This document shows positions 1 to 64,000 of a stretch of DNA of 64,000 nucleotides, in pieces (the first letter of the stretch is position 1; every line of letters begins with the position of its first letter). Source of the stretch: Brevundimonas sp. MYb52 (GTDB taxonomy: Bacteria; Pseudomonadota; Alphaproteobacteria; Caulobacterales; Caulobacteraceae); NCBI RefSeq assembly GCF_002979535.1, contig NZ_PCPB01000001.1:248001-312000 (forward strand), written 5' to 3'. The translations under genes and the position numbers were made by a program. The notes beneath the pieces were generated by a model. That model searched no databases. It saw only the letters and a list, made by a program, of their open reading frames with translations, and had not been told where the DNA came from.

Positions 1-104
1 TCCTGCAGATGGGCGGCCGCGAGATCGCGCCGACCGACCACCAGGTCACGGAAACCGCCGTGCGCGGCATGTACCGCTACTGGCGCAAGGTCATGGGCCT
101 GTGA
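1..104 (+). CDS. nagG: Ring-hydroxylating oxygenase large subunit, C-terminal end (salicylate 5-hydroxylase-like, partial)
   Basis: Only the last 33 residues lie in the window. The reading frame begins at base 3, reads through APTDHQVTETAVRGMYRYWR and ends KVMGL at the TGA at 102-104. This tail is typical of Rieske non-haem iron oxygenase alpha subunits. The next genes are a small oxygenase subunit, a Rieske ferredoxin and gentisate-pathway enzymes, so the likely reaction is 5-hydroxylation of salicylate to gentisate, as in NagGH. The Rieske and iron sites lie outside the window, so a related substrate such as a substituted salicylate or anthranilate cannot be excluded. The stop overlaps the GTG start of the next gene. 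Confidence 0.75.
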   Translation, partial: LQMGGREIAPTDHQVTETAVRGMYRYWRKVMGL

Positions 105-580
105 GCATGACTCAGACTATCGCCCGCGACGAAATCCGCGACCTCTATGACGCCTATTACGGCGTGCTCGACGACGTCGATCTGCACGCCTGGCCCGACT
201 TCTTCACCGAGGACTGCCTGTATCGGGTGATCCCGCGTGAGAACTACGACGCCGGCTATACCCTGTGCACCATGCAGGCCGAGAGCCGGGGCATGCTGAA
301 GGACCGGGTGACCGGCCTGACGCGGACCCAGATGTATGCGCCGCGCTATTACCGTCGCTTCCCCACCGCGCCGCGCGTGACAGCCCAGGACGAGGCGGGC
401 GTCAGCATTCGCCACAACCTGCTGGTGGTGCAGACTCTGGTGGACAAGCAGTCGGACATCATCCTGTCCGCCGTCTGCCACGACCGCATCGTCCGCGACG
501 GCGATCGCCTGCGCTTTGTCGAGCGCATCGTCGTCTTCGATTCCGAAATGATCCCCAACAGTCTGGTGTACCCCGCATGA
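101..580 (+). CDS. nagH: Ring-hydroxylating oxygenase small (beta) subunit, salicylate 5-hydroxylase-like
   Basis: 159 residues in the SnoaL-like cone fold of the beta subunits that pair with Rieske oxygenases; the usual length is 155-170. The N-terminal helix (IRDLYDAYYGVLDD) and the core stretch YAPRYYRRFPTAPRV fit the family. These subunits have no catalytic residues and stabilise the alpha3beta3 oxygenase. The start is either the GTG at 101, which overlaps the upstream stop, or the ATG at 107. The 3' end overlaps the ferredoxin start (ATGA at 577). The substrate is assigned only from the gentisate genes that follow. Confidence 0.82.
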   Translation: MSMTQTIARDEIRDLYDAYYGVLDDVDLHAWPDFFTEDCLYRVIPRENYDAGYTLCTMQAESRGMLKDRVTGLTRTQMYAPRYYRRFPTAPRVTAQDEAGVSIRHNLLVVQTLVDKQSDIILSAVCHDRIVRDGDRLRFVERIVVFDSEMIPNSLVYPA

Positions 581-906
581 CCGACGCCGCGACCCTGTCG
601 TGGGTGGCGACCTTGCCGCCCTCGGCCCTCGAAGAACACGGCGTGGCCAAGGCCAGCGCCAACGGCCTGAACGTCGCTCTCTATGTCGTGGAAGGCGAGT
701 ATTTCGCCACCGCCGACCTGTGCACCCACGGCGCCGCCAGCCTGTCCGACGGCTTCCTCGACGGCGAGCTGATCGAGTGCCCACTGCATCAGGGCACCTT
801 CAACGTGAAGACCGGCGCCCCGGTCGACGCCCCGTGCTCGGTCGCCGTGCGCAGCTTCCCGGTGAAGCTGCAGGACGGCCTGCTGCACGTCGGCATGGAG
901 GGCTGA
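577..906 (+). CDS. nagAb: Rieske [2Fe-2S] ferredoxin of the oxygenase system
   Basis: 109 residues, the normal size for a Rieske-type ferredoxin that passes electrons from a reductase to the terminal oxygenase. The cluster ligands are plain: CTHG, a spacer, then CPLHQG (C-x-H ... C-x2-H). The longer frame that opens at 265 is a shadow; the ATG at 577 overlaps the nagH stop by four bases and starts right at the domain. No flavin reductase gene (NagAa-like) is visible downstream, so the reductase is either upstream of the window or elsewhere. Confidence 0.88.
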   Translation: MTDAATLSWVATLPPSALEEHGVAKASANGLNVALYVVEGEYFATADLCTHGAASLSDGFLDGELIECPLHQGTFNVKTGAPVDAPCSVAVRSFPVKLQDGLLHVGMEG

Positions 907-909
907 GCC

Positions 910-1965
910 ATGCACGAGGTCCTCTCCAACGACCAGCAGTCGCAGTTGAACGCCCTTTATGAACAGATGGAGCCGGAAGGCCTCTATCCCCTGTGGGAGA
1001 AGCTGTCGGCCCTGGTCCTGCCCCAGCCGGATTCCCCGGCCAAGGCGCACAAGTGGTCCTATGACAACGCCCGCGACTACCTGATGCGGGCGGGCGACCT
1101 GATCAGCGCCAAGCAGGCCGAGCGCCGCGTACTGATCCTGGAAAACCCCGGCCTGCCGGGCCATTCGGGCATCACGCCCAGTCTCTATGCCGGTCTGCAA
1201 CTGATCCTGCCGGGCGAGATCGCCCCGGCCCACCGTCATGCCCAGTGCGCCCTGCGCTTCGTCATGGAGGGCTCGGGCGCCTATACCTCGGTGGACGGCG
1301 AGAAGGCGGTGATGCAGCCGTTTGATCTGGTGCTGACGCCGGGCGGCCAGTGGCATGACCACGGCAACCCGACCGAGACGCCGATGATCTGGCTGGACGG
1401 TCTGGACATCCCCACCGTCCGCCATTTCGACGCCAGCTTCGCCGAGGGCTATTCGGAGGATCAGTTCCCGGAACAGGCTCCGGCCGGCGACAGCCTGAAC
1501 CGTTACGGCCGCAACATGCGTCCGCTGAAGGGGCACACGGCGGATCGTCGCCCGGCGCATCAGCCGCTGTTCCACTATCCCTACGCCGAGTGGCGTCCGG
1601 CCCTGGATGTCATGGCCGAGAGCGGCGCCGAGATCGACCCGCATCTGGGCCACGCCCTGGAGTTCATGAACCCGATCGACGGCGGGCCGATCATGGCCAC
1701 CATCTCGGCCCATGTCCGCCTGTTGCCGCAAGGCTTTGAATCCAAACCGCGCCGCTCGACCGACGGCACCATCTTCGTGGTGGTCGAAGGGACGGGCGAG
1801 GCGGTCATCGAGGGCGAGACGATCGCCTTGAAGCCGCGCGACATCGTCGTCGTGCCGTCGTGGAAATCGGTCGCCTTCAAGGCGGCCAGCCGACTGGTCC
1901 TGTTCGGATACTCCGACAAGGCCTGTCAGGAAAAACTGAACCTCTACAAGGAAGAGAACGCATGA
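910..1965 (+). CDS. nagI: Gentisate 1,2-dioxygenase
   Basis: 351 residues, the usual length for bicupin gentisate dioxygenases, which open the ring of gentisate to maleylpyruvate with Fe(II) and O2. The iron-binding cupin motif is visible (HRHAQCALRFVMEGSG, then GGQWHDHGN), and a second cupin half follows after about residue 230 (GTIFVVVEGTGEAVI). It starts three bases after the ferredoxin stop and overlaps the hydrolase start by four bases, so the genes are translationally linked. Confidence 0.93.
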   Translation: MHEVLSNDQQSQLNALYEQMEPEGLYPLWEKLSALVLPQPDSPAKAHKWSYDNARDYLMRAGDLISAKQAERRVLILENPGLPGHSGITPSLYAGLQLILPGEIAPAHRHAQCALRFVMEGSGAYTSVDGEKAVMQPFDLVLTPGGQWHDHGNPTETPMIWLDGLDIPTVRHFDASFAEGYSEDQFPEQAPAGDSLNRYGRNMRPLKGHTADRRPAHQPLFHYPYAEWRPALDVMAESGAEIDPHLGHALEFMNPIDGGPIMATISAHVRLLPQGFESKPRRSTDGTIFVVVEGTGEAVIEGETIALKPRDIVVVPSWKSVAFKAASRLVLFGYSDKACQEKLNLYKEENA

Positions 1966-2657
1966 GCCTGCTGTTCCAACCGCAAGCGCCCGTGCTTGCC
2001 CCGACCAACACCGGGGACGAATTCCCGGTCCGCCGCATCTTCTGCGTCGGCCGTAACTACGCCGCCCACGCCCGCGAAATGGGCCGCGACCCGGACCGTG
2101 AACCGCCCTTCTTCTTCACCGCCTGGGCCGAGACGGTGGTGCTGGACGGGACGACCATCGCCTATCCGTCCAAGACCGAGAACTTCCACTATGAGGCCGA
2201 GCTGGTCGTCGCCATCGGCAAGGGCGGTCGCAACATCGCCGCCCGGGACGCGCTGGACCACGTCTGGGGCTACGCCACCGGCCTGGACATGACGCGCCGC
2301 GACCTGCAGCTGGAAGCCCGCGCCCAGGGTCGTCCGTGGGACACCGGCAAGAACGTCGAGCAGTCGTCGCCGCTGGGCCTGATCCACAAGGCGGGCGAGG
2401 GCTTTGATCCCGAACACGGCAAGATCGAGCTGACCGTCAACGGCGAGGTCAAGCAGACGGCGGATCTGGCGGACCTGATCTGGCCGGTGGCGGACATCGT
2501 CGCCTATCTGTCGGGTCTGTGGGAGATCCAGCCCGGCGACCTGATCTACACCGGCACCCCCGCCGGCGTCGGCGCGGTGGTTCCTGGCGACGCCATGACC
2601 GTGACCATCGACGGCCTGACCCCGCTTAACATCAAGGTCGGCCCGCCCGCCGCCTGA
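1962..2657 (+). CDS. nagK: Fumarylpyruvate hydrolase (FAH superfamily)
   Basis: 231 residues of the fumarylacetoacetase superfamily. Family signatures visible are RRIFCVGRNYAAHAREM near the N terminus, PPFFFT, the metal-site stretch HYEAELVVAIG, and the C-terminal IYTGTPAGVGAV. The enzyme splits fumarylpyruvate to fumarate and pyruvate, the last step of the GSH-dependent gentisate route. The start is the ATG at 1962 overlapping the dioxygenase stop; the longer frame from 1860 would run inside nagI. A related acylpyruvase activity is the main alternative, but the maleylpyruvate isomerase gene nearby supports this name. Confidence 0.9.
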   Translation: MSLLFQPQAPVLAPTNTGDEFPVRRIFCVGRNYAAHAREMGRDPDREPPFFFTAWAETVVLDGTTIAYPSKTENFHYEAELVVAIGKGGRNIAARDALDHVWGYATGLDMTRRDLQLEARAQGRPWDTGKNVEQSSPLGLIHKAGEGFDPEHGKIELTVNGEVKQTADLADLIWPVADIVAYLSGLWEIQPGDLIYTGTPAGVGAVVPGDAMTVTIDGLTPLNIKVGPPAA

Positions 2658-2729
2658 TCCCTTTTCACACGCATCATCAACACAGGGAGAGGCGCGCGAC
2701 AGACGCGCCCTCCCAGGAGGACGACACAT

Positions 2730-4064
2730 ATGGCAGCCATGGGTGAGGGGGGCGGAAACGCCGTCATCGACCGGGCCAAATTCGGCCCGCTACAGTTCGG
2801 CGTCACGGCGCTGTGCTTCATCATCGCCATGCTCGACGGCTTCGACACCCAGTCGATCGCCTTCGTCGCGCCCAAGATCGCCGAGGACTGGGGTCTGGCC
2901 CCGTCGGCGTTCGGCCCGATCTTCGCCATCGGCCTTCTGGGCCTGACGGTCGGCGCCTTCACCCTGAGCCCGGCGGCGGACAAGTTCGGTCGCAAGACCA
3001 TCATCCTGATCTCGACCTTCATCTTCGGCCTGTTCGCCCTGCTGACGGCCTTCTCGACCTCGATGAACGAACTGCTGATCTATCGTTTCATCACCGGGGT
3101 CGGCCTGGGCGCCGCCATGCCTAACATCATCGCCCTGACCAGCGAATACGGCCCGGCCCGCCTGCGCGCGACCCTGGTGACGGTCATGTTCTGCGGCTTC
3201 CCGCTGGGCTCGACCATCGGCGGCCTGGTTTCGACCTGGCTGATCGCCACCTGGGACTGGCACTCGGTCTTCGTCGTCGGCGGCGTCCTGCCGCTGCTGC
3301 TGCTGCCGGTGCTCTATTTCATGCTGCCGGAATCGGTGCGCTTCATGGTCGCCAAGGGCGCGCCGGAGCACAAGATCGCCCCCATCGTGAAGAAGATCGA
3401 CGCCGACGCCTCGGTCAGCGACTTCATCGCCGGCCTGAAGCACGAGCAGACCTCGGCGGCCAAGGGCTTTTCGGTCTTCCAGCTGTTCCGTGAAGGCCGC
3501 ACGCCGGTGACCCTGCTGCTCTGGGTCGCCTTCTTCATGAACCTGCTGGTCATGTACTTCCTGGTGAACTGGCTGCCGACCCTGCTGAAGGGCGCCGGTC
3601 TGCCGCTCAGCCTGGCCATCCTGTCCACCGCCACCTTGAACCTCGGCGGCGTCGTCGGCGCCATCGTCCTGGGGCGGATGATCGACAAGATCAGCCCCTA
3701 CATCGTCCTGGGTTCGGCCTATGCCGCCTCGGCCGCCTTCATCGCCCTGCTGGCCTTTGGCGGCGCCAATCTGACGGTTCTGCTGCTCGGCGCGGCCCTG
3801 TCCGGCTTCGGCGTCGTCGGCGCCCAAATCGGCTGTAACGCCCTGACGGCGGCGGTCTATCCGACCGCTATCCGCGCCACGGGCGTGGGCTGGGCCCTGG
3901 GCGTCGGCCGCATCGGCGCCATCGTCGGTCCCCTGGTCGGCGGTGTGCTGCTGGCCGCCGGCTGGAGCCCGCAGAACCTGATCCTGCTGGCCGTCATCCC
4001 CGCCGTGATCGCCTCGATCGCGGTCTTCACCCTCGGCGGCGTGCGCCGTCGCGCCGGAGTCTGA
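2730..4064 (+). CDS. MFS aromatic acid:H+ symporter (AAHS family)
   Basis: 444 residues with about twelve hydrophobic segments. The first carries LDGFDTQSIAFVAPKIA, the substrate-binding helix signature of PcaK/BenK/GenK-type aromatic acid importers. The loop DKFGRKTII after segment 2 is the MFS motif A. A clear Shine-Dalgarno (AGGAGG, 2715-2720) lies nine bases before the ATG. Its place between nagK and nagL suggests it imports salicylate, gentisate or a related acid across the inner membrane. The exact substrate cannot be read from the sequence. Confidence 0.88.
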   Translation: MAAMGEGGGNAVIDRAKFGPLQFGVTALCFIIAMLDGFDTQSIAFVAPKIAEDWGLAPSAFGPIFAIGLLGLTVGAFTLSPAADKFGRKTIILISTFIFGLFALLTAFSTSMNELLIYRFITGVGLGAAMPNIIALTSEYGPARLRATLVTVMFCGFPLGSTIGGLVSTWLIATWDWHSVFVVGGVLPLLLLPVLYFMLPESVRFMVAKGAPEHKIAPIVKKIDADASVSDFIAGLKHEQTSAAKGFSVFQLFREGRTPVTLLLWVAFFMNLLVMYFLVNWLPTLLKGAGLPLSLAILSTATLNLGGVVGAIVLGRMIDKISPYIVLGSAYAASAAFIALLAFGGANLTVLLLGAALSGFGVVGAQIGCNALTAAVYPTAIRATGVGWALGVGRIGAIVGPLVGGVLLAAGWSPQNLILLAVIPAVIASIAVFTLGGVRRRAGV

Positions 4065-4068
4065 CCCC

Positions 4069-4698
4069 ATGATCCTGCACGGCTATTTCCGCTCCACGGC
4101 CTCCTGGCGGGTGCGTATCGCCCTGGGCCTCAAGGGACTGGAGGCCGTGCAGGTCATCCACCACCTGCGCAAGGGCGAGCAGCGCTCGCCCGCCTATCTG
4201 GCGCTCAATCCGCAGGGCCTGCTGCCGTCCTTCGTCACCGACGACGGGGCGGTCCTGACGCAGTCGCTGGCCATCATCGAATACCTCGACGAGACCTCGC
4301 CCGAGCCGTCGCTGCTGCCGGCCGATCCGGTGCAGAAGGCAAAGGTCCGGGCCGTGGCTCAGGCCATCGCCTGCGACATCCACCCGGTGCAGAACCTCAA
4401 GGTGCTGCAACGCCTGCGCGACCTCGGTCTGGGCGAAGAAGTGGTTCAGGCCTGGGCCGCTGCCGTCATCGAGGAAGGCCTCGACGCGGTCGACAAGCTG
4501 CTGGCCGACCAGCCGGGTCCCTTCGCCTTCGGCGACGCCCCGACTTTGGCCGACCTGTGCATCGTGCCGCAACTGGGCAACGCCCGCCGCTTTGGCGTCG
4601 AGCTGCGCTGGCCGCGCCTGTTGGCGCTTGAGGCCGCCTGCCTCGAACTGCCTGCCTTCCAGAATGCGGTGCCGGGCAAACAGCCCGACGCCGAATAA
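4069..4698 (+). CDS. nagL: Maleylpyruvate isomerase, GST zeta class
   Basis: 209 residues with the zeta-class GST signature at the N terminus (YFRSTASWRVRIAL; the serine and threonine activate glutathione) and the SLAIIEYLDE stretch that binds the glutathione gamma-glutamyl group. It converts maleylpyruvate to fumarylpyruvate, linking nagI and nagK. Maleylacetoacetate isomerase is the close alternative, but no tyrosine-degradation genes are nearby and the gentisate operon decides the call. The start is four bases after the transporter stop. Confidence 0.9.
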   Translation: MILHGYFRSTASWRVRIALGLKGLEAVQVIHHLRKGEQRSPAYLALNPQGLLPSFVTDDGAVLTQSLAIIEYLDETSPEPSLLPADPVQKAKVRAVAQAIACDIHPVQNLKVLQRLRDLGLGEEVVQAWAAAVIEEGLDAVDKLLADQPGPFAFGDAPTLADLCIVPQLGNARRFGVELRWPRLLALEAACLELPAFQNAVPGKQPDAE

Positions 4699-4753
4699 TC
4701 ACCCCAATCGAACCGAGCGCGGAGCCAACCGCGCCCTTTCCCGGAGGAAATCC

Positions 4754-6199
4754 ATGACTATCGCTGCTGCGGCCGCCGCCGCATTGCTTTCGCACGCCCC
4801 CATGCCCGCCGACGCCGAGGCGCCGATCCAGACCGCGCCCGCCGCCGGTCTGGCCGCCGCGCCTGCTCCGGCCGCGCCGCCGCCGTTCAAGCTGATCAAC
4901 CACGACGAGAGCTATGCCTATCTGGCCGACCCGGCCAAGCGTACCTCGACCTGGTCGAAGTTTAAATATGTCCCGGTCGGCGGCGAGGGCAGCCCGGTCT
5001 GGGCCAGCTTCGGCGGCGAACTGCGCTTCCGCGCCGAGCACCGCGACAACGAACGCTTCGGTCGCGGTCCTCAGGACACCGGCGGCGACTTCCAGACCCG
5101 CGCCCGCCTGTGGGGCGAATTGAACCTGGGCTCGTCTCTGCGCGCCTTCGTCGACGTTCAGGACGCCCGCACCTCGGGCCTGGCCAGCGGCGAGCCGGTG
5201 ATCGAGGAAAGCCGCACCGACCTGCATCAGGCCTTCCTTGAGGCCAAGACCGGTCTGGGCGCGGGCACGTTGCGCGTCCGCGCCGGCCGTCAGGAGTTCG
5301 GCCAGGGCGGCTTCCGCCTGTTCGATATGCGCGAGGGCGCCAATGCCCGCGTGGCCCTGGACATGGTCCGGGTCATGTATGACAGCCCGACCGGCTGGAG
5401 CGGCGGCGCCTTCGCCGGCTATGCCCTGCGCGAAGGCAAGGCCTCGTGGGATGACGCCACCAACTTCGACTATCGCCTCTATGGCGCGACGGCCGCGAAG
5501 ACCCTGGGGCAGGGGGCGACGGCGCCCAAGCTGGAGCTGCTCTACGCCAACACCGACCGGCTCGTGACGCCGTTCGATGGTCAGGTAGCGGGCCGCGACG
5601 ATCGCGACACCCTGTCGGTGCGCCTGTCGGGCAAGGTCGCGCCCTGGGACTATGAGGTCGAGGCGGTGAAGCAGTGGGGCTCGTTCCGCGACCTCGACAT
5701 TGACGCCTGGTTCTTCTCCGCCGTCGGCGGCCGCACCTTCTCAAGCGTGAAGTGGTCGCCGCGCGTGGCCGTGCGTCTGGACGTCGGCTCCGGCGACAAG
5801 GACCCGAACGACTGCAAGTTGAACAGTTTCAACCCCCTGTTCCCGCAACCGGCGGCCCTGCGCACCGATCTGGGCTTCGCCAACATGGTGCTGCTGCAAC
5901 CCGAGGTGACGGTGCGCCCGACGCCCAAGCTGACCCTGGGCGCCAACACCGCCGGCCTGTGGCGTCAGAGCAAGGATGATGGCCTCTATGCCCTGTCCGG
6001 CATGGTCCTGCGCGGCGCCAATGAGGGGCAGTCGTCCTACGTTGGCTGGCGCACCGGCGTCTTCGCCCGCTACGCCCTGACGCCCCATGTCTCGCTGATG
6101 GGCGTGGCCAACTACACCAAGGCCGGCGACTTCCTGAAGGAGACTGGCACGGCCGAGGACCTGTCCTACCTCGGGACCTTCCTGACCTTCAGGTTCTGA
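4754..6199 (+). CDS. Outer-membrane channel, alginate-export-family beta barrel
   Basis: 481 residues from the ATG at 4754, which follows GGAGG (4743-4747). The N terminus is an Ala-rich export signal plus an Ala/Pro linker, followed by alternating amphipathic strands and a C-terminal aromatic residue (TFLTFRF), typical of outer-membrane barrels. The stretch with QFRAEHRDNERFG-like features and later GRQEFGQGGFRLFD resembles the alginate-export (AlgE-like) porin family. As the last gene of the operon it probably admits the aromatic substrate through the outer membrane. The longer frame from 4592 overlaps nagL and is not used. Confidence 0.75.
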   Translation: MTIAAAAAAALLSHAPMPADAEAPIQTAPAAGLAAAPAPAAPPPFKLINHDESYAYLADPAKRTSTWSKFKYVPVGGEGSPVWASFGGELRFRAEHRDNERFGRGPQDTGGDFQTRARLWGELNLGSSLRAFVDVQDARTSGLASGEPVIEESRTDLHQAFLEAKTGLGAGTLRVRAGRQEFGQGGFRLFDMREGANARVALDMVRVMYDSPTGWSGGAFAGYALREGKASWDDATNFDYRLYGATAAKTLGQGATAPKLELLYANTDRLVTPFDGQVAGRDDRDTLSVRLSGKVAPWDYEVEAVKQWGSFRDLDIDAWFFSAVGGRTFSSVKWSPRVAVRLDVGSGDKDPNDCKLNSFNPLFPQPAALRTDLGFANMVLLQPEVTVRPTPKLTLGANTAGLWRQSKDDGLYALSGMVLRGANEGQSSYVGWRTGVFARYALTPHVSLMGVANYTKAGDFLKETGTAEDLSYLGTFLTFRF

Positions 6200-6212
6200 C
6201 CCTGATCGCTGT

Positions 6213-6242
6213 CTGGGACTGCGCCGTCCGACGCAGTCCCAG
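6213..6242. terminator. Hairpin between convergent genes
   Basis: An 11-bp perfect stem, CTGGGACTGCG paired with CGCAGTCCCAG, with an 8-base loop. It sits between the end of the aromatic operon and the end of the minus-strand TonB receptor. There is no long T run on either side, so termination may be inefficient or Rho-assisted. Confidence 0.55.
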
Positions 6243-6253
6243 GCGAGGTTTGG

Positions 6254-8686
6254 TCAGTAGGTGTAGGTCAGGTCCACGCCCCACATCCGCGGTTCGGTCA
6301 GGCCGACGAAGGGCGTGCCCAGCGTCGTGGCGGTGATGTTGTTGACCCCGGTCACATACTGGTTGTCGAACAGGTTGTTGACGTAGACGCCGACCTGATA
6401 GCGCGCGCTGGCGTTGCGCCAGTAGAGGCGTACGTCCGTGCGGTTCTGGGCCTCTGACGGGTCGAACCAGGGGGTCTTCAGGCACGAACCCTGGCCCGTT
6501 GAGGTCGTGTTGCACCGACCTTCGCCGCGATAGGCGTGGATCACCTGCATGTCGAGCGAACCCGCTGCGCCCATGTCATGGCGATAGGCGGCGCCCGCCG
6601 ACGCCGACCACAGGGGCTCGCCCGTGGGCTGTCCGGCCAGGTCCCCGTCGTCGGTCATTTTCCGGTTGTAGGTGGCGTCGATGTATTGGGCGTTGGCGAA
6701 CAGGTTCAGGCCTTCGACCGGCTCCCAATCCAGTTGCATGTCGACGCCCCAGGCCGTGTCGTCGCTGGTCTCGATCAGATATTGCGGCACGCTGGACCCC
6801 GCCGGGACGACCAGGCGGATCGACTGCTTGCCGTCATAGTCATACTGGAAGGCTGAGAGGTTGAGGCGGGCGTTGGCGCCGATGTCGCTCTTCAGGCCGA
6901 TCTCGAAGTTCTGAACGTCTTCGTTGTCAAAGCGCGAGGCGACCTCGACGCTGTTGAAGCCCCCGGCCTTGTAGCCCTTGGCGTAGGAGAAGAAGATCAT
7001 CGCGTCGTCGGTCAGGTGATAGTCAGCGACGAAGCGCGGGCTCAGGTCCGTCCACGTATCCGACAGCTTGCAGGTCACGCCTTCCTGAACCGTCACGCCG
7101 TTCTCGCACGGCACGCCGGCCAGGCCGGACAGGTCGAAAACATAGTCCGCGTGCAGATAGCCGAGGGCCGGACCCATGTTGTCGCTGAGCACGAAGTTGA
7201 CCATCGGATCATTGAGCACGGCGTCCAGATCGGGGGCGATGCGGCGACCGTTCAGCCACTGGAACGACTTCTTGTCACGCGTATAGCGCAGGCCGAACGT
7301 CAGGTTCAGGCGGTCGCTGGCGGCCCAGATCACGTCGGCGAAGAGGGCGGTCGCGTCGAAGTCGCCCTCGTTGATCATGTCCTCCTGCCAGCTATGGCCC
7401 AAGGTGCTGGCGGGAATGCCGGCCATGCCCAGGATCATGTCGGCCAGCGAGAACAGCGGCGCGCCGGCCGCATTGGTCAGGATGGTGTTGATGGTGTCGG
7501 TGGTGGCGTAGGTGTCGCTGCGCTGTTCGGCGTGTTCCGAATAATAGCTGGCGCCGACGATCCAGTTGAAGGCGCCGGTTTCGCCGGCGAGACGGAGTTC
7601 CTGATACCAGGAGCGGTTCTCTTCCCGGTTGTTGGTGTCGAAATACAGGTCCGGGCGGTTGGTGCCGTCCTCGTCCTCTCGGTTCTCGGTGGTGAACTGC
7701 CGGACCGAGGTCAGGGAGGTGAAGTCGATGTCGCCGAAGGCGTGGGTGATGGTCAGCACGCCCTCGTCCAGGCGGCGGGTCTCATGGTTGTCGATGACGT
7801 CGTTGAGGACGCGCTGGTCGAACGGGTTGGTGTAGTCGGCAGGATCGGGCGGGAAGGCCGGCAGGCCCGGAGCCGTCGGGAGGGGCGCGACGCCGATCGC
7901 CGGGCGGGCGTCCTGGTCGATCTCGTCATGGCTCCAGCTCAAAATCGCCTGGGTCCGAGGCGTGACGTCCCAGCGCAGGGCCGCGCGGGCCGCCCAGTTG
8001 TCCTCGCGATCATAATCCTCGCCTGTGGCGGCGTCGGTCAGCCAGCCATCGCGACGGTTCGACAGGGCGTTGACCCTCAGGGCCATGGCGTCGTTGATCG
8101 GGACGTTGATCAGACCTTCGAAGCGGCGTTTGTCATATTCGCCGAGCCGGACGCCCAGGCGCGCCTCGAACTCGTCGCTGGGCTTGTTGGTCGTGATGGA
8201 GACGGCGCCCGCGGCGCTGTTGCGGCCGAACAGGGTGCCTTGCGGCCCTTTCAGCACCTCGATGCGCGCCACATCGCTGAAGGCCAGCAGGGCCGCGCCC
8301 GAGCGGGCCGCATAGACGCCGTCGACATAGACGCCGACCGCCGGGTCGGTGCCGACGCCGAAGTCCGAGGTCGCGACGCCGCGGATGCTATAGCGGGCCT
8401 GGGTCGGGCTGGTGTTCGAGACCGACAGGCCGGGCACGAAGGCGGCGATGTCGCCCATGTCGTCCGCCGCCAGCGATTCCAGCGTGGCGGCGGTGACCAC
8501 GTTGACCGTGATCGGCACCTCTTGCAGGCTTTGTTCGCGCCTCTGGGCGGTGACGATGACGTCGTCCAGGGACGTCGCCGCCTGCGCCGTCGCTTCCTGC
8601 GCCCAGGTCAGCCCCGGTGCAGCCAGCGCGGCAGCGGCCACGCCGGCAGCCAGCATCGCCCTGCGGCGGAATTCCATCTTGGTCAT
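6254..8686 (-). CDS. TonB-dependent outer-membrane receptor
   Basis: 810 residues. A signal peptide (MTKMEFRRRAMLAAG through LTWAQE) is followed by a TonB-box-like DDVIVTAQRREQSLQEVPI, a plug domain (to about residue 170, with GRNSAAGAVSITT) and a 22-strand type barrel that ends in an aromatic residue (YTY). The start is the ATG at 8686 with GGGAGG upstream; the frame also runs on to 8719 without a better site. It is divergent from a TetR gene with a palindrome between them. The ligand is unknown; the neighbours suggest a lipophilic or aldehyde-generating carbon source rather than iron. Confidence 0.9.
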   Translation of the reverse strand: MTKMEFRRRAMLAAGVAAAALAAPGLTWAQEATAQAATSLDDVIVTAQRREQSLQEVPITVNVVTAATLESLAADDMGDIAAFVPGLSVSNTSPTQARYSIRGVATSDFGVGTDPAVGVYVDGVYAARSGAALLAFSDVARIEVLKGPQGTLFGRNSAAGAVSITTNKPSDEFEARLGVRLGEYDKRRFEGLINVPINDAMALRVNALSNRRDGWLTDAATGEDYDREDNWAARAALRWDVTPRTQAILSWSHDEIDQDARPAIGVAPLPTAPGLPAFPPDPADYTNPFDQRVLNDVIDNHETRRLDEGVLTITHAFGDIDFTSLTSVRQFTTENREDEDGTNRPDLYFDTNNREENRSWYQELRLAGETGAFNWIVGASYYSEHAEQRSDTYATTDTINTILTNAAGAPLFSLADMILGMAGIPASTLGHSWQEDMINEGDFDATALFADVIWAASDRLNLTFGLRYTRDKKSFQWLNGRRIAPDLDAVLNDPMVNFVLSDNMGPALGYLHADYVFDLSGLAGVPCENGVTVQEGVTCKLSDTWTDLSPRFVADYHLTDDAMIFFSYAKGYKAGGFNSVEVASRFDNEDVQNFEIGLKSDIGANARLNLSAFQYDYDGKQSIRLVVPAGSSVPQYLIETSDDTAWGVDMQLDWEPVEGLNLFANAQYIDATYNRKMTDDGDLAGQPTGEPLWSASAGAAYRHDMGAAGSLDMQVIHAYRGEGRCNTTSTGQGSCLKTPWFDPSEAQNRTDVRLYWRNASARYQVGVYVNNLFDNQYVTGVNNITATTLGTPFVGLTEPRMWGVDLTYTY

Positions 8687-8722
8687 AGCGGCCCTCCCAA
8701 ACCCCTGTTCCCTCGACATACG

Positions 8723-8743
8723 AAACAGAATAATATTCCGTTT
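8723..8743. promoter_or_regulatory. Palindromic operator candidate for the TetR regulator
   Basis: A 21-base near-perfect palindrome: half-sites AAACaGAATA and TATTCcGTTT around one central base, with a single mismatched pair. It lies in the 142-base gap between the divergent TonB receptor and TetR genes. A TTGACA-like hexamer (8742-8747) overlaps its right edge. TetR proteins usually bind such sites beside their own gene. A related palindrome lies at 13355-13375. Confidence 0.65.
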
Positions 8744-8828
8744 GACAAGGGGCTGTGCGCCTATGCGCCCTTGCAGGGGCGTCAGGTCGTGTTAGACGGC
8801 CTATGGAACCCGATGAGAGGACGACCCA

Positions 8829-9491
8829 GTGGCCCCGCGCACGCCGCAAGAGACCACCACTACGCTGGCCAGGACTTTGGAACGGCGCACGGCGCCGATG
8901 CAGCAACGTGCGCGCGACCGGATCGACAGTGTTCTGGCGGCGACCGAACGCCTTCTGGCCACCACCTCCGTCGACACCATCACCACCAGCAGCATCGCCG
9001 CCGAAGCCGATGTGCCGGTCAGTTCGATCTATCGCTATTTCCCGAACGTCTTCGCCATCTACAAGGAGCTGTTCGAGACCCTGGTGTCGCAGATCCACGG
9101 CCGCATCGCCGAGATTCTGGAGAACCCGCGGTTCACCTCGTGGCGCGAGCGTCATCTGGAGGTGATGCTGGTCCTGCGTCGGACGCTGAACGAGGACCCG
9201 GCCTATCGGCCGCTGTTCCATCTGATGCTGACGACCCGTGAGCTGAGGATCGTCAAGGAAGACGCCAATGCGCAGATCGCGGCCTATCTGGCGGCGCGCT
9301 GGGAGCAGGGGCTGGACGGCTTCCACGGCAGCGCGCCCCTGGCGGTTGCGCGCATGGCCACCGAAATCTTCACCTCGTTCGAGACTCTGACCAGCGGCGA
9401 GGCCCAGTCGGAATGGACCGACAGCCTGTTTGCAGAGGCCACGCTGGCGCTGGAGCGTTATCTCTCGCTCTACTTGGAAGACCCAGCCTGA
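8829..9491 (+). CDS. TetR/AcrR-family transcriptional regulator
   Basis: 220 residues. The N-terminal helix-turn-helix spans roughly residues 30-75; recognition-helix residues are in IAAEADVPVSSIYRYFPN, the classic TetR pattern. The C-terminal two thirds are helical and would bind a ligand. The start is a GTG at 8829 preceded by GAGAGGA. It is divergent from a TonB receptor gene and shares a palindromic site with it, so it is likely the local repressor, perhaps also of the 9501-13279 operon. The ligand is unknown. Confidence 0.88.
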   Translation: MAPRTPQETTTTLARTLERRTAPMQQRARDRIDSVLAATERLLATTSVDTITTSSIAAEADVPVSSIYRYFPNVFAIYKELFETLVSQIHGRIAEILENPRFTSWRERHLEVMLVLRRTLNEDPAYRPLFHLMLTTRELRIVKEDANAQIAAYLAARWEQGLDGFHGSAPLAVARMATEIFTSFETLTSGEAQSEWTDSLFAEATLALERYLSLYLEDPA

Positions 9492-9500
9492 GGCGCGGTC

Positions 9501-10892
9501 TCAGGCCATGCGTCGCAACAGCGCCAGCTTGCCCTTGGTGAAGGGCGGATAGCGGACGCTGGCGTCCAGGGCGAAGCTGCGCCTCAGCACGGCGCGCCGG
9601 TGGCTGAAAGCCTCGAAACTGAAGCGGCCGTGATAGGCCCCCATGCCGCTGGCCCCGACGCCGCCGAACGGCAGGTTGGGATTGGCCATAAAGACCACGA
9701 CGTCGTTGATCGTGGCCGAGCCGGAGCGCGTCGAGGCGATGATCCGGTCGGCGGTCGCCTTGTTCTTGGTGAAGGCGTAGAGGGCCAGGGCTGGCGATCG
9801 GGCGTTGATGGCCGCCAGCGGCGCATCCAGCGTCATATAGGGAATGACCGGCAGGATGGGCCCGAAGATCTCTCCGGCCAAGATCGGGGCATCGGCCGCA
9901 ACCTCGGTCAGGATGGTGGGGGCGACGTAGCAGTCATCGACATCGGCTTGGCCGCCCGTGACGGCGCGGCCGTCGGCCAGCAGGGCCTGCAGGCGCGCGG
10001 TGTGGCGGGCGTTGATGATGCGTCCGTAGTCCGGGCTCTGCTTCGGATCGGGTCCGAACATGGTCGCCACCGCCGCTTTCAACTCCTCGAGCAGCCGGGC
10101 CTCGACCGAGGCGGCGACATAGACGTGATCGGGCGCCACGCAGATCTGGCCGGCGTTGAGGAAGCGGCCCCAGACGATGCGCCTGGCCGCCACCGCCAGA
10201 TCGGCCGTTTCATCGACGATGCAGGGGTTCTGGCCGCCGAGTTCGAGCACGACTGGGGTCAGATGCTGGGCCGCCGCCGCCATGACGACCCGGCCCACGC
10301 CTTCGCCGCCGGTGTAGAAGATCAGGTCGAACCTCTGGGCCAGCAGGGCGGTGGAGACGTCCGCATCACCCTCGACGACTGTGAAGGCGCGCGGGTCCAG
10401 GTAGCGCTCGACCAGTTGCTTCAGCAGGGCCGAGGACCGAGCCGCCATTTCCGAAGGTTTGACGACGGCGCAGTTGCCTGCCGCGATGGCTCCGACCAGA
10501 GGCCCCAGAACCAGCTGGAAGGGATAGTTCCACGCTCCGATGATCAGGGTCACGCCATAGGGCGAGGCCTCGATGACGCTCTGGCCGGGCTGGATGGCGA
10601 GCGGCGACGCGGCCCGTTGCGGTTGAGCCCAGCGGCGGAGGTGCTTGCGCGCGTAAGACGCTTCCTTGCGGACGAAATCGATCTCGGCCGTGCAGGCCTC
10701 GCCGAACGGCTTGCCCAGATCGGCCTTCAGGGCCTCGGCGATCTCGGCCTCGTTTTCGAGCATCATCCGTTCAAGCGCGGCAAGCTGGCCCCGGCGCCAG
10801 GCCAGATCGCGCGTCACGCCGCTGTCGAAGGCGGCGCGCAGGGACTGGACGACCGCAGCGATATCGGGAGCAGGGGGCGTCTCTACCGACAT
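9501..10892 (-). CDS. Aldehyde dehydrogenase, class 3 / coniferyl-aldehyde type
   Basis: 463 residues, the shorter class typical of fatty-aldehyde and coniferyl-aldehyde dehydrogenases. The general base is Glu217 in LELGGQ and the nucleophile Cys251 in NAGQICVAPDHV; the NAD-binding YTGGEGVG is present. The start is the ATG at 10892, which overlaps the end of the cytochrome gene by ten bases; the longer frame to 11240 is antisense-free but lies inside that gene. The C terminus is basic (PPFTKGKLALLRRMA). It oxidises an aldehyde to an acid with NAD(P)+; the substrate is not known. Confidence 0.9.
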   Translation of the reverse strand: MSVETPPAPDIAAVVQSLRAAFDSGVTRDLAWRRGQLAALERMMLENEAEIAEALKADLGKPFGEACTAEIDFVRKEASYARKHLRRWAQPQRAASPLAIQPGQSVIEASPYGVTLIIGAWNYPFQLVLGPLVGAIAAGNCAVVKPSEMAARSSALLKQLVERYLDPRAFTVVEGDADVSTALLAQRFDLIFYTGGEGVGRVVMAAAAQHLTPVVLELGGQNPCIVDETADLAVAARRIVWGRFLNAGQICVAPDHVYVAASVEARLLEELKAAVATMFGPDPKQSPDYGRIINARHTARLQALLADGRAVTGGQADVDDCYVAPTILTEVAADAPILAGEIFGPILPVIPYMTLDAPLAAINARSPALALYAFTKNKATADRIIASTRSGSATINDVVVFMANPNLPFGGVGASGMGAYHGRFSFEAFSHRRAVLRRSFALDASVRYPPFTKGKLALLRRMA

Positions 10893-12031
10893 GATCCCTC
10901 CATTGAATCGATCCAGAAGCGGATGAGGGCCACGCCCTCGGCATGGGCGGTCGAACGGCCGATCTCGGGCATCATCACGGCGGGATTGGTCGAGGCCATG
11001 CGATAGGGAATGATCGACGCCTTGGCGTCCCCCGGCACGATGTCGAAGCGCAGATTGCCGGTGCCGGCGCCGGCCGCGACCGGCAGTTTGCAGACGCCAG
11101 AAGCGCGCGAAACCGGCGTGGGGGCATTCAGATAGAGGCCCGAGGTGTCGGCCGGCCCTTCGGGGTTGTGACAATGGCCGCAGTTGATGTCGAGATAGGC
11201 TTGCGCCCGCGCTTCCAGGGGGGTGCTCGCGTCGGTCCATGCAACCGCCGCCGGGGCGTCCTTGGGATCATCGAGGCCGCGCAGGTAGCCCTTGGCGGTG
11301 AGGTGAGTCAGTTGGTTCTCCGGCCCGCTCGCATAGGCGAAGTCGCGATTGAGCAGGCGGGGCTTGGGGCCGATGGGCTGGATGACCCGCGTGGCGACAT
11401 TGGTTGCGTGACAGGCGGAACACTGGGTGACGTTGGGCACGATGTAGGAGAAGGCCTGATCTGTGCCGTCCTCGCGCGCCAGCGTCAGCGGGACCACCGC
11501 GCCGACCCGGTGCAGGACCGCCTCGGTCTGGGCTTCGTTCCACAGATAGGTAAGGGCCGCCCAGCCCTCGGGCCGGTGGATCAGAAGCCGGGTCTCGACC
11601 ATGCGGACCTGCTTCAGGTTCAGGCCTTCGCCCTCGTGGATCACGGCCTGATCGGCCTGTTGCAGCACCCGCCCGCCGCGCCCGGTCTGGTAGAAGAAGG
11701 TCTTGGTGATGACCGTCCCGACCGGAAAGGACAGGGCGTCGTCGCCCGCCTTGTAGTCCGCCGCCGCGCCCGACGGCATCCAGAGGGTCCGCAGCTTTTG
11801 CGCATGGTCGGTGAACAGCGGCGTGGTCAGATCATAGGGCGTCACACGCTGGCCCAGGACCAGGGCGTCGCCGGACACCTGGACCATGCCCCAGTCCCGC
11901 AGGGACTTCGGGTTTTCGGTGGCGAAGTAGGTCGGATCGACCAGCGGCTGGGACGGCGCCGACGGCCGGGTGCAGGCCGCCGCTCCGGCGACCAGCGCCA
12001 GGCAAAGGGTAAGCAGGCGAAACCGGGTCAT
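10883..12031 (-). CDS. SO2930-family diheme c-type cytochrome lipoprotein
   Basis: 382 residues. The N terminus is a signal peptide ending at a lipobox-like AGAAAC with Cys20. Two haem c motifs are clear, CSACH and CGHCH, in the C-terminal two thirds. This arrangement matches the family named after Shewanella SO2930, whose members are usually coded beside a parallel beta-helix protein, as here. It would be anchored in the envelope and carry electrons; the donor and acceptor are unknown. Ten bases overlap the aldehyde dehydrogenase gene downstream. Confidence 0.85.
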   Translation of the reverse strand: MTRFRLLTLCLALVAGAAACTRPSAPSQPLVDPTYFATENPKSLRDWGMVQVSGDALVLGQRVTPYDLTTPLFTDHAQKLRTLWMPSGAAADYKAGDDALSFPVGTVITKTFFYQTGRGGRVLQQADQAVIHEGEGLNLKQVRMVETRLLIHRPEGWAALTYLWNEAQTEAVLHRVGAVVPLTLAREDGTDQAFSYIVPNVTQCSACHATNVATRVIQPIGPKPRLLNRDFAYASGPENQLTHLTAKGYLRGLDDPKDAPAAVAWTDASTPLEARAQAYLDINCGHCHNPEGPADTSGLYLNAPTPVSRASGVCKLPVAAGAGTGNLRFDIVPGDAKASIIPYRMASTNPAVMMPEIGRSTAHAEGVALIRFWIDSMEGSCR

Positions 12032-12040
12032 GAGGCCGCG

Positions 12041-13279
12041 TCAGGCTCCCGGCAGGACGACGGCCGACAGGCGCGGCAGGGTGCATTTGTGCGGCGTCAT
12101 GTCGGTGTTGGGATTGGCGTACTTGTTCGGCCCGTCCACGTTCAGGACGCCCGCCTCGCCGTTGTCGATGCAGATGCGCAGAGCGGCGGGCATCTGGCCG
12201 TTCACCAGGCGCTTGGGATTGACGTAGCCGTCCCAGATGATGTCGGGGAAGCGGCCGGTCGGCCCGAACTTGGCCACGCGCAGCGCCTGCAGGTCCATGC
12301 CGTCGGGTGCGTTTCCGCCGCCGCTGAAGCGGTTGTCCTTGATCAGGATGGCTTCGGGATAGGGGTCGAAGTCGGCGCTCATGGCGCTGTCGGAGTAGCC
12401 GGCGGAAAACAGGCTGGAGATGATGATGTTGCCGGTCTTGTTGTCGGCGATCTCGTTGTCGAAGATCTCGACCTGATCATTGGAGTTGACGATCACGCCC
12501 GTGCCCGCCGGGACGCTGGCGACCGGGGTGCCGGCATGGCCGAAGTTGCGGGTATTGTTGGCGATGGCGCGGTTATTATAGACGCGCGTCCGATAGCCCG
12601 CCTGCTGCAACTGGGGCATGTTGAAGACCAGAATGCCGCCGGTGTTGTTGGTGGCCAGGTTTTCATAGACGTCGGCGTCGATGCAGTTCTCGATCTCGAT
12701 CCCGGCGACGTTGAACTCGGCCCGGTTGCGGCGAACCACGACGTTCTTGGACTGACCGACATAGATGCCGGCGTCGGACGCGCCGATCGCCACGCTGTCC
12801 TCGATCAGGACGTTCTTCGTCTGCACCGGATAGATGCCGTAGGCGCCGTTTTCGGTTTTCGGCCCCTGGGTCCACTCCGTGCGGATGCGGCGGACGATGA
12901 TGTTCTCGCCCTCATTGATCTTGAGCGCGTCGCCCTTGGCGTCCTCAAGCGCCAGGTCCTCGATGGTGAAGTTGCTGGCCGTGACCAGCAGGCCTTGGGC
13001 GCCCGCCGCCTGATTGCGGAAGTTCAGGATGGTCTTGTCCATGCCCTGACCGCGAATGGTGACGCCGTCGACGGCCAGAGTCAGGCTGGTGTCGATGGTG
13101 AAGACGCCGGCCGGGATCTCGATGACCGTGCCCGGCTTGGCGTCGATCAGCTTCTCCATCAGCTCATTCTGATAGGTGGTGTTCGCCCTGGAGAGGTCGG
13201 TGCCCTTGTCGGCCGGTTTCGACCCGCAGGCCCCCAGCGCCAGCGCCATCGCGACCGGCAGCCATGTACGCATCTTCAT
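12041..13279 (-). CDS. Parallel beta-helix lipoprotein, partner of the SO2930-type cytochrome
   Basis: 412 residues. The lipobox LALGAC places the lipid on Cys18. The body is a string of short beta-helix turns rich in V/I/N (for example VTIRGQGMDKTILNF, NVVVRRNRAEFNVAGIEIEN) as in pectate-lyase-like right-handed helices. The family is known mainly as the neighbour of the diheme cytochrome; no catalytic role is established. Start at 13279 is supported by GGAGGGGG just upstream; the frame continues to 13306. It is the first gene of a three-gene operon with the cytochrome and aldehyde dehydrogenase. Confidence 0.83.
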   Translation of the reverse strand: MKMRTWLPVAMALALGACGSKPADKGTDLSRANTTYQNELMEKLIDAKPGTVIEIPAGVFTIDTSLTLAVDGVTIRGQGMDKTILNFRNQAAGAQGLLVTASNFTIEDLALEDAKGDALKINEGENIIVRRIRTEWTQGPKTENGAYGIYPVQTKNVLIEDSVAIGASDAGIYVGQSKNVVVRRNRAEFNVAGIEIENCIDADVYENLATNNTGGILVFNMPQLQQAGYRTRVYNNRAIANNTRNFGHAGTPVASVPAGTGVIVNSNDQVEIFDNEIADNKTGNIIISSLFSAGYSDSAMSADFDPYPEAILIKDNRFSGGGNAPDGMDLQALRVAKFGPTGRFPDIIWDGYVNPKRLVNGQMPAALRICIDNGEAGVLNVDGPNKYANPNTDMTPHKCTLPRLSAVVLPGA

Positions 13280-13354
13280 GATGTCCCCCTCCAGAACCCT
13301 GTTCATCCCTATCCCGGCGCGAGGTTTCCATAAGGCATGCCTTCCCGCAAGACG

Positions 13355-13375
13355 AAAATGAAACTGTTTCTGTTT
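13355..13375. promoter_or_regulatory. Second palindrome resembling the TetR operator
   Basis: A palindrome with perfect core GAAAC-T-GTTTC (13360-13370) and outer AAA and TTT arms. It lies 76 bases before the beta-helix gene start on the minus strand. Aligned without gaps to the site at 8723-8743 it shares 13 of 21 bases, with the common pattern AAA-N2-GAA-N5-TTC-N-GTTT. Confidence 0.45.
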
Positions 13376-13397
13376 TTGGCTGGGGCGGGGTCCAGCG

Positions 13398-14567
13398 TCA
13401 GGGCGTGTGGGCGAGGGCGCCGCCGATCCAGCTTTTGACCACGGCGAGGTCTTCGTTCAGGATCAGCAGGTCGGCCGCATAGCCCGGCGCAATACGGCCG
13501 CGTTGGCGCTCCAACCCCAGGAAGGCGGCCGGCGCCGCCGAGGCCATCATGACGGCCGTCGGCAGATCCAGTCCCAGCAGGTCGCGGGCGTTACGCACGG
13601 CAGCGGCCATGTCGAGATCTGATCCCGCCAGCACGCCGCGTTCGTCCAGGCAGGCGCCGTCCTTCACCGAAATGCGGCGGCCCTGCAGATAGAAATGCTC
13701 GTCCCCGTCGCCGAGATGGGGGGCGTTGACGCTGGGCATGGCGTCGGTGACCAGCATGAAGCGGTCGGCTGGTCGACAACGCAGGGCCAGTTTCAGCACC
13801 ACCGGATCGACATGGTGGCCGTCGACGATGATTCCGGCCCAGGCGCTGGTGTCCTCCAGCGCCGCGCCGACCACGCCGGGCTCGCGGCTAGTCAGCGGCG
13901 ACATGGCGTTGAACAGGTGGGTGAAGCCGGTCACGCCCGCATCCAGCGCCGAGCGGATCGTGGCGTAGTCCGCATCCGTATGGCCCGCCGCGACCACGGC
14001 GCCGCCATCGACCAGGGCCGCGATCCTGTCTGGCGTGGTCATCTCCGGGGCCAGGGTGATCAGCGTGCGACCGGTCTTCATCCGCGTCAGCAACCGCACG
14101 GCTTCGTCGTCCAGGGTGCGGAACTTGGCCGGGTCGTGGATGCCCTTGCGCGCGATGTTGAGGAAGGGGCCTTCGATGTGGATGCCCAGGACGCCGGGCA
14201 CGCCCTCGGCCATGGCCTGTTCGACGGCGTCGATGGCGCGGTCGATCACAGACAGGTCGTCGCTGATCAGCGTCGGCAGAAAGCCGGTGGTGCCGAAGCG
14301 CCGATGCGCGGCGCCGATGCGGGCGATGGTCTCGATCGTGGGCGCGTCGTTGAACAGGACGCCGCCGCCGCCGTTGACCTGGGTGTCGATGTAGCCTGGA
14401 ACCAGGCGGTCGCCGTTCAGGTCGCGGATCTCGGCCTCTGGAAAGGCGACCCGCAGAACCGGGGTGGGGGCCACCGCGGCGATGCGACCGTCGTCCATGA
14501 CCACGGCGAGATCGTCGTGAAAGGCGTCATCGACCAGAACACGCCCGTTGTGCAGCAGGGTGGGCAT
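13398..14567 (-). CDS. nagA: N-acetylglucosamine-6-phosphate deacetylase
   Basis: 389 residues of the amidohydrolase superfamily. Metal and substrate motifs are visible: HIEGPFLN, AAGHTDADY, THLFNAMSPL, and the catalytic Asp in LVTDAMPS. It removes acetate from GlcNAc-6-P to give glucosamine-6-P in the cytoplasm. The start is the ATG at 14567, sharing a base with the stop of the deaminase gene (TGATG). The frame open to 15095 runs inside that gene. It is the last gene of the GntR-nagB-nagA operon. Confidence 0.93.
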   Translation of the reverse strand: MPTLLHNGRVLVDDAFHDDLAVVMDDGRIAAVAPTPVLRVAFPEAEIRDLNGDRLVPGYIDTQVNGGGGVLFNDAPTIETIARIGAAHRRFGTTGFLPTLISDDLSVIDRAIDAVEQAMAEGVPGVLGIHIEGPFLNIARKGIHDPAKFRTLDDEAVRLLTRMKTGRTLITLAPEMTTPDRIAALVDGGAVVAAGHTDADYATIRSALDAGVTGFTHLFNAMSPLTSREPGVVGAALEDTSAWAGIIVDGHHVDPVVLKLALRCRPADRFMLVTDAMPSVNAPHLGDGDEHFYLQGRRISVKDGACLDERGVLAGSDLDMAAAVRNARDLLGLDLPTAVMMASAAPAAFLGLERQRGRIAPGYAADLLILNEDLAVVKSWIGGALAHTP

Positions 14568-15598
14568 CAAACGGTCTCGGTCACCTTGTTGAGGTAGGGC
14601 GGGCGGTCGGGGTCGAAGCCTCGCGCCGTCGAAAGCGTTGCGGCCAGACGATAGAAGCTCTGGATTTGCAGGATCGGTTCCAGCCAGGGATGGCTGGGCG
14701 TCGTCGGCAGGGCCGTGACGCCCGGCGCAGTCGTGGCTCCGGCGAAGAAGACCTGAGCCCCGCGCCGAGCGAAGTCGGCGGCCAGGTCCTCGGCGTCGTC
14801 GCGCGTCGCGTCCGACTGCGGCAGCAAAAGGACCGGGAAGCCGGTCTTGACCAGGGCCATGGGCCCGTGGCGGACCTCGGCGGTCGAGAAGGCCTCGGCG
14901 TGCAGGCCGCAGGTCTCCTTGAGCTTCAGCGCCGCCTCGCGGGCGACGCCGAAGCCGACGCCGCGTCCGACGACATAAAGGCTGCTTGCCTGGGTCAGGG
15001 CGGGCAGGGCGGCGGACCAGTCCTGAGCCCAGGCGGCGTCCAGCAGGGCGGGCAGGCGGCTCAAGGCGGCGGACAGGTCGGCGTCGCCGCTCCATTCCGC
15101 TGTCAGGTGGGCGATGGCGCTGAGGCTGGCGATAAAGCTTTTGGTTGCGGCGACCGACAGTTCCGGCCCGGCCCGCAGGGGAATGGTCAGGTCCGCGACC
15201 TGGCTGAGCGGCGAATCCTCGACATTGACCAGGGCGACGACGAAGGCGCCGCCCGCGCGGGCCCCAGCCGCGGCGGCGACCAGATCAGGGCTCTTGCCGG
15301 ACTGCGACACCGCCAGGCACAGGCCGTCCGGCACATGCGGCGCGCGGCCATAGACCGAACTGACGGCCAGGGGCATGGGGCTGGTCAGCACCCCGACCTC
15401 GGTCTCGATCAGATAGCGGGCGAAGACGCCGGCGTTGTCGGAACTGCCGCGACCGCAGATCAGGGCGGCGGTCGGCGGATTCATGCGCAGCCGCTTGGCG
15501 GCCTGGGCCACGACCCCGGCGTTGGCGGCCAATTGGGCGGCGACGAGGCGGCCTGAGGCGGCGGCTTCGGCGAACATCATGGTGTCTTCGGCGCGCAT
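14567..15598 (-). CDS. Glucosamine-6-phosphate deaminase, SIS-domain type (NagB-II)
   Basis: 343 residues with two SIS sugar-isomerase domains. The sugar-phosphate loops are seen in ICGRGSSDNAG and AVSQSGKSPD, and the active-site end in the second domain (EVRHGPMAL). It lacks the glutaminase domain of GlmS, which is the NagB-II form found in Shewanella and Caulobacter relatives. It converts glucosamine-6-P to fructose-6-P and ammonia. Both ends overlap their neighbours by one base. Confidence 0.88.
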   Translation of the reverse strand: MRAEDTMMFAEAAASGRLVAAQLAANAGVVAQAAKRLRMNPPTAALICGRGSSDNAGVFARYLIETEVGVLTSPMPLAVSSVYGRAPHVPDGLCLAVSQSGKSPDLVAAAAGARAGGAFVVALVNVEDSPLSQVADLTIPLRAGPELSVAATKSFIASLSAIAHLTAEWSGDADLSAALSRLPALLDAAWAQDWSAALPALTQASSLYVVGRGVGFGVAREAALKLKETCGLHAEAFSTAEVRHGPMALVKTGFPVLLLPQSDATRDDAEDLAADFARRGAQVFFAGATTAPGVTALPTTPSHPWLEPILQIQSFYRLAATLSTARGFDPDRPPYLNKVTETV

Positions 15599-16338
15599 CA
15601 GGCGGGTCCGTCGTTCAGTTCGGCGACGAAGTCATAGGCGTCGCCGCGATAATAGGACTGGGTCACTTCCACCGGCTCGCCGTTGTGGAAGGCGCGGCGC
15701 TCGATCAGCAGGCCCGGCGCGCCGGGCGCGATGCCCAGAAGCTCGCATTGTTCGGCATTGAACAGGACGGCGCGCAGGCGCTGCAGGGCGCGATTGGGCC
15801 TGTGTCCGCTGACCGACAACGCTTGATAGAGCGAGGTGGACACCGCCTCGACGCCCGACAGGCAGGAGGCCGGAACTGTCGAATACTCCAGCGCCATCGG
15901 CGCGCCGTCGGCATAGCGGATACGATGGAAGCGATAGACCGGTGCGCCGGGGCTGAGACCCAGCGTCAGCGATTCTTCGGGCGTCACCGTGCCCTCGCTG
16001 CGGCTCAGCCAGGAACTGGTGGCCTTGCGTCCGCGCGCCGCCATGTCCTCGGAAAAGGAGGTCAGCTTGGAGAAGCTCTTTTCGACGCGGGCGGCGACGA
16101 AGGTGCCCGCGCCCTGGCGGCGGGTCAGCAGGCCCTCGGCCACCAGGCCGTCAAAGGCCTTGCGGATGGTGATTCGCGATACTGATAGCTCGTTGGCCAG
16201 GTCCCGTTCGGGCGGCAGGGCGTCGTCGGGCTTCAGCGTGCGGCGCTCGATGGCCTGGCGCACGGCCTGTTGCAACTGCTGATACAGGGGCGCGGGCCTC
16301 TGGGCGTCCAGCGATCCTATGGCTTCAAGAAACGGCAC
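15598..16338 (-). CDS. GntR-family (HutC/UTRA) regulator of GlcNAc genes
   Basis: 246 residues from a GTG at 16338 with GGGGGAGGA just before it; an ATG at 16374 in the same frame would add 12 residues and has no comparable ribosome site. The winged helix spans about residues 15-75 (LPPERDLANELSVSRITIRKAF is split by the turn), followed by a UTRA effector domain (about residues 95-240) that in this family binds sugar phosphates. It heads the operon with nagB-II and nagA, and is divergent from a TonB receptor, so it most likely senses GlcNAc-6-P or GlcN-6-P (NagR/NagQ role). Confidence 0.87.
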   Translation of the reverse strand: MPFLEAIGSLDAQRPAPLYQQLQQAVRQAIERRTLKPDDALPPERDLANELSVSRITIRKAFDGLVAEGLLTRRQGAGTFVAARVEKSFSKLTSFSEDMAARGRKATSSWLSRSEGTVTPEESLTLGLSPGAPVYRFHRIRYADGAPMALEYSTVPASCLSGVEAVSTSLYQALSVSGHRPNRALQRLRAVLFNAEQCELLGIAPGAPGLLIERRAFHNGEPVEVTQSYYRGDAYDFVAELNDGPA

Positions 16339-16390
16339 GGCGTCCTCCCCCAGAGTGCATCCCAACGACCGCATCTGAACTCATGTCATG

Positions 16391-16541
16391 CAACCAATCA
16401 AGGACCAATATGAAGAAAGTTTAGGCCCAATGTGAAATTTGGTCTTGCAGGATGCGACGCTTTGGTGAAACTCTGCCTTCAATTCCCATGTTCTCTCGAT
16501 CTAGTCGAAAGAGGGGCGGGCCTTATTGGTCTTGAATTGGG
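16391..16541. promoter_or_regulatory. Control region with three ATTGGTC-type sites
   Basis: Between the divergent GntR and TonB receptor genes the motif TTGGTC(C)TTG recurs three times. Site 1, 16391-16411, is on the minus strand (CCAAT-N5-ACCAATA read on plus). Site 2 is 16435-16447 (AAATTTGGTCTTG). Site 3 is 16523-16541 (ATTGGTCTTGAATTGG). Sites 1 and 3 each carry two ATTGG half-sites in the same orientation. They are the best candidates for the GntR operator controlling both directions. Confidence 0.55.
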
Positions 16542-16589
16542 TATGTCGGACCTGCGGGGGCAGGTCTTCTGGAGGGGAGATCCAGCGCC

Positions 16590-19328
16590 ATGAGTATCCG
16601 TCACGCCTTGCTTGCCGGTTCAGTCAGCGCCCTGGCGCTGGTCGCCGGCGCCGCCGCCGCCCAGGACGCGCCGACCACCACGGTCGACGAAGTCGTCGTC
16701 ACGGGCATCCGCGCGTCGCTGCAGCAGTCGATCACGACCAAGCGCAACGCCAACGCCATTATCGACGTCGTCACCGCCGAGGATGTGGGCAAGTTCCCCA
16801 GCTCGAACGTGGCCGAAGCCATCACCATCATTCCTGGCGTCACGGTGGACCGCGCCTTCGGGCAGGGCGAAAAGGTTTCGATCCTGGGCACCGACCCGGC
16901 GCTGAACCGCACCTTGCTTAACGGCCAGACGGTCGCTTCGGCGGACTGGTTCATCCTCGATCAGCCGGGCCGGACCTTCAACTACGCCCTGCTGGCTCCG
17001 CAGATCGTCGGCAAGGTCGAGGTCTATAAATCGCCGGAAGCCCGCATCGATGAAGGCTCGATCGGCGGCACGGTCGACGTTTCGACCCGCCGTCCGCTGG
17101 ACCTGGGCCGCCACACCCTGTCGGGCGCTGTGACCTATCTTTACAACGACCGTTCCGAGAGCGGCGATGCGCAGCTGTCGGTGCTGGGCGGCTGGCGCAA
17201 CGAGGATCGCACCTTCGGCGTCCTGGTCTCGGCCCAGCGCGCCGCCGACGACCTGCGTCGCGACGGCATGGAGGCCTATGGCACCATCCCGGCCAGCTAT
17301 TACGCCGGCGGCAACGCCGAGAACCCTGGCGGCAACTCGATCGCCAATGGCAACTGCGCCGGGACCTGCGCTTCGACCCTGCTGGCCAATCCGAACGCCA
17401 AGGGGCTGAACGCCTTCGGCACCCACTTCTTCGAGCAGGGCCGCGAGCGCAACAGCTACACCGTCGCTGCTCAGTGGCGTCCGAACGACAGCCTGGACCT
17501 GAACTTCGACTGGCTGCGCATCGACGCCACCTACGACAACATCAACCAGGCCCTGTTTGCCTTCCAGGGCAATACCTGGAACAGCCTGGGCGCCCTGACC
17601 GACCTGCAGGTCGATGACGGCGTCATCACCAAGGCCTCCTTCAAGAACGCCCTGAGCGTGCTGGACATCCAGTACCGCGAGGCGGCCATGACCTCGGACA
17701 GCTACCACTTCGACGGCAAGTACACGGGCCAGGGCTGGGACCTGTCGGGCGACATCGGCTACACCAAGGCTGACGGCGGCACCCAGCGCCAGCTGTTCGG
17801 CGAGTTCCTGAACTGGGCCGACTATACCGTCGACTTCACCGGCGCTCCGGGTTCGCCCGGCGTCCTGACCTACGCCAACGGCAATGTCCTGAACGACGCC
17901 TCGAAATTCTCGTTCGACGGCGGCTGGGGCGCGGGCGATCCGTCCGTCGGCCCGACCGGCTACAATGCGGGCTGGGGCGGCAACATCGTCTCCAAGCCGA
18001 CCATGGACGAAGAAACCTACGCCCAGGCCGACCTTGGCTTCGACCGCGACGGCTTCTTCAGTCGCCTCCAGTTCGGCTACAAGTATCGCAAGCACGAGAC
18101 CGACCAGAAGATGTCGGGCGTGACGGTTCAGATCTATGGCGCGCCGGACAGCGCCGGCATGTTCAGCCCCAGCCGCGTGCCGGGCAATTATCTGGACGGC
18201 TTCGACGGCGTGAACGATCAGATGAAGGGCCGCTTCCGCATCGATGGGAAGGCGCTGGCCGACTATATCGAGGCGGGCGAGTATCTGCGCCCCTGGCAGG
18301 CCAAGCCGGTTCCGACCGTCTTCGGCAACGCCGAGTTCACGGCCCAGAACTGGAACGTCCAGGAGACGATCAACGCCCTCTATGGTCAGGCGGACTTCGA
18401 GAACGACCGCGTGCGCGGCAACATCGGCCTGCGCTATGTCCGCACCGAGTCGGAAAGCGGCGGCTATGTCTGCGTCAATCAGACGGCGACCGGTTGCGGC
18501 GTCACGGCGGCGGATTGGGAATGGAGCGTCCGGAGCAAGGAATACGACGATTTCCTGCCCAGCCTGAACGTCGCCATCAACGCCTCTGACGACCTGATCA
18601 TCCGTCTGGCGGCGGCCAAGGTCATTTCGCGACCCAACTATGCGGACATGTCCAACTACTTCTGGCTGTCGGATCAGATCCTGACCGGCGGCGGCGGCAA
18701 CCCGGACCTGGACCCCTACAAGTCGACCAACCTGAACGCGGCGGCTGAATGGTATTTCGCCCCTGACGCCATTCTGTCGGGCGAGATCTTCTACAAGAAG
18801 ATCGACAACTACATCCTGCAGAAGACTGCGCCGGAAGAACATTTCAACCAGGCCCAGAACGCCGTCACCACCTATCAGATCAGCCGTCCGACCAATGCGG
18901 GTTCGGCCGACCTGAAGGGCGCGACCTTCGCCTATCAGCAGAACTACGCCTATGGCCTGGGCCTGCTGGCCAACTACACTTACGTCGACGGCAGCGCGGA
19001 CAATGGTCAGGACCTGCCCTTCAACTCGAAGCATCAGGTCAACATCAGCCCCTTCTTCGAGGCCGGCGCCTTCTCGGCGCGCATGACCTACACCTGGCGG
19101 TCGAAGTATTTCACCGGCGTGGATCGCGGCGACAACATGTATGTCCGCGCCTACACGGGCCTCGACGCCACGGCGGCCTATGCCTTCAACGAACGCGTCA
19201 GCCTGACGGTTTCGGGGCAGAACCTGCTCGACAGCGAATACTACGCCTACGCCAATACGGTCAGCCTGCCGCGCGGCGTCTATCGCACCGGCCGCAAGCT
19301 GATGGCGACGCTCAGCGTCGAGTTCTAG
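16590..19328 (+). CDS. TonB-dependent receptor, Xanthomonas/Caulobacter carbohydrate type (GlcNAc or chitin oligomers)
   Basis: 912 residues. After a signal peptide ending AAAAQD come a TonB box (VDEVVVTGIRASLQQSI) and a plug in which KFPSSNVAEAITIIPGV marks the large TonB-Xanth-Caul subfamily used for sugar uptake. The barrel ends in the aromatic LMATLSVEF. The ATG at 16590 follows GGAGGGGAG. Its place opposite nagB/nagA and ahead of hexosaminidase and PTS genes indicates uptake of GlcNAc or chitin oligosaccharides, like the Caulobacter GlcNAc receptor. Confidence 0.92.
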   Translation: MSIRHALLAGSVSALALVAGAAAAQDAPTTTVDEVVVTGIRASLQQSITTKRNANAIIDVVTAEDVGKFPSSNVAEAITIIPGVTVDRAFGQGEKVSILGTDPALNRTLLNGQTVASADWFILDQPGRTFNYALLAPQIVGKVEVYKSPEARIDEGSIGGTVDVSTRRPLDLGRHTLSGAVTYLYNDRSESGDAQLSVLGGWRNEDRTFGVLVSAQRAADDLRRDGMEAYGTIPASYYAGGNAENPGGNSIANGNCAGTCASTLLANPNAKGLNAFGTHFFEQGRERNSYTVAAQWRPNDSLDLNFDWLRIDATYDNINQALFAFQGNTWNSLGALTDLQVDDGVITKASFKNALSVLDIQYREAAMTSDSYHFDGKYTGQGWDLSGDIGYTKADGGTQRQLFGEFLNWADYTVDFTGAPGSPGVLTYANGNVLNDASKFSFDGGWGAGDPSVGPTGYNAGWGGNIVSKPTMDEETYAQADLGFDRDGFFSRLQFGYKYRKHETDQKMSGVTVQIYGAPDSAGMFSPSRVPGNYLDGFDGVNDQMKGRFRIDGKALADYIEAGEYLRPWQAKPVPTVFGNAEFTAQNWNVQETINALYGQADFENDRVRGNIGLRYVRTESESGGYVCVNQTATGCGVTAADWEWSVRSKEYDDFLPSLNVAINASDDLIIRLAAAKVISRPNYADMSNYFWLSDQILTGGGGNPDLDPYKSTNLNAAAEWYFAPDAILSGEIFYKKIDNYILQKTAPEEHFNQAQNAVTTYQISRPTNAGSADLKGATFAYQQNYAYGLGLLANYTYVDGSADNGQDLPFNSKHQVNISPFFEAGAFSARMTYTWRSKYFTGVDRGDNMYVRAYTGLDATAAYAFNERVSLTVSGQNLLDSEYYAYANTVSLPRGVYRTGRKLMATLSVEF

Positions 19329-19404
19329 GACGCGGGGTTCGGGGGACGGCGTTCGCCATCCCCCGTTCCGCCTATCGCCAAGGCTCTCTCCTGAGGCCAG
19401 ACTG

Positions 19405-19437
19405 GCGCGGGGCGTCACCGTCCCGCGCGCTTTTTTT
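19405..19437 (+). terminator. Rho-independent terminator just before the hexosaminidase gene
   Basis: Stem GCGCGGG / CCCGCGC (19405-19411 with 19422-19428) followed after two bases by seven T residues (19431-19437). It ends only 15 bases before the next start codon, so it separates, or attenuates, transcription between the TonB receptor and the hexosaminidase-PTS genes. Confidence 0.8.
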
Positions 19438-19452
19438 GATGCGAGACTGCGT

Positions 19453-21618
19453 ATGACCCAGGTGGTTCGATCAAGGGCGTTTGCCCTACGAATGGCATTG
19501 GCGCCGGCCCTGTTGGCGGCCTTGGCCTCGGCTTCGGTCGTCATGGCCCCTGCCGCTATGGCCGAAGCGCCTGTTGGGTCGGTCATCCCGCGTCCCGCCG
19601 CCGTTACTCCGGCCGAGGGCACCCTGGTTCTGAGTGACGCAACGGTCCTGATCACCCCGCGCGGCGACGCGGAGGCCCTGCGCGCGGCGACCTATTTCGC
19701 CGACCTTATGCAGCGCACGCGCGGCCTGACCCTGACGGTGCGCGAAGGCGAGGCCGCGCCCGGCGCTGTCGTCTTTCGTCGCGCGGCTGAAACCGCCGCC
19801 GACGCCTATAGCCTGGACGTGACCCCGCGCGGCGCGATCATCACGGCGGGCGACTTCGGCGGACTTCTCTATGGCTCCATCAGCCTGTGGCAGTTGGCCA
19901 CCGCCGAGACGGGGCAGGGGGCGGCGACCATTCCCGCCGTGGCCATTTCCGACGCCCCGCGCTTCGGCTGGCGCGGCGTCATGCTGGATTCCGCCCGCCA
20001 CTATCAGTCGCCCCAGTTCATCAAGGGCTTCATCGACTGGATGGCCCTGCACAAGCTCAACGTCTTCCACTGGCACCTGACCGACGACCAGGCTTGGCGG
20101 CTGGAGATCAGGCGCTATCCGAAGCTGACCGAGGTCGGCGGCTGGCGCGTTCATGCGGGCGCGGCGGCGCAGAAGGACATCGACCCGGCGACCGGCCGTC
20201 CACGTCTCTATGGCGGTTTCTACACCCAGGATCAGGTGCGTGACATCGTCGCCTATGCGGCGGCGCGCAACATCGTCGTAGTGCCCGAGATCGACGTCCC
20301 CGGACACGCCAGCGCGGCGATCGCCGCCTATCCCGAACTGGGCGTGACCGATGTGCCCGGCGCCGCCGTCCCGGCCGTGCCCGCCGACTGGGGCGTCTAT
20401 CCCACCCTGTTCAACGTCGAGGAGGCCACGCTGGTCTTCTTCGAGAACGTCATGGACGAGGTGGTCGATCTCTTCCCCTCGGAATACGTCCATATCGGCG
20501 GCGACGAGGCGGTCAAGGATCAGTGGAAGGCCTCGCCCCGCGTGCAGGAGCGGATGCGCGAACTGGGTCTGGCCGACGAAGAGAAGTTGCAGTCCTGGTT
20601 TGTCGCGCGCCTGGAGAAACGCCTGAACGACCACGGCCGTCGCATGATCGGCTGGGATGAAATCCTGGAAGGCGGCATCAATCCCAACGCCAGCGTCATG
20701 TCCTGGCGCGGCGTCGAGGGCGCCATCGAGGCGGCGCGTCTGGGCCATGACACGGTCATGTCGCCGGCGCCGGTCCTCTATCTCGACAACCGCCAGAGCC
20801 CCGACGACGGCGCGCCCGGGCGCGGCTTCACCTCCACCCTGCGCGACGTTTACAGCTTCGATCCCACGCCGGATGTTTTGACCCCGGAACAGGCGCGCCG
20901 CGTCCTGGGGGTGCAGGGAAACCTCTTCACCGAGCATATGCGGACCGAAGACCGGGTCGAGTATCAAGCCTATCCGCGCATCTCGGCCCTGGCGGAAATG
21001 GCCTGGACCCCGCACGCGCGGATGGACTTCGCCGACTTCCGCAAGCGTTTGGACCCGCAGCTGGCGCGCTATCGCACCCTGGGCATCGACTATGCGACCA
21101 TCGGCCTGACCGAGGTTCCCGCCACGCCGCCTGCCGACGGCCAGCGTCGCTATGATCATCAGATGAAGCTGTGCAGCGCGGCCCTGCCGTTGTCGCTGAT
21201 CGACGACGCTCCGCTGGCGGGCAAACGTCCGGCCCTGCTGATGGACATTCTCAACCCCTGCTGGATCTATCAGTCGGCCGACCTAAGCAAGGGTCTGCGC
21301 TTCGAGGCGGCCGTGGGCCAGGTTCCCTTCAACTTCCAGATCGGCGCCGACCGCGACAAGATCCGTCTGGGCGCGCCGCGCACCCCGGCGGGTGAACTGG
21401 AGGTCCGCATCGACGGTTGCGAAGGCGAGCCGGCGCTGATCCTTCCTCTGGCCGAGGCAGCGGGCAATGACGGGATCACCACCCTGTCGGGCCAGCTTCC
21501 GGCCCGCCCCGGTCAGCATGACCTCTGCCTGAAGTTCACGCAGAAAGAGCGGGATCCGATGTGGGGCGTCGATTGGGTCCGTGTCTCTGATCCGGCCGCT
21601 CGGCGCGGGGACGACTGA
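19453..21618 (+). CDS. Beta-N-acetylhexosaminidase, GH20, exported
   Basis: 721 residues with a signal peptide (cleavage near AAMAEA, residue 38). A GH20b-like N domain (about 40-165) precedes the catalytic barrel, whose motifs are FHWHLTDDQAWRLEI and HIGGDEAVKDQW; Asp351-Glu352 are the catalytic pair of the substrate-assisted mechanism. A C-terminal extra domain follows after about residue 550. It releases GlcNAc from chitin oligomers in the periplasm. There is only a weak ribosome site, and a terminator ends 15 bases upstream. Its stop overlaps the next start (TGATG). Confidence 0.93.
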   Translation: MTQVVRSRAFALRMALAPALLAALASASVVMAPAAMAEAPVGSVIPRPAAVTPAEGTLVLSDATVLITPRGDAEALRAATYFADLMQRTRGLTLTVREGEAAPGAVVFRRAAETAADAYSLDVTPRGAIITAGDFGGLLYGSISLWQLATAETGQGAATIPAVAISDAPRFGWRGVMLDSARHYQSPQFIKGFIDWMALHKLNVFHWHLTDDQAWRLEIRRYPKLTEVGGWRVHAGAAAQKDIDPATGRPRLYGGFYTQDQVRDIVAYAAARNIVVVPEIDVPGHASAAIAAYPELGVTDVPGAAVPAVPADWGVYPTLFNVEEATLVFFENVMDEVVDLFPSEYVHIGGDEAVKDQWKASPRVQERMRELGLADEEKLQSWFVARLEKRLNDHGRRMIGWDEILEGGINPNASVMSWRGVEGAIEAARLGHDTVMSPAPVLYLDNRQSPDDGAPGRGFTSTLRDVYSFDPTPDVLTPEQARRVLGVQGNLFTEHMRTEDRVEYQAYPRISALAEMAWTPHARMDFADFRKRLDPQLARYRTLGIDYATIGLTEVPATPPADGQRRYDHQMKLCSAALPLSLIDDAPLAGKRPALLMDILNPCWIYQSADLSKGLRFEAAVGQVPFNFQIGADRDKIRLGAPRTPAGELEVRIDGCEGEPALILPLAEAAGNDGITTLSGQLPARPGQHDLCLKFTQKERDPMWGVDWVRVSDPAARRGDD

Positions 21619-24158
21619 TGACGCCTGAACTGATCGTTCACGCCCCGATCGACGGCTGGGTCTGCACCCTGGACGAAGTCCCGGATGAGGCCTTCGCCGC
21701 GCGCCTGGTCGGCGACGGCCTGGCCATCGACCCGACCGGCGTCACGGTGTGCGCGCCGTTTGACGGAGTGGTGTCGATCCTGGCCCGCACCGGCCACGCC
21801 GTCAGCATTCGCTCTGACCAGGGGCCCGAAGTCCTGATCCACCTGGGGCTGGAGACGGTAGGCCTGAACGGCGCGGGCTTTGCCGCCCATGTCGCCGCCG
21901 GGGATCGGGTCAAGACCGGCGACCCGTTGCTGACACTGGACCTCGATGTGATTGCGGCGGGCGCCAAGAGCCTGATCTCGCCCATCCTGCTGGCCAATGA
22001 GGGCGAGGTCCGCCTGCTGCCGCTGAACCGTCTGGTCGTGGCGGGTGAGCCGATCATGGCTGTGCGTCAGATCGTCGTCGCCGAGCCGGCGCCTCAGGCT
22101 GTGAACGCGGCGCTGACCCGCACTGTGCGCGCGCCCTTGCCGCATGGCTTGCATGCCCGCCCGGCCTCGCGCCTGGCCGCCGCCGCCAAGGGCTTTGACG
22201 CTCGTGTCCACCTGACCTTGGGCGAGCGCAGCGCCGACGCGGTCAGTCTGACCGCCATGATGACCCTGGGCCTCAAGGACGGCGACGAACTGATCGTCAG
22301 CGCCAGCGGACCTCAGGCCGAGGCGGCGCTGGATGCCGTCGTCGCCCTGATCGCGTCCGGTCTGGGCGAAGGCGGAGAAGTCGCCCATGCTGCGCCCGCC
22401 GTTGAACCGCCGGTCGCACAGGCCGGGCCCGCCGCAGGCGAGGATGGCGAACTGATCTTCTCGGGCGTCACGGCGGCGCCGGGTCTGGTCATCGGTCGCG
22501 CCGTTCGCCTGCGTCAGGCCGAGATCGAGACGCCCGAACACGGTCGCGGCGTCGCCCTGGAACAGGCCGCCCTGCAACAGGCCCTGGACGCCGTGCGCGG
22601 GCGTATCGAAGCCTCGGTTGCGTCTGGCGGCGCCCACCGCCGGGCCATCCTGGCCGCCCACCTGGCCTTCCTCGACGACCCCGGCCTGATCGCCACGGCC
22701 CAGGAAGCCATCGAGGCGGGCCGCAGCGCCGGCTTCGCCTGGCGCACCGCGACGCAAGGGGGCGTGGCCCTGTTCCGCTCGCTGGGCGACGCCCGCACGG
22801 CCGAGCGCGCCGACGATCTGATGGATCTGGAGCGTCAGGTTCTGGTCGAACTGTCGGGCGAGGCCGCACCCGCGCCGGTGGTGCTGGGGGCCGGTTCGGT
22901 CATCCTGGCCGACGACCTTCTGCCGTCGCAGTTGATCGCGCTGGACGCGGTCAAGGTCGCGGGCCTGTGCACCGCGCGCGGCGGGCCGACCTCGCACGTC
23001 GCCATCCTGGCCGCCGCCATGGGCGTGCCGGCCCTGGTCGCGGTCGGCCCCGGTCTGGATCGGGTTGAGGACGGGGCCTTGGTGGTGCTGGACGCCGACG
23101 GCCGACGCCTGGTCGCCAGCCCGTCCGCGGCACGCCAAGCCCGCGCCCAGAGCGCCGCCGCCGCCCGCGACCGCCGCCGCGCCGAGGCTAGAGCCCTGGC
23201 CGCCGAGGACTGCCGCACCGCTGACGGCGTCCGCATCGAGGTCTTCGCCAATCTGGGCGACGTGGCCGAGGCCGCGCCCGCCGTGGCCGGGGGCGCCGAG
23301 GGTTGCGGCCTGCTGCGGACCGAATTCCTCTTCCTGGAACGCCAGAGCGCCCCGACCGAAGATGAGCAACTGGCCCAGTATCAGGCCATCGCCGACGCCC
23401 TGGACGGGCGGCCTCTGGTCATCCGTACCCTGGATGCGGGCGGCGACAAGCCCTTGCCCTATCTGCCCATGCCGCATGAAGATAATCCGGCGCTCGGCCT
23501 GCGCGGGGTGCGCACAGGCCTGCACCGGCCCGACCTATTGCTGACCCAACTGAGGGCCATCTGCCGGGTGCGCTCAAGCGGAACCGTCGCGGTCATGTTG
23601 CCGATGATCGCCTCGGCGTCTGAGGTCCGTCAGGTCCGAGCCCTGCTGGACATCGCCGCCACCGAGACCGGCGGCGCGGCGCCCTTGTTGGGCGTCATGA
23701 TCGAAACCCCGGCGGCGGCCATGACCGCTGACCTGCTGGCGCCCCACATCAATTTCGTCTCGATCGGCACCAACGACCTGACCCAGTATGCGCTCGCCAT
23801 GGACCGTCAGAACGCCCACCTGGCGGCACAGCTGGACAGCCTGCATCCGGCGGTGCTGCGCCTGATCGCTCAGACGGCGACGGGGGCTGCCGACACGCGC
23901 TGGATCGGCGTCTGCGGCGGTCTGGCTTCCGATCTTCTTGCCGCGCCCATCCTGATCGGTCTCGGCGTCACTGAGCTGTCGGCCACGCCGTCCATGACCG
24001 CCGAGATCAAGGCCCTGCTGCGGCGCCTGACTCTGGCTGACTGTCGCCAACTGGCGGCCCAGACCCTGATGCTGGACAGCGCCGAGGCCGTGCGCGCCCT
24101 GGCTGAGGACCGTCTGGCCGCCCTCATGAAATCCCGTGTCGTCGGAGCGGTCGCATGA
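21618..24158 (+). CDS. nagF: PTS EIIA-HPr-EI fusion protein for GlcNAc
   Basis: 846 residues in three joined PTS domains. EIIA of the glucose type comes first (about 1-155, phospho-His75 in LIHLGLETVGL). HPr follows (about 165-255, His179 in GLHARPAS), then Enzyme I (about 275-846, His460 in GGPTSHVAILAAAMGVPA, with the PEP-binding half after about 530). It moves phosphate from PEP to the EIIB domain of the next gene. Fusion of all soluble PTS parts makes this cluster self-sufficient. It overlaps nagE by four bases. Confidence 0.92.
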   Translation: MTPELIVHAPIDGWVCTLDEVPDEAFAARLVGDGLAIDPTGVTVCAPFDGVVSILARTGHAVSIRSDQGPEVLIHLGLETVGLNGAGFAAHVAAGDRVKTGDPLLTLDLDVIAAGAKSLISPILLANEGEVRLLPLNRLVVAGEPIMAVRQIVVAEPAPQAVNAALTRTVRAPLPHGLHARPASRLAAAAKGFDARVHLTLGERSADAVSLTAMMTLGLKDGDELIVSASGPQAEAALDAVVALIASGLGEGGEVAHAAPAVEPPVAQAGPAAGEDGELIFSGVTAAPGLVIGRAVRLRQAEIETPEHGRGVALEQAALQQALDAVRGRIEASVASGGAHRRAILAAHLAFLDDPGLIATAQEAIEAGRSAGFAWRTATQGGVALFRSLGDARTAERADDLMDLERQVLVELSGEAAPAPVVLGAGSVILADDLLPSQLIALDAVKVAGLCTARGGPTSHVAILAAAMGVPALVAVGPGLDRVEDGALVVLDADGRRLVASPSAARQARAQSAAAARDRRRAEARALAAEDCRTADGVRIEVFANLGDVAEAAPAVAGGAEGCGLLRTEFLFLERQSAPTEDEQLAQYQAIADALDGRPLVIRTLDAGGDKPLPYLPMPHEDNPALGLRGVRTGLHRPDLLLTQLRAICRVRSSGTVAVMLPMIASASEVRQVRALLDIAATETGGAAPLLGVMIETPAAAMTADLLAPHINFVSIGTNDLTQYALAMDRQNAHLAAQLDSLHPAVLRLIAQTATGAADTRWIGVCGGLASDLLAAPILIGLGVTELSATPSMTAEIKALLRRLTLADCRQLAAQTLMLDSAEAVRALAEDRLAALMKSRVVGAVA

Positions 24159-25834
24159 AGATCGGATTGTCCAGCCTACAGCCGCTCGGCCGGGCCCTGA
24201 TGCTGCCCATCGCCGTCCTGCCGGTCGCAGGGCTGCTGTTGCGGCTGGGCCAGCCAGACCTGCTCGACATCGCCTTCATCTCGGCGGCGGGTCAGGCGGT
24301 CTTCGCCAATCTGGGCCTGTTGTTCGCCGTCGGTGTCGCCGTGGGCCTGGCCAGGGACAACAATGGCGCGGCCGGCCTGGCGGGCGTGGTCTGTTTCCTG
24401 ATCTCGGTCGAGGCGTCCAAGGTCCTGCTGGCGGTCCCGCCCGAGGTGGTCGCGGGGCTGGGCGCCGACGCAGCAGCGGCAGCCTCGAAAGCCTTCAAGG
24501 ATCAGGCCCTGTCGCGGCTGGGCGTGCCCATCGGCATCGTCGCCGGCCTGATCGCCGGGGCCTGCTACAACCGCTTCTCGACCTTCAAGCTGCCCGACTA
24601 TCTGGCCTTCTTTGCGGGACGTCGCTTCGTGCCGATCGTGGCCGGAGTGGCGGGTCTGGTCGTGGCCGCCGCTGTGGGGCTGACCTTCACCGGCATCGAC
24701 CACGCCATCGACGTCTTCAGCCGCGCGGTCGTCGGCTCGGGTGAGTTCGGCCTGTTCGTCTATGGCTTGCTCAACCGGCTGCTGATCGTCACCGGCCTGC
24801 ACCACATCCTGAACAACGTCGCCTGGTTCATCGTCGGCGATTACAACGGCGCGACCGGCGACCTGAACCGCTTCTTCGCCGGTGATCCCAGCGCCGGCGT
24901 CTTCATGAGCGGCTTCTTCCCCGTCATGATGTTCGGCCTGCCCGCCGCCTGTCTGGCCATGTATCACGCGGCCCGGCCCGAACGCCGCAAGGAGGTCGGG
25001 GGGATGCTGTTCTCCCTGGCCCTGACCGCCTTCCTGACCGGGGTGACCGAGCCGATTGAATTCACCTTCATGTTCCTGGCCCCGGTCCTCTACGCCATCC
25101 ATGCGGTTCTGACGGGCGTGTCGATGGTGGTGATGGACCTGCTGGGCTCGCGGCTGGGCTTCACCTTCTCGGCGGGCCTGTTCGACTATGTGCTCAACTA
25201 TGGCCGCGCGACCCGGCCGTGGATGCTGTTGCCGGTCGGGCTGATCTACGGCGGTCTCTATTATGGCCTGTTCCGGGTCGCCATCAGGGTCTTCAACCTG
25301 AAGACGCCGGGGCGCGAGGATGAGCCGGTCGTGGCGGCGCCGATCGCAGATGTCGCGGGCGGTCGGGCCGGGGCCTTCGTCGCGGCGCTCGGCGGGGCGG
25401 CCAATCTGACCGCCGTGGCCGCCTGCACCACGCGGCTGCGGCTGCACATCCGCTCACGCGAGGTCGTGGACGAAGCGGCGCTGAAACGGCTGGGCGCGCG
25501 CGGGGTCATCGCCCCTGGACCCGACCAGCTTCAGGTCGTCCTGGGCCCCATCGCCGACGCCGTAGCCGATGAGATCAGAGTGGCGCTTGGCGCGGGCGGC
25601 GCATCGCTCGCTCCCATTCCCGTCGGCGTCGCGGAAGCGCCGCCGCAACTGGCGCCAGAGCTTCTGGCGGCGCTGGGCGGGGCGGACAATGTCGAGAGCG
25701 TTTACCGCCGGGCCGGGCGACTGTGCGTTCGCTTGAACGAGGCCGAGATCGATCAGGTCCGACTGGCCGCCCTCTTGCCTCGCGGCTTCGTGCACACTGG
25801 CGAGCGAACGCTGCAGATCCTCGGCGCGCCCTAG
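24155..25834 (+). CDS. nagE: PTS GlcNAc permease EIICB with an extra degenerate EIIB domain
   Basis: 559 residues. The EIIC part (about 1-385) has some ten membrane segments, the GLHHILNN histidine loop and TEPIEF with the conserved Glu. The first EIIB domain (about 405-478) has phospho-Cys424 in AACTTRLRL. A second EIIB-like domain (about 500-559) follows; the place of the cysteine is Arg519 (SVYRRAGRLCV). It imports and phosphorylates GlcNAc to GlcNAc-6-P, using phosphate from NagF. Glucose cannot be ruled out as substrate, but nagA and nagB decide. Its TAG overlaps the stop of the convergent amidohydrolase. Confidence 0.92.
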   Translation: MKIGLSSLQPLGRALMLPIAVLPVAGLLLRLGQPDLLDIAFISAAGQAVFANLGLLFAVGVAVGLARDNNGAAGLAGVVCFLISVEASKVLLAVPPEVVAGLGADAAAAASKAFKDQALSRLGVPIGIVAGLIAGACYNRFSTFKLPDYLAFFAGRRFVPIVAGVAGLVVAAAVGLTFTGIDHAIDVFSRAVVGSGEFGLFVYGLLNRLLIVTGLHHILNNVAWFIVGDYNGATGDLNRFFAGDPSAGVFMSGFFPVMMFGLPAACLAMYHAARPERRKEVGGMLFSLALTAFLTGVTEPIEFTFMFLAPVLYAIHAVLTGVSMVVMDLLGSRLGFTFSAGLFDYVLNYGRATRPWMLLPVGLIYGGLYYGLFRVAIRVFNLKTPGREDEPVVAAPIADVAGGRAGAFVAALGGAANLTAVAACTTRLRLHIRSREVVDEAALKRLGARGVIAPGPDQLQVVLGPIADAVADEIRVALGAGGASLAPIPVGVAEAPPQLAPELLAALGGADNVESVYRRAGRLCVRLNEAEIDQVRLAALLPRGFVHTGERTLQILGAP

Positions 25835-27573
25835 CGGCGCCAGACCTCGCGGCCTTCCTTCCAGGTGGACTGCACCTTGATCCCGGCCAGCTTGTCGGGA
25901 TCGATGGTCATGGGGTTGGCGTCCAGCAGCGTCAGGTCGGCCAGCTTGCCGACCGCCAGCGAGCCCTTCCTGTCGTCCTCATAGTGCTGCCAGGCGGCCC
26001 ACAGGGTCATGGCCTTCAGGGCGATGTCGACCGGCACGCATTCGTCGGGGCCGAGAATGTCGCCCGAGCGGGTGCGGCGGGTGACGGTGGCGGACAGGAC
26101 GCGCATGGAATCGGGATTGGCCACCGGCGCGTCGTGATGGGTGGTGAAGCGTATTCCGCGACGCACGGCGGAATGGCAGGGCGAGATGGTCTCGGCCCGG
26201 CGCGGTCCCAGAACCGAGTCCCGGTGATAGTCGCCCCAGTAGAAGGTGTGCATGGGAAAGAGCGACGGCACGATGCCCAGCGTCTTCAGGTCGTCCAGCT
26301 GATCCATGCGGGTGGTCTGGCCGTGGATCAGGACGGGGCGGCGGTCCTTGGCGCCGTGACGGTTCGTGGCGTCGCGCACCGCCCCGATCAGCAGGTCGAT
26401 GGCGGCGTCGCCGTTGGCGTGGACCTCGATCTGCCAGTCGTTCTTGAAGGCCAGTTCGATGGCGTCCAGCGCCTGTTGCTCGGTCACGGCGGGATAGCCG
26501 CGATAGGAGGCGGGCTTGCCCTCGGGCGGGATGTAGTAGGGCTGCGACAGCCAGGCGGTCTTGCCTTGCGGCGAGCCGTCCAGCGTCAGCTTGACCCCGC
26601 CGATGCGGTACTTGCCGACATAGTTCTTGCGAAACAGCGGCGTCGCCATGACGTCGGTCGAGGTCAGGATGTCGGGGAAGGACAGGATGTCGATGGGCAG
26701 CTCGCCGCGCTCGGCCAGCATGGCGATCATGTTGCAGGTGTCGGTCGAGGAGCGCCCGTCCTGGGCCGTGGTGTAGCCAAAGCTGGAATAGAAGCGCGCG
26801 CCCTCGCGGATCATCTCCAGGTTGGCCTGAAGGTCCAGACGGGTGAACAGGGCGCCCATGACCGCGAACAGGGCGGTTTCCTCCATGACCCCGTTGGGCT
26901 GCTGTGAGCCTTCTTCGCGGCGGAAGGCGCCGCCGTCGGGATCGGGCGTCGAGGCGGTCACGCCCGCCGCCGCCAGGGCCGCGCTATTGGCCGACCCTAG
27001 GTGACCGGACTGGTGCATGAACAGGATCGGCACGCTGTCGGAGATGGCGTCCAACTCCTTGCCGGTCGGGTGGCGATGTTCCTTCAGCTGAGAGTCGTCA
27101 TAGCCGAAGCCGATGACCAGCTGGGTGTCGCGAACCAGGGCTTCGTGCGCGTTCATCCAGTCGCGGGTGATGCGTTGCAGGGCGGGGATGTCGTTGCCCT
27201 CGCCGTCCGGCGCCGGCAGCAGGTTGGCGTAGCGCGCCTGAAGCCCGACCATGGAGACATGGCCGTGCGGATCAAAGAAGCCGGGCAGCAGGGTGCGCCC
27301 GTCCAGATTGACCGTCTGGGCGTTGCGGCCCACGGCGGCCCGGGCTTGCGCCAGCGAGCCGACCGCGACGATGACGCCGTTGCGCACCGCCACGGCCTCG
27401 GCGGTCGGCATGGTGTCGTCGATGGTCAGGATGGGGCCGCCGGTGAAGACGGTCGCCGAGGCGTCACGCGCGGTCTGGGCCATGCTTCGGCCTCCGATGA
27501 GGGAGGCGCCGGCCAGGGCGCCGGCTCCGGCAAGCAGGCTGCGGCGGCTGGACCGGGGAAGGATCAGGGTCAT
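25831..27573 (-). CDS. Exported amidohydrolase, YtcJ-like (amidohydrolase 3 family)
   Basis: 580 residues from the ATG at 27573 (GAGG upstream); a TTG at 27588 is the alternative. The N terminus has a twin-arginine type signal, SSRRSLLAGAGALAG. The catalytic domain has the metal motif FFDPHGHVS, the later EVHANGDAAID histidine, and FTTHHDAPVANPDS. YtcJ-like enzymes hydrolyse amide or N-acyl bonds; the substrate is unknown. The gene is convergent with nagE (shared CTAG), so no functional link with the sugar operon is implied. Confidence 0.83.
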   Translation of the reverse strand: MTLILPRSSRRSLLAGAGALAGASLIGGRSMAQTARDASATVFTGGPILTIDDTMPTAEAVAVRNGVIVAVGSLAQARAAVGRNAQTVNLDGRTLLPGFFDPHGHVSMVGLQARYANLLPAPDGEGNDIPALQRITRDWMNAHEALVRDTQLVIGFGYDDSQLKEHRHPTGKELDAISDSVPILFMHQSGHLGSANSAALAAAGVTASTPDPDGGAFRREEGSQQPNGVMEETALFAVMGALFTRLDLQANLEMIREGARFYSSFGYTTAQDGRSSTDTCNMIAMLAERGELPIDILSFPDILTSTDVMATPLFRKNYVGKYRIGGVKLTLDGSPQGKTAWLSQPYYIPPEGKPASYRGYPAVTEQQALDAIELAFKNDWQIEVHANGDAAIDLLIGAVRDATNRHGAKDRRPVLIHGQTTRMDQLDDLKTLGIVPSLFPMHTFYWGDYHRDSVLGPRRAETISPCHSAVRRGIRFTTHHDAPVANPDSMRVLSATVTRRTRSGDILGPDECVPVDIALKAMTLWAAWQHYEDDRKGSLAVGKLADLTLLDANPMTIDPDKLAGIKVQSTWKEGREVWRR

Positions 27574-27681
27574 GGACGCCTCGTTCAACTCGCTCGGCGG
27601 TGGGCCACGATCAACGGGCCTTCAGGTCGCGGCTTCTGTCAGGAAGCTACGCCCAAAGCTCTGGCTTCGAAAGGTCGGGTC

Positions 27682-28020
27682 CTACTCAGGGGGAATGTGG
27701 TCGTCGCCCTCGACGCGATCGCGATAGACGGCGGCGCGCGCCAGCAGGATCAGCGTCACGGGCGTCGTGACGGTCAGGAAGACGCCGATCAGCAGGTCGC
27801 GGAGCGCCAGTCGCCCCTCGGTCATGGACCAGAAGGCGACCGAGGCCACGACGATCAGCGCCATGCCCAGGGTGGCGCCCAGCGTCGGCGCGTGAACCCG
27901 CTCGTAGAAGCGTTTCAGGACGACAAGGCCTGCGGAGCCGACCAGCGCCAGCAGGCTGCCGCAAACCGTGACGGCGACGATGGTCCAGGCCGCCCACAGC
28001 GGCAGGTCGGAGGGCGTCAT
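27682..28020 (-). CDS. mnhG: Na+/H+ antiporter subunit G
   Basis: 112 residues with three membrane segments and the family stretch GLVVLKRFYERVHAPTLGATLG. It is the last gene of the Mrp-type antiporter operon and overlaps mnhF by four bases. Mrp complexes exchange cytoplasmic Na+ (or K+) for protons and need every subunit. Confidence 0.9.
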   Translation of the reverse strand: MTPSDLPLWAAWTIVAVTVCGSLLALVGSAGLVVLKRFYERVHAPTLGATLGMALIVVASVAFWSMTEGRLALRDLLIGVFLTVTTPVTLILLARAAVYRDRVEGDDHIPPE

Positions 28021-28301
28021 TCAATCACCTCGCCACGCATCAGGAACTTGGCCAGGGCGACGGTGGCGGTGAAGCCCAGCATGCCGATGATCAGGGCCGC
28101 CTCGAAATAGAGGCCGACTCCGCTGCGCATTCCCTGAACCAGGATCAGCAGCATGGCGTTCAGGTAGAGGGTGTCGAGGCCCAGAACGCGGTCCTGCGCG
28201 CGGGGGCCGCGCATCATGCGCCAGGCGGCCAGCAACATGGCCAGCAACAGCATGGCCTGGGCCGCGCCCAACCCCCAGTAGAGAACAGAGGAGGCGGTCA
28301 C
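28017..28301 (-). CDS. mnhF: Na+/H+ antiporter subunit F
   Basis: 94 residues and three membrane segments; the signature MMRGPRAQDRVLGLDTLY is that of MnhF/PhaF. It starts at a GTG (28301) that overlaps the mnhE stop, and its stop overlaps mnhG. It is a small membrane subunit of the Mrp complex. Confidence 0.9.
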   Translation of the reverse strand: MTASSVLYWGLGAAQAMLLLAMLLAAWRMMRGPRAQDRVLGLDTLYLNAMLLILVQGMRSGVGLYFEAALIIGMLGFTATVALAKFLMRGEVIE

Positions 28302-28789
28302 GGGAAGATCTCCAGCAGCAGGCGTTCATAGCGACCCTTGATCAGGTCGATCCATTCCTGCTCCTCGGTCAGGTCGAGGACGTGCAGCAACAGGCGGCCC
28401 GAAGGGCGGTCATACTGGACCCAGAGGGTGCCGGGCGTGCTGGTCAGGATGATGGCGAGAACGGCCAGGCCGTATCGGTTGCGCAGGTCGAGCGGCACGT
28501 GGATGAAGCCCGAAACGCGCTGAAGTCTGCGACGTCCCATGATGATGCTGGCCACGGCGTAGTTGGACCGCACCACGTCGATAGCGACGTAGCTGGCCAG
28601 CCGCAGGATGGCGCTCGGCGAACGGACGCCGGAACGGTCGGGCTCCAGCCGACGCATCACCTGGGGGATGGCCAGGGCGACCACCAGACCGAGGACGACG
28701 TCGCCCGCCGAAATCGGCCCGCTCAGCACAAGCCAGCTGGCAAACAACCCGAGGGCCAGAAGGGGGTGGGGCAGGAGGGCGCGGATCAT
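28298..28789 (-). CDS. mnhE: Na+/H+ antiporter subunit E
   Basis: 163 residues. Two N-terminal membrane segments (LLALGLFASWLVLSG and a second) are followed by a cytoplasmic domain that contains the family motif STPGTLWVQYD. The start is the ATG at 28789, which overlaps the mnhD stop; the frame that opens at 28840 lies within mnhD. Confidence 0.9.
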   Translation of the reverse strand: MIRALLPHPLLALGLFASWLVLSGPISAGDVVLGLVVALAIPQVMRRLEPDRSGVRSPSAILRLASYVAIDVVRSNYAVASIIMGRRRLQRVSGFIHVPLDLRNRYGLAVLAIILTSTPGTLWVQYDRPSGRLLLHVLDLTEEQEWIDLIKGRYERLLLEIFP

Positions 28790-30381
28790 TCGGCGGCTCC
28801 CAGCACGGCGCTGATATAGGCCCTTGGCGAGGCCAGCCATTCGCCGGTCTTCTCGGCATAGGTCAGGCCGGCGGCGGCCCCGGCGCTAAGCCACAGACAG
28901 CACAGGACCAGGCCGCCGATGGCCAGGAACTCGGGACTGCGAACCTTGGGCGCGACGGCGTCCTCGCGCCAGAAGCCCGCCACGCCAAACCGCGTCAGGG
29001 CGATCAGGGCGGCGAAGCTGGACAGGGTCAGGACCCCGACCAGGGTCCAACTGGCGGGCGACAGCGCGCCGTCGCCGGACAAGAGGGCGACGAAGATGCT
29101 CAGCTTGCCCGCGAAGCCGGCCAGCGGCGGCAGGCTGACCGTCACCAGGGCGGCCAGGATGAAGGCTCCGCCCAGGAAGGCGGTCGAAGCCGGCAGGACG
29201 CGCCCCACTTCCTGAACGTCGTCGGCGGCGAACGGGTCATCGTATTCGTCGTCGAAGACCGCATCCTCGGGCGACGCCGCCACGTCCTCGCCTCGCGCCA
29301 GGATCTCGGCGATCAGGAACAGGGCCCCGGCCGCCAGGGTGGACGCCGCCATGTAGAAAAGGGCGCCGCCGACCGCGTCAGGCACGGCGGTCCCCGCGAT
29401 GGCCAGAACCGTGCCGGACGACACCATGACGGCATAGCCGGCCGCGCCTTCGAGGCGTCGCGCCGCGACCATGCCGGCGGCGCCGAAGACGACCGTGGCT
29501 GCACCCGCCGCCAGCAGCCAGGTATTGCCGAACCCGGCCGAGGCGCCGGCGTCGGCGCCGAATAACAGGGTGGCCAGGCGCAGGATGACATAGACCCCGA
29601 CCTTGCTGAGGATAGCAAAGACCGCCGCGACCGGGGCGCTGGCGGCGGCATAGGCGCCGGGCAGCCAGAAGCCGAGCGGCCAGGCCGCCGCCTTGACCAG
29701 GAAGGCCACGCCCAGGATGGCGCAACCGATGTGGAATAGGGCCCGGTCATGGTCGGGGATGGCCGCGACCTTGCTGGCGATGTCGGCCATGTTGAGCGCG
29801 CCGGTCACGCCGTAGATCAGGCTGACCCCGATGAGGAAGAACAGCGACGCCGTCAGGTTGATGGCGACGTAGCCCAGCCCGGCCCGCACCCGCTTCTCGC
29901 CCGACCCGTGCAGCAGCAGGCCGTAGGAGGCCGCCAGCATGACCTCGAAGAAGACGAAGAGGTTGAACAGGTCGCCGGTCAGAACCGCTCCGTTCACGCC
30001 CATGACCAGCAGCAGGTAAAGAGCGTGGAAGCGCGGCCCGGCCCGGTCCCAGCGGGCATAGGAGAACATCAGCCCCCCCGCCGCCAGCGTGGCCGTCAGC
30101 GCCAGCATCAGGGTCGACAGTCGGTCCGCAACGAGGGTGATGCCGAAAGGCGCGGCCCAGGCGCCGAGGTTGTAGATGCGCGCCGTGTCGTCGCCCGCCG
30201 GTCCGCCGACCGCCGCTTCGTGGAGCAGGGCATAGGCCACGCCGACCAGGGCGATCAGGGTGCACAGGCTGATCAGGGCCTTCAGGCCATAGCGCTGCTC
30301 CTTGAGCAGCAGCATGCTGGCCGCCGCGATCAGCGGCAGCACCACAGGCACGACGATGAGATGGTCTTGCCAGTCGGTCAT
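28786..30381 (-). CDS. mnhD: Na+/H+ antiporter subunit D
   Basis: 531 residues, about fourteen membrane segments, homologous to the proton-pumping NuoM/NuoN subunits of complex I. Visible signatures are the Glu-bearing FFEVMLAASYGLLLHG and KAAAWPLGFWLPGAYAAASAPVAA, where the Lys lies in the channel. An acidic cytoplasmic insert (EDAVFDDEYDDPFAADD) is longer than usual. It is one of the two ion-translocating subunits of the Mrp complex. Confidence 0.92.
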   Translation of the reverse strand: MTDWQDHLIVVPVVLPLIAAASMLLLKEQRYGLKALISLCTLIALVGVAYALLHEAAVGGPAGDDTARIYNLGAWAAPFGITLVADRLSTLMLALTATLAAGGLMFSYARWDRAGPRFHALYLLLVMGVNGAVLTGDLFNLFVFFEVMLAASYGLLLHGSGEKRVRAGLGYVAINLTASLFFLIGVSLIYGVTGALNMADIASKVAAIPDHDRALFHIGCAILGVAFLVKAAAWPLGFWLPGAYAAASAPVAAVFAILSKVGVYVILRLATLLFGADAGASAGFGNTWLLAAGAATVVFGAAGMVAARRLEGAAGYAVMVSSGTVLAIAGTAVPDAVGGALFYMAASTLAAGALFLIAEILARGEDVAASPEDAVFDDEYDDPFAADDVQEVGRVLPASTAFLGGAFILAALVTVSLPPLAGFAGKLSIFVALLSGDGALSPASWTLVGVLTLSSFAALIALTRFGVAGFWREDAVAPKVRSPEFLAIGGLVLCCLWLSAGAAAGLTYAEKTGEWLASPRAYISAVLGAAE

Positions 30382-30722
30382 TCGCCCGGCTCCCGTCCGT
30401 CGATGTGGTCGCTGCCGGTGATGCCTCGGCTGGTCAGCAGCACCACCAGGAACAGGGCCGTCAGGGCGAAACTGATGACGATGGCGGTCAGGACCAGGGC
30501 CTGGGGCACAGGGTCGGCGTAGGCGGGGGGATCAACCGGACCCTCGCCCTTCAGCACCGGCGGCGCCCCCGCGCGCAGACGGCCCATGGCGAAGATGAAC
30601 AGGTTGACGGCATAGCCGAGCAGGGACAGCCCGATAATGACCTGGAAGGTGCGCGGGCGCAGCAGCAGCCAGACGCCGGCGGCGGTCAGCACGCCGATGC
30701 CGAGAGCGAGAACCAGTTCCAT
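30378..30722 (-). CDS. mnhC: Na+/H+ antiporter subunit C
   Basis: 114 residues, three membrane segments, homologous to NuoK; FQVIIGLSLLGYAVNLFIF and DPVPQALVLTAIVISFA are the family motifs. The start is the ATG at 30722, which shares a base with the mnhAB stop. The frame from 30938 lies inside mnhAB and is not used. Confidence 0.92.
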   Translation of the reverse strand: MELVLALGIGVLTAAGVWLLLRPRTFQVIIGLSLLGYAVNLFIFAMGRLRAGAPPVLKGEGPVDPPAYADPVPQALVLTAIVISFALTALFLVVLLTSRGITGSDHIDGREPGE

Positions 30723-33637
30723 CAGACGGTCTCCTCTTCGGTGGTCGCAGGCGCGACCGTCCGCGACTTGCGCAAGGACTGGTGGGCGATAGCAACCAGC
30801 ATCAGGACCGTCGCCCCGACCACCAGCAGGGCCACGCCCGCGTCGAACACGACCGCCGACGCCAATGGCGTCTTGCCGATCAGCGGTAGGTCGACATAGC
30901 GGAACCACGAGGTCAGCAGGGGATAGCCGAACAGCCACGAGGCGACGCCCGACAGGGTCGCGATCAACAGCCCCCCGCCGATCCAGACCAGGGGCCGAAT
31001 CTCCAGCCGCTCTTCGACCCAGCGGGCGCCCGAGGCCATGTATTGCAGGATGAAGGCGATCGACAGGGTCACGCCCGCCGCGAAACCGCCGCCGGGCAGG
31101 TCGTGCCCGCGCAGGAAGAGGTGCAGCGCCAACAGCACGATGAAGGGGAAGAGCCAGCGCATGACCACGCGCGGGATCAGCATGGTCTCGGACAGGGTGT
31201 CGCCCAGCTTGCGGTCTTCACGGCGGTCGTCGCTGTCGTCCTGAATGCGCTTCTGTTCGGTATGGCCGAGACTGTCGGAGGCCGGACGGAAGCGACGCAG
31301 CAGGGCCCATATCGTCAGGCCGACAATGCCCAGGACCGTGATCTCGCCCAGGGTGTCGAAGGCGCGGAAGTCGACCAGCAGCACGTTCACCACATTGCGC
31401 CCGCCGCCCTCGGAATAGGCATGATCGAGGAAGTATTGCGCCAGCGGCGACGCTGACGGCCGGGTCATGACGGCGAAGGCGATCAGGGCTACGCCGGCGC
31501 CGGCGATGATCGCGATGGCGAGGTCCGTCACGCGCCGTCGGCGGGCCTTGGCCTCCTGCCTGGGCGAGGCCAGGTCGGGCAGGCGTTTGGGCAGCCAACG
31601 CAGGCCCAGCAACAGCAGGACCGTGGTGACGATCTCGACCAGCATCTGGGTCGTGGCGAGATCGGGGGCCGAGAACCAGACGAAGGTCAGGCAACTGACC
31701 AGTCCGGCCCCTCCGACCAGAACGACGGCGGCCAGACGGTGATACTTGGCCTGCCAGGCGGCGGCGACGGCGCAGGACCCGCCGATGATCCACAGCAGGG
31801 TGAAGCCCAGGCCGGGACGCTGAACCGTCAGACCCGCCTCTTCAAAGCCCAGACCAGCCATGCCGCTGGCCAGCACACCCGCGAGCATACAGGTCAGGAT
31901 AATGGCCCGCAGACGCGCCTGCTGCCGTGAGGCGCCGAGGCGTCGCACGATCCATGCGGCGCCGTTGTGGAAGGCTCGCATGACCCGATCATAGGCGCGG
32001 GCGCCGTTGAAACGACCGACCACCCAGGGCCGCTCGCTGGCATTGATGCGCGGGCCCAGCAGCTTGTAGGCGATGACGCCGCCCACAAGGGCGATCGCGC
32101 TCATCACCAGCGGCAGGTTGAAGCCGTGCCAGACCGCCAGACTGTAATAGGGGACGTCGTCGCCCAGCACCGAGCGAACGGCGACGGCCAGCACTGGCCC
32201 GATGGTGACGCCCGGCAGGACGCCGACCAGGATGCACAGGCCGACCAGGACCTCGATGGGGAAGCGCATCCAGCGCGGCGGCTCATGCGGGGTCTTGGGC
32301 AGATCGACGGGCGGCGGGCCAAAGAAGGTCTGGTGGATGAAGCGCACCGAATAGAGCACGCTCAGCAGGCTGGCGACCGTGGCCAGGACGGGCAGGGCCA
32401 GGTTCAGGTGCCGCCCACCCGATTGGGCGACCGCCTCCGCCAGGAACATCTCCTTGGACAGGAAGCCGTTCAGCAGGGGCACCCCTGCCATCGCTGCGGC
32501 GGCGACGATAGCCAGGGCCGCCGTGACCGGCATGGAGCGTCTAAGGCCGCTGAGCTTACGCATGTCGCGCGTGCCGGTCTCGTGGTCGATGACCCCGGCG
32601 GCCATGAAGAGTGAGGCCTTGAAGGTGGCGTGGTTCACGGTGTGGAAGATGGCCGCCACCGCCGCCAGCGGGCTGCCCAGCCCCAGCAGGAGCGTGATCA
32701 GGCCCAGATGGCTGATGGTGGAATAGGCCAGCAAGCCCTTGAGATCATTCTGAAAGACCGCGCTCCAGGCGCCAAACAACAGGGTGGCCATCCCCGCCGT
32801 GCTGACAATGACGTACCAGGCGTCGGTGCCCGCCAGCACGGGCCACAGGCGGATCATCAGAAAGACGCCGGCCTTCACCATGGTCGCCGAATGCAGATAG
32901 GCGCTCACCGGCGTCGGGGCGGCCATGGCGCGGGGCAGCCAGAAGTGGAAGGGGAACTGCGCGCTCTTGGTCAGGGCGCCGGCCAGGATCAGGATCAGGG
33001 CCGTCAGATACCAGGGGCTGTTCTTGATGACGTCGCCCGACGCCAGCACGACGTCCAGGTCGAAACTGCCGACGATGCGGCCCAGCACCACGACCCCGGC
33101 CAATAGGCATAGCCCGCCCGCCGCCGTCACCGTCAGCGCCATCCGCGCGCCGTCGCGCGCCGCCGCATTGTGGTGCCAATAGCCAATCAGCAGGAAGGAG
33201 AAGAGGCTGGTCAGCTCCCAGAAAATGGCCAGCTGGATCAGGTCGCCGGCCATGACCATGCCGGTCATCGCCCCCATGAAGGCCAGCAGGAAGGCGAAGA
33301 AGCGCGGGACTGGATCGTCCGCCGACATGTAGTAGCGGGCGTAGAGCACCACGAGGGCGCCGATGCCCTGGACCATGACCGCGAACAGCCAGGCCAGACC
33401 GTCCAGCCGCAGGGTGAAGTTGACGCCGAGCGTGGGCAGCCAGGCCATCGACCAGCGCACAGGTTCTGCGCTGGCGACGGCGGGGAACAGGGCCACCAGG
33501 CAGAGCAGACCCGCCAGCGACGTCAACCATGCCAGTGCTGCTGCGGCGTTCCGCGCGCGTGATGGCAGGAAGAGAGCCATCATGGCCGCCACAAAGGGCG
33601 CCCCGAAGGGAATGAGCAGCAGCAGGGTATGGGACAT
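30722..33637 (-). CDS. mnhA: Na+/H+ antiporter subunits A and B fused
   Basis: 971 residues. The MnhA part (about 1-770) is NuoL-like, with the Glu-bearing QLAIFWELTSLFSFLLIG and KSAQFPFHFWLPRAMAAPTPVSAY. After a charged linker (about 775-815, with repeated Asp and Arg), an MnhB domain (about 820-960) includes RGHDLPGGGFAAG. The A-B fusion is the form known in Sinorhizobium PhaAB and other alphaproteobacteria, so the operon has six genes instead of seven. It is the first gene of the operon; the ribosome site is weak. Confidence 0.92.
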   Translation of the reverse strand: MSHTLLLLIPFGAPFVAAMMALFLPSRARNAAAALAWLTSLAGLLCLVALFPAVASAEPVRWSMAWLPTLGVNFTLRLDGLAWLFAVMVQGIGALVVLYARYYMSADDPVPRFFAFLLAFMGAMTGMVMAGDLIQLAIFWELTSLFSFLLIGYWHHNAAARDGARMALTVTAAGGLCLLAGVVVLGRIVGSFDLDVVLASGDVIKNSPWYLTALILILAGALTKSAQFPFHFWLPRAMAAPTPVSAYLHSATMVKAGVFLMIRLWPVLAGTDAWYVIVSTAGMATLLFGAWSAVFQNDLKGLLAYSTISHLGLITLLLGLGSPLAAVAAIFHTVNHATFKASLFMAAGVIDHETGTRDMRKLSGLRRSMPVTAALAIVAAAAMAGVPLLNGFLSKEMFLAEAVAQSGGRHLNLALPVLATVASLLSVLYSVRFIHQTFFGPPPVDLPKTPHEPPRWMRFPIEVLVGLCILVGVLPGVTIGPVLAVAVRSVLGDDVPYYSLAVWHGFNLPLVMSAIALVGGVIAYKLLGPRINASERPWVVGRFNGARAYDRVMRAFHNGAAWIVRRLGASRQQARLRAIILTCMLAGVLASGMAGLGFEEAGLTVQRPGLGFTLLWIIGGSCAVAAAWQAKYHRLAAVVLVGGAGLVSCLTFVWFSAPDLATTQMLVEIVTTVLLLLGLRWLPKRLPDLASPRQEAKARRRRVTDLAIAIIAGAGVALIAFAVMTRPSASPLAQYFLDHAYSEGGGRNVVNVLLVDFRAFDTLGEITVLGIVGLTIWALLRRFRPASDSLGHTEQKRIQDDSDDRREDRKLGDTLSETMLIPRVVMRWLFPFIVLLALHLFLRGHDLPGGGFAAGVTLSIAFILQYMASGARWVEERLEIRPLVWIGGGLLIATLSGVASWLFGYPLLTSWFRYVDLPLIGKTPLASAVVFDAGVALLVVGATVLMLVAIAHQSLRKSRTVAPATTEEETV

Positions 33638-34051
33638 GCGTGGCGGAGATCCTGTCGCTGCGGCGCTTCAGCGCCACCCTAGACAAGGGATCACGCCAGA
33701 ACCATAGGCGGTGCTAGCCTGCGGCCATCCGACCCAAGCCCTATCCGTCGCTCGAGGTCACTCCCACAGGGGCAGAACACGGCCCGCAACCGGGGGCGAT
33801 TCAATGCCGATGACGGGCAGGCGTCGGTGGTCCTTGTCGACGACGATCAGGCCGCTGGACCCGGAAAGAACCAGGCCTTCAGGGCCTCGTCGTCAACCAT
33901 GCCTGTGTCATCCCGCCAAGCCCGGCCGGATCGGCGCGCAGCACATGTTCAGACAGTCCTGAACCGAATTTCCCCTACACGAGCCGGATCGGATTGTGAG
34001 TGAGAAATCTGACCCAGCCTCGCGCTGGGCTGGGCGAAACGAAATCGAAGG
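33638..34051. other. 414-base gap without an intact gene
   Basis: This gap separates the mnh operon start from the ubiquitin gene. It should hold the mnh promoter near 33640-33720. It also contains a short open stretch on the minus strand that looks like the end of a lost gene (33758-33892). The plus-strand frame at 33711-33962 has a composition unlike the neighbours and no ribosome site. Confidence 0.6.
33758..33892 (-). pseudogene. Possible 3' remnant of a lost gene
   Basis: On the minus strand a 44-codon open stretch ends at a TGA (33758-33760) and reads GLVLSGSSGLIVVDKDHR followed by IGIESPPVAGRVLPLWE. The alternating hydrophobic pattern and GC-rich third positions look like real protein, but there is no start and a TGA lies directly upstream (33893-33895). 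It may be the truncated C terminus of a deleted gene. The family is not recognised. This is only an inference from composition. Confidence 0.3.
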
Positions 34052-34510
34052 CTAGGCGAGACGTTTGCGTCTCTGCAGCAAAAGCGCGGCGCCGCCCGCC
34101 AGGCTCGCTCCGAACAGGATCATGGCCCACTCGGACAAGGTCGGGACCGCCTCGGGCCGCAGGACGAGATGCAGCGTGCTTTCCTTCTGGATGCTGTAGT
34201 CGGCCAGGGTTCGCCCGTCCTCAAGCTGTTTTCCAGCGAAGATCAGTCGTTGTCGTTCCGGAGGAATGCCCTCCTTGTCCTGGATCTTCTCTTTCACCTG
34301 CTGGATCGAATCGCTTCCCTCGACCTCCAGCGTGATCGTCTTGCCCGCCAGGGTCTTGACGAAGATCTGCATGGCGAACGCCGGCGGGGCCAGGCTGAGG
34401 CTCAAAAACATCGCCAGAAGCATCGGGGCGAACTTGGGCAAAGCTGAACTCCGGCGCTGGCGAGAATGAGGGGGCGGGGTCTCACTATACGAACCAAAGA
34501 ACGGCGTCAT
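34052..34510 (-). CDS. Secreted ubiquitin with IPTL-CTERM sorting tail
   Basis: 152 residues from the ATG at 34510. Residues 1-46 form an export signal (core [16 protein letters not shown]); the predicted cut after AFA exposes Met1 of ubiquitin. Residues 47-118 match eukaryotic ubiquitin residues 1-72 at 62 positions; all seven lysines (6, 11, 27, 29, 33, 48, 63), the Leu8/Ile44/Val70/His68 surface and Arg72 are kept. The tail LRGG is absent. Instead come [14 protein letters not shown], a membrane segment and RRKR, an IPTL-CTERM sorting signal. A TTG at 34441 with GGAG upstream is another plausible start and gives a shorter signal ([12 protein letters not shown]). No ubiquitin-activating, conjugating or deconjugating gene is nearby. 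Known parallel: the secreted ubiquitin of Bacteroides fragilis. Function is unknown. Confidence 0.95.
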
Positions 34511-34518
34511 TCGATTTT

Positions 34519-34578
34519 GCCAGCGATCACAACGTCGCGCGAAAGGGCGCGGCGATAGCCGGGAATGCGGTCGCTGGC
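34519..34578. repeat. Inverted repeat between ubiquitin gene and tRNA-Val
   Basis: GCCAGCGA (34519-34526) and TCGCTGGC (34571-34578) are perfect inverted copies 44 bases apart. A smaller GCGC...GCGC hairpin lies between them. The structure is immediately upstream of the ubiquitin gene and downstream of the tRNA, and could act as a tRNA terminator, a leader structure or an insertion scar. Confidence 0.45.
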
Positions 34579-34600
34579 AGAGGTTGAGTTTTGAAAAGGA

Positions 34601-34675
34601 TGGTGGACGCGACAGGGATTGAACCTGTGACCCCCTCGGTGTGAACGAGGTGCTCTCCCGCTGAGCTACGCGTCC
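34601..34675 (-). tRNA. tRNA-Val (anticodon CAC)
   Basis: A complete cloverleaf on the minus strand: acceptor GGACGCG/CGCGTCC, D stem GCTC/GAGC, anticodon stem CCTCG/CGAGG with loop TTCACAC (anticodon CAC, reading GTG valine codons), and T arm ACAGG-TTCAATC-CCTGT. The discriminator A and the CCA end (34601-34603) are encoded. Its 3' end faces the ubiquitin gene. Confidence 0.97.
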
Positions 34676-34761
34676 AGCGCAGTAACGGCCAAATCAGAAA
34701 GGCTTGGGCCGTCGGGAGGCGCGATGTAGCCCGCGATTCCGACGACGGCAAGCCTCTTTGA

Positions 34762-36051
34762 TCAAATACCGGCGGTGCGGACCCCTTCGGGCGTTTCCGC
34801 CTCGGGATCGCCGGGCAGCCAGGCGACGTGACCGTTATAGATGTCCTCGTTCAGGATGCCTTCCTCCTTGGCGACCAGGACGGGCACCAGCATCTGCCCC
34901 GTGACGTTGGTGGCGGTGCGCATCATGTCGATGATGCGGTCGATGGCGACGATATAGCCGATGCCTTCCAGCGGCAGGCCCGCCGTCGACAGGGTCAGGG
35001 TCAGCATGACGATGCTGGTGCCGGGCACCCCCGCCGTGCCCAGCGACCCCAGCACCGCCGTCAGGCCGATCAGGATGTATTGGGTCAGGCTCAGGTCGAT
35101 GCTGAAATACTGGGCGATGAAGATCGAGGCGATGGCCGGATAGATGGCGCCGCAGCCGTCCATCTTCACATTGGCCCCCAGAGGCACGGCGAAGGCGGCA
35201 TAGGCCTGCGGCACGCCCAGACGCTCGACCGTCTGGCGCAGGGTGATCGGCAGGGTGCCCAGCGACGAAGAGGTGGCGAAGGCCGTCTGCTGGGCCGCAA
35301 AGGCCCCGCGGAAGAAGCTGCGGATCTTGAGGCCGTGCAGCTTCAGCAGACCCGAATAGACGATCAGGATGTGGAACAGGCAGGCCGCATAGATGGCGAA
35401 GATGAACTTGCCCAGCGGCAGCAGCGCCTCCCAGCCATAGCCGCCGACGACCGAGCCGATCAGGCCGAACACCCCGAACGGCGTCAGCTGGATCACCCAG
35501 CGGGTGATGCGAAACACCAGGGCCGCGCCTTCGTCCACCAGCCGGCGCGCCGTCTGCGCCCGGTCGCCCAGCGCCACCAGCGCCGCGCCCATCAGGGCCG
35601 AGAAGAAGATGATCTGCAGCACCTTGCCTTCGCTCAGCGCCGCAAAGGGGTTGGTCGGCACAATGCCCAGCAGAACATCCAGCGGCGTCGGGATCACCCG
35701 CTCGCGCACCTCGCCCAGCGGCAGGTTGGACAGACCGACGCCCGGATTGATCAGGTGCCCGAAGGCAAACCCGACCAGCACCGCCAGCAAGGACGTGATG
35801 GCGAACCACACTAGGGTCCGCACTCCCAGCCGCACCGCACCCACGCCTTCGCCCAGCTTGGCGATGGAACTGGCGATGGTGAACAGCACCAGGGGCGCCA
35901 CCACCATGCGGATCAGGTTCAGATAGACGTCGCCGATCGGCTGCAGCCAGACCGTCGCCTGCTCGCGCAGGATCAGGCCGGCGATGATGCCCAGGGCGAA
36001 ACCGGCGGCGGTGCGCTGCCAGAGCGGGATAGCGAAGAAGCGACGAAGCAT
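34762..36051 (-). CDS. Dicarboxylate/amino acid:cation symporter (DAACS family)
   Basis: 429 residues of the GltP/DctA family with about eight membrane helices and two re-entrant loops. The serine-rich loop TSSSLGTLP, the GANVKMDGCGAIYPA stretch and the substrate site DRIIDMMRTATNVTG are visible. It imports glutamate, aspartate or C4-dicarboxylates with H+ or Na+. The start is the ATG at 36051 with AAAGG seven bases before it. It is transcribed toward the tRNA and has no operon partner. Confidence 0.92.
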   Translation of the reverse strand: MLRRFFAIPLWQRTAAGFALGIIAGLILREQATVWLQPIGDVYLNLIRMVVAPLVLFTIASSIAKLGEGVGAVRLGVRTLVWFAITSLLAVLVGFAFGHLINPGVGLSNLPLGEVRERVIPTPLDVLLGIVPTNPFAALSEGKVLQIIFFSALMGAALVALGDRAQTARRLVDEGAALVFRITRWVIQLTPFGVFGLIGSVVGGYGWEALLPLGKFIFAIYAACLFHILIVYSGLLKLHGLKIRSFFRGAFAAQQTAFATSSSLGTLPITLRQTVERLGVPQAYAAFAVPLGANVKMDGCGAIYPAIASIFIAQYFSIDLSLTQYILIGLTAVLGSLGTAGVPGTSIVMLTLTLSTAGLPLEGIGYIVAIDRIIDMMRTATNVTGQMLVPVLVAKEEGILNEDIYNGHVAWLPGDPEAETPEGVRTAGI

Positions 36052-36177
36052 GACGACCTTTGGGGAGGAGCAGTCGTCCTATGTGTTTGGCGCAAGCGGT
36101 GACGGCAACCGCAACGGGAGCGATTGAGGGTTAGAAGTTCTGGCCGGTCGTTTAGTTTTTCTGCATCACCCCAACCC

Positions 36178-36203
36178 GCTCATCCCGGCGAAGGCCGGGA
36201 TCC
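36178..36203 (+). repeat. REP-like palindromic element, copy 1
   Basis: GCTCATCCCGGCGAAGGCC followed by GGGATCC. The core CCCGGC-GAAG-GCCGGG is a short hairpin common between genes of Caulobacterales and related proteobacteria. The first 19 bases recur exactly, in inverse orientation, at 37729-37747. Confidence 0.75.
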
Positions 36204-36313
36204 AGATTGTAGGGCGCTGCGTCAGAACACCGTCGCAGTTCAGCGATTTCAAAGCCGCCGGTTTGAGGCTCCTTCTGCCGTCTGGCGAACATCTGGAAGG
36301 GGCGCGGAGAGCG

Positions 36314-36340
36314 AGGACCGCTCACGACCCGTTGCTGACG
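36314..36340 (+). repeat. 27-base direct repeat, copy 1
   Basis: AGGACCGC, a 3-base variable spot, CGACCC, then TTGC and GACG. It matches the copy at 36769-36795 at 22 of 27 positions in the same orientation. The two copies lie on either side of the small gene at 36377. Confidence 0.6.
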
Positions 36341-36376
36341 CCTACTTGCTCCCATTAAAAGTTTAAGGCGGGAGAG

Positions 36377-36679
36377 ATGACAATGCGCGCGCATATTGAA
36401 TGGATGAGATCCGACGAGGGCGGAAGGGATAGGCCACCGTCAGGCGAAGGATCATCGCCCTACACCACAGTCGTTAGGTTTGACGGGGAAAGTGACACCT
36501 GGCCGTCTACCAATGCCTGGTCCTTGGTCGTGGAAAAGATAGAAGCGCCCGCCCCCTACACATGGACAGCTGACGTCAGGTATCTCGTAGACGAAGCCCC
36601 CAAAGAGCTTCTGACGTCTGGACGTCGATTTGAGCTTTACGAAGGGAAGAGGCTTGTAGCTGTGGGCACCCTTGAATAA
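36377..36679 (+). CDS. Hypothetical small protein, EF-Tu-domain-like
   Basis: 100 residues; no signal peptide. The pattern RYLVDEAPKELLTSGRRFELYEGKRLVAVGTL at the C-terminal half (a long stretch broken into short strands) resembles small beta-barrel proteins related to the third domain of elongation factor Tu, such as those with RF-L-x-E-x-G-x-x-V-A-x-G. This is a weak resemblance. GGGAG lies just before the ATG at 36377; an ATG at 36383 is equally possible. It is the first of three small plus-strand genes in an island between inverted REP copies. Confidence 0.6.
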   Translation: MTMRAHIEWMRSDEGGRDRPPSGEGSSPYTTVVRFDGESDTWPSTNAWSLVVEKIEAPAPYTWTADVRYLVDEAPKELLTSGRRFELYEGKRLVAVGTLE

Positions 36680-36703
36680 GCGCTGGGTCCGCTTCCCACC
36701 CTT

Positions 36704-36752
36704 AGCGGACATTGACGGCGGCCGCTTTCGAGCCGGAGGGCCAATGTCCGCT
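36704..36752 (+). repeat. Hairpin-bearing dispersed repeat
   Basis: AGCGGACATTG (36704-36714) and CAATGTCCGCT (36742-36752) are perfect 11-base inverted copies. Translated, the element gives FPPLADI and MSAFGAE, phrases familiar from spurious ORFs over intergenic repeats in alphaproteobacteria. It continues into the 27-base direct repeat at 36769-36795. Confidence 0.6.
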
Positions 36753-36768
36753 TTCGGCGCCGAAACCC

Positions 36769-36795
36769 AGGACCGCAATCGACCCATTGCAGACG
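36769..36795 (+). repeat. 27-base direct repeat, copy 2
   Basis: Matches 36314-36340 at 22 of 27 positions, same orientation. It forms the 3' end of the hairpin-bearing repeat that lies between the small genes at 36377 and 36822. Confidence 0.6.
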
Positions 36796-36821
36796 TCAAC
36801 GTCGTAGGCCAGCCTGCTCCT

Positions 36822-37280
36822 ATGAGCGCCTCCGACTACTTTCTGCCTGACCTAGCCAACGAGGCTGACCTCTCTTCGTGGTCGCCGATCATGCCTAGCC
36901 CCGTTCATGTTTTGAGGACGAACCTGTTCGGCGACGCATTTGTGCTCACTGGTGATGGCGCAGTGCGGATGCTCGAGCGAGCGGCTCATTCGGCCGAGCT
37001 CATAGCTTCGTCTGAGGAGGAGTTTTGGCGGGAAGTGGAAGGCGACGCCCACGGCTGGCAGCTACGTCGCCTTGCCGACGAGTGCCGTAGCGCTGGGAAA
37101 TTCTTGGGTGAAGGTGAGTGCTACGCCTTCACCACATTGCCCATCCTGGGTGGTGCCTACACGCTAGAGAACGTCTGGATCGCCTCATGGGAAGAGTGGT
37201 TCTCATTCACGGCCGACGTATTCCATAAGATTAGCGATCTCCCCGACGGAACGACGATGCGTTTAAGCGTGAGGGAATAG
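36822..37280 (+). CDS. DUF1851-like protein, possible immunity protein
   Basis: 152 residues from the ATG at 36822. The C-terminal part (GGAYTLENVWIASWEEW, FSFTADVFHKISDLPDG) resembles DUF1851, found in type VI secretion immunity proteins of the Tdi1 type and in orphan relatives. The open frame extends 50 codons upstream to 36672, but that part is a dispersed repeat, so the shorter start is preferred although its ribosome site is weak. No toxin partner or secretion gene is nearby, so it may be an orphan immunity gene. Confidence 0.6.
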   Translation: MSASDYFLPDLANEADLSSWSPIMPSPVHVLRTNLFGDAFVLTGDGAVRMLERAAHSAELIASSEEEFWREVEGDAHGWQLRRLADECRSAGKFLGEGECYAFTTLPILGGAYTLENVWIASWEEWFSFTADVFHKISDLPDGTTMRLSVRE

Positions 37281-37281
37281 A

Positions 37282-37674
37282 ATGTCCTCGAAAGCGAAAC
37301 GTATGGAAATTCGGCGCGAGATTGGGAGCCGGGTCATCCCGACGCCTTACGTGCCTCAGCGACATCGAGGTGCAGACTGCCTCTGGCCCCATGCCTGTTT
37401 CGGATGTCGAAAGTCCTGGAAACTAGCCGATGGTTCCACAGCCAAGTGCCCCGAATGCGGCGAGCCCCTTAAGTGGATGGGCCGAAACTTCAAAGTTCCA
37501 AGGAAAGCTGACAACGAACAGTGGGACAAGGTCCATGCCCTGTGGTCAGCTGGCTTTCGCTTTTTCAACTCGCCTACTCGGAAAGGCGCCGCTGAGCCGT
37601 TTCCTGAGCGCCTACGAGACGTCGATGATTTTGTACGGCGAAATCCCGAACACCCATTTCGCGTGAAAAGCTAA
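37282..37674 (+). CDS. Hypothetical zinc-ribbon protein
   Basis: 130 residues. Two CxxC pairs, CFGC (about residue 40) and CPEC (about 57), form a zinc ribbon in the first half; the rest is rich in Arg and Phe with no recognised fold. It starts two bases after the DUF1851-like gene and is probably cotranscribed. The less extreme GC content sets it and its neighbour apart from the housekeeping genes, consistent with acquisition. No function is proposed. Confidence 0.65.
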   Translation: MSSKAKRMEIRREIGSRVIPTPYVPQRHRGADCLWPHACFGCRKSWKLADGSTAKCPECGEPLKWMGRNFKVPRKADNEQWDKVHALWSAGFRFFNSPTRKGAAEPFPERLRDVDDFVRRNPEHPFRVKS

Positions 37675-37728
37675 AGGCCGCCTTCCACCTCCAGCCGACT
37701 TCAGAGCGTCCGCTTCCGGGGCGCACGC

Positions 37729-37747
37729 GGCCTTCGCCGGGATGAGC
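37729..37747 (-). repeat. REP-like element, copy 2 (inverted)
   Basis: GGCCTTCGCCGGGATGAGC is the exact reverse complement of the first 19 bases of the element at 36178. The two copies bound a 1.57-kb stretch that holds the three small genes. Confidence 0.75.
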
Positions 37748-37770
37748 GATGGAGGGGCGGGCGAGGGGCC

Positions 37771-38457
37771 TTAGCCCATCACCTCGGCCAGCGCCGCCTC
37801 GAACCCGTCGTAGTGGTCGATCACCACATCCCCGCCCAGCTCATCCCGCGGCACGTCGTTGTAGCCAAAGCCGACGACGATGCAGGCCACGCCCGCGTCT
37901 TTCGCCGCCTTCGTATCTGTCGTGCTGTCGCCGACCATGACGCAGCGCGCCGGATCACCGCCGGCCTCCTGCACCGCCTCATGGATATGCGCCCCGCTCG
38001 GCTTGCGGGCCGAAACCGCGTCCGGCCCGGCGATGAAGGCGAAGTGCCGGGTCAGGTCCAGCGCCTCGATCAGGGCCACCGACAGGTCGGTGCGCTTGTT
38101 GGTGGCGACACACAGGATGGCGCCGCGCGCGGCCAGCCGCTCCAGCGCCGGGACCACGCCGTCAAACACGACGCTCTCGTCGGCGATGTGGGCCAGATAG
38201 TCCTCGATAAAGCGCTCGAACAGGCCGGGCGCATGGGCCTCGTCCCAGGCCGCGCCCGCCTCCATGAAACCGTGACGCAGCAGGGCCATGGCCCCATGCC
38301 CGACCAGATGCCGGGCCGAGGACATGGGCACGGGCGGCAGGTCGTACTGGGCCAGCATCCGGTTCAGCGTGCCGATCAGGTCGGGCGCCGAGTCCACCAG
38401 GGTCCCGTCCAGGTCAAAGGCGATGGTCCAGCCTTCCAGGTCGCGTTCGATGCTCAC
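37771..38457 (-). CDS. gph: Phosphoglycolate phosphatase, HAD superfamily
   Basis: 228 residues. HAD motif I is FDLDGTLVDSAPDL, motif II lies in CVATNKRTD, the Lys of motif III in SARKPSG, and motif IV in VMVGDSTTDTKAAKDAG. The gene removes phosphate from 2-phosphoglycolate formed during DNA repair or oxygenation. The start is a GTG at 38457. It is divergent from glmU, 73 bases away. Related HAD phosphatases share these motifs, so the substrate is assigned by family. Confidence 0.87.
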   Translation of the reverse strand: MSIERDLEGWTIAFDLDGTLVDSAPDLIGTLNRMLAQYDLPPVPMSSARHLVGHGAMALLRHGFMEAGAAWDEAHAPGLFERFIEDYLAHIADESVVFDGVVPALERLAARGAILCVATNKRTDLSVALIEALDLTRHFAFIAGPDAVSARKPSGAHIHEAVQEAGGDPARCVMVGDSTTDTKAAKDAGVACIVVGFGYNDVPRDELGGDVVIDHYDGFEAALAEVMG

Positions 38458-38530
38458 TCTTGTCTCCCGGCTCGCGCAGACCCCGGCAATGGGCTAGATC
38501 GCGCAGGACGACAAGCCGCCGGATCGATTC

Positions 38531-39892
38531 ATGACCGCACCACATCCCCAGTCTCATCCCAGGGCAGCCATCATCCTTGCCGCAGGCCAGGGGACGCGGA
38601 TGAAGTCGCCGCTGCCCAAGGTTCTGCACCCGGTGGGCCAGCGCGCCATGCTGGATCATGCCATCGACGCCGCCGAGGCCCTGGGCTGCGAACGTATCGT
38701 CGTTGTCGTCGGCAGCCATTCGCCCGAGGTCCGCGACCACGTCGTGCGCCGTCTGGGCGAAGACTCCATCGCTGTTCAGGACCCGCCGCTCGGCACCGGC
38801 CACGCCGTGCGCGCCGCCGAGGCCGTTCTAGGCGACTTCATCGGCCATGTGGTCGTCACCTATGGCGACGTGCCCCTGCTGAAGGCCGCCGACATCGAGC
38901 CGGTCTTCGCCGACCACCATGAAGGCGTCACCGTCATCGGCTTCGAGGCCCGCGATCCCGGCGCCTATGGCCGCCTGATCCTGCAGGGCGACGACCTGCT
39001 GGCCATCACCGAGGCCAAGGAGGCTTCGGCCGAGGTTTTGGCCGTCACCGCCTGCAACTCCGGCGTCATGGCGGCCCCGGTCGGCCTGCTGTTCGACCTC
39101 CTGGCTCAGGTGAAGAACGACAACGCCAAGGGCGAATACTACCTGACCGACGTGGTCGAGCTGGCCCGCAAGCGCGGCGCCCCGACCCGCGCCGTCTTCG
39201 CCGCCGAGGACTCGGTCATGGGCGTCAACGCGCAGTCCGAACTGGCCCAGGCCGAGGCCCTGTTCCAAGCGACCCAGCGTGAGCACTTCCTGGCGGCGGG
39301 CGTGACCATGAGCGCCCCCGATACCGTCCACTTCGCCTGGGACACAGACATCGGCGCCGGCACGACCATCGAGCCCTTCGTCGTCTTCGGCCCCGGCGCG
39401 GTCGTGGCCGAGGGCGCGCGCATCCGCAGCTTCAGCCATGTGGAGGGCGCCAAGGTCGCCGCCAAGGCCGAGGTCGGCCCCTACGCCCGCCTGCGCCCCG
39501 GCGCGGACCTGGGCGAGGGCGTCAAGGTCGGCAACTTCGTCGAGGTCAAGAACGTCCGCATGGACGCCGGCGCAAAGGCCAACCATCTGGCCTACCTCGG
39601 CGACGGGCATGTCGGCGCGAAAGCCAACATCGGCGCCGGGACGATCTTCTGTAACTACGACGGCTTCTTCAAACACCGCACCACGGTGGGCGAGGGGGCC
39701 TTCGTCGGCTCGAACAGTGCGCTGGTCGCCCCCGTGACCATCGGCGCGGGCGCCATGGTCGGCTCCGGCTCGGTGGTGACGAAAGATGTCGCACCCGGCG
39801 ATCTGGCGCTCGGCCGCGCCGAACAGACGACCAAGCCGGGCTGGGCCGCCCGCTTCATGGCCACCATGCGCGCAAAGAAGGCAGCGAAATGA
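38531..39892 (+). CDS. glmU: Bifunctional GlcN-1-P acetyltransferase / GlcNAc-1-P uridylyltransferase
   Basis: 453 residues. The N-terminal pyrophosphorylase domain carries [20 protein letters not shown]; the C-terminal left-handed beta helix has hexapeptide repeats and ends with the acetyltransferase residues around [14 protein letters not shown] and [10 protein letters not shown]. It makes UDP-GlcNAc for peptidoglycan and lipopolysaccharide. Its stop overlaps the rpiA start (ATGA). Confidence 0.96.
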
Positions 39893-40572
39893 GCGACCTG
39901 CAAAAGAAGAACGCCGGCGAAGCTGCCGCCGCCTATGTCGAGGCCGGCATGGTGGTCGGTCTGGGCACCGGCTCCACCGCCGCCTGGTTCGTCAAGGCGT
40001 TGGCGGCGCGCAACCTGCCGGACCTGCGCTGCGTCCCGACGTCGGAGCGCACCGCCGATCTGGCCCGCGAGCTAGGTCTGACCCTGTCGACGCTGGAAGA
40101 CACCCCCCGCATCGACCTGACCGTTGACGGCGCCGACGAGATCGGCCCGGGCCTCGCCCTGATCAAGGGCGGCGGCGCGGCCCTGCTGCGCGAGAAGCTG
40201 GTGTGGGAGGCGTCTGAGCGCTGCATCTGCATCGCCGACGCGGCCAAGGTTGTGCCCGCTCTGGGGACCTTCCCCCTGCCGATCGAGGTCGTCGCCTTTG
40301 GTCACAAGACGACCGCCAACCGCATCGCCGACGTCCTGGCCGACCACGACATCCCGATGCCCGCCCGCGTCCGTCAGGCCGAGCGCGGTCTGGTCCGCAC
40401 CGACGGCGGCAACCTGATCTACGACGCGGCCTGCAAGCTGATCGCGGACCCGGCCCGCCTCGCCGCCGACCTGAAGAGCCTGACCGGCGTGGTCGAACAC
40501 GGCCTCTTCCTCGACCTCACCGACCTGGCCGTCATCGGCACGGATGCCGGGTTCGAGACGATTAATCCGTAG
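39889..40572 (+). CDS. rpiA: Ribose-5-phosphate isomerase A
   Basis: 227 residues. The substrate loop [15 protein letters not shown], the [24 protein letters not shown] stretch in two parts, and the catalytic Asp/Glu/Lys of that region are present. It interconverts ribose-5-P and ribulose-5-P, and so also feeds the riboflavin precursor ribulose-5-P. It is cotranscribed with glmU and runs into the end of the convergent gene at 40562. Confidence 0.94.
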
Positions 40573-41515
40573 TCGTCTCGGCTTCAGCGGCCAGACGGGA
40601 ATGCGCCCGGCGGATGGAGGATTCGATCTCTGTCGTGCCGGCGCGCAGGTTCTTTTGGGTGCGTTGCGCGTCGTACAGGCCTTCGAGATAGGCCTTGTCC
40701 CACTCGGTCAGAAAGGCGGCGCTGTTCGGCTCGCTGAACACGTTGAGGATCGACGCATAGGCGCTGGTGTCCGCCGTCGGGTCGATCTGCGCCAGCGACA
40801 CCATGGCGATGTAGTCCGCCAGTTGGGCTGAGTTGACGTCGCCTGTCTTGGTCACATCCACGACGACGATGGCGCGGAAGATGTTGTCGATGACCTGGGT
40901 AGCCAGTCGCGACGCCGAGGCCACATTGAACGCCGGGGCGTAGTCCATCGGTCCCGAGCATGCGTTGGTGCACTCGCCCGGAAGTCGGATCGCGCGCTGA
41001 CCTGTCTCAGAGTCTGTCGGCATGCTGACCTGCCACCAGCGAACGGGGCGGCTGGCGTCCTGGAAATCTTTCAATGCCGTGGAGCCGCGGTCCATGCCTG
41101 TGCCGCCCATGCGCAGCGCGCGACGACGTTTTTCGACCAACTCCCGCGCAAAAGCGTCTCCGTCGGCGGTCGCGACGATAAGCAGATTGGGCGTGCAGCC
41201 CGGATCGCCGGCGTTCAGGCCCAGATCTTCGGCCACGGTCGAGACGCGATCGACCAGGTATTGCGCAACGTCGCGGCGAAGGTTGACGGCTCCCACGCAG
41301 ACGCTGCGATCCCACCGCGCAATGCCGCGTCCTCGATTGGGCGCTGCGACTTCATCGACAAAACTCTCGATAAGGCTGTCAAGGCGTCGCCCGGTGACCT
41401 GGATGTCCTCAAGGCGGACCGCCTGATCCTCCTGGGGCGGCGGGGCGGGCTGCGTCGACGCCTGATCTGACGGCGCGCTGACGCCAAGTGCAAGAGCGAG
41501 AATGGCGGCGATCAT
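40562..41515 (-). CDS. Hypothetical exported protein
   Basis: 317 residues. A signal peptide (MIAAILALALGVSA) and a Gln/Pro-rich spacer are followed by LEDIQVTGRRLDSLIESFVDEVAAP and a globular domain with several Cys (CVGAVN, GCTPN, CTNACSG). The N-terminal QVTGRR resembles a TonB-box-like or conserved exported-protein motif of Caulobacterales and sphingomonads. I know of no function. It converges on rpiA with an 11-base overlap. Confidence 0.75.
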   Translation of the reverse strand: MIAAILALALGVSAPSDQASTQPAPPPQEDQAVRLEDIQVTGRRLDSLIESFVDEVAAPNRGRGIARWDRSVCVGAVNLRRDVAQYLVDRVSTVAEDLGLNAGDPGCTPNLLIVATADGDAFARELVEKRRRALRMGGTGMDRGSTALKDFQDASRPVRWWQVSMPTDSETGQRAIRLPGECTNACSGPMDYAPAFNVASASRLATQVIDNIFRAIVVVDVTKTGDVNSAQLADYIAMVSLAQIDPTADTSAYASILNVFSEPNSAAFLTEWDKAYLEGLYDAQRTQKNLRAGTTEIESSIRRAHSRLAAEAETTTD

Positions 41516-41710
41516 CGACGTGCCTCACGACATAGGTATGGACTGATGCAAGGTATCATCGAACGGCGTCCTCTAAAAGGTTCGCCAGGCTTCGGCGAGA
41601 CCTCATGTCCGCCTGCCGTTCCGGCTTCCTTCGTCGGAGGGCGGTCTGTCGCCTTGCCCCCTCGCGCCCAGGCGCCTAAGTCGGGTCAGCGCTGCGGTTC
41701 AGCCGCACGG

Positions 41711-41753
41711 ATTTCAGACGATTCAGACGAATTGGACTCATCTTTTCGAGTCC
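41711..41753 (+). promoter_or_regulatory. Shared leader element upstream of gor
   Basis: A 43-base stretch starting ATTTCAGACGA and ending GAGTCC, 16 bases before the gor start. It contains tandem CAGACGA units and a hairpin GGACTC/GAGTCC (41734-41739 with 41748-41753). It matches the stretch before ribE (52946-52988) at 34 of 43 positions without gaps. Confidence 0.6.
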
Positions 41754-41769
41754 ATTCCCGGAGACCCCG

Positions 41770-43152
41770 ATGACCCAGTACGACTACGACCTCTTCGTCA
41801 TCGGCGCCGGTTCCGGCGGGGTGCGCGCCGCGCGCCTGACCGCTCTGGGCGGCAAGAAGGTGGCCGTGGCCGAGGAGTATCGCGTCGGCGGCACCTGCGT
41901 CATTCGCGGCTGCGTGCCCAAGAAGTTCATGGTCATGGCCTCGGAAGTCAGCCACGCCCTGGAGATCGCCGAGGGCTACGGCTGGTCCTTCGACAATGCC
42001 AAGTTCGACTGGCCGACCTTCCTTCAGGCCAAGGACGTCGAGATCGCCCGCCTGTCGGGCATCTACGCCGCCAACCTGGGCAAGGCGGGCGTCGATCTGG
42101 TCCACGGCCGCGCCGTGATGAAGGACGCCCACACCGTCGAGATTGTCGGCAAGAACCAGACCTTCACCGCCGAGAAGATCCTGATCGCCACCGGCGGCCG
42201 ACCGTGGAAGCCCGAGGACCTGCCGGGCGTCGAACACGCCATCACTTCGGAAGAAGCCTTCCACCTGCCGGAACTGCCCAAGCGCATCCTGATCGCGGGC
42301 GGCGGCTATATCGCGGTCGAGTTCGCGGGCATCTTCGCCGGGCTCGGCGTCGACACCACCCTGATCTATCGCGGCCCCAACATCCTGCGCGGCTTTGACG
42401 ACGACGTGCGCGCCCACCTGGCGGGCGAGATTGAGAAGCGCGGGATCAAGGTCATCCTGGGCTGCCAGCACACCTCGATCGAGAAGACCGAGACCGGTCT
42501 GGTCAGCCACCTCGGCAACGGCATGACGATGGAGCATGACGCCATCATGTTCGCCACCGGCCGCGTCCCCTACGTCAAGGGACTGGGGCTGGAGAACGCC
42601 GGCGTCGAACTGAACGACGAGGGCGCCATCGCCGTTGATCCCTACTCGAAGACCTCGGCGGACAACATCTGGGCCATCGGCGACGTCACCGACCGCATGA
42701 ACCTGACCCCGGTGGCCATCCGCGAGGCCGTCGCCTTCCATGAGACGGTTTACAAGAACAACCCGCAGCACTTCGACTACGAAGCCGTCGCCACCGCCGT
42801 CTTCAGCCAGCCGCCGGTCGGTGTCGTCGGCCTGACCGAGGCCGAGGCCCGCCGCGCCTGTCCGGGCGAGGTCGATGTCTATGTCACCCGCTTCCGCCCG
42901 ATGAAATACGCCTTCACCGGCTCGGAGGAGCGGGTGCTGATGAAGCTGGTGGTCGACGCCGACAGCCAGCGTGTCGTCGGCGTCCACATCGTCGGCCCGG
43001 AAAGCCCCGAGATGATCCAGCTGGCCGCCATCGCCGTGAAGGCGGGCCTGACCAAGGCCCAGTGGGACGCTACCTGCGCCGTCCACCCGACCATGGCCGA
43101 GGAACTGGTCACGCTGAAGGAGAAGCAGTCGCCGTCCGCGATGGCCGGCTGA
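41770..43152 (+). CDS. gor: Glutathione-disulfide reductase
   Basis: 460 residues, a FAD disulfide oxidoreductase. FAD-binding GAGSGGVRAAR is at the N terminus; the redox pair is Cys43 and Cys48 in GGTCVIRGCVPKK; the C-terminal active-site base lies in HPTMAEEL. The plant/proteobacterial glutathione-reductase form is indicated by the NADPH-binding region (AGGGYIAVEFAGIFAGLG). It keeps glutathione reduced, which also supports the GSH-dependent maleylpyruvate isomerase coded elsewhere in the window. A shared leader element precedes it. Confidence 0.95.
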   Translation: MTQYDYDLFVIGAGSGGVRAARLTALGGKKVAVAEEYRVGGTCVIRGCVPKKFMVMASEVSHALEIAEGYGWSFDNAKFDWPTFLQAKDVEIARLSGIYAANLGKAGVDLVHGRAVMKDAHTVEIVGKNQTFTAEKILIATGGRPWKPEDLPGVEHAITSEEAFHLPELPKRILIAGGGYIAVEFAGIFAGLGVDTTLIYRGPNILRGFDDDVRAHLAGEIEKRGIKVILGCQHTSIEKTETGLVSHLGNGMTMEHDAIMFATGRVPYVKGLGLENAGVELNDEGAIAVDPYSKTSADNIWAIGDVTDRMNLTPVAIREAVAFHETVYKNNPQHFDYEAVATAVFSQPPVGVVGLTEAEARRACPGEVDVYVTRFRPMKYAFTGSEERVLMKLVVDADSQRVVGVHIVGPESPEMIQLAAIAVKAGLTKAQWDATCAVHPTMAEELVTLKEKQSPSAMAG

Positions 43153-43159
43153 TCCTGCT

Positions 43160-43189
43160 GTCCGGGGCCGCTTGCCAGCGGCTCCGGAC
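43160..43189 (+). terminator. Hairpin after gor
   Basis: GTCCGGGGCCGCT-TGCC-AGCGGCTCCGGAC, a 13-bp stem with one G-T pair. It begins eight bases after the gor stop and lacks a T run. It likely limits read-through into the next gene. Confidence 0.55.
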
Positions 43190-43228
43190 GCGCGCCTTAT
43201 GCGGCCCAGCTGTTTCGGAGGTCGTCTT

Positions 43229-43975
43229 ATGAAGTCCCGCCTGCTCGCCGCCGCCCTGTCCGCCCTGCTGGTCGCCGCCGCCTCGCCGGTCCTGGCCCAG
43301 AACGCCCCTTCGGCCCTGGTGCAAAGCGCCGTCGCCGACACCTTGCGCCCCGCCGACGAGGTCGCCCGCGACCCCCTGCGTCACCCCGCCGAAATCCTCG
43401 CCTTCGCCCAGCTTCAACCCGGCCAGCGCGTCGCCGACATCCGCCCCGGCGCCGGTTATTTCACCCGCCTCTTCTCCCGCGTGGTGGGCGAGGGCGGCCA
43501 CGTCTACGCCTTCGTGCCGAACAAGACCGCAGAGCGTGAAAACCCGCGCGCCGACGCCCTGGTCGCCGCCTATCCCAACGTCAGCCGCGTCAACGGCGAC
43601 CTGGACGCCATGACTTTCGACCAGCCCCTGGACGTGGTCTTCATGAGCCAGGAATACCATGACTTCCACATCCCCCGTTTCGGTGTGGATGTGACCAAGA
43701 TGAACGCCGACATCTTCAAGGCGCTGAAGCCCGGCGGTCTGTTCGTGGTCATCGACCATCAGGCCGCGCCCGGCGCCGGCAACACCGCCGTCGAGACCCT
43801 GCACCGCATCGAGGGGGCCCAACTGCGCAAGGAAGTCGAGGCCGCCGGCTTTGTCTTCGACGGCGAGACTACCGTCGTTGCGAACCCCGCCGACGACCAC
43901 ACGTTGAACGTCTTTGACGAGGCCATTCGCGGCAAGACCGACCAGTTCGTCTATCGCTTCAGAAAGCCGCGCTGA
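43229..43975 (+). CDS. Exported class I methyltransferase-like protein, paralogue 1
   Basis: 248 residues from the ATG at 43229 (GGAGG at 43217-43221). A signal peptide ends ASPVLAQN. The domain has the class I SAM fold; motif I reads VADIRPGAGYFTRLFS, followed by LKPGGLFVVIDHQA. Such exported methyltransferase-like proteins are frequent in Caulobacterales. SAM is not known in the periplasm, so the role is uncertain. A second gene of the same length follows 28 bases later. Confidence 0.8.
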   Translation: MKSRLLAAALSALLVAAASPVLAQNAPSALVQSAVADTLRPADEVARDPLRHPAEILAFAQLQPGQRVADIRPGAGYFTRLFSRVVGEGGHVYAFVPNKTAERENPRADALVAAYPNVSRVNGDLDAMTFDQPLDVVFMSQEYHDFHIPRFGVDVTKMNADIFKALKPGGLFVVIDHQAAPGAGNTAVETLHRIEGAQLRKEVEAAGFVFDGETTVVANPADDHTLNVFDEAIRGKTDQFVYRFRKPR

Positions 43976-44003
43976 ACCGGCTGAAATCAAAGGAGGAGTA
44001 GCT

Positions 44004-44750
44004 GTGCGTCCCTTCCTCGCCCTCGTTGTCGCCGCCTCGCTGGCGGCCACCGCGCCGGTCGTCTCGGCCCAGACGGCGCCCGCCTATGAAGCCGCTTTGG
44101 CCAGTCCCATCCGCACGACCGAGGACCGGGCGCGCGACACGACCCGCCACGCCGCCGACACCCTGGCCTTCGCCGAGGTGAAGCCGGGTCAGAAGATCGC
44201 CGACATGATCATCGGCGGCGGCTACTTTACCCGCCTGTTCTCCGCCGCTGTCGGACCCGAGGGCCATGTCACTGCCTGGCAACCGGCCGAGTTCATCGGC
44301 TTCCAGGCCAGCTATGGCGAGGCCCTGGCCGCCGCCGCCACGCTCGACAACGCCGACGGCATCAACTCGCCCATCGGCGCGCCGGAATGGCCCGAAGGTC
44401 TGGACCTGATCTTCACCGCCCAGAACTACCACGACCTGCACCTCAAACCCTTCGCGGCGGACACGGCGGCCAGGGTCAACGCCGCAGCCTTCAAGGCCCT
44501 GAAGCCGGGCGGCCTCTATGTCATCATCGACCATGAGGCGGCGGCGGGCGCCGGGCCGGAGGCCCCCGACAGCCTGCACCGCATCGAGGTCGATCAGGTC
44601 AGGCGCGAGGTCGAGGCGGCGGGCTTTGTCCTGGACGGCTCCAGCGACCTTCTGGCCCGCGCTGACGACCCGCGCACGGCCAATGTCTTCGACCCGTCCA
44701 TTCGCGGCAAGACCAGCCAGTTCATGCTGCGGTTCAGAAAACCCGCCTGA
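44004..44750 (+). CDS. Exported class I methyltransferase-like protein, paralogue 2
   Basis: 248 residues from a GTG at 44004, with a strong AAAGGAGG just before it. A signal peptide ends VVSAQT. It shares the order and many motifs with the preceding gene (GGGYFTRLFS, LKPGGLYVIIDHEA, and the C-terminal IRGKTSQFMLRFRKP), so the two arose by duplication. Motif I is altered: IADMIIGGGYF lacks the usual acidic-x-G-x-G spacing, so SAM binding is doubtful. Confidence 0.8.
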   Translation: MRPFLALVVAASLAATAPVVSAQTAPAYEAALASPIRTTEDRARDTTRHAADTLAFAEVKPGQKIADMIIGGGYFTRLFSAAVGPEGHVTAWQPAEFIGFQASYGEALAAAATLDNADGINSPIGAPEWPEGLDLIFTAQNYHDLHLKPFAADTAARVNAAAFKALKPGGLYVIIDHEAAAGAGPEAPDSLHRIEVDQVRREVEAAGFVLDGSSDLLARADDPRTANVFDPSIRGKTSQFMLRFRKPA

Positions 44751-44832
44751 ACCGAAACTGTCGAACAGGTGACTGGCGAAGCGGGCGGGGAGGGGCTAAC
44801 CCTGCCCCAAAATCCATAAGGGAAACGCTCAG

Positions 44833-45732
44833 ATGACTCGCATCGCCTTCATCGGTCTCGGCAACATGGGCGGCGGCATGGCCGCCAATCAGGCCAAGGC
44901 AGGGCATGACGTCGCCGCCTTCGACCTGTCGCCCGCCGCGCTGGAACGCGCCGCCGAGGCCGGTTGCCGCACGGTCGCCTCGGTCGCCGAGGCCGTGAAG
45001 GACGCCGAGATCGTCATCACCATGCTGCCCGCCGGTCCCCACGTCCTCAGCGTCTATTCCGAACAGATCATCGGCGCCGCCCCGTCCAGCGCCCTGCTGC
45101 TGGACTGCTCGACCATCGACGTGGAGACGGCGCGCAAGGTCGCCGGCCTGGCCAAGGACGCCGGCTACGCCTTCGCCGACGCCCCCGTCTCGGGCGGCAC
45201 CGCCGCCGCCGACGCCGGGACTCTGGCTTTCATGGTCGGCTGCGACGAGGGTGACTTCGCCCGCGTCGAACCGGCGCTGGACCCGATGAGCCGCATCACC
45301 ATCCGCGCGGGCGACCACGGCGCCGGTCAGGCGGCCAAGATCTGCAACAACATGCTTCTGGGCATCTCCATGGTCGGCACCTGCGAGGCCATCGCCCTGG
45401 CCGAGAAGCTGGGTCTGGAGCCGGAACGCTTCTTCGAGATCGCGTCCAAGTCCTCGGGCCAGTGCTGGTCGGTCAGCAACTACTACCCCTGGGCCGGTCC
45501 GGTCCCGACCGCTCCGTCGAACCGCGACTACGAAGGCGGCTTCGCCACCGCCATGATGCTGAAGGACCTGAAGCTGGCCCAGGACGCCGCCGCCAAGGCC
45601 GGCGCCACCACCCCGCTCGGCGCTCAGGCCGAGGCCCTCTACGCCCTGTTCAACGGCCTCGGCTACGGCGGCAAGGACTTCTCAGCCATGGTCCAGATGC
45701 TGCGCGGGCGGCTGGACACGCTGTCGCAGTGA
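44833..45732 (+). CDS. mmsB: 3-hydroxyisobutyrate dehydrogenase
   Basis: 299 residues. The NAD-binding FIGLGNMGGGMAANQAKAGH, substrate-binding DAPVSGGTAAADAGTL and catalytic-Lys helix GQAAKICNNM are those of the beta-hydroxyacid dehydrogenases; length and the conserved C-terminal KDLKLAQDAA favour 3-hydroxyisobutyrate (valine breakdown). Tartronate semialdehyde reductase is the nearest alternative. Other valine genes are not adjacent. Its stop overlaps the GTG of the next gene (GTGA). Confidence 0.87.
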   Translation: MTRIAFIGLGNMGGGMAANQAKAGHDVAAFDLSPAALERAAEAGCRTVASVAEAVKDAEIVITMLPAGPHVLSVYSEQIIGAAPSSALLLDCSTIDVETARKVAGLAKDAGYAFADAPVSGGTAAADAGTLAFMVGCDEGDFARVEPALDPMSRITIRAGDHGAGQAAKICNNMLLGISMVGTCEAIALAEKLGLEPERFFEIASKSSGQCWSVSNYYPWAGPVPTAPSNRDYEGGFATAMMLKDLKLAQDAAAKAGATTPLGAQAEALYALFNGLGYGGKDFSAMVQMLRGRLDTLSQ

Positions 45733-46925
45733 AGGGGCCGGGGGGGCTTTCTTTGCTGGTGTGCCTGGCGGCGGTCGGTCTGATCGCCGCTGCTCCGGCT
45801 GATCCGCCCTATCGCGCGGCGGTGGGCCTATTTCAGGCGGGGGAGCCTGATCTGGGCCTGACGCCCGCGCCGGGAACCCAGACCTTCACCGTCTTCGCTC
45901 CGGGCGAGACGACGGACCGGTTCAGCAACGGCGTGGTGCTGACGCCCTTCAAGGGGCGGCTCTACGCCCAGTGGCAGAGCTCGGCGCGCGACGAGGATGC
46001 GCCCGACACCTGGGTCGCCTACAGCGTCAGCGACGACGGCGAGACTTGGCGCGCCCCCGTCGCCCTGGCCCATGCGGGCGAGGGCGGGGTGATGCGTTCC
46101 AGCGGCGGGTGGTGGACGGATGGCGAAACCCTGGTCGCCTATGTCAACGTCTGGCCCGACGGTTTCCAGTCGGGCGCAGGCGGTTACGCCGAATACCGGC
46201 TGAGCCAGGACGGCGAGACCTGGAGCGAGCCGCGCCGCGTCATGGGCGCCGATGGCCGCGCGGTCGAGGGCGTCATCGAACAGGACCCGCATCTGATCCG
46301 CGGGCGGCTGATGACGGGCTTCCATCTGCGGCCGGGCATGATCGCCAAGCCCTTCTACACCGACGATCCTCTGGGCCTGACGGGTTGGGCGCAGGGGCGA
46401 ATGCAGAACCTGCCGCGCGACGCCAGCGGTGCAGCGGCCGAGCATGAAAAGCGCCTCAGCCGCGAGATCGAGCCCAGCCTGTTCCAGCGCGGCGACTGCG
46501 CCGTCATGGTCTTCCGCGACGAGGAGCTGAGCTTCCGCCAACTGGCGTCCGAGAGCTGCGACCGGGGCGTCAACTGGACCAACCCGGTCCTGACCGACAT
46601 GCCTGATGCCCGCGCCAAGCAGAGCGCGGGCAATCTGCCCGACGGAACCGCCTATCTGGTCAATGCGCCCAATACCGACCGTCCCCGCATGCCGCTGGCC
46701 GTGACGCTGAGCGACGACGGGCGGGTGTTCGACCGTAGCTTCCTCTTGCGCGGGGCGGGGGACCTGCAACCCCTGCGTTACGAAGGCCAGTACAAGCGGC
46801 CCGGCTATCACTACCCCAAGAGCATCGTCTGGAACGGCGCGCTCTACGTCGGCTACGCGACCAACAAGGAGGACGTGCAGGTGACGCGCGTTCCCCTGTC
46901 AGCCTTGAGCAGCGATCGGCCCTAG
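45729..46925 (+). CDS. Exported sialidase-fold (BNR/Asp-box) protein
   Basis: 398 residues from a GTG at 45729 overlapping the mmsB stop. A signal peptide (LSLLVCLAAVGLIAAAPA) is followed by a six-bladed propeller; two Asp boxes are clear, VSDDGETW and LSQDGETW. The arginine triad and tyrosine of true sialidases cannot be confirmed by eye, so the substrate is open and a non-sialic glycan is possible. Coupling to mmsB looks accidental in function. It is convergent with the next gene (shared CTAG). Confidence 0.75.
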   Translation: MKGPGGLSLLVCLAAVGLIAAAPADPPYRAAVGLFQAGEPDLGLTPAPGTQTFTVFAPGETTDRFSNGVVLTPFKGRLYAQWQSSARDEDAPDTWVAYSVSDDGETWRAPVALAHAGEGGVMRSSGGWWTDGETLVAYVNVWPDGFQSGAGGYAEYRLSQDGETWSEPRRVMGADGRAVEGVIEQDPHLIRGRLMTGFHLRPGMIAKPFYTDDPLGLTGWAQGRMQNLPRDASGAAAEHEKRLSREIEPSLFQRGDCAVMVFRDEELSFRQLASESCDRGVNWTNPVLTDMPDARAKQSAGNLPDGTAYLVNAPNTDRPRMPLAVTLSDDGRVFDRSFLLRGAGDLQPLRYEGQYKRPGYHYPKSIVWNGALYVGYATNKEDVQVTRVPLSALSSDRP

Positions 46926-48010
46926 GCTGGCTGCTGCTGCGTGGCGCAGTGAATGCCGCCGCCCGAGGCGCCCAGGGCGTCGATGTTGAGCTGCACCACC
47001 TCGCGTCCCGGATAGAGGGCGGCCAGGATCTCGCGCGCCTCGGCGTCGGCGCGGCGGTCGCCGAACTGGGGCGCGATCACCGCCCCGTTGCAGACGTAGT
47101 AGTTGACGTAGCTGGAGACGAAATCGTCGCCCGTCGCGCGAATGTCGATCGGCTCCGGCAGACGGGTGATGTCCAGCGGACGCCCGCGCGCATCCGTCGC
47201 CTGTTGCAGGATGCCCAGGGTTTCATGGGCGGCGACCGACCAGGGGTCCTCGGGGTCCAACTCGTCGTCGATCTGGATCAGCACCTGTCCCGGCCCGGTG
47301 AAGCGGGCCAGCGAGTCGATGTGATAGTCGGTGATGTCGGCGTCCTTGACCCCCGGCGCCCAGATCATCTTGCTCGCGCCGATGGCGGCGCCCAGGCGTT
47401 CTGCGATCTGATCCGCGCTCAGGCCCGGATTTCGGTTGTCGTTCACCCAGCAACTGGCGTGGGCCATCATGGTCCCGGCGCCGTCGTGCTCCAGCCCGCC
47501 CTGTTCCCCGATCACCCCGCTGTCGATCAGCGACAGGCCCAGCCGCGCCGCAACCCGCTCAGCGATCAGGCCGTCATTGCCGTGGCGCTGCTTGTCGCCC
47601 CAGCCGTTGAAGCGGATGTGGGCTATGGCCAGTTCGCCGTCCGCATCCTTGACGAAGGTCGGACCGCTGTCGCGGCACCACAGGTCGTCGGTCGGAATGT
47701 CCCAGAACTCGACCCCCTCGCCGAAGCGATCGCGGTTCAGACCGCGCGCGCCGGGGGCGGCCATCATGGCCACGGGCTCATGTTCACTGATGGCGTTGGC
47801 GATGGCGAGGATGTTGGCCTGAACCGCCGCCAGATCGCGCGCGCCATAGACATCGACGCTGACCGGCCACTGCATCAGGGTTCGGGTGTGGCGCTCGCTT
47901 TCCATCGGCATTTCATAGCGCGGGGCCGAGGCGAGGGTGGGGGCGGCGCAGCCGGCGGCTCCCACGCCAAGAGCGGCGATTCCAGTCTGGATGGCGTGTC
48001 GTCTGTTCAT
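46922..48010 (-). CDS. Exported agmatine deiminase / peptidylarginine deiminase-like protein
   Basis: 362 residues. The N terminus, MNRRHAIQTGIAALGVGAAGC, has twin arginines and a lipobox-like Cys21, so export is likely. The body has the guanidino-group-modifying fold: DLWCRDSGPTFV, EHDGAGTMM, and the catalytic Cys in GGGIHCATQQQP at the C terminus. Known cytoplasmic agmatine deiminases make N-carbamoylputrescine; an exported form could act on external agmatine or arginine. The gene is divergent from hemA. Confidence 0.82.
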   Translation of the reverse strand: MNRRHAIQTGIAALGVGAAGCAAPTLASAPRYEMPMESERHTRTLMQWPVSVDVYGARDLAAVQANILAIANAISEHEPVAMMAAPGARGLNRDRFGEGVEFWDIPTDDLWCRDSGPTFVKDADGELAIAHIRFNGWGDKQRHGNDGLIAERVAARLGLSLIDSGVIGEQGGLEHDGAGTMMAHASCWVNDNRNPGLSADQIAERLGAAIGASKMIWAPGVKDADITDYHIDSLARFTGPGQVLIQIDDELDPEDPWSVAAHETLGILQQATDARGRPLDITRLPEPIDIRATGDDFVSSYVNYYVCNGAVIAPQFGDRRADAEAREILAALYPGREVVQLNIDALGASGGGIHCATQQQPA

Positions 48011-48074
48011 GACGCCCGAGCCTAGGCGGGGCTGTCAGACGGTCAAGTCGCAAGCCTGTGTGAAATGCGTGAGG

Positions 48075-48089
48075 TGAGAATCGTTATCA
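48075..48089. promoter_or_regulatory. Fur-type box upstream of hemA
   Basis: TGAGAATCGTTATCA matches the 7-1-7 Fur consensus TGATAAT-N-ATTATCA at 12 of 14 defined positions. It lies between the divergent deiminase-like gene and hemA, where iron control of haem synthesis is expected. Irr or Fur could bind; the sequence alone does not decide. Confidence 0.55.
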
Positions 48090-48190
48090 ATTAAGGGGTT
48101 GGGACGTTTTGTCCGGCTCAGAACATGGACAACGCTGAGCGGCGAGCGCAATTAGGCGCACAAAGCTGTATAAGCGAAAGAACTACCGTC

Positions 48191-49417
48191 TTGTTCGACT
48201 ATAAAGCCGCCTTTCAGAACTCGGTGGAGCAGGTCCGCAACGAAGGGCGTTATCGCGTCTTCGCTGACCTGAAACGCGTGCGCGGTCAGTTCCCGCAAGC
48301 GGTGCGCCGCCGCGAGGACGGCTCCGAGCAGGACGTCGTGGTCTGGTGCTCCAACGACTATCTGGGCATGGGCCAGCATCCGATGGTGCTGGACGCCATG
48401 ACCGCCGAGATCGAGTCCGTGGGCGCCGGCGCTGGCGGCACGCGCAACATTTCCGGCACCACCCGTTCGGCGGTCGATCTGGAAGCCGAGCTGGCCAGCT
48501 GGCACCAGAAGGAAGCGGCCCTGCTGTTCACCTCGGGCTATGTGGCCAACGAGGCGACTCTGTCGACCCTGCAGAAGATCCTGCCGGGCCTGATCATCTT
48601 CTCCGACGCCCTGAACCACGCCTCGATGATCGAGGGCATCCGCCACGGCGGCGGTCCGCGCCACATCTTCCGCCACAACGACCTTGAACACCTCGAAGAA
48701 CTGCTGGCCGCCGCGCCGGTTGATGCGCCCAAGCTGGTCGCCTTCGAGAGCGTCTATTCGATGGACGGCGACATCGCCGACATCGCCGGGACCATCGCCC
48801 TGGCCAGGAAATACGGCGCCATGACCTATCTGGACGAGGTCCACGCGGTCGGCCTCTACGGCGAAACCGGCGCGGGCGTGGCCGAGCGCGACGGCGTGCT
48901 GGACGGCATCGACATCGTCGAATGCACCCTGGGCAAGGCCATTGGCGTCATGGGCGGCTACATCGCCGCCGACGCGGTGATCGTGGACGCGGTGCGCAGT
49001 TGGGCCTCGGGCTTCATCTTCACCACCAGCCTGCCGCCCGCCCTGACCGCCGGCGCCCTGGCCTCGGTGCGCCACCTCAAGGCCCACCCGGAACTGCGCG
49101 TCGCCCATCAGGAACGCGCCGAGACCCTGAAGCGCCGCCTGCTGGAAGCCGGCATCCCGGTCCTGCCCAGCGTCAGCCACATCGTCCCGGTCCACGTCGG
49201 CAACCCGGTCCACTGCAAGCTGATCTCGGACATGCTGCTGGAAGAGCACGGCATCTACGTTCAGCCGATCAACTACCCGACTGTGCCCAAGGGCACCGAG
49301 CGCCTGCGTTTCACCCCGTCGCCGAACCATGACGACGGCATGATCGACAAGCTGGTCGATGCGATGGACAAGCTGTTCTCGCACTGCAACGTCGCGCGTC
49401 GCCCGGTCGCCGCATGA
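48191..49417 (+). CDS. hemA: 5-aminolevulinate synthase
   Basis: 408 residues from the TTG at 48191, where the protein would begin MFDYKAAFQ as in relatives; an ATG at 48125 in the same frame adds 22 residues of unlikely sequence. It is a PLP alpha-oxoamine synthase: [12 protein letters not shown], the substrate loop [24 protein letters not shown] and the PLP lysine in [13 protein letters not shown]. It condenses glycine and succinyl-CoA, the first step of haem synthesis in alphaproteobacteria. A Fur-type box lies upstream. The next gene overlaps its stop. Confidence 0.94.
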
Positions 49418-49602
49418 CGACCGATGCCGAACTCGGCGAAGTCATCGTCGAGTTCGTCCGCAACGGAACCTATGTGAAGTGCTCGGCCGTTCACACGGCC
49501 ACAGGCGTCGAGGTCTCGGCTATGGGCCCGGCGCTGGAACCGCGCGCGGTCGAACGGGTCGCCATCGCCAAGCTGAAACGCGCCCTGGCGACCCGTCGCT
49601 GA
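49414..49602 (+). CDS. Small conserved protein, DUF6898-like
   Basis: 62 residues; ATG overlaps the hemA stop (ATGA). Stretches [15 protein letters not shown] and [11 protein letters not shown] are typical of a small alphaproteobacterial family of unknown function, in which a serine-glycine-proline turn follows a beta hairpin. Translational coupling with hemA suggests production together, but no role in haem synthesis is established. Confidence 0.7.
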
Positions 49603-49611
49603 TCTCGGGCG

Positions 49612-50364
49612 TCAGGCGGTCTGACGACGACGGTGCAGGTTCAGCGCCGCGCCGCCGGCCAGCAGGACGCCCAGCAGGATCATCGCCCATTCCGACAGGG
49701 TCGGCACCGGCGCGGGCGGCGAGGGCGGGGTGAGCGACATGGTCACGGCGCTGGCCTGAGCCTGAGACGCCCCCTCGGCAGGAGTGACTGTTGTCTGCAA
49801 GCATCCGGCGCCCGGCGTATTGGTGGGCGCATTGCTGACGGTGTGTCGCGTCAGGCATCGCGCATTGTTGTCGACCGAAACCGCCGGGTGGACCGAGGTG
49901 AAATAGATCGTCGCGACACGGGCCTGCACATCGTTCGACGGCACAGCCGAGACATTGAACGGCGCGCCGTTCGTCTTGTCGAACTTGAACTCAAAGGCCG
50001 TAATGACGCCGTTGGCGTCGGTGCTGACATTGGCGAAGTTGATGACCATGTCCGGGTCGGGAATGCCGGCGTTCAGCAGGGTGTAGGTGTTCTGGCCGTC
50101 GCTGAGCTGGAAATCGTCGATCATGTGGCCGACGTCGTCAGTCTGGACGTTGAGGTCAGGGTCCAGCGAGCCGAAGAAGGTGATCGTCCCGCTCAGACGT
50201 TGCCCAGACGCATAGGTCTTGCACACGCCCACCGGGCAGGCCGTGGGGTCGATGGTCGAGGTATAGGGCGCGCTTTGCACATAATAGACGACGGGGCCTG
50301 CCGCTGCCGCCTGGGTCGCCCAAAGGCTCAACGCCGCGACGGCGCATCCGATCAACTGCTTCAT
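49612..50364 (-). CDS. IPTL-CTERM surface protein
   Basis: 250 residues from the ATG at 50364 (GGGGGAAG upstream). A signal peptide ends QAAAAGP. The central domain is a beta-rich secreted module with Asn/Thr and two Cys (ACPVGVCKTY). The C terminus is [11 protein letters not shown], a hydrophobic segment LAGGAAL and RRR, a sorting signal of the IPTL-CTERM class thought to be handled by exosortase H. The tail is nearly identical to that of the ubiquitin protein at 34052. The body is not recognised. Confidence 0.83.
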   Translation of the reverse strand: MKQLIGCAVAALSLWATQAAAAGPVVYYVQSAPYTSTIDPTACPVGVCKTYASGQRLSGTITFFGSLDPDLNVQTDDVGHMIDDFQLSDGQNTYTLLNAGIPDPDMVINFANVSTDANGVITAFEFKFDKTNGAPFNVSAVPSNDVQARVATIYFTSVHPAVSVDNNARCLTRHTVSNAPTNTPGAGCLQTTVTPAEGASQAQASAVTMSLTPPSPPAPVPTLSEWAMILLGVLLAGGAALNLHRRRQTA

Positions 50365-50541
50365 GGTTCTTCCCCCTGGTTTGGCGGCCACCATAAAGCT
50401 TGACGTTATCTGACGCACTCAAATTGTAACATTGGTATCTTGAAGCGGGCGTCCAGTGGCCGGCCACTAGATGTTGTGGTGTTCGGCGGCGCGGCCTAGA
50501 TAGGGGCGCCGTTTTCGCTCCAGCCTTCGGGATGCCCGCCA

Positions 50542-51825
50542 GTGACCGCCTTCACCCACGACGCATACTTCTCCAAGAGCCTCGCCGACGCCGATCCGGC
50601 GATCTTCAAGGGCATCCAGGGCGAACTGGGCCGCCAGAAGGAGCAGATCGAGCTGATCGCTTCTGAAAACATCGTCTCGCAGGCGGTGCTGGACGCGCAG
50701 GGTTCGGTGCTGACCAACAAATACGCCGAGGGCTATCCCGGCCGTCGCTATTACGGCGGTTGCGAGTTCGTGGACGTCACCGAGGACCTGGCCCGCGAAC
50801 GCGCCAAGGAGCTGTTCGGCGCCGCCTTCGCCAACGTCCAGCCCCACTCGGGCGCCCAGGCCAACCAGGCCGTCTTCTTCACCCTGCTGCAGCCCGGCGA
50901 CACCTTCCTGGGCATGGACCTGGCCTGCGGCGGTCACCTGACGCACGGCTCCCCGGCCAACCAGTCGGGCAAGTGGTTCCGCCCCGTGACCTACAAGGTG
51001 TCGGAAGACACCCACCTGATCGACTATGACCACGTCGCCGAAATGGCCCAGAAGGAGAAGCCCAAGCTGATCCTGGCCGGCGCCTCGGCCTATTCGCGTC
51101 ACATCGACTTTGCGCGCTTCCGCGAAATCGCTGACAGCGTCGGCGCCTATCTGATGGTCGACATGGCTCACTACGCCGGTCTGATCGCCGGCGGCGTCTA
51201 TCCCGACCCGATCCCGCACGCCCACGTCGTCACCACCACGACGCACAAGACCCTGCGCGGTCCGCGCGGCGGCATGATCCTGTCCAACGACGCGGACCTG
51301 GGCAAGAAGATCAACTCGGCCGTCTTCCCCGGCCTGCAGGGCGGCCCGCTGGAACATGTCATCGCCGCCAAGGCCGTGGCCTTCGGTGAAGCCCTGAAGC
51401 CCGAGTTCAAGGGCTATGCCCAACAGGTCGTCAAGAACGCCCAGGCCCTGTCGGGCGTCCTGATCGAGCGCGGCCTGGCCATCGTCTCGGGCGGCACCGA
51501 CAGCCACCTGATGCTGGTCGATCTGCGTCCCAAGGGCGTGACCGGCAAGGCCACCGAGCATGAGCTCGAAAAGGCGCTGATGACCTGCAACAAGAACGGC
51601 GTGCCGTTCGACACCGCGCCCTTCACCGTCACCTCGGGCGTCCGTCTGGGCACCCCGGCCGGCACCACGCGCGGCTTCGGCGAGGAAGAGTTCAAGCAGA
51701 TCGGCCACTGGATCGCCGACGTCGTCTCGTCGATGAACGGCGGCGACGAAGCCGATCCGGCCGTCGTCGCGGGCGTCGCCGCCCAGGTGCGCGAACTGAC
51801 CGCGCGCTTCCCGATCTACCGCTAA
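50542..51825 (+). CDS. glyA: Serine hydroxymethyltransferase
   Basis: 427 residues from a GTG at 50542. PLP enzyme of the aspartate aminotransferase fold: [30 protein letters not shown] and the PLP-lysine site [15 protein letters not shown] are visible. It makes glycine and 5,10-methylene-THF from serine. It is the first gene of a long run with nrdR and the riboflavin genes; the glycine product also feeds hemA. Confidence 0.96.
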
Positions 51826-51837
51826 GGGACCGACTGG

Positions 51838-52314
51838 ATGAAGTGCCCCTTCTGCGGAAACGCCGACACCCAGGTCAAGGACAGCCGCCCGTCTGACGAC
51901 GGCGCGGCCATCCGCCGCCGTCGGTCCTGCCCGCAGTGCAACGGGCGCTTCACCACCTTCGAGCGGGTGCAGCTGCGCGAACTGGTCATCCTGAAACGGA
52001 ACGGTCGCCGCACCCCCTTCGACCGCGACAAGCTGGAACGCTCGCTGGGCATCGCCCTGCGGAAACGCCCGGTCCAGCCCGATCAGGTCGAACTGCTGGT
52101 CAGCCGCATCGTGCGCCAGCTGGAAAGCCTGGGCGAGACGGAAATCCCGTCCAGCATCGTCGGCGACTTCATCATGAAGGCGCTGAAGTCGGTCGATGAG
52201 GTCGCCTACGTCCGCTACGCCTCGGTCTACAAGGACTTCCGCCACACCGGCGACTTCGCCAAATTCCTCGGCGACGAAGGCTTCGACGAGACCAAGCCCG
52301 ACGACCCTCGCTGA
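51838..52314 (+). CDS. nrdR: Transcriptional repressor NrdR
   Basis: 158 residues. A zinc ribbon (CPFCGN ... [12 protein letters not shown]) is followed by an ATP-cone (about residues 49-139). It represses ribonucleotide reductase genes in response to ATP/dATP. The stop TGA overlaps the ribD start (TGATG). glyA-nrdR-rib order is common in alphaproteobacteria. Confidence 0.95.
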
Positions 52315-52946
52315 TGCGCCCGCGCGTCACGCTGAAGCTGGCGACGTCGCTGGACGGCCGCATCGCCACGGCGTCCGGCGAAAGCCAGTGGATCACCGGA
52401 CCCGAAGCGCGCCAGCAGGGGCATCGGCTGCGCGCCAGCCATGACGCCATCCTGGTCGGCGTCGAGACGGTGCTGGCCGATGATCCCGAACTGACCGTGC
52501 GTCTGCCTGACCATGCCGGGCCGCATCCGCTGCGCGTTGTCCTCGACAGCCGTCTGCGCACCCCTGCGACGGCCAAGGTCGCGACCGGGAACGCCCTGAT
52601 CCTGACGACCGCCGCGCCCCATGCCATCGGCCATGCCGAGGTGATCAACGTCGCCGCCGACGACGGCCGCCCCGCCATCGCCGCCGTTCTGGACGCCCTG
52701 ACCGCGCGGGGCATCGGCTCCGTCCTGATCGAAGGCGGCGGTCGCGTCGCCGCCTCCTTCATCCAGGCGGGCGCGGTGGACGCCATCGAATGGTTCCGCG
52801 CCCCGATCCTGCTGGGCGGGGAGGGCAGGCCCTGCGTCGCCTCCCTGGCGCTTGCAAAGCTGGCCGACGCCCCCAAGTTCCGTCGTCTGGGCGTTGAGCC
52901 TGTCGGAGACGACCTGTGGGAACGCTACGCGCGTTTCGACGGCTGA
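52314..52946 (+). CDS. RibD reductase domain only (5-amino-6-ribosylaminouracil 5'-phosphate reductase-like)
   Basis: 210 residues with the reductase fold of RibD (TLKLATSLDGRIATASGESQ, then WITGPEAR; VLIEGGGRVAASFI). The usual N-terminal deaminase domain with its HAE and zinc cysteines is absent: the protein begins directly at the reductase. It should reduce the ribosyl side chain in riboflavin synthesis using NADPH. The deaminase step must be provided elsewhere. Related dihydrofolate-reductase-like proteins share the fold, but the place in the rib cluster supports the role. Confidence 0.8.
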   Translation: MRPRVTLKLATSLDGRIATASGESQWITGPEARQQGHRLRASHDAILVGVETVLADDPELTVRLPDHAGPHPLRVVLDSRLRTPATAKVATGNALILTTAAPHAIGHAEVINVAADDGRPAIAAVLDALTARGIGSVLIEGGGRVAASFIQAGAVDAIEWFRAPILLGGEGRPCVASLALAKLADAPKFRRLGVEPVGDDLWERYARFDG

Positions 52947-52988
52947 TTTCAGACGAATTAGACTAATTAGACTCTGTTTTTTGGGTCC
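52946..52988 (+). promoter_or_regulatory. Shared leader element upstream of ribE
   Basis: 43 bases beginning ATTTCAGACGA within the ribD stop codon and ending GGGTCC, 18 bases before ribE. Hairpin GACTC/GGGTC with a G-T pair and a T-rich loop. It aligns with the leader of gor (41711-41753) at 34 of 43 positions. It is not an FMN riboswitch: none of the RFN conserved boxes is present. Confidence 0.6.
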
Positions 52989-53006
52989 GAAGGGACCGGA
53001 GTATCC

Positions 53007-53597
53007 ATGTTCACCGGCATCGTCACCGACATCGGCCGCGTCCGCAGCGTCCGCCAAACCGACCGCGACCGTCGCTATGAGGTCGAGACCGTGTGGGACA
53101 CGGCAAGCATCGACCTGGGCGCCTCCATCAGCCACGCGGGCTGCTGCCTGACCGTGACGGAGAAGGGCGAGGGCTGGTTCGCCGTCGAGGTCTCGGGCGA
53201 GACCCTGTCCAAGACCAAGCTGGGCGACTGGGCCGAGAACACCCGCGTCAACCTGGAGCGCGCGGCCAGGCTGGGCGACGAACTGGGCGGCCACATCGTC
53301 TCGGGCCACGTCGATGGTCTGGGCGAGGTCGTGTCGATCACCCCCGAGGGCGGATCGCACCGCATCGTGATCGAGGCGCCGGCGCCTCTGCACCGTTTTA
53401 TCGCGCCCAAGGGCTCAATCACCGTCGATGGGGTTTCCCTGACCGTGAATGGGGTGCAAGAGCGCCGCTTCGACTTGAACATCATTCCGCATACGTGGGA
53501 TGCGACCACGCTCGGCGGCCTGACGGTCGGCGACAAGGTCAACCTGGAGATCGACATGCTGGCGCGCTACCTCGCGCGGTGGCAGGAGACGGCGTGA
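53007..53597 (+). CDS. ribE: Riboflavin synthase alpha chain
   Basis: 196 residues: two lumazine-binding domains in tandem, the first starting MFTGIVTDIGRV and the second near residue 98 (GGHIVSGHVDGLGEVV). It converts two lumazine molecules to riboflavin and the pyrimidine. The ATG at 53007 is preceded by GGAGT. Stop overlaps ribB start (TGATG). A leader shared with gor precedes it. Confidence 0.95.
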   Translation: MFTGIVTDIGRVRSVRQTDRDRRYEVETVWDTASIDLGASISHAGCCLTVTEKGEGWFAVEVSGETLSKTKLGDWAENTRVNLERAARLGDELGGHIVSGHVDGLGEVVSITPEGGSHRIVIEAPAPLHRFIAPKGSITVDGVSLTVNGVQERRFDLNIIPHTWDATTLGGLTVGDKVNLEIDMLARYLARWQETA

Positions 53598-54730
53598 TGC
53601 AGCTTGCAGTGAATCATAACGATAGCCCGATCAGCCCGATCGAGGACATTCTCGAGGACGCCCGCAACGGCCGTCCCTACATCCTGGTGGACGCCGAGGA
53701 TCGCGAGAACGAGGGCGACATCATCATTCCGGCCCAGTTCGCGACGCCGGATCAGATCAACTTCATGATCAAGCACGCGCGCGGTCTGGTCTGCCTGGCC
53801 ATGACGGCGGATCGCGCCAAGGCCCTGCGCCTGCCGCCGATGGCCGCTGAAAACCGTGAAAGCATGGGCACGGCCTTCACCATCTCGATCGAGGCCAAGG
53901 AGGGCGTCACCACCGGCATTTCCGCCGCCGACCGCGCCCATACGGTCCAGGTCGCCGCCGACCCGTCGCGCGGCGCCGACGACATCGTCTCGCCGGGCCA
54001 CATCTTCCCCCTGGTCGCGCGCGACGGCGGGGTTCTGGTCCGCACCGGCCACACCGAAGCCGCCGTCGACATCAGCCGCATGGCGGGCCTGATCCCGGCC
54101 GGGGTGATCTGCGAGATCATCAAGGACGACGGCACCATGGCGCGGATGCCCGACCTGATCGCCTTCGCCCAGCTGCATGGCCTGAAGATCGGCACCATCG
54201 CCGACCTGATCGCCTATCGCCGCCGTACCGAACGCTTCGTCGAGCGCGTGCTGGATACGCCGTTCGAGAGCGTCCACGGGGGTCCGTTCCGCATGGTCGT
54301 CTACAAGGACACCATCGAGGGCGCCGAGCATGTGGCCCTGATCCACGGCGACATCGACCCGACCAAGCCGACCGTTGTGCGGATGCACCAGATCGACTTC
54401 GCCGCCGACCTGCTGGGCCATATTGAGGCCCGTCAGGACTATATCCCCCGCGCGCTCAAGGCGCTCAGCGCCGACAAGGAACCCGGCGTGGCCGTCTTCC
54501 TGCGCGATCCGGGCCTGCATCGCCTGTCGGAACGTCTGGTCGGCGGCGACAAGCCCGCTGCGGCGGACCGCGCCCTGAAAGCCTATGGCGTCGGCGCCCA
54601 GATCCTGCTGGATCTCGGCGTGCGCGACATGATCATCATGAGTTCGACCCGCCCCAATCCGACGGCGCTAGAAGGCTACGGCCTGCGCATCGCCGGCTGG
54701 CGCGACATGGACGGAGAAGACCAATCCTGA
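53597..54730 (+). CDS. ribB: 3,4-dihydroxy-2-butanone-4-phosphate synthase with degenerate RibA-like domain (RibBX)
   Basis: 377 residues. The N-terminal RibB domain (about 15-210) is complete: [16 protein letters not shown] and [16 protein letters not shown] hold the metal and catalytic residues. The C-terminal half follows the RibA fold, but the cyclohydrolase zinc cysteines (C-x2-GD ... C-x-C) are missing; the place reads [18 protein letters not shown]. So the protein makes the 4-carbon unit from ribulose-5-P but should not hydrolyse GTP. Such hybrids, called RibBX in rhizobia, are known. The gene overlaps ribE and ribH. Confidence 0.88.
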
Positions 54731-55188
54731 ACGACCCCACCCGCGTCCTGATCGTCGAGGCGCGTTACTACGACGATCTGGCTGACGCCCTTCTGGAAGG
54801 GGCCAAGGACGCCCTGCGCGCGCAAGGCGTGCAGTTCGACCTAGTCACCGTGCCCGGCGCCCTGGAGGTTCCGACCGCCATCGCCCTGGCCGAAGAGGCC
54901 GGTCGCTATCCGACGGCGCCCCGCTATGACGGCTATGTGGCCCTGGGCTGCATCATCCGCGGCGAGACCTACCACTTCGAGATCGTCTCGGATCAGTCGG
55001 CCGCTGGCTTGATGCACCTGGGCCTCAAGGGCCTGGCCATCGGCAACGGCATCCTGACGACCGAGGACGAAGAGCAAACCTGGGCGCGCGCCCGGATGAG
55101 CGAAGGCGACAAGGGCGGCGGCGCCGCTCGCGCCTGCCTGGACCTGATTGCGCTGCGCAAGCGCCTGCGCGGAGGACTGGCCTCGTGA
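54727..55188 (+). CDS. ribH: 6,7-dimethyl-8-ribityllumazine synthase, CTG start
   Basis: 153 residues if read from a CTG at 54727 that overlaps the ribB stop (CTGA). A Shine-Dalgarno GGAG (54713-54716) fits. The protein then begins [14 protein letters not shown]; the ARYYDDL stretch is the N-terminal substrate-binding strand. No ATG, GTG or TTG precedes this strand in frame. The first GTG (54829) would delete it. Later motifs are [25 protein letters not shown] with the catalytic His. It joins the ribityl uracil and 4-carbon unit to lumazine. Confidence 0.85.
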
Positions 55189-55724
55189 CCGAGCCGACCA
55201 ACACCACCCCGGCCACCGTCGCCGAAGTCATGGCTCAACTGGCTGAGGCCGAGAAAGTCCGCGCCGAGCCGCAACTGACCAGCCGTCAGCGTCGCGCCCG
55301 CACGGTCGCCCGTCTGGCCGCCGTTCAGGCCCTGTATCAGATGGAACTGGCGGGCGAGGGCGTGGACGTCGTCGTCAGGGAGTTCCGCAATCACCGTTTC
55401 GACGCCGACATCGACGGCGCGCCCTTGGCCGAGGCTGACGAGCAGTGGTTCTCCGACATCGTCCACGGCGTGGTCGAGGATCAGCGGGCCATCGACGAGG
55501 CCGTCAAGGCGCGTCTGGCCTCCAACTGGCGGATGGAACGTCTGGACGCCACGCTTCGCGCCCTGCTGCGTTGCGGCGCCTGGGAACTGAAGTCCAAGCC
55601 CGACGTGCCGCGTGAAATCGTGATCGACGAGTATGTCGAGCTGGCCAAGGCCTTCTTCGATGAAGCAGAGGCGAAGTTCGTGAACGCGGCGCTCGACGGC
55701 GTGGCGCGCGATGCCCGCGATTGA
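55185..55724 (+). CDS. nusB: Transcription antitermination factor NusB
   Basis: 179 residues from a GTG at 55185 overlapping the ribH stop. All-helical NusB fold, with [20 protein letters not shown] and [20 protein letters not shown] stretches (here [16 protein letters not shown]). It acts with NusE on rRNA operons. It has a 20-residue N-terminal extension compared with E. coli. The next gene starts 14 bases inside it. Confidence 0.93.
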
Positions 55725-56700
55725 TGTCGCTGGCGAATTCGAGACGATCCAGCGGCTGCTGAAGCCGCTGGCGCACCCGGAATGGGCGAGGGGGCTGGCC
55801 GACGACGTGGCCGTGCTGCCCTCGCGTCCGGGGCATGATCTGGTCCTGACCAAGGACGCCATCATCGAGGGCGTCCACTTCCTGCCTGACGACCCTCTGG
55901 ATACGGTGGCGCAGAAGCTGCTGCGCGTGAACCTGTCCGATCTGGCCGCCAAGGGGGCCGAGCCCTTCGGCTACCTGCTGGCCTGCCATTGGTCCGAGCG
56001 TTGCGGCTGGCCCGAGCGCGAGGCTTTCGTCGCCGGGCTGCGGCGCGATCAGGCCATCTTCGACATCGCCCTGCTGGGCGGCGACACGGTCAAGACGCCG
56101 GGGCCGGCCAGTTTCTCCGCGACCATGATGGGCTGGGCCCCGTCGTCCTCGACCGTCAGCCGGTCGGGGGCGCGGCCCGGGGACCTGGTCTTTGTCACCG
56201 GCACGATTGGCGACGGCTGGCTGGGCCTGCAGGCCGTGCAAGGCGCCTTGTCGCTGGAGCCTGAGCGCATGGACGCGCTGGAGGCCGCCTATCGCACCCC
56301 CATGCCGCGCGTCGAGTTCGCCTCGGTCGTGCGCGGCCTGGCCACCGCCAGCGCCGACGTGTCTGACGGCTTGCTGGCCGACGTCGGCCACATCGCGGAG
56401 GCCAGCAAGGTCGGCGTCGAGCTGGATCTGGAGGTCCTGCCCCTGTCGGCGGCGGCCCAGGCCTGGCTGGACAGCCGCGTCGATCCGCAAGGCGCGCTGG
56501 AGCTTCTGGCGACCGGCGGCGACGACTACGAGGTCGTCCTGACCGTCCCGGCCGGAGCCGAGAACGCCCTGCGCCGCGAAGCAGAACGCCGGCACCTGCG
56601 CCTGACCCGCATCGGCCGTGTGATCGACGGCAAGGGCGTGATCGTGCGTCACCTCGGCCAGGCCATCACGCCCACCCGCTCAGGCTGGACCCACGACTAG
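55711..56700 (+). CDS. thiL: Thiamine-monophosphate kinase
   Basis: 329 residues, AIR-synthase-like fold. Metal/ATP residues lie in [39 protein letters not shown] and [15 protein letters not shown]. It phosphorylates thiamine-P to the coenzyme diphosphate. It overlaps nusB by 14 bases, as is common in this family of genomes (nusB-thiL). Confidence 0.94.
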
Positions 56701-56739
56701 GCAACGGAATCCTAACCGGGGCAGGGCAGGGTAGAGCCC

Positions 56740-57165
56740 ATGCAACGTCGCGCCCTGATCCAGGCTGGAGCCCTTCTGACCGCCTCGGCGGTCGCCGGAA
56801 CCGTGCAGGCCAGCGACAAGGCCGCGCCCGCCGCCGCCGTGGTCAATATGACGGGGGTGGGGCTGCCGATCATCACCGACGGCCGGGTGCGCAACTATGT
56901 CTTCATCGTCCTGAAGCTGCATCTGGGGCCGGGCCACACCGTCGAGGCGGTGCGGGCCAAGGAAGCCTGGCTGCGTGACGCCCTGATCAAGGCCGGGCAT
57001 CGCACGCCCTTTGTCCTGCCGGACACCTGGCTGGCCCTGGACACGGCGGCGCTGAGCGCCAGCCTGATCCGCTCGGCCTCATCCCTGATCGGGCGCGGCG
57101 CGGTGACCCGCGTCGAGGTCGTCAGCCAGACCCCGCGTCGCCGCACGGGCATGCAGGGCGTCTAA
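56740..57165 (+). CDS. Hypothetical exported protein
   Basis: 141 residues. The N terminus MQRRALIQAGALLTASAVAG is a signal with twin arginines. The body contains NYVFIVLKLHLG and LRDALIKAGHRTPF, faintly reminiscent of FliL-like periplasmic domains. It follows thiL by 39 bases and is likely in its transcript. The function is unknown. Confidence 0.72.
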   Translation: MQRRALIQAGALLTASAVAGTVQASDKAAPAAAVVNMTGVGLPIITDGRVRNYVFIVLKLHLGPGHTVEAVRAKEAWLRDALIKAGHRTPFVLPDTWLALDTAALSASLIRSASSLIGRGAVTRVEVVSQTPRRRTGMQGV

Positions 57166-57346
57166 AGCACAGCTTGAGAAACCGCTGTTGCTTCACGTCG
57201 AACCTTTTGCCACTGTTAAGCCGCAATTCCCGGGGGACGTGAGGTTGCGTCCGTAGGCGCACGGGGGGACCGGAAGGCGGTGAGAGGCGCAAAGCCCGCC
57301 CGCGCCAAGGATCCGTGTGCTTGTTGCACAAGGGCTTGGAAACGCC

Positions 57347-59497
57347 ATGACGAACTATCTATGGCTGGTCATCGCGGCCGGCGCGCTGGGGGTGCTTTAC
57401 GGCGCCGTCCAGACCGCCGCCCTGATGAAGGCCGGCACTGGTAACGACAGGATGCGAGAAATCGCGGCGGCGATTCAGGAAGGGGCCTCGGCCTATCTGA
57501 AGCGTCAGTACACAACGATTGGTATGGTGGGGGTCGTGATCTTGGTCGCGGCCTTTTTGCTTATCGGGCCCTGGGCTGCACTCGGGTTCCTGATCGGGGC
57601 GGTGCTGTCCGGCGCGGCCGGCTTCGCCGGGATGCTGATCTCGGTGCGGGCCAATGTGCGCACGGCCCAGGCGGCGTCTGAAAGCCTGGCCAAGGGGTTG
57701 GACCTGGCCTTCCGCTCGGGCGCCATCACCGGCATGTTCGTGGCGGGCGGCGCGCTTCTGGGCGTGTCGGGCTACTACGCCTTCATGACCCAGGGCATGG
57801 GCTTTGAGCCCACCAGCCGCACGGTCGTCGATGGCCTGGTGGCGCTCGGCTTCGGCGCCTCGCTGATCTCCATCTTCGCGCGACTGGGCGGCGGCATCTT
57901 CACCAAGGGCGCCGACGTGGGCGGCGATATGGTGGGCAAGGTCGAGGCCGGCATCCCCGAGGATGATCCCCGCAACGCGGCCACCATCGCCGACAACGTG
58001 GGCGACAATGTCGGCGACTGCGCCGGCATGGCCGCCGACCTGTTCGAGACCTATGCGGTCACGACCGTCGCCACCATGGTTCTGGCGGCCATCTTCTTCC
58101 GCAACCAGCCCTATGTCGAAGTGATGATGCTGCTGCCGCTGGCGATCTGCGGCATCTGCATCGTGACCTCGATCATCGGCTCCTTCTTCGTCCGACTGGG
58201 CAAGAGCGGCAACATCATGGGGGCCCTGTATCAGGGCCTGATCGTCACCGGCGTCCTGTCGGTCGTCGCGGTCTGGTGGGTCATCAGCCAACTGGTGCCC
58301 GGCGCGGTCGAGACGTCTGGCGGCCTCTTGATCCAGCCGATGAACCTGTTCTGGTCCGGCGTCGTCGGCCTCCTGGTCACAGCGGCCATTGTGGTGATCA
58401 CCGAGTTCTACACCGGCACCGGCTTCCGTCCGGTCAAGTCGGTGGCCAACGCCTCGGTCTCGGGTCACGGCACCAATGTGATCCAGGGTCTGGCGGTCTC
58501 GCTGGAGTCCACGGCCCTGCCGGCCTTGACCATCATCGTCGGCATCGTCGCGGCCTTCCAATTGGCGGGCCTGTTCGGCATCGCCATCGCCACCACGACC
58601 ATGCTGGGTGTGGCGGGGATGATTGTGGCCCTGGACGCCTTTGGTCCGGTTACTGACAACGCGGGCGGCATCGCCGAGATGGCGGGCCTGCCGCCGGAAG
58701 TGCGCGTCTCGACCGACGCCCTGGACGCCGTGGGCAACACGACCAAGGCCGTGACCAAGGGCTACGCTATCGGTTCGGCGGGTCTGGGGGCGCTGGTCCT
58801 GTTCGCCGCCTATGTAGAAGACCTGAAGCACTTCTCGGCCGAAGCGACGCCGGGCAGTTTCTTCCACGGGATGGGTGCGGTCGCCTTTGACCTGTCCAAT
58901 CCCTACGTCGTCGTGGGCCTGCTGTTCGGCGGGGCCTTGCCCTTCCTGTTCGGCGGCATGTCGATGACGGCGGTGGGTCGCGCCGCCGAGGCCGTGGTGG
59001 CCGAGGTGCGCCGTCAGTTCCGTGAGAACCCGGGCATCATGACCTTCCAGACCAAGCCGGAATACGGCAAGGCCGTGGATATTCTGACCAGTGCGGCCAT
59101 CCGCGAGATGATCGTGCCCAGCCTGTTGCCGGTGCTGTCGCCGATCGTCCTGTTCGTGGTGGTCCTGTTCATCCAGCCGGACAAGGCCAACGCCTTTGCG
59201 GCACTGGGGGCCATGCTGATGGGCGTGATCGTGACCGGCCTGTTCGTGGCCATCTCGATGACCTCGGGCGGCGGGGCCTGGGACAACGCCAAGAAGCTGA
59301 TCGAGGAAGGCTTCACCGACAAGAACGGTGTGGTCCACGGCAAGGGCTCGGAGGCGCACAAGGCCGCCGTCACCGGTGACACTGTGGGCGATCCCTACAA
59401 GGACACCTCCGGTCCGGCGGTGAACCCGATGATCAAGATCACCAACATCGTGGCGCTGCTGCTGCTGGCGGTGTTGGCCAGCGGGAAGATCGTCTGA
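57347..59497 (+). CDS. hppA: Proton-translocating pyrophosphatase, K+-independent type
   Basis: 716 residues with about sixteen membrane segments. The pyrophosphate site is in [20 protein letters not shown] and [21 protein letters not shown]; the C-terminal site contains [10 protein letters not shown]. The sequence [15 protein letters not shown] has Lys where K+-dependent enzymes have Ala, so it is predicted to be potassium independent and to pump H+. Start is the ATG at 57347; ten extra codons upstream are possible. A strong terminator follows. Confidence 0.94.
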
Positions 59498-59503
59498 CGA
59501 AAA

Positions 59504-59537
59504 AGGCCCCGAGGATCGCTCCTCGGGGCCTGATTTT
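59504..59537. terminator. Rho-independent terminator shared by hppA and bamE
   Basis: Perfect 11-bp stem GGCCCCGAGGA / TCCTCGGGGCC with a 4-base loop, followed by TGATTTTT on plus and preceded by five A residues, giving a T run on minus. It lies between convergent genes and should work both ways. Confidence 0.9.
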
Positions 59538-59551
59538 TCTAACCAGGAGGC

Positions 59552-60031
59552 CTAGTCCGGGCGGCGCTGGCCGGGGACGTCTTCTTCGGTGCGCGGCAGC
59601 TGGCCGCGGCCGACGTTGCCCAGCAGTTGTTCCAGGATGGTCAGCTGGCGGCCGCGGGTCGGCGTCTCGCGCCGTTCCATGGTGATGTCGCGGCCATCGG
59701 CGAGGCTGAGGGTGCGAACGGCGGCGACCTTGTCGTCGGCCTTGTTGAAGGTGATTTCGGTCACCGTGCGCTGCGACACCTCAGGTTTGTTGTAGGTGTA
59801 CCGCTCGGTCATCTGGGTCATGTAGTACCAGACGGTGTCGGGCTCGAACGTCGAAGTCGTCGAGGGCGAGCCGAGACGCGCCAGGACGGTTTCCTTGGTA
59901 TCGGCGCCAACCTCCACGTCCTGGGGCTTGGCGTCGATCGCCTGGAAGCCCTGGGTGGCGACAACGGGCGCGCAGGCGCCAGCAGCGGCGGCCAGGGCGA
60001 CGGCGGCGAAGATCGGTGTAAATCGGGGCAT
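59552..60031 (-). CDS. bamE: Outer-membrane assembly lipoprotein BamE
   Basis: 159 residues from the ATG at 60031; an in-frame ATG at 60049 is possible. The lipobox is AAAAGAC with Cys20. The SmpA/OmlA fold includes TKETVLARLGSPSTT and WYYMTQ. It is a small part of the Bam complex that folds outer-membrane barrels such as the receptors in this window. The C-terminal tail (RRETPTRGRQLTIL...) is longer than in E. coli. Confidence 0.9.
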   Translation of the reverse strand: MPRFTPIFAAVALAAAAGACAPVVATQGFQAIDAKPQDVEVGADTKETVLARLGSPSTTSTFEPDTVWYYMTQMTERYTYNKPEVSQRTVTEITFNKADDKVAAVRTLSLADGRDITMERRETPTRGRQLTILEQLLGNVGRGQLPRTEEDVPGQRRPD

Positions 60032-60118
60032 CAGCGTCCGCCTCAGCATAACAAGGTCTTTGACCTAACCGGCGCTGCGTCCTAGTGCAACGGCGCGGCG
60101 AAAAAGGGGCTGTTGCTC

Positions 60119-60646
60119 ATGCTTAGAAATCTCTTCCGACAACGACCCGACGAACGTCAGGGCGACGCCCTGTATGCCCTGGCGGTCGAACAGGCCCGCC
60201 AGCCGGCCTTTTACACCGCCCTGGGCGTGGCCGACCGGATCGATGCGCGGTTCGAGCTCTATACCCTGCACGTGCTGATTCTTTTCCTGCGCTTGAAGCA
60301 GGACGGCGAGCGGGGCGAGGTTGCGGCCCAGAAGCTGTTCGACACCTATATCTCGTCGCTGGACCACACCCTGCGCGAACTAGGCGTGGGCGACGTCTCG
60401 GTCGGCAAGAAGATGCGCAAGCTGGGCGAGTCCCTCTATGGCCGCATGAGCGCCTATGAAGCCCCGCTGCGCGCCGAGGATGTCGATGCTCTGGCGGCGT
60501 CGCTGGCCAAGAACGTCTATGAAAGCACCGACGCCGACACCGGACTGGCCCTGGCGCGTTACGCCGTGGCCTCGCGCCAGAACCTGACGCCACAATCATT
60601 TGAAGCTGTGTCCAAGGCTCCGGCCTGGGCGGAGATCGCTGCATGA
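60119..60646 (+). CDS. Ubiquinol-cytochrome c chaperone family protein (CBP3-like)
   Basis: 175 residues. The family stretch RFELYTLHVLILFLRL and VGKKMRKLGESLYGRM identify the CBP3 domain, which helps assemble cytochrome bc1 in mitochondria and alphaproteobacteria. The ATG at 60119 follows AAGGGG. Divergent from bamE; four-base overlap with the next gene. Confidence 0.88.
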   Translation: MLRNLFRQRPDERQGDALYALAVEQARQPAFYTALGVADRIDARFELYTLHVLILFLRLKQDGERGEVAAQKLFDTYISSLDHTLRELGVGDVSVGKKMRKLGESLYGRMSAYEAPLRAEDVDALAASLAKNVYESTDADTGLALARYAVASRQNLTPQSFEAVSKAPAWAEIAA

Positions 60647-61176
60647 CCGACCTGCCTCCCTTGCCCTACAGCGAACCGCTGCGCCTGCATCAGATCGGTG
60701 CGGGCCTGGAGCGCAGGCTGACGCCCGACGTCGAGGCGTGCAAGCGGATCGCTCGCGCCCTGGACCTGCAGGCGCTGAACGCCTTCGAGGCCGACATCAA
60801 GCTGGTCCCCACCGTCTCGGGGTGGCGGATGGAGGGGCGGGTCGTCGCCGACGCGGTCCAGACCTGCGGCCTGACGCTGGAGCCCTTGCCGGTTCATGTT
60901 GATCGCAAGTTCTCGGTGCAGATGGTCGAGGCGACCGAGCGCGAGCCCGACGAAGAGGGGGAAATCGACCTCGAGATGGACGACGATTCGCCCGATCAGA
61001 TCGAAGACGGCCGCCTGGACCTGGGTCAGTACGCCGTCGAACAACTGGCGCTGAGCCTGGACCCGTTTCCGCGCAAGCCCGGCGCAGTCTTTGAACAGCC
61101 CAAGGAACCGGGCGAAATCTCGCCTTTCGCGGTGCTGAAGGCCCTGCAATCCAAGGACGATAACGGCGAAGGTTGA
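60643..61176 (+). CDS. DUF177 (YceD) family protein
   Basis: 177 residues. The DUF177 core is VVADAVQTCGLTLEPLPVHVD; an acidic stretch (EREPDEEGEIDLEMDDDSPD) and ISPFAVLKALQ close the protein. In many bacteria it sits ahead of rpmF and plsX and affects 23S rRNA maturation; no rpmF is seen here. It overlaps the chaperone gene and is followed 98 bases later by plsX. Confidence 0.87.
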   Translation: MTDLPPLPYSEPLRLHQIGAGLERRLTPDVEACKRIARALDLQALNAFEADIKLVPTVSGWRMEGRVVADAVQTCGLTLEPLPVHVDRKFSVQMVEATEREPDEEGEIDLEMDDDSPDQIEDGRLDLGQYAVEQLALSLDPFPRKPGAVFEQPKEPGEISPFAVLKALQSKDDNGEG

Positions 61177-61274
61177 CCTGACGTCGGGCTGGTAGCATCC
61201 CAAGGGTGCGACATTTGCGTCCTGCATCCCTATATGAAGCGCCGCGACAAGACGGCGACGGAGTCCATTTCCAC

Positions 61275-62348
61275 TTGGCATCCCCAACACTGATCTCGCT
61301 TGACGCCATGGGGGGAGACCACGGTCCCTCGGTCGTGGTCGGCGGCGTGAAGGACTATCTCTCGCGGCATGACGGCGAGGGCGTGCGTTTCCTGCTGCAT
61401 GGCGACGAGACGGCGATTCGCGCCGAGATGGCGCGCTGCGCCCTGACCGACGCCGTTTGCGATGTGCGCCACACCGACAAGGTCGTGGCCATGGACGAAA
61501 AGCCGGCTCAGGCCATGCGCCGGGGCAAGGGCTCCAGCCTATGGAACGCCATCGAAGCCGTGAAGACGGGCGAGGCCGGCGCTGCTGTTTCCGCGGGCAA
61601 CACCGGCGCCTTGATGGCCATTTCCAAGCTGTTGCTGCGCATGGCGGCGCCGGGGCTGGAGCGCCCGGCCATCGTCGCCAGTTGGCCGACGACGCGCGGC
61701 TACACCGCGGTTCTGGACGTTGGCGCCAATATCGGCAGCGACGCCAAGCAACTGATCGAGTTCGCCATCATGGGCGAGGCCTTCCAGTCGGCGGTGCACG
61801 GCGTGGCCAAGCCCACGGTCGGCCTGCTCAACGTCGGCTCCGAGGACATGAAGGGCCACGACGAGGTGCGCGAGGCCCACGCCATCCTGCGCGAGGGCGG
61901 CATTCCGCTGAACTATCATGGCTTCGTCGAGGGCGACGATATCGCCAAGGGCACGGTGGACGTCATCGTCACCGACGGTTTCACCGGCAATATCGCCCTG
62001 AAGACGGCCGAAGGCACGGCGCGCTTTATCTCGGGCCTGCTGAAAGAGGCCCTGACCTCGGGTCCGGTCGCCAAGCTGGGCGCCCTGATCGCCATGCCGG
62101 CGCTGAAGCGCATGGCAGCCAAGATCGACCCCAACGCCATCAACGGCGGTCCTCTGCTGGGTCTGAACGGAATTGTCGTGAAAAGCCATGGCGGCGCCAC
62201 GCCCCAGGGTTATGGAAACGCCATCCGCATTGCCGTTGACCTGGCGCGCAGCGACTACATGGCCAAGGTCGGGGCCAACCTGGGGCGGCTTGCCGCCCTG
62301 GAGCAGCCCGCGCCCGTCGCCGAAACCCTCGGGGAGACCCACCAGTGA
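61275..62348 (+). CDS. plsX: Phosphate acyltransferase PlsX
   Basis: 357 residues from a TTG at 61275 ([18 protein letters not shown]); the frame extends to a GTG at 61206, but the added residues are unlike the family. The signature [11 protein letters not shown], the GNTGALMA loop and [17 protein letters not shown] are present. It makes acyl-phosphate from acyl-ACP for phospholipid synthesis. Its stop overlaps fabH. Confidence 0.93.
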
Positions 62349-63322
62349 GCGTCATCCGCAGCGCCGTGACCGGCGTCGGCTCCTTCCTGCCGGAAAAAAT
62401 CGTCACCAACGCCGACCTGGCCAAGTTCGTCGATACGTCCGATGAGTGGATCGTCGAGCGCACCGGCATAAAACAACGCCATCAGGCCCGCGATGACGAG
62501 CCGACCAGCGACCTGGCGGTCGAGGCCGCGCGCCGCGCCCTGGCCGACGCGGGCAAGACGGCGGCGGATGTGGACCTGATCATCGTCGCCACCACCACGC
62601 CGGACCAGACCTTCCCCGCTACCGCCGCCATCGTGCAGCGCAAGCTGGGCGCGCCGGTTGGCATCGCTTTCGACGTTCAGGCCGTCTGCTCGGGCTTCGT
62701 TTACGCCATGAGCGTGGCTGACGGCTTTGTCGCGCGCGGCATGGCCAAGTGCGCCCTGGTCATCGGCGCCGAGGAAATGACCCGGTTGATGGACTGGTCC
62801 GACCGGACCACCTGCGTCCTGTTTGGCGACGGCGCCGGCGCCTTTGTGCTGGAGCCGCGTGAAGGGCAGGGGACCAAGGCTGATCAGGGCGTTCTAGGCT
62901 TTGCCCTGCGCTGTGACGGCTCCAAGGGCGACATGCTCTATGTCGACGGCGGTCCGGCTACGACCGGCACGGTCGGCCACCTCAAGATGCTGGGCAACCA
63001 GGTCTTCCGCCATGCCGTGGTCAATATCGCTGAAGCCATTGTCGGCGCGACCGAGGCGGCAGGCGTCGAGATCCCGGAGATCGACTGGTTCGTGCCGCAC
63101 CAGGCCAACCAGCGCATCATTCGCGGGGTTGGCGAGCGTCTGGGGCTGGACGAAAACAAGGTCGTCTCGACCGTCGCGATGCACGCCAACACCTCTGCGG
63201 CCTCCATCCCCCTGGCCATGGATGCGGCCATCAAGGATGGGCGCATCAAGCGAGGGGACCTGGTGGTGATCGAGGCCATGGGCGGCGGTCTGACCTGGGG
63301 GGCCTGCGCCTTCCGTCTCTGA
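62345..63322 (+). CDS. fabH: 3-oxoacyl-ACP synthase III
   Basis: 325 residues. The catalytic triad is visible: Cys in [11 protein letters not shown], His in [10 protein letters not shown], Asn in [10 protein letters not shown]. It starts fatty-acid synthesis by condensing acetyl-CoA and malonyl-ACP. It overlaps plsX by four bases, forming the usual plsX-fabH pair. Confidence 0.95.
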
Positions 63323-63393
63323 TTTGCATTCAGGGCTTTGATTCGGGCCGACTTTGCCCTTCTATGCGTGCGGATTGATAGCGGAGAGACGCA

Positions 63394-63702
63394 GTGACGG
63401 GACAAGACACCCTGACCCGGGCGGATTTGTGCGAGGCGGTGCATGAAGAGGTGGGCCTATCCCGCCAGGAATGCTCTGGCCTGGTCGAGCGCACGCTCGA
63501 ACTGGTCGTCGAATCGCTTGAGCGCGGCGAGACGGTGAAGCTATCCGGCTTCGGCGTCTTCCAGGTGCGCGAGAAGCGCGCGCGTATGGGACGTAACCCC
63601 AAGACGGGCGAACCGGCGGCGATCAATCCGCGCCGGGTCATCAGTTTCCGCGCTTCGCAGATCATGAAGAGCCGGGTCCACGACGCGGTCGTCGAGGACT
63701 AG
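63394..63702 (+). CDS. ihfA: Integration host factor alpha subunit
   Basis: 102 residues from a GTG at 63394. HU/IHF fold; the DNA-binding arm carries [17 protein letters not shown], with the conserved Pro at its tip, and [14 protein letters not shown] precedes it. As a heterodimer with IhfB it bends DNA. The GAGA-rich sequence upstream (63384-63389) may be the ribosome site. It follows fabH by 71 bases. Confidence 0.94.
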
Positions 63703-63708
63703 TCTGAC

Positions 63709-64000
63709 GTGGCCAAAAGCCCGAACGCCTTTCGCACTATTTCCGAAGCCGCTGACGAAGTCGGCGCGCCCCAGCACGTCTTGCGCTTCTGGGAGACGAA
63801 GTTCGACTTCATCGCCCCGGTGAAACGCGCGGGCGGCCGCCGCTTCTATCGGCCCGAGGACGTCACCGTCCTGAAAGGCGTGCGGCGGCTGCTGCATGAT
63901 GAGGGGCTGACCATTCGGGGCGTCCAGCGCCTGCACAAGGAGCAGGGCCTGGCCCGTCTGGCCGCCTATGGCGATCCGGCGACGGCGCTGGAGATCGACG
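63709..64000 (+). CDS. MerR-family transcriptional regulator (partial)
   Basis: The first 97 codons, from a GTG at 63709; the gene leaves the window. The winged helix-turn-helix is clear: [25 protein letters not shown] and [16 protein letters not shown]. This ihfA-merR pairing is a well-known alphaproteobacterial arrangement. The effector-binding part is not visible. Confidence 0.9.

Follow-up and report, generated by a model that had tools for sequence, protein, structure and literature searches.

A predicted surface-anchored ubiquitin in Brevundimonas, with related genes in phage contigs and in scattered bacterial phyla

Ubiquitin is a textbook eukaryote-only protein, and a single exported bacterial case, BfUbb of Bacteroides fragilis, is established. 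Two further known systems bear comparison with the gene described here: bacterial ubiquitin-conjugation operons of the Bil type, which have adjacent E1, E2 or deubiquitinase genes, and phage morons, which are lysogenic conversion genes. The gene was found in Brevundimonas sp. MYb52, and its product is like BfUbb in being eukaryote-type, in having no terminal Gly-Gly and in carrying a signal peptide whose cut, predicted here, falls exactly before Met1 (for BfUbb, according to PMC5705921 and PMC3352274). The first-pass annotation had named BfUbb as its established parallel, and this is upheld. BfUbb, however, is free, secreted and about 63% identical to human ubiquitin, whereas the Brevundimonas protein is 86% identical over residues 1-72, has a 34-residue sorting tail of the IPTL-CTERM type instead of being a free 76-residue protein, and has related copies in phage contigs. 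An IPTL-CTERM tail is reported, in PMC8671808, for the S-layer protein of Methylomirabilis lanthanidiphila. No report of an anchored or phage-borne bacterial ubiquitin was found in the literature searched, outside which lie most subscription papers and preprints.

The window, that is, the whole stretch of DNA analysed, is 64,000 nucleotides long. The open reading frame given for 34052..34510 exists, but it lies on the minus strand (34510..34052) and encodes 152 amino acids from the first ATG; a plus-strand gene at these positions was ruled out by a stop inside that reading. The ATG at 34510 was also set aside as a start. The translation start is most likely the TTG at 34441, giving a product of 129 amino acids, since it is there that related genes align and since the upstream ATG is lacking in L001, the locus of Brevundimonas genome G092. 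The codon aligned with this TTG is TTG in L001 and L090, and GTG in the phage copies and in L002, the copy of Brevundimonas bullata (genome G010); CGGAG also precedes the TTG of L001. A 23-residue signal peptide, ubiquitin residues 1-72 and a 34-residue tail make up the predicted layout of the protein, and the features are as follows.

34052..34441, minus strand: coding sequence of the exported ubiquitin, 129 amino acids, TTG start (152 amino acids from the in-frame upstream ATG at 34510)
34449..34453, minus strand: likely ribosome-binding site CGGAG, 7 nt before the TTG (sequence read directly)
34373..34441, minus strand: predicted signal peptide, 23 codons, ending in A-F-A directly before Met1 (pattern-based)
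34157..34372, minus strand: ubiquitin domain, residues 1-72, 62 of 72 identical to human (profile, PDB, predicted fold)
34055..34156, minus strand: 34-residue tail, predicted IPTL-CTERM sorting signal (VPTLSEW, hydrophobic helix, arginine-rich end)
34601..34675, minus strand: tRNA-Val (cac), its 3' end 160 bp upstream of the ubiquitin start

A recount of residues 47-118 (in the 152-residue numbering) against human ubiquitin 1-72 again gave 62 identities of 72, with differences exactly at positions 9, 19, 22, 24, 25, 28, 39, 40, 57 and 60 and with all seven lysines and L8, I44 and V70 present, as the first-pass annotation had it. The protein matches PF00240, the Pfam ubiquitin family, with an E-value of 1e-30 (105.8 bits; cut-off 25.4), and single-ubiquitin chains of the PDB with an E-value of about 1e-36; this likeness is not due to chance. 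Its AlphaFold2 model (mean pLDDT 84, 11 sequences) consists of a beta-grasp domain and a C-terminal helix, and a Foldseek comparison of the model with solved ubiquitins gave 5yt6_A with an rmsd of 0.5 and a TM-score of 0.99 by target length. The predicted cut of the signal peptide, with AFA directly before MQIF, would leave Met1 as in ubiquitin, again by pattern. At the other end of the domain, LVLR is followed by a ten-residue stretch and not by LRGG. Because the Gly-Gly end needed for conjugation is absent, the window ubiquitin should not be conjugated, and a conjugatable modifier was ruled out at the level of sequence in favour of a ubiquitin domain as such. No E1, E2 or deubiquitinase genes were recognised by eye among the neighbouring open reading frames. 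Export, the predicted cut before Met1, a most likely eukaryotic or eukaryotic-virus descent and the BfUbb parallel stood from the earlier interpretation, but the sorting tail, the exosortase, the lost conjugating C-terminus, the related fusions and the phage link were absent from it.

The C-terminus consists of a ten-residue stretch, a hydrophobic stretch and RRKRLA, and is recognised as an IPTL-CTERM signal both by PF18203 (E-value = 2e-6; 28 bits, cut-off 20.8) and by NCBIfam TIGR04174 (31.2 bits, cut-off 20.5). The source genome contains six IPTL-CTERM matches over the cut-off, the window ubiquitin among them, and one XrtH exosortase (TIGR04177, 132.2 bits, cut-off 86). A second IPTL-CTERM protein, of 268 amino acids and with no other Pfam match, is encoded within the window at 49612-50418. 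In both the tail and the presence of XrtH in the genome the window protein is like known IPTL-CTERM/XrtH proteins, and it differs from the others in that its cargo is ubiquitin and almost nothing else.

XrtH was found in 15 of 131 Brevundimonas genomes (14 over the cut-off), and in all four carriers of the anchored ubiquitin it is over the cut-off (hypergeometric probability 8.5e-5, kinship ignored), the result for L001 being that of G092. The XrtH test covered the genomes of 25 of the 80 loci kept from the survey described below: L002, seven IPTL-tailed, four with unclear short tails and 13 other-tailed, hand-chosen. Outside the genus (L002 being left out), XrtH is over the cut-off in five of the seven IPTL-tailed genomes (L024, L033, L058, L064 and L072) and in none of the 13 other-tailed ones (Fisher p = 1.4e-3). 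The two IPTL-tailed exceptions are L010, with an XrtH match of 82.7 bits, just below the cut-off, and L070, without XrtH; two of the other-tailed genomes (L044 and L078) have XrtH matches far below the cut-off, and one of the four with unclear short tails (L077) has XrtH. Because of this co-occurrence in and outside the genus, IPTL tail and XrtH tend to travel together. The predicted location of the window ubiquitin is the cell surface, to which it would be attached. Two other genomes are of separate note: in G101 the query matched sixteen times, always in the IPTL tail, and XrtH gave no match, and in G026 XrtH is present without any match to the query.

The anchored form occurs in four of the 131 Brevundimonas genomes, namely the source strain, the B. 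bullata isolate G010, G037 and G092, so that the outcome feared by the first-pass annotation, that no related genome would carry the gene, did not arise. Its statement that codon use is GC-rich like that of the neighbours stands with a correction: the GC content of the gene is 0.618 (GC3 0.82), and that of the surroundings is mostly slightly higher, at 0.65-0.69. The near-identity to eukaryotic ubiquitin and the contaminant look of other survey loci (L042, a polyubiquitin, and L040, a bare 79 amino acids) are what could make one think of contamination or an assembly artefact. This is hardly credible, because the same gene type is carried by four genomes of the genus, an isolate among them, and by three metagenomic viral contigs, and because the order of ubiquitin and next gene is kept in L001; the bacterial signal, the sorting tail and the GC3 value also speak against it.

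Synteny of the window with G009, G015, G112, G097 and G010 breaks off, in every one of the five, where the tRNA-Val next to the ubiquitin gene has its 3' end. In L001, the ubiquitin gene is closely preceded by a 46-bp exact copy of the tRNA-Val end and by a gene for a tyrosine integrase (PF13356, PF00589), and the copy in G037 begins 139 bp after a tRNA-Leu; no tRNA was found in the ubiquitin stretch of B. bullata. These tRNA positions, the tRNA-end copy and the integrase are marks of integrating elements, and the tRNA-Val beside the window gene is an integration hotspot. A comparison of the window with 17 proteins of the ubiquitin-bearing phage contigs and of L001, a narrow set, gave no match, so by this set the window copy has no recognisable prophage around it, and the tRNA-Val site remains.

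Three IMG/VR contigs of uncultivated viruses from different metagenomes (L158, L159 and L160) carry the same signal-ubiquitin-IPTL gene. These copies are 73% identical to L001 over residues 1-126, and the L158 copy has a tail that scores above the Pfam IPTL cut-off. Terminase genes lie 0.5-0.7 kb downstream on the same strand in all three, with small open reading frames in the gap; PHROGs profiles matched small and large subunits in L158 and L159 and the large one only in L160 (E-value = 1e-15 to 1e-76). Beyond the terminase, L158 has portal, head protease and major head protein genes, and L159 has portal and virion structural protein genes. A 2.7-kb stretch with the ubiquitin gene in it is 99.7% identical between L158 and L159, after which the two have different head modules; because of this shared stretch they are counted as one event for the ubiquitin gene. 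The terminase of the L158 type is 88-89% identical to genes of Brevundimonas G029 and G101. G101 is colinear with L158 through the terminase, portal and head genes, and G029 matches the upstream gene and the terminase. In neither is there a ubiquitin gene between the upstream gene and the terminase, and no ubiquitin-domain match was found anywhere in the two genomes. The viral copies thus lie among phage structural genes, upstream of the terminase, and are absent from the colinear stretches, as is characteristic of morons, but they differ from these in a cargo undescribed in the literature searched, and the window copy lies outside a recognisable prophage.

Other viral contigs carry exported ubiquitins of different build. 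L174, on the same contig as L165, joins ubiquitin to a barrel tail (autotransporter match of 24.6 bits, just below the cut-off of 26) and is accompanied by portal, terminase and ParB/DNA methylase genes. In L175, minor-tail and tape-measure genes flank a gene for ubiquitin with a barrel tail (63.4 bits), and L171 (IMGVR_UViG_3300021559_000195) has a signal-ubiquitin-LRGG gene on a contig with tail genes. The latter contig, which has tail-fibre genes, also encodes a cyclophilin-type peptidyl-prolyl isomerase (PF00160) about 1.8 kb from the ubiquitin, the two genes spanning 2474-3007 and 4811-5134; BfUbb reportedly acts on a peptidyl-prolyl isomerase. A search of INPHARED phages gave no match. 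Because of the integration marks and the phage copies, we infer phage delivery with later loss of the rest; since the window lacks phage-protein matches, the delivery of its own copy is read from its position and its relatives. The gene is likely an accessory gene spread by phages.

As to the origin of the sequence, the claim of a transfer from a eukaryote holds in a wider form, in that the likeliest source of the exported ubiquitin is a eukaryote or a eukaryotic virus. Among the matches listed (the best 120 of about 8000 in each of the protein and 72-residue searches, for the greater part ubiquitins from eukaryotes and metagenomes), the nearest one outside the bacteria is a repeat of the Hokovirus HKV1 polyubiquitin (P0005), tied with the metagenomic P0003. 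This repeat is identical to L001 at 70 of 72 residues and to the window domain at 67, and human ubiquitin at 64 and 62, respectively; the repeat and L001 have P19G, T22S, E24Q, N25Q, A28Q and S57A in common. Unlike the bacterial gene, that of Hokovirus encodes a giant-virus polyubiquitin with LRGG joints and no bacterial sorting tail. BfUbb is reported to be nearest to an insect poxvirus gene (PMC3352274). In the tree of 72 columns, the window falls in a supported set of six (100/86), whose other members are L001, Cohnella L003 and three of the units taken from the protein-search matches, and the supported branches force at least five label changes, the rows labelled eukaryotic being human ubiquitin and 40 of the 178 units from the query matches. 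Because 60 of the 118 inner branches are open, the donor and the number of origins are not fixed by the tree, and viral descent of the bacterial ubiquitins is a lead only.

Of the 217 loci obtained by scanning 84,980 species genomes, 80 were retained for analysis. Their usual layout is a signal peptide, then ubiquitin, then a surface module, and named isolates with exported ubiquitin belong at least to Pseudomonadota, Bacillota, Verrucomicrobiota, Bacteroidota and Actinomycetota; many of the kept loci come from metagenome bins, for which the phylum assignment may be mistaken (those of L017, L020 and L065 seem doubtful). PF00240 matched in only two of 397 Pseudomonadota genomes, the source genome and one barely above the cut-off, so the gene is rare. 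Among the 68 tails of at least 30 residues (nine of 77 being shorter), 16 matched autotransporter, nine IPTL-CTERM, eight SLH and five outer-membrane barrel models (E-value of at most 0.01; one tail may match two classes). Exported ubiquitins, as recognised from these predicted signals, are rare, scattered over bacterial phyla and joined to at least three kinds of surface anchor.

A hydrophobic stretch precedes the ubiquitin in 71 of 78 open reading frames, Met1 is kept in 75 of 78, and between 56 and 71 of the 72 residues are those of human ubiquitin (median 65; 78 frames). The -3/-1 rule for signal peptidase is satisfied exactly before Met1 in 69 of the 73 frames with an N-terminal extension, whereas the shifts from +1 to +5 gave none and the best other shift 33; four of the 73 contain the exact 16-residue word that was one of the six locus-search patterns. 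Gly-Gly at 75-76 is present in five of 77 frames. L040 is still within the N-terminal, identity and Gly-Gly counts, whereas the site counts given below include L003 and L011 and exclude L042 and L040 as likely contamination.

Several neighbours and distant relatives were noted in the same survey. Strongly diverged exported ubiquitin-like proteins are encoded on the minus strand in Brevundimonas G121 (L092, 49% identity to the query) and G097 (L093, 30%; scored too low to enter the kept set), both with a signal peptide and without a sorting tail. A plasmid search gave three records: H1, a ubiquitin of a Ruminococcus albus plasmid (82%), and H2 and H3, diverged ubiquitin domains (44% and 41%) of Pseudoalteromonas shioyasakiensis records in the plasmid collection, in features annotated as Ig-like domain-containing protein and tandem-95 repeat protein. 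In neighbourhood clustering of the ubiquitin loci, the largest cluster comprises 29 loci. A family of 330-residue proteins occurs near the exported-ubiquitin gene in seven of the 80 neighbourhoods (L058:6819-7811, L072:6890-7882, L020:426-1433, L075:2861-3856, L027:3609-4595, L017:200-1186 and L044:9243-10238), adjoining it in six and lying about 1.5 kb off in L044. It had no Pfam match (two members searched) and no meaningful NCBIfam match (seven members), and a model of its fold (pLDDT 87.5) found its matches among SET methyltransferases (Rubisco LSMT 1mlv, E-value = 1.4e-6; SETD3; SETD6). By this model, the family would be a SET-like enzyme paired with exported ubiquitin; the source genome gave no match to it in a search made without a positive control.

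Substitution rates indicate that the ubiquitin domain is under strong purifying selection. The dN/dS of the window domain is 0.062 against L001 (five non-synonymous and 18 synonymous differences), 0.073 against L090 (dS 1.7), both of them chromosomal relatives, and 0.099 against the phage copy; in the pair with L001 it is about 0.17 for the tail and about 0.7 for the signal peptide. Pairs with the B. bullata copy, which has lost H68 and V70, gave about 0.2 (0.19-0.25). Of twelve pairs in other lineages, nine gave 0.02-0.09, two were saturated in dS, and one gave 0.56 on three changes. Compared with 178 eukaryote-type units, which were taken from the best 120 of about 8000 protein matches and so are a biased set that includes metagenomic entries, the bacterial domains are freer at R42, V70, L71, R72, K48 and Q49, and conserved at least as much at M1 and Q2; R42, L71 and R72 take 7.6% of the substitutions in bacteria and 0.3% in the eukaryote-type units. 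Loss of conjugation with the fold and some binding kept would give such a pattern. L8, I44 and V70 are all retained in 60 of 81 domains and all seven lysines in 61. With residue groups that were not computed from a structure, the mean retention of the I44 patch is 0.92, as against about 0.90 for the whole domain, and so the patch is not clearly more conserved.

The reading that we prefer, with a probability of about 0.5, is that of a phage-delivered, surface-anchored, non-conjugatable near-copy of ubiquitin which works by display and binding, not by tagging. The gene would have arrived by a temperate phage. Signal peptidase would cut before Met1 and leave the native N-terminus of ubiquitin; XrtH would process the IPTL-CTERM tail, leaving ubiquitin 1-72 and a short linker at the cell surface; and the displayed domain would engage ubiquitin-recognising proteins. 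As a partner, our first choice would be a ubiquitin-binding protein or receptor of a eukaryote, either a grazing protist or a host, with a bacterial competitor as the main rival. The eukaryotic partner is preferred because a domain near eukaryotic ubiquitin is kept under selection with the E1-contact residues and the Gly-Gly set free. As the I44 patch is not conspicuously conserved, the choice rests on near-identity and selection, and it is weakened by this unremarkable patch, by the variation at V70, R42, K48 and Q49, and by L002, with its loss of H68 and V70 and its dN/dS of about 0.2.

Decoy, toxin and adhesin, as put forward by the first-pass annotation, are candidate roles. A free secreted toxin was set aside, since the protein carries a sorting tail; because of this anchor, a freely diffusing toxin is less likely. 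A contact-dependent antibacterial protein of the BfUbb kind, which from the surface of its producer would bind and disable a protein of related bacteria, is rather improbable in our view, although the patchy presence in four of 131 genomes would suit a gene of strain competition, and although BfUbb, according to PMC5705921, is exported, cut before Met1, devoid of the terminal glycine and active against some conspecific strains. An anchor is unlike a secreted toxin, and the domain, with 62 of 72 residues identical, resembles eukaryotic ubiquitin much more than BfUbb does (63%; PMC3352274). No immunity gene was recognised by eye among the open reading frames beside the gene, but BfUbb producers need none, according to PMC5705921.

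If, on the other hand, ubiquitin served only as a stable, fast-folding N-terminal domain, a structural cap with no binding partner, one would expect it to follow directly on the signal peptide and to precede anchors of widely differing kinds, as it typically does here, and the conservation of the I44 patch at no more than the domain average and the existence of diverged exported forms would also be in keeping. However, near-identity to eukaryotic ubiquitin is needless for a cap, dN/dS is 0.06-0.07 at dS up to 1.7, and of the 106 residues that the predicted cut would leave, 72 are ubiquitin, so that little remains to be capped; we consider this role unlikely. Still less probable is superinfection exclusion, by which a phage-borne surface protein masks or competes for the receptor of other phages. 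The accessory position near the terminase genes in the phage contigs and the surface anchor would suit it, but PADLOC gave no match, no receptor is known, and selection maintains chromosomal copies that have no recognisable prophage around them.

The reading of a displayed, non-conjugatable ubiquitin can be carried further, though we do so only as a tentative and somewhat doubtful extension: temperate phages might carry ubiquitin cargo taken from protists or their giant viruses and coat their lysogens with it, native at its N-terminus and non-conjugatable, via the exosortase of the host, as a mimic against eukaryotes that recognise ubiquitin, grazing protists for example, and the same trick might have been repeated with autotransporter, S-layer and other anchors across the phyla. 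In short, from this one locus one arrives at a whole class of exported ubiquitins, scattered in occurrence, with at least three kinds of anchor and in some cases inside phage genomes, and the question that it raises can be put directly to the test in a genus that grows in culture. Should the display be real, it would be a new interface across domains of life, in which bacteria, phages and eukaryotes share one of the most conserved proteins.
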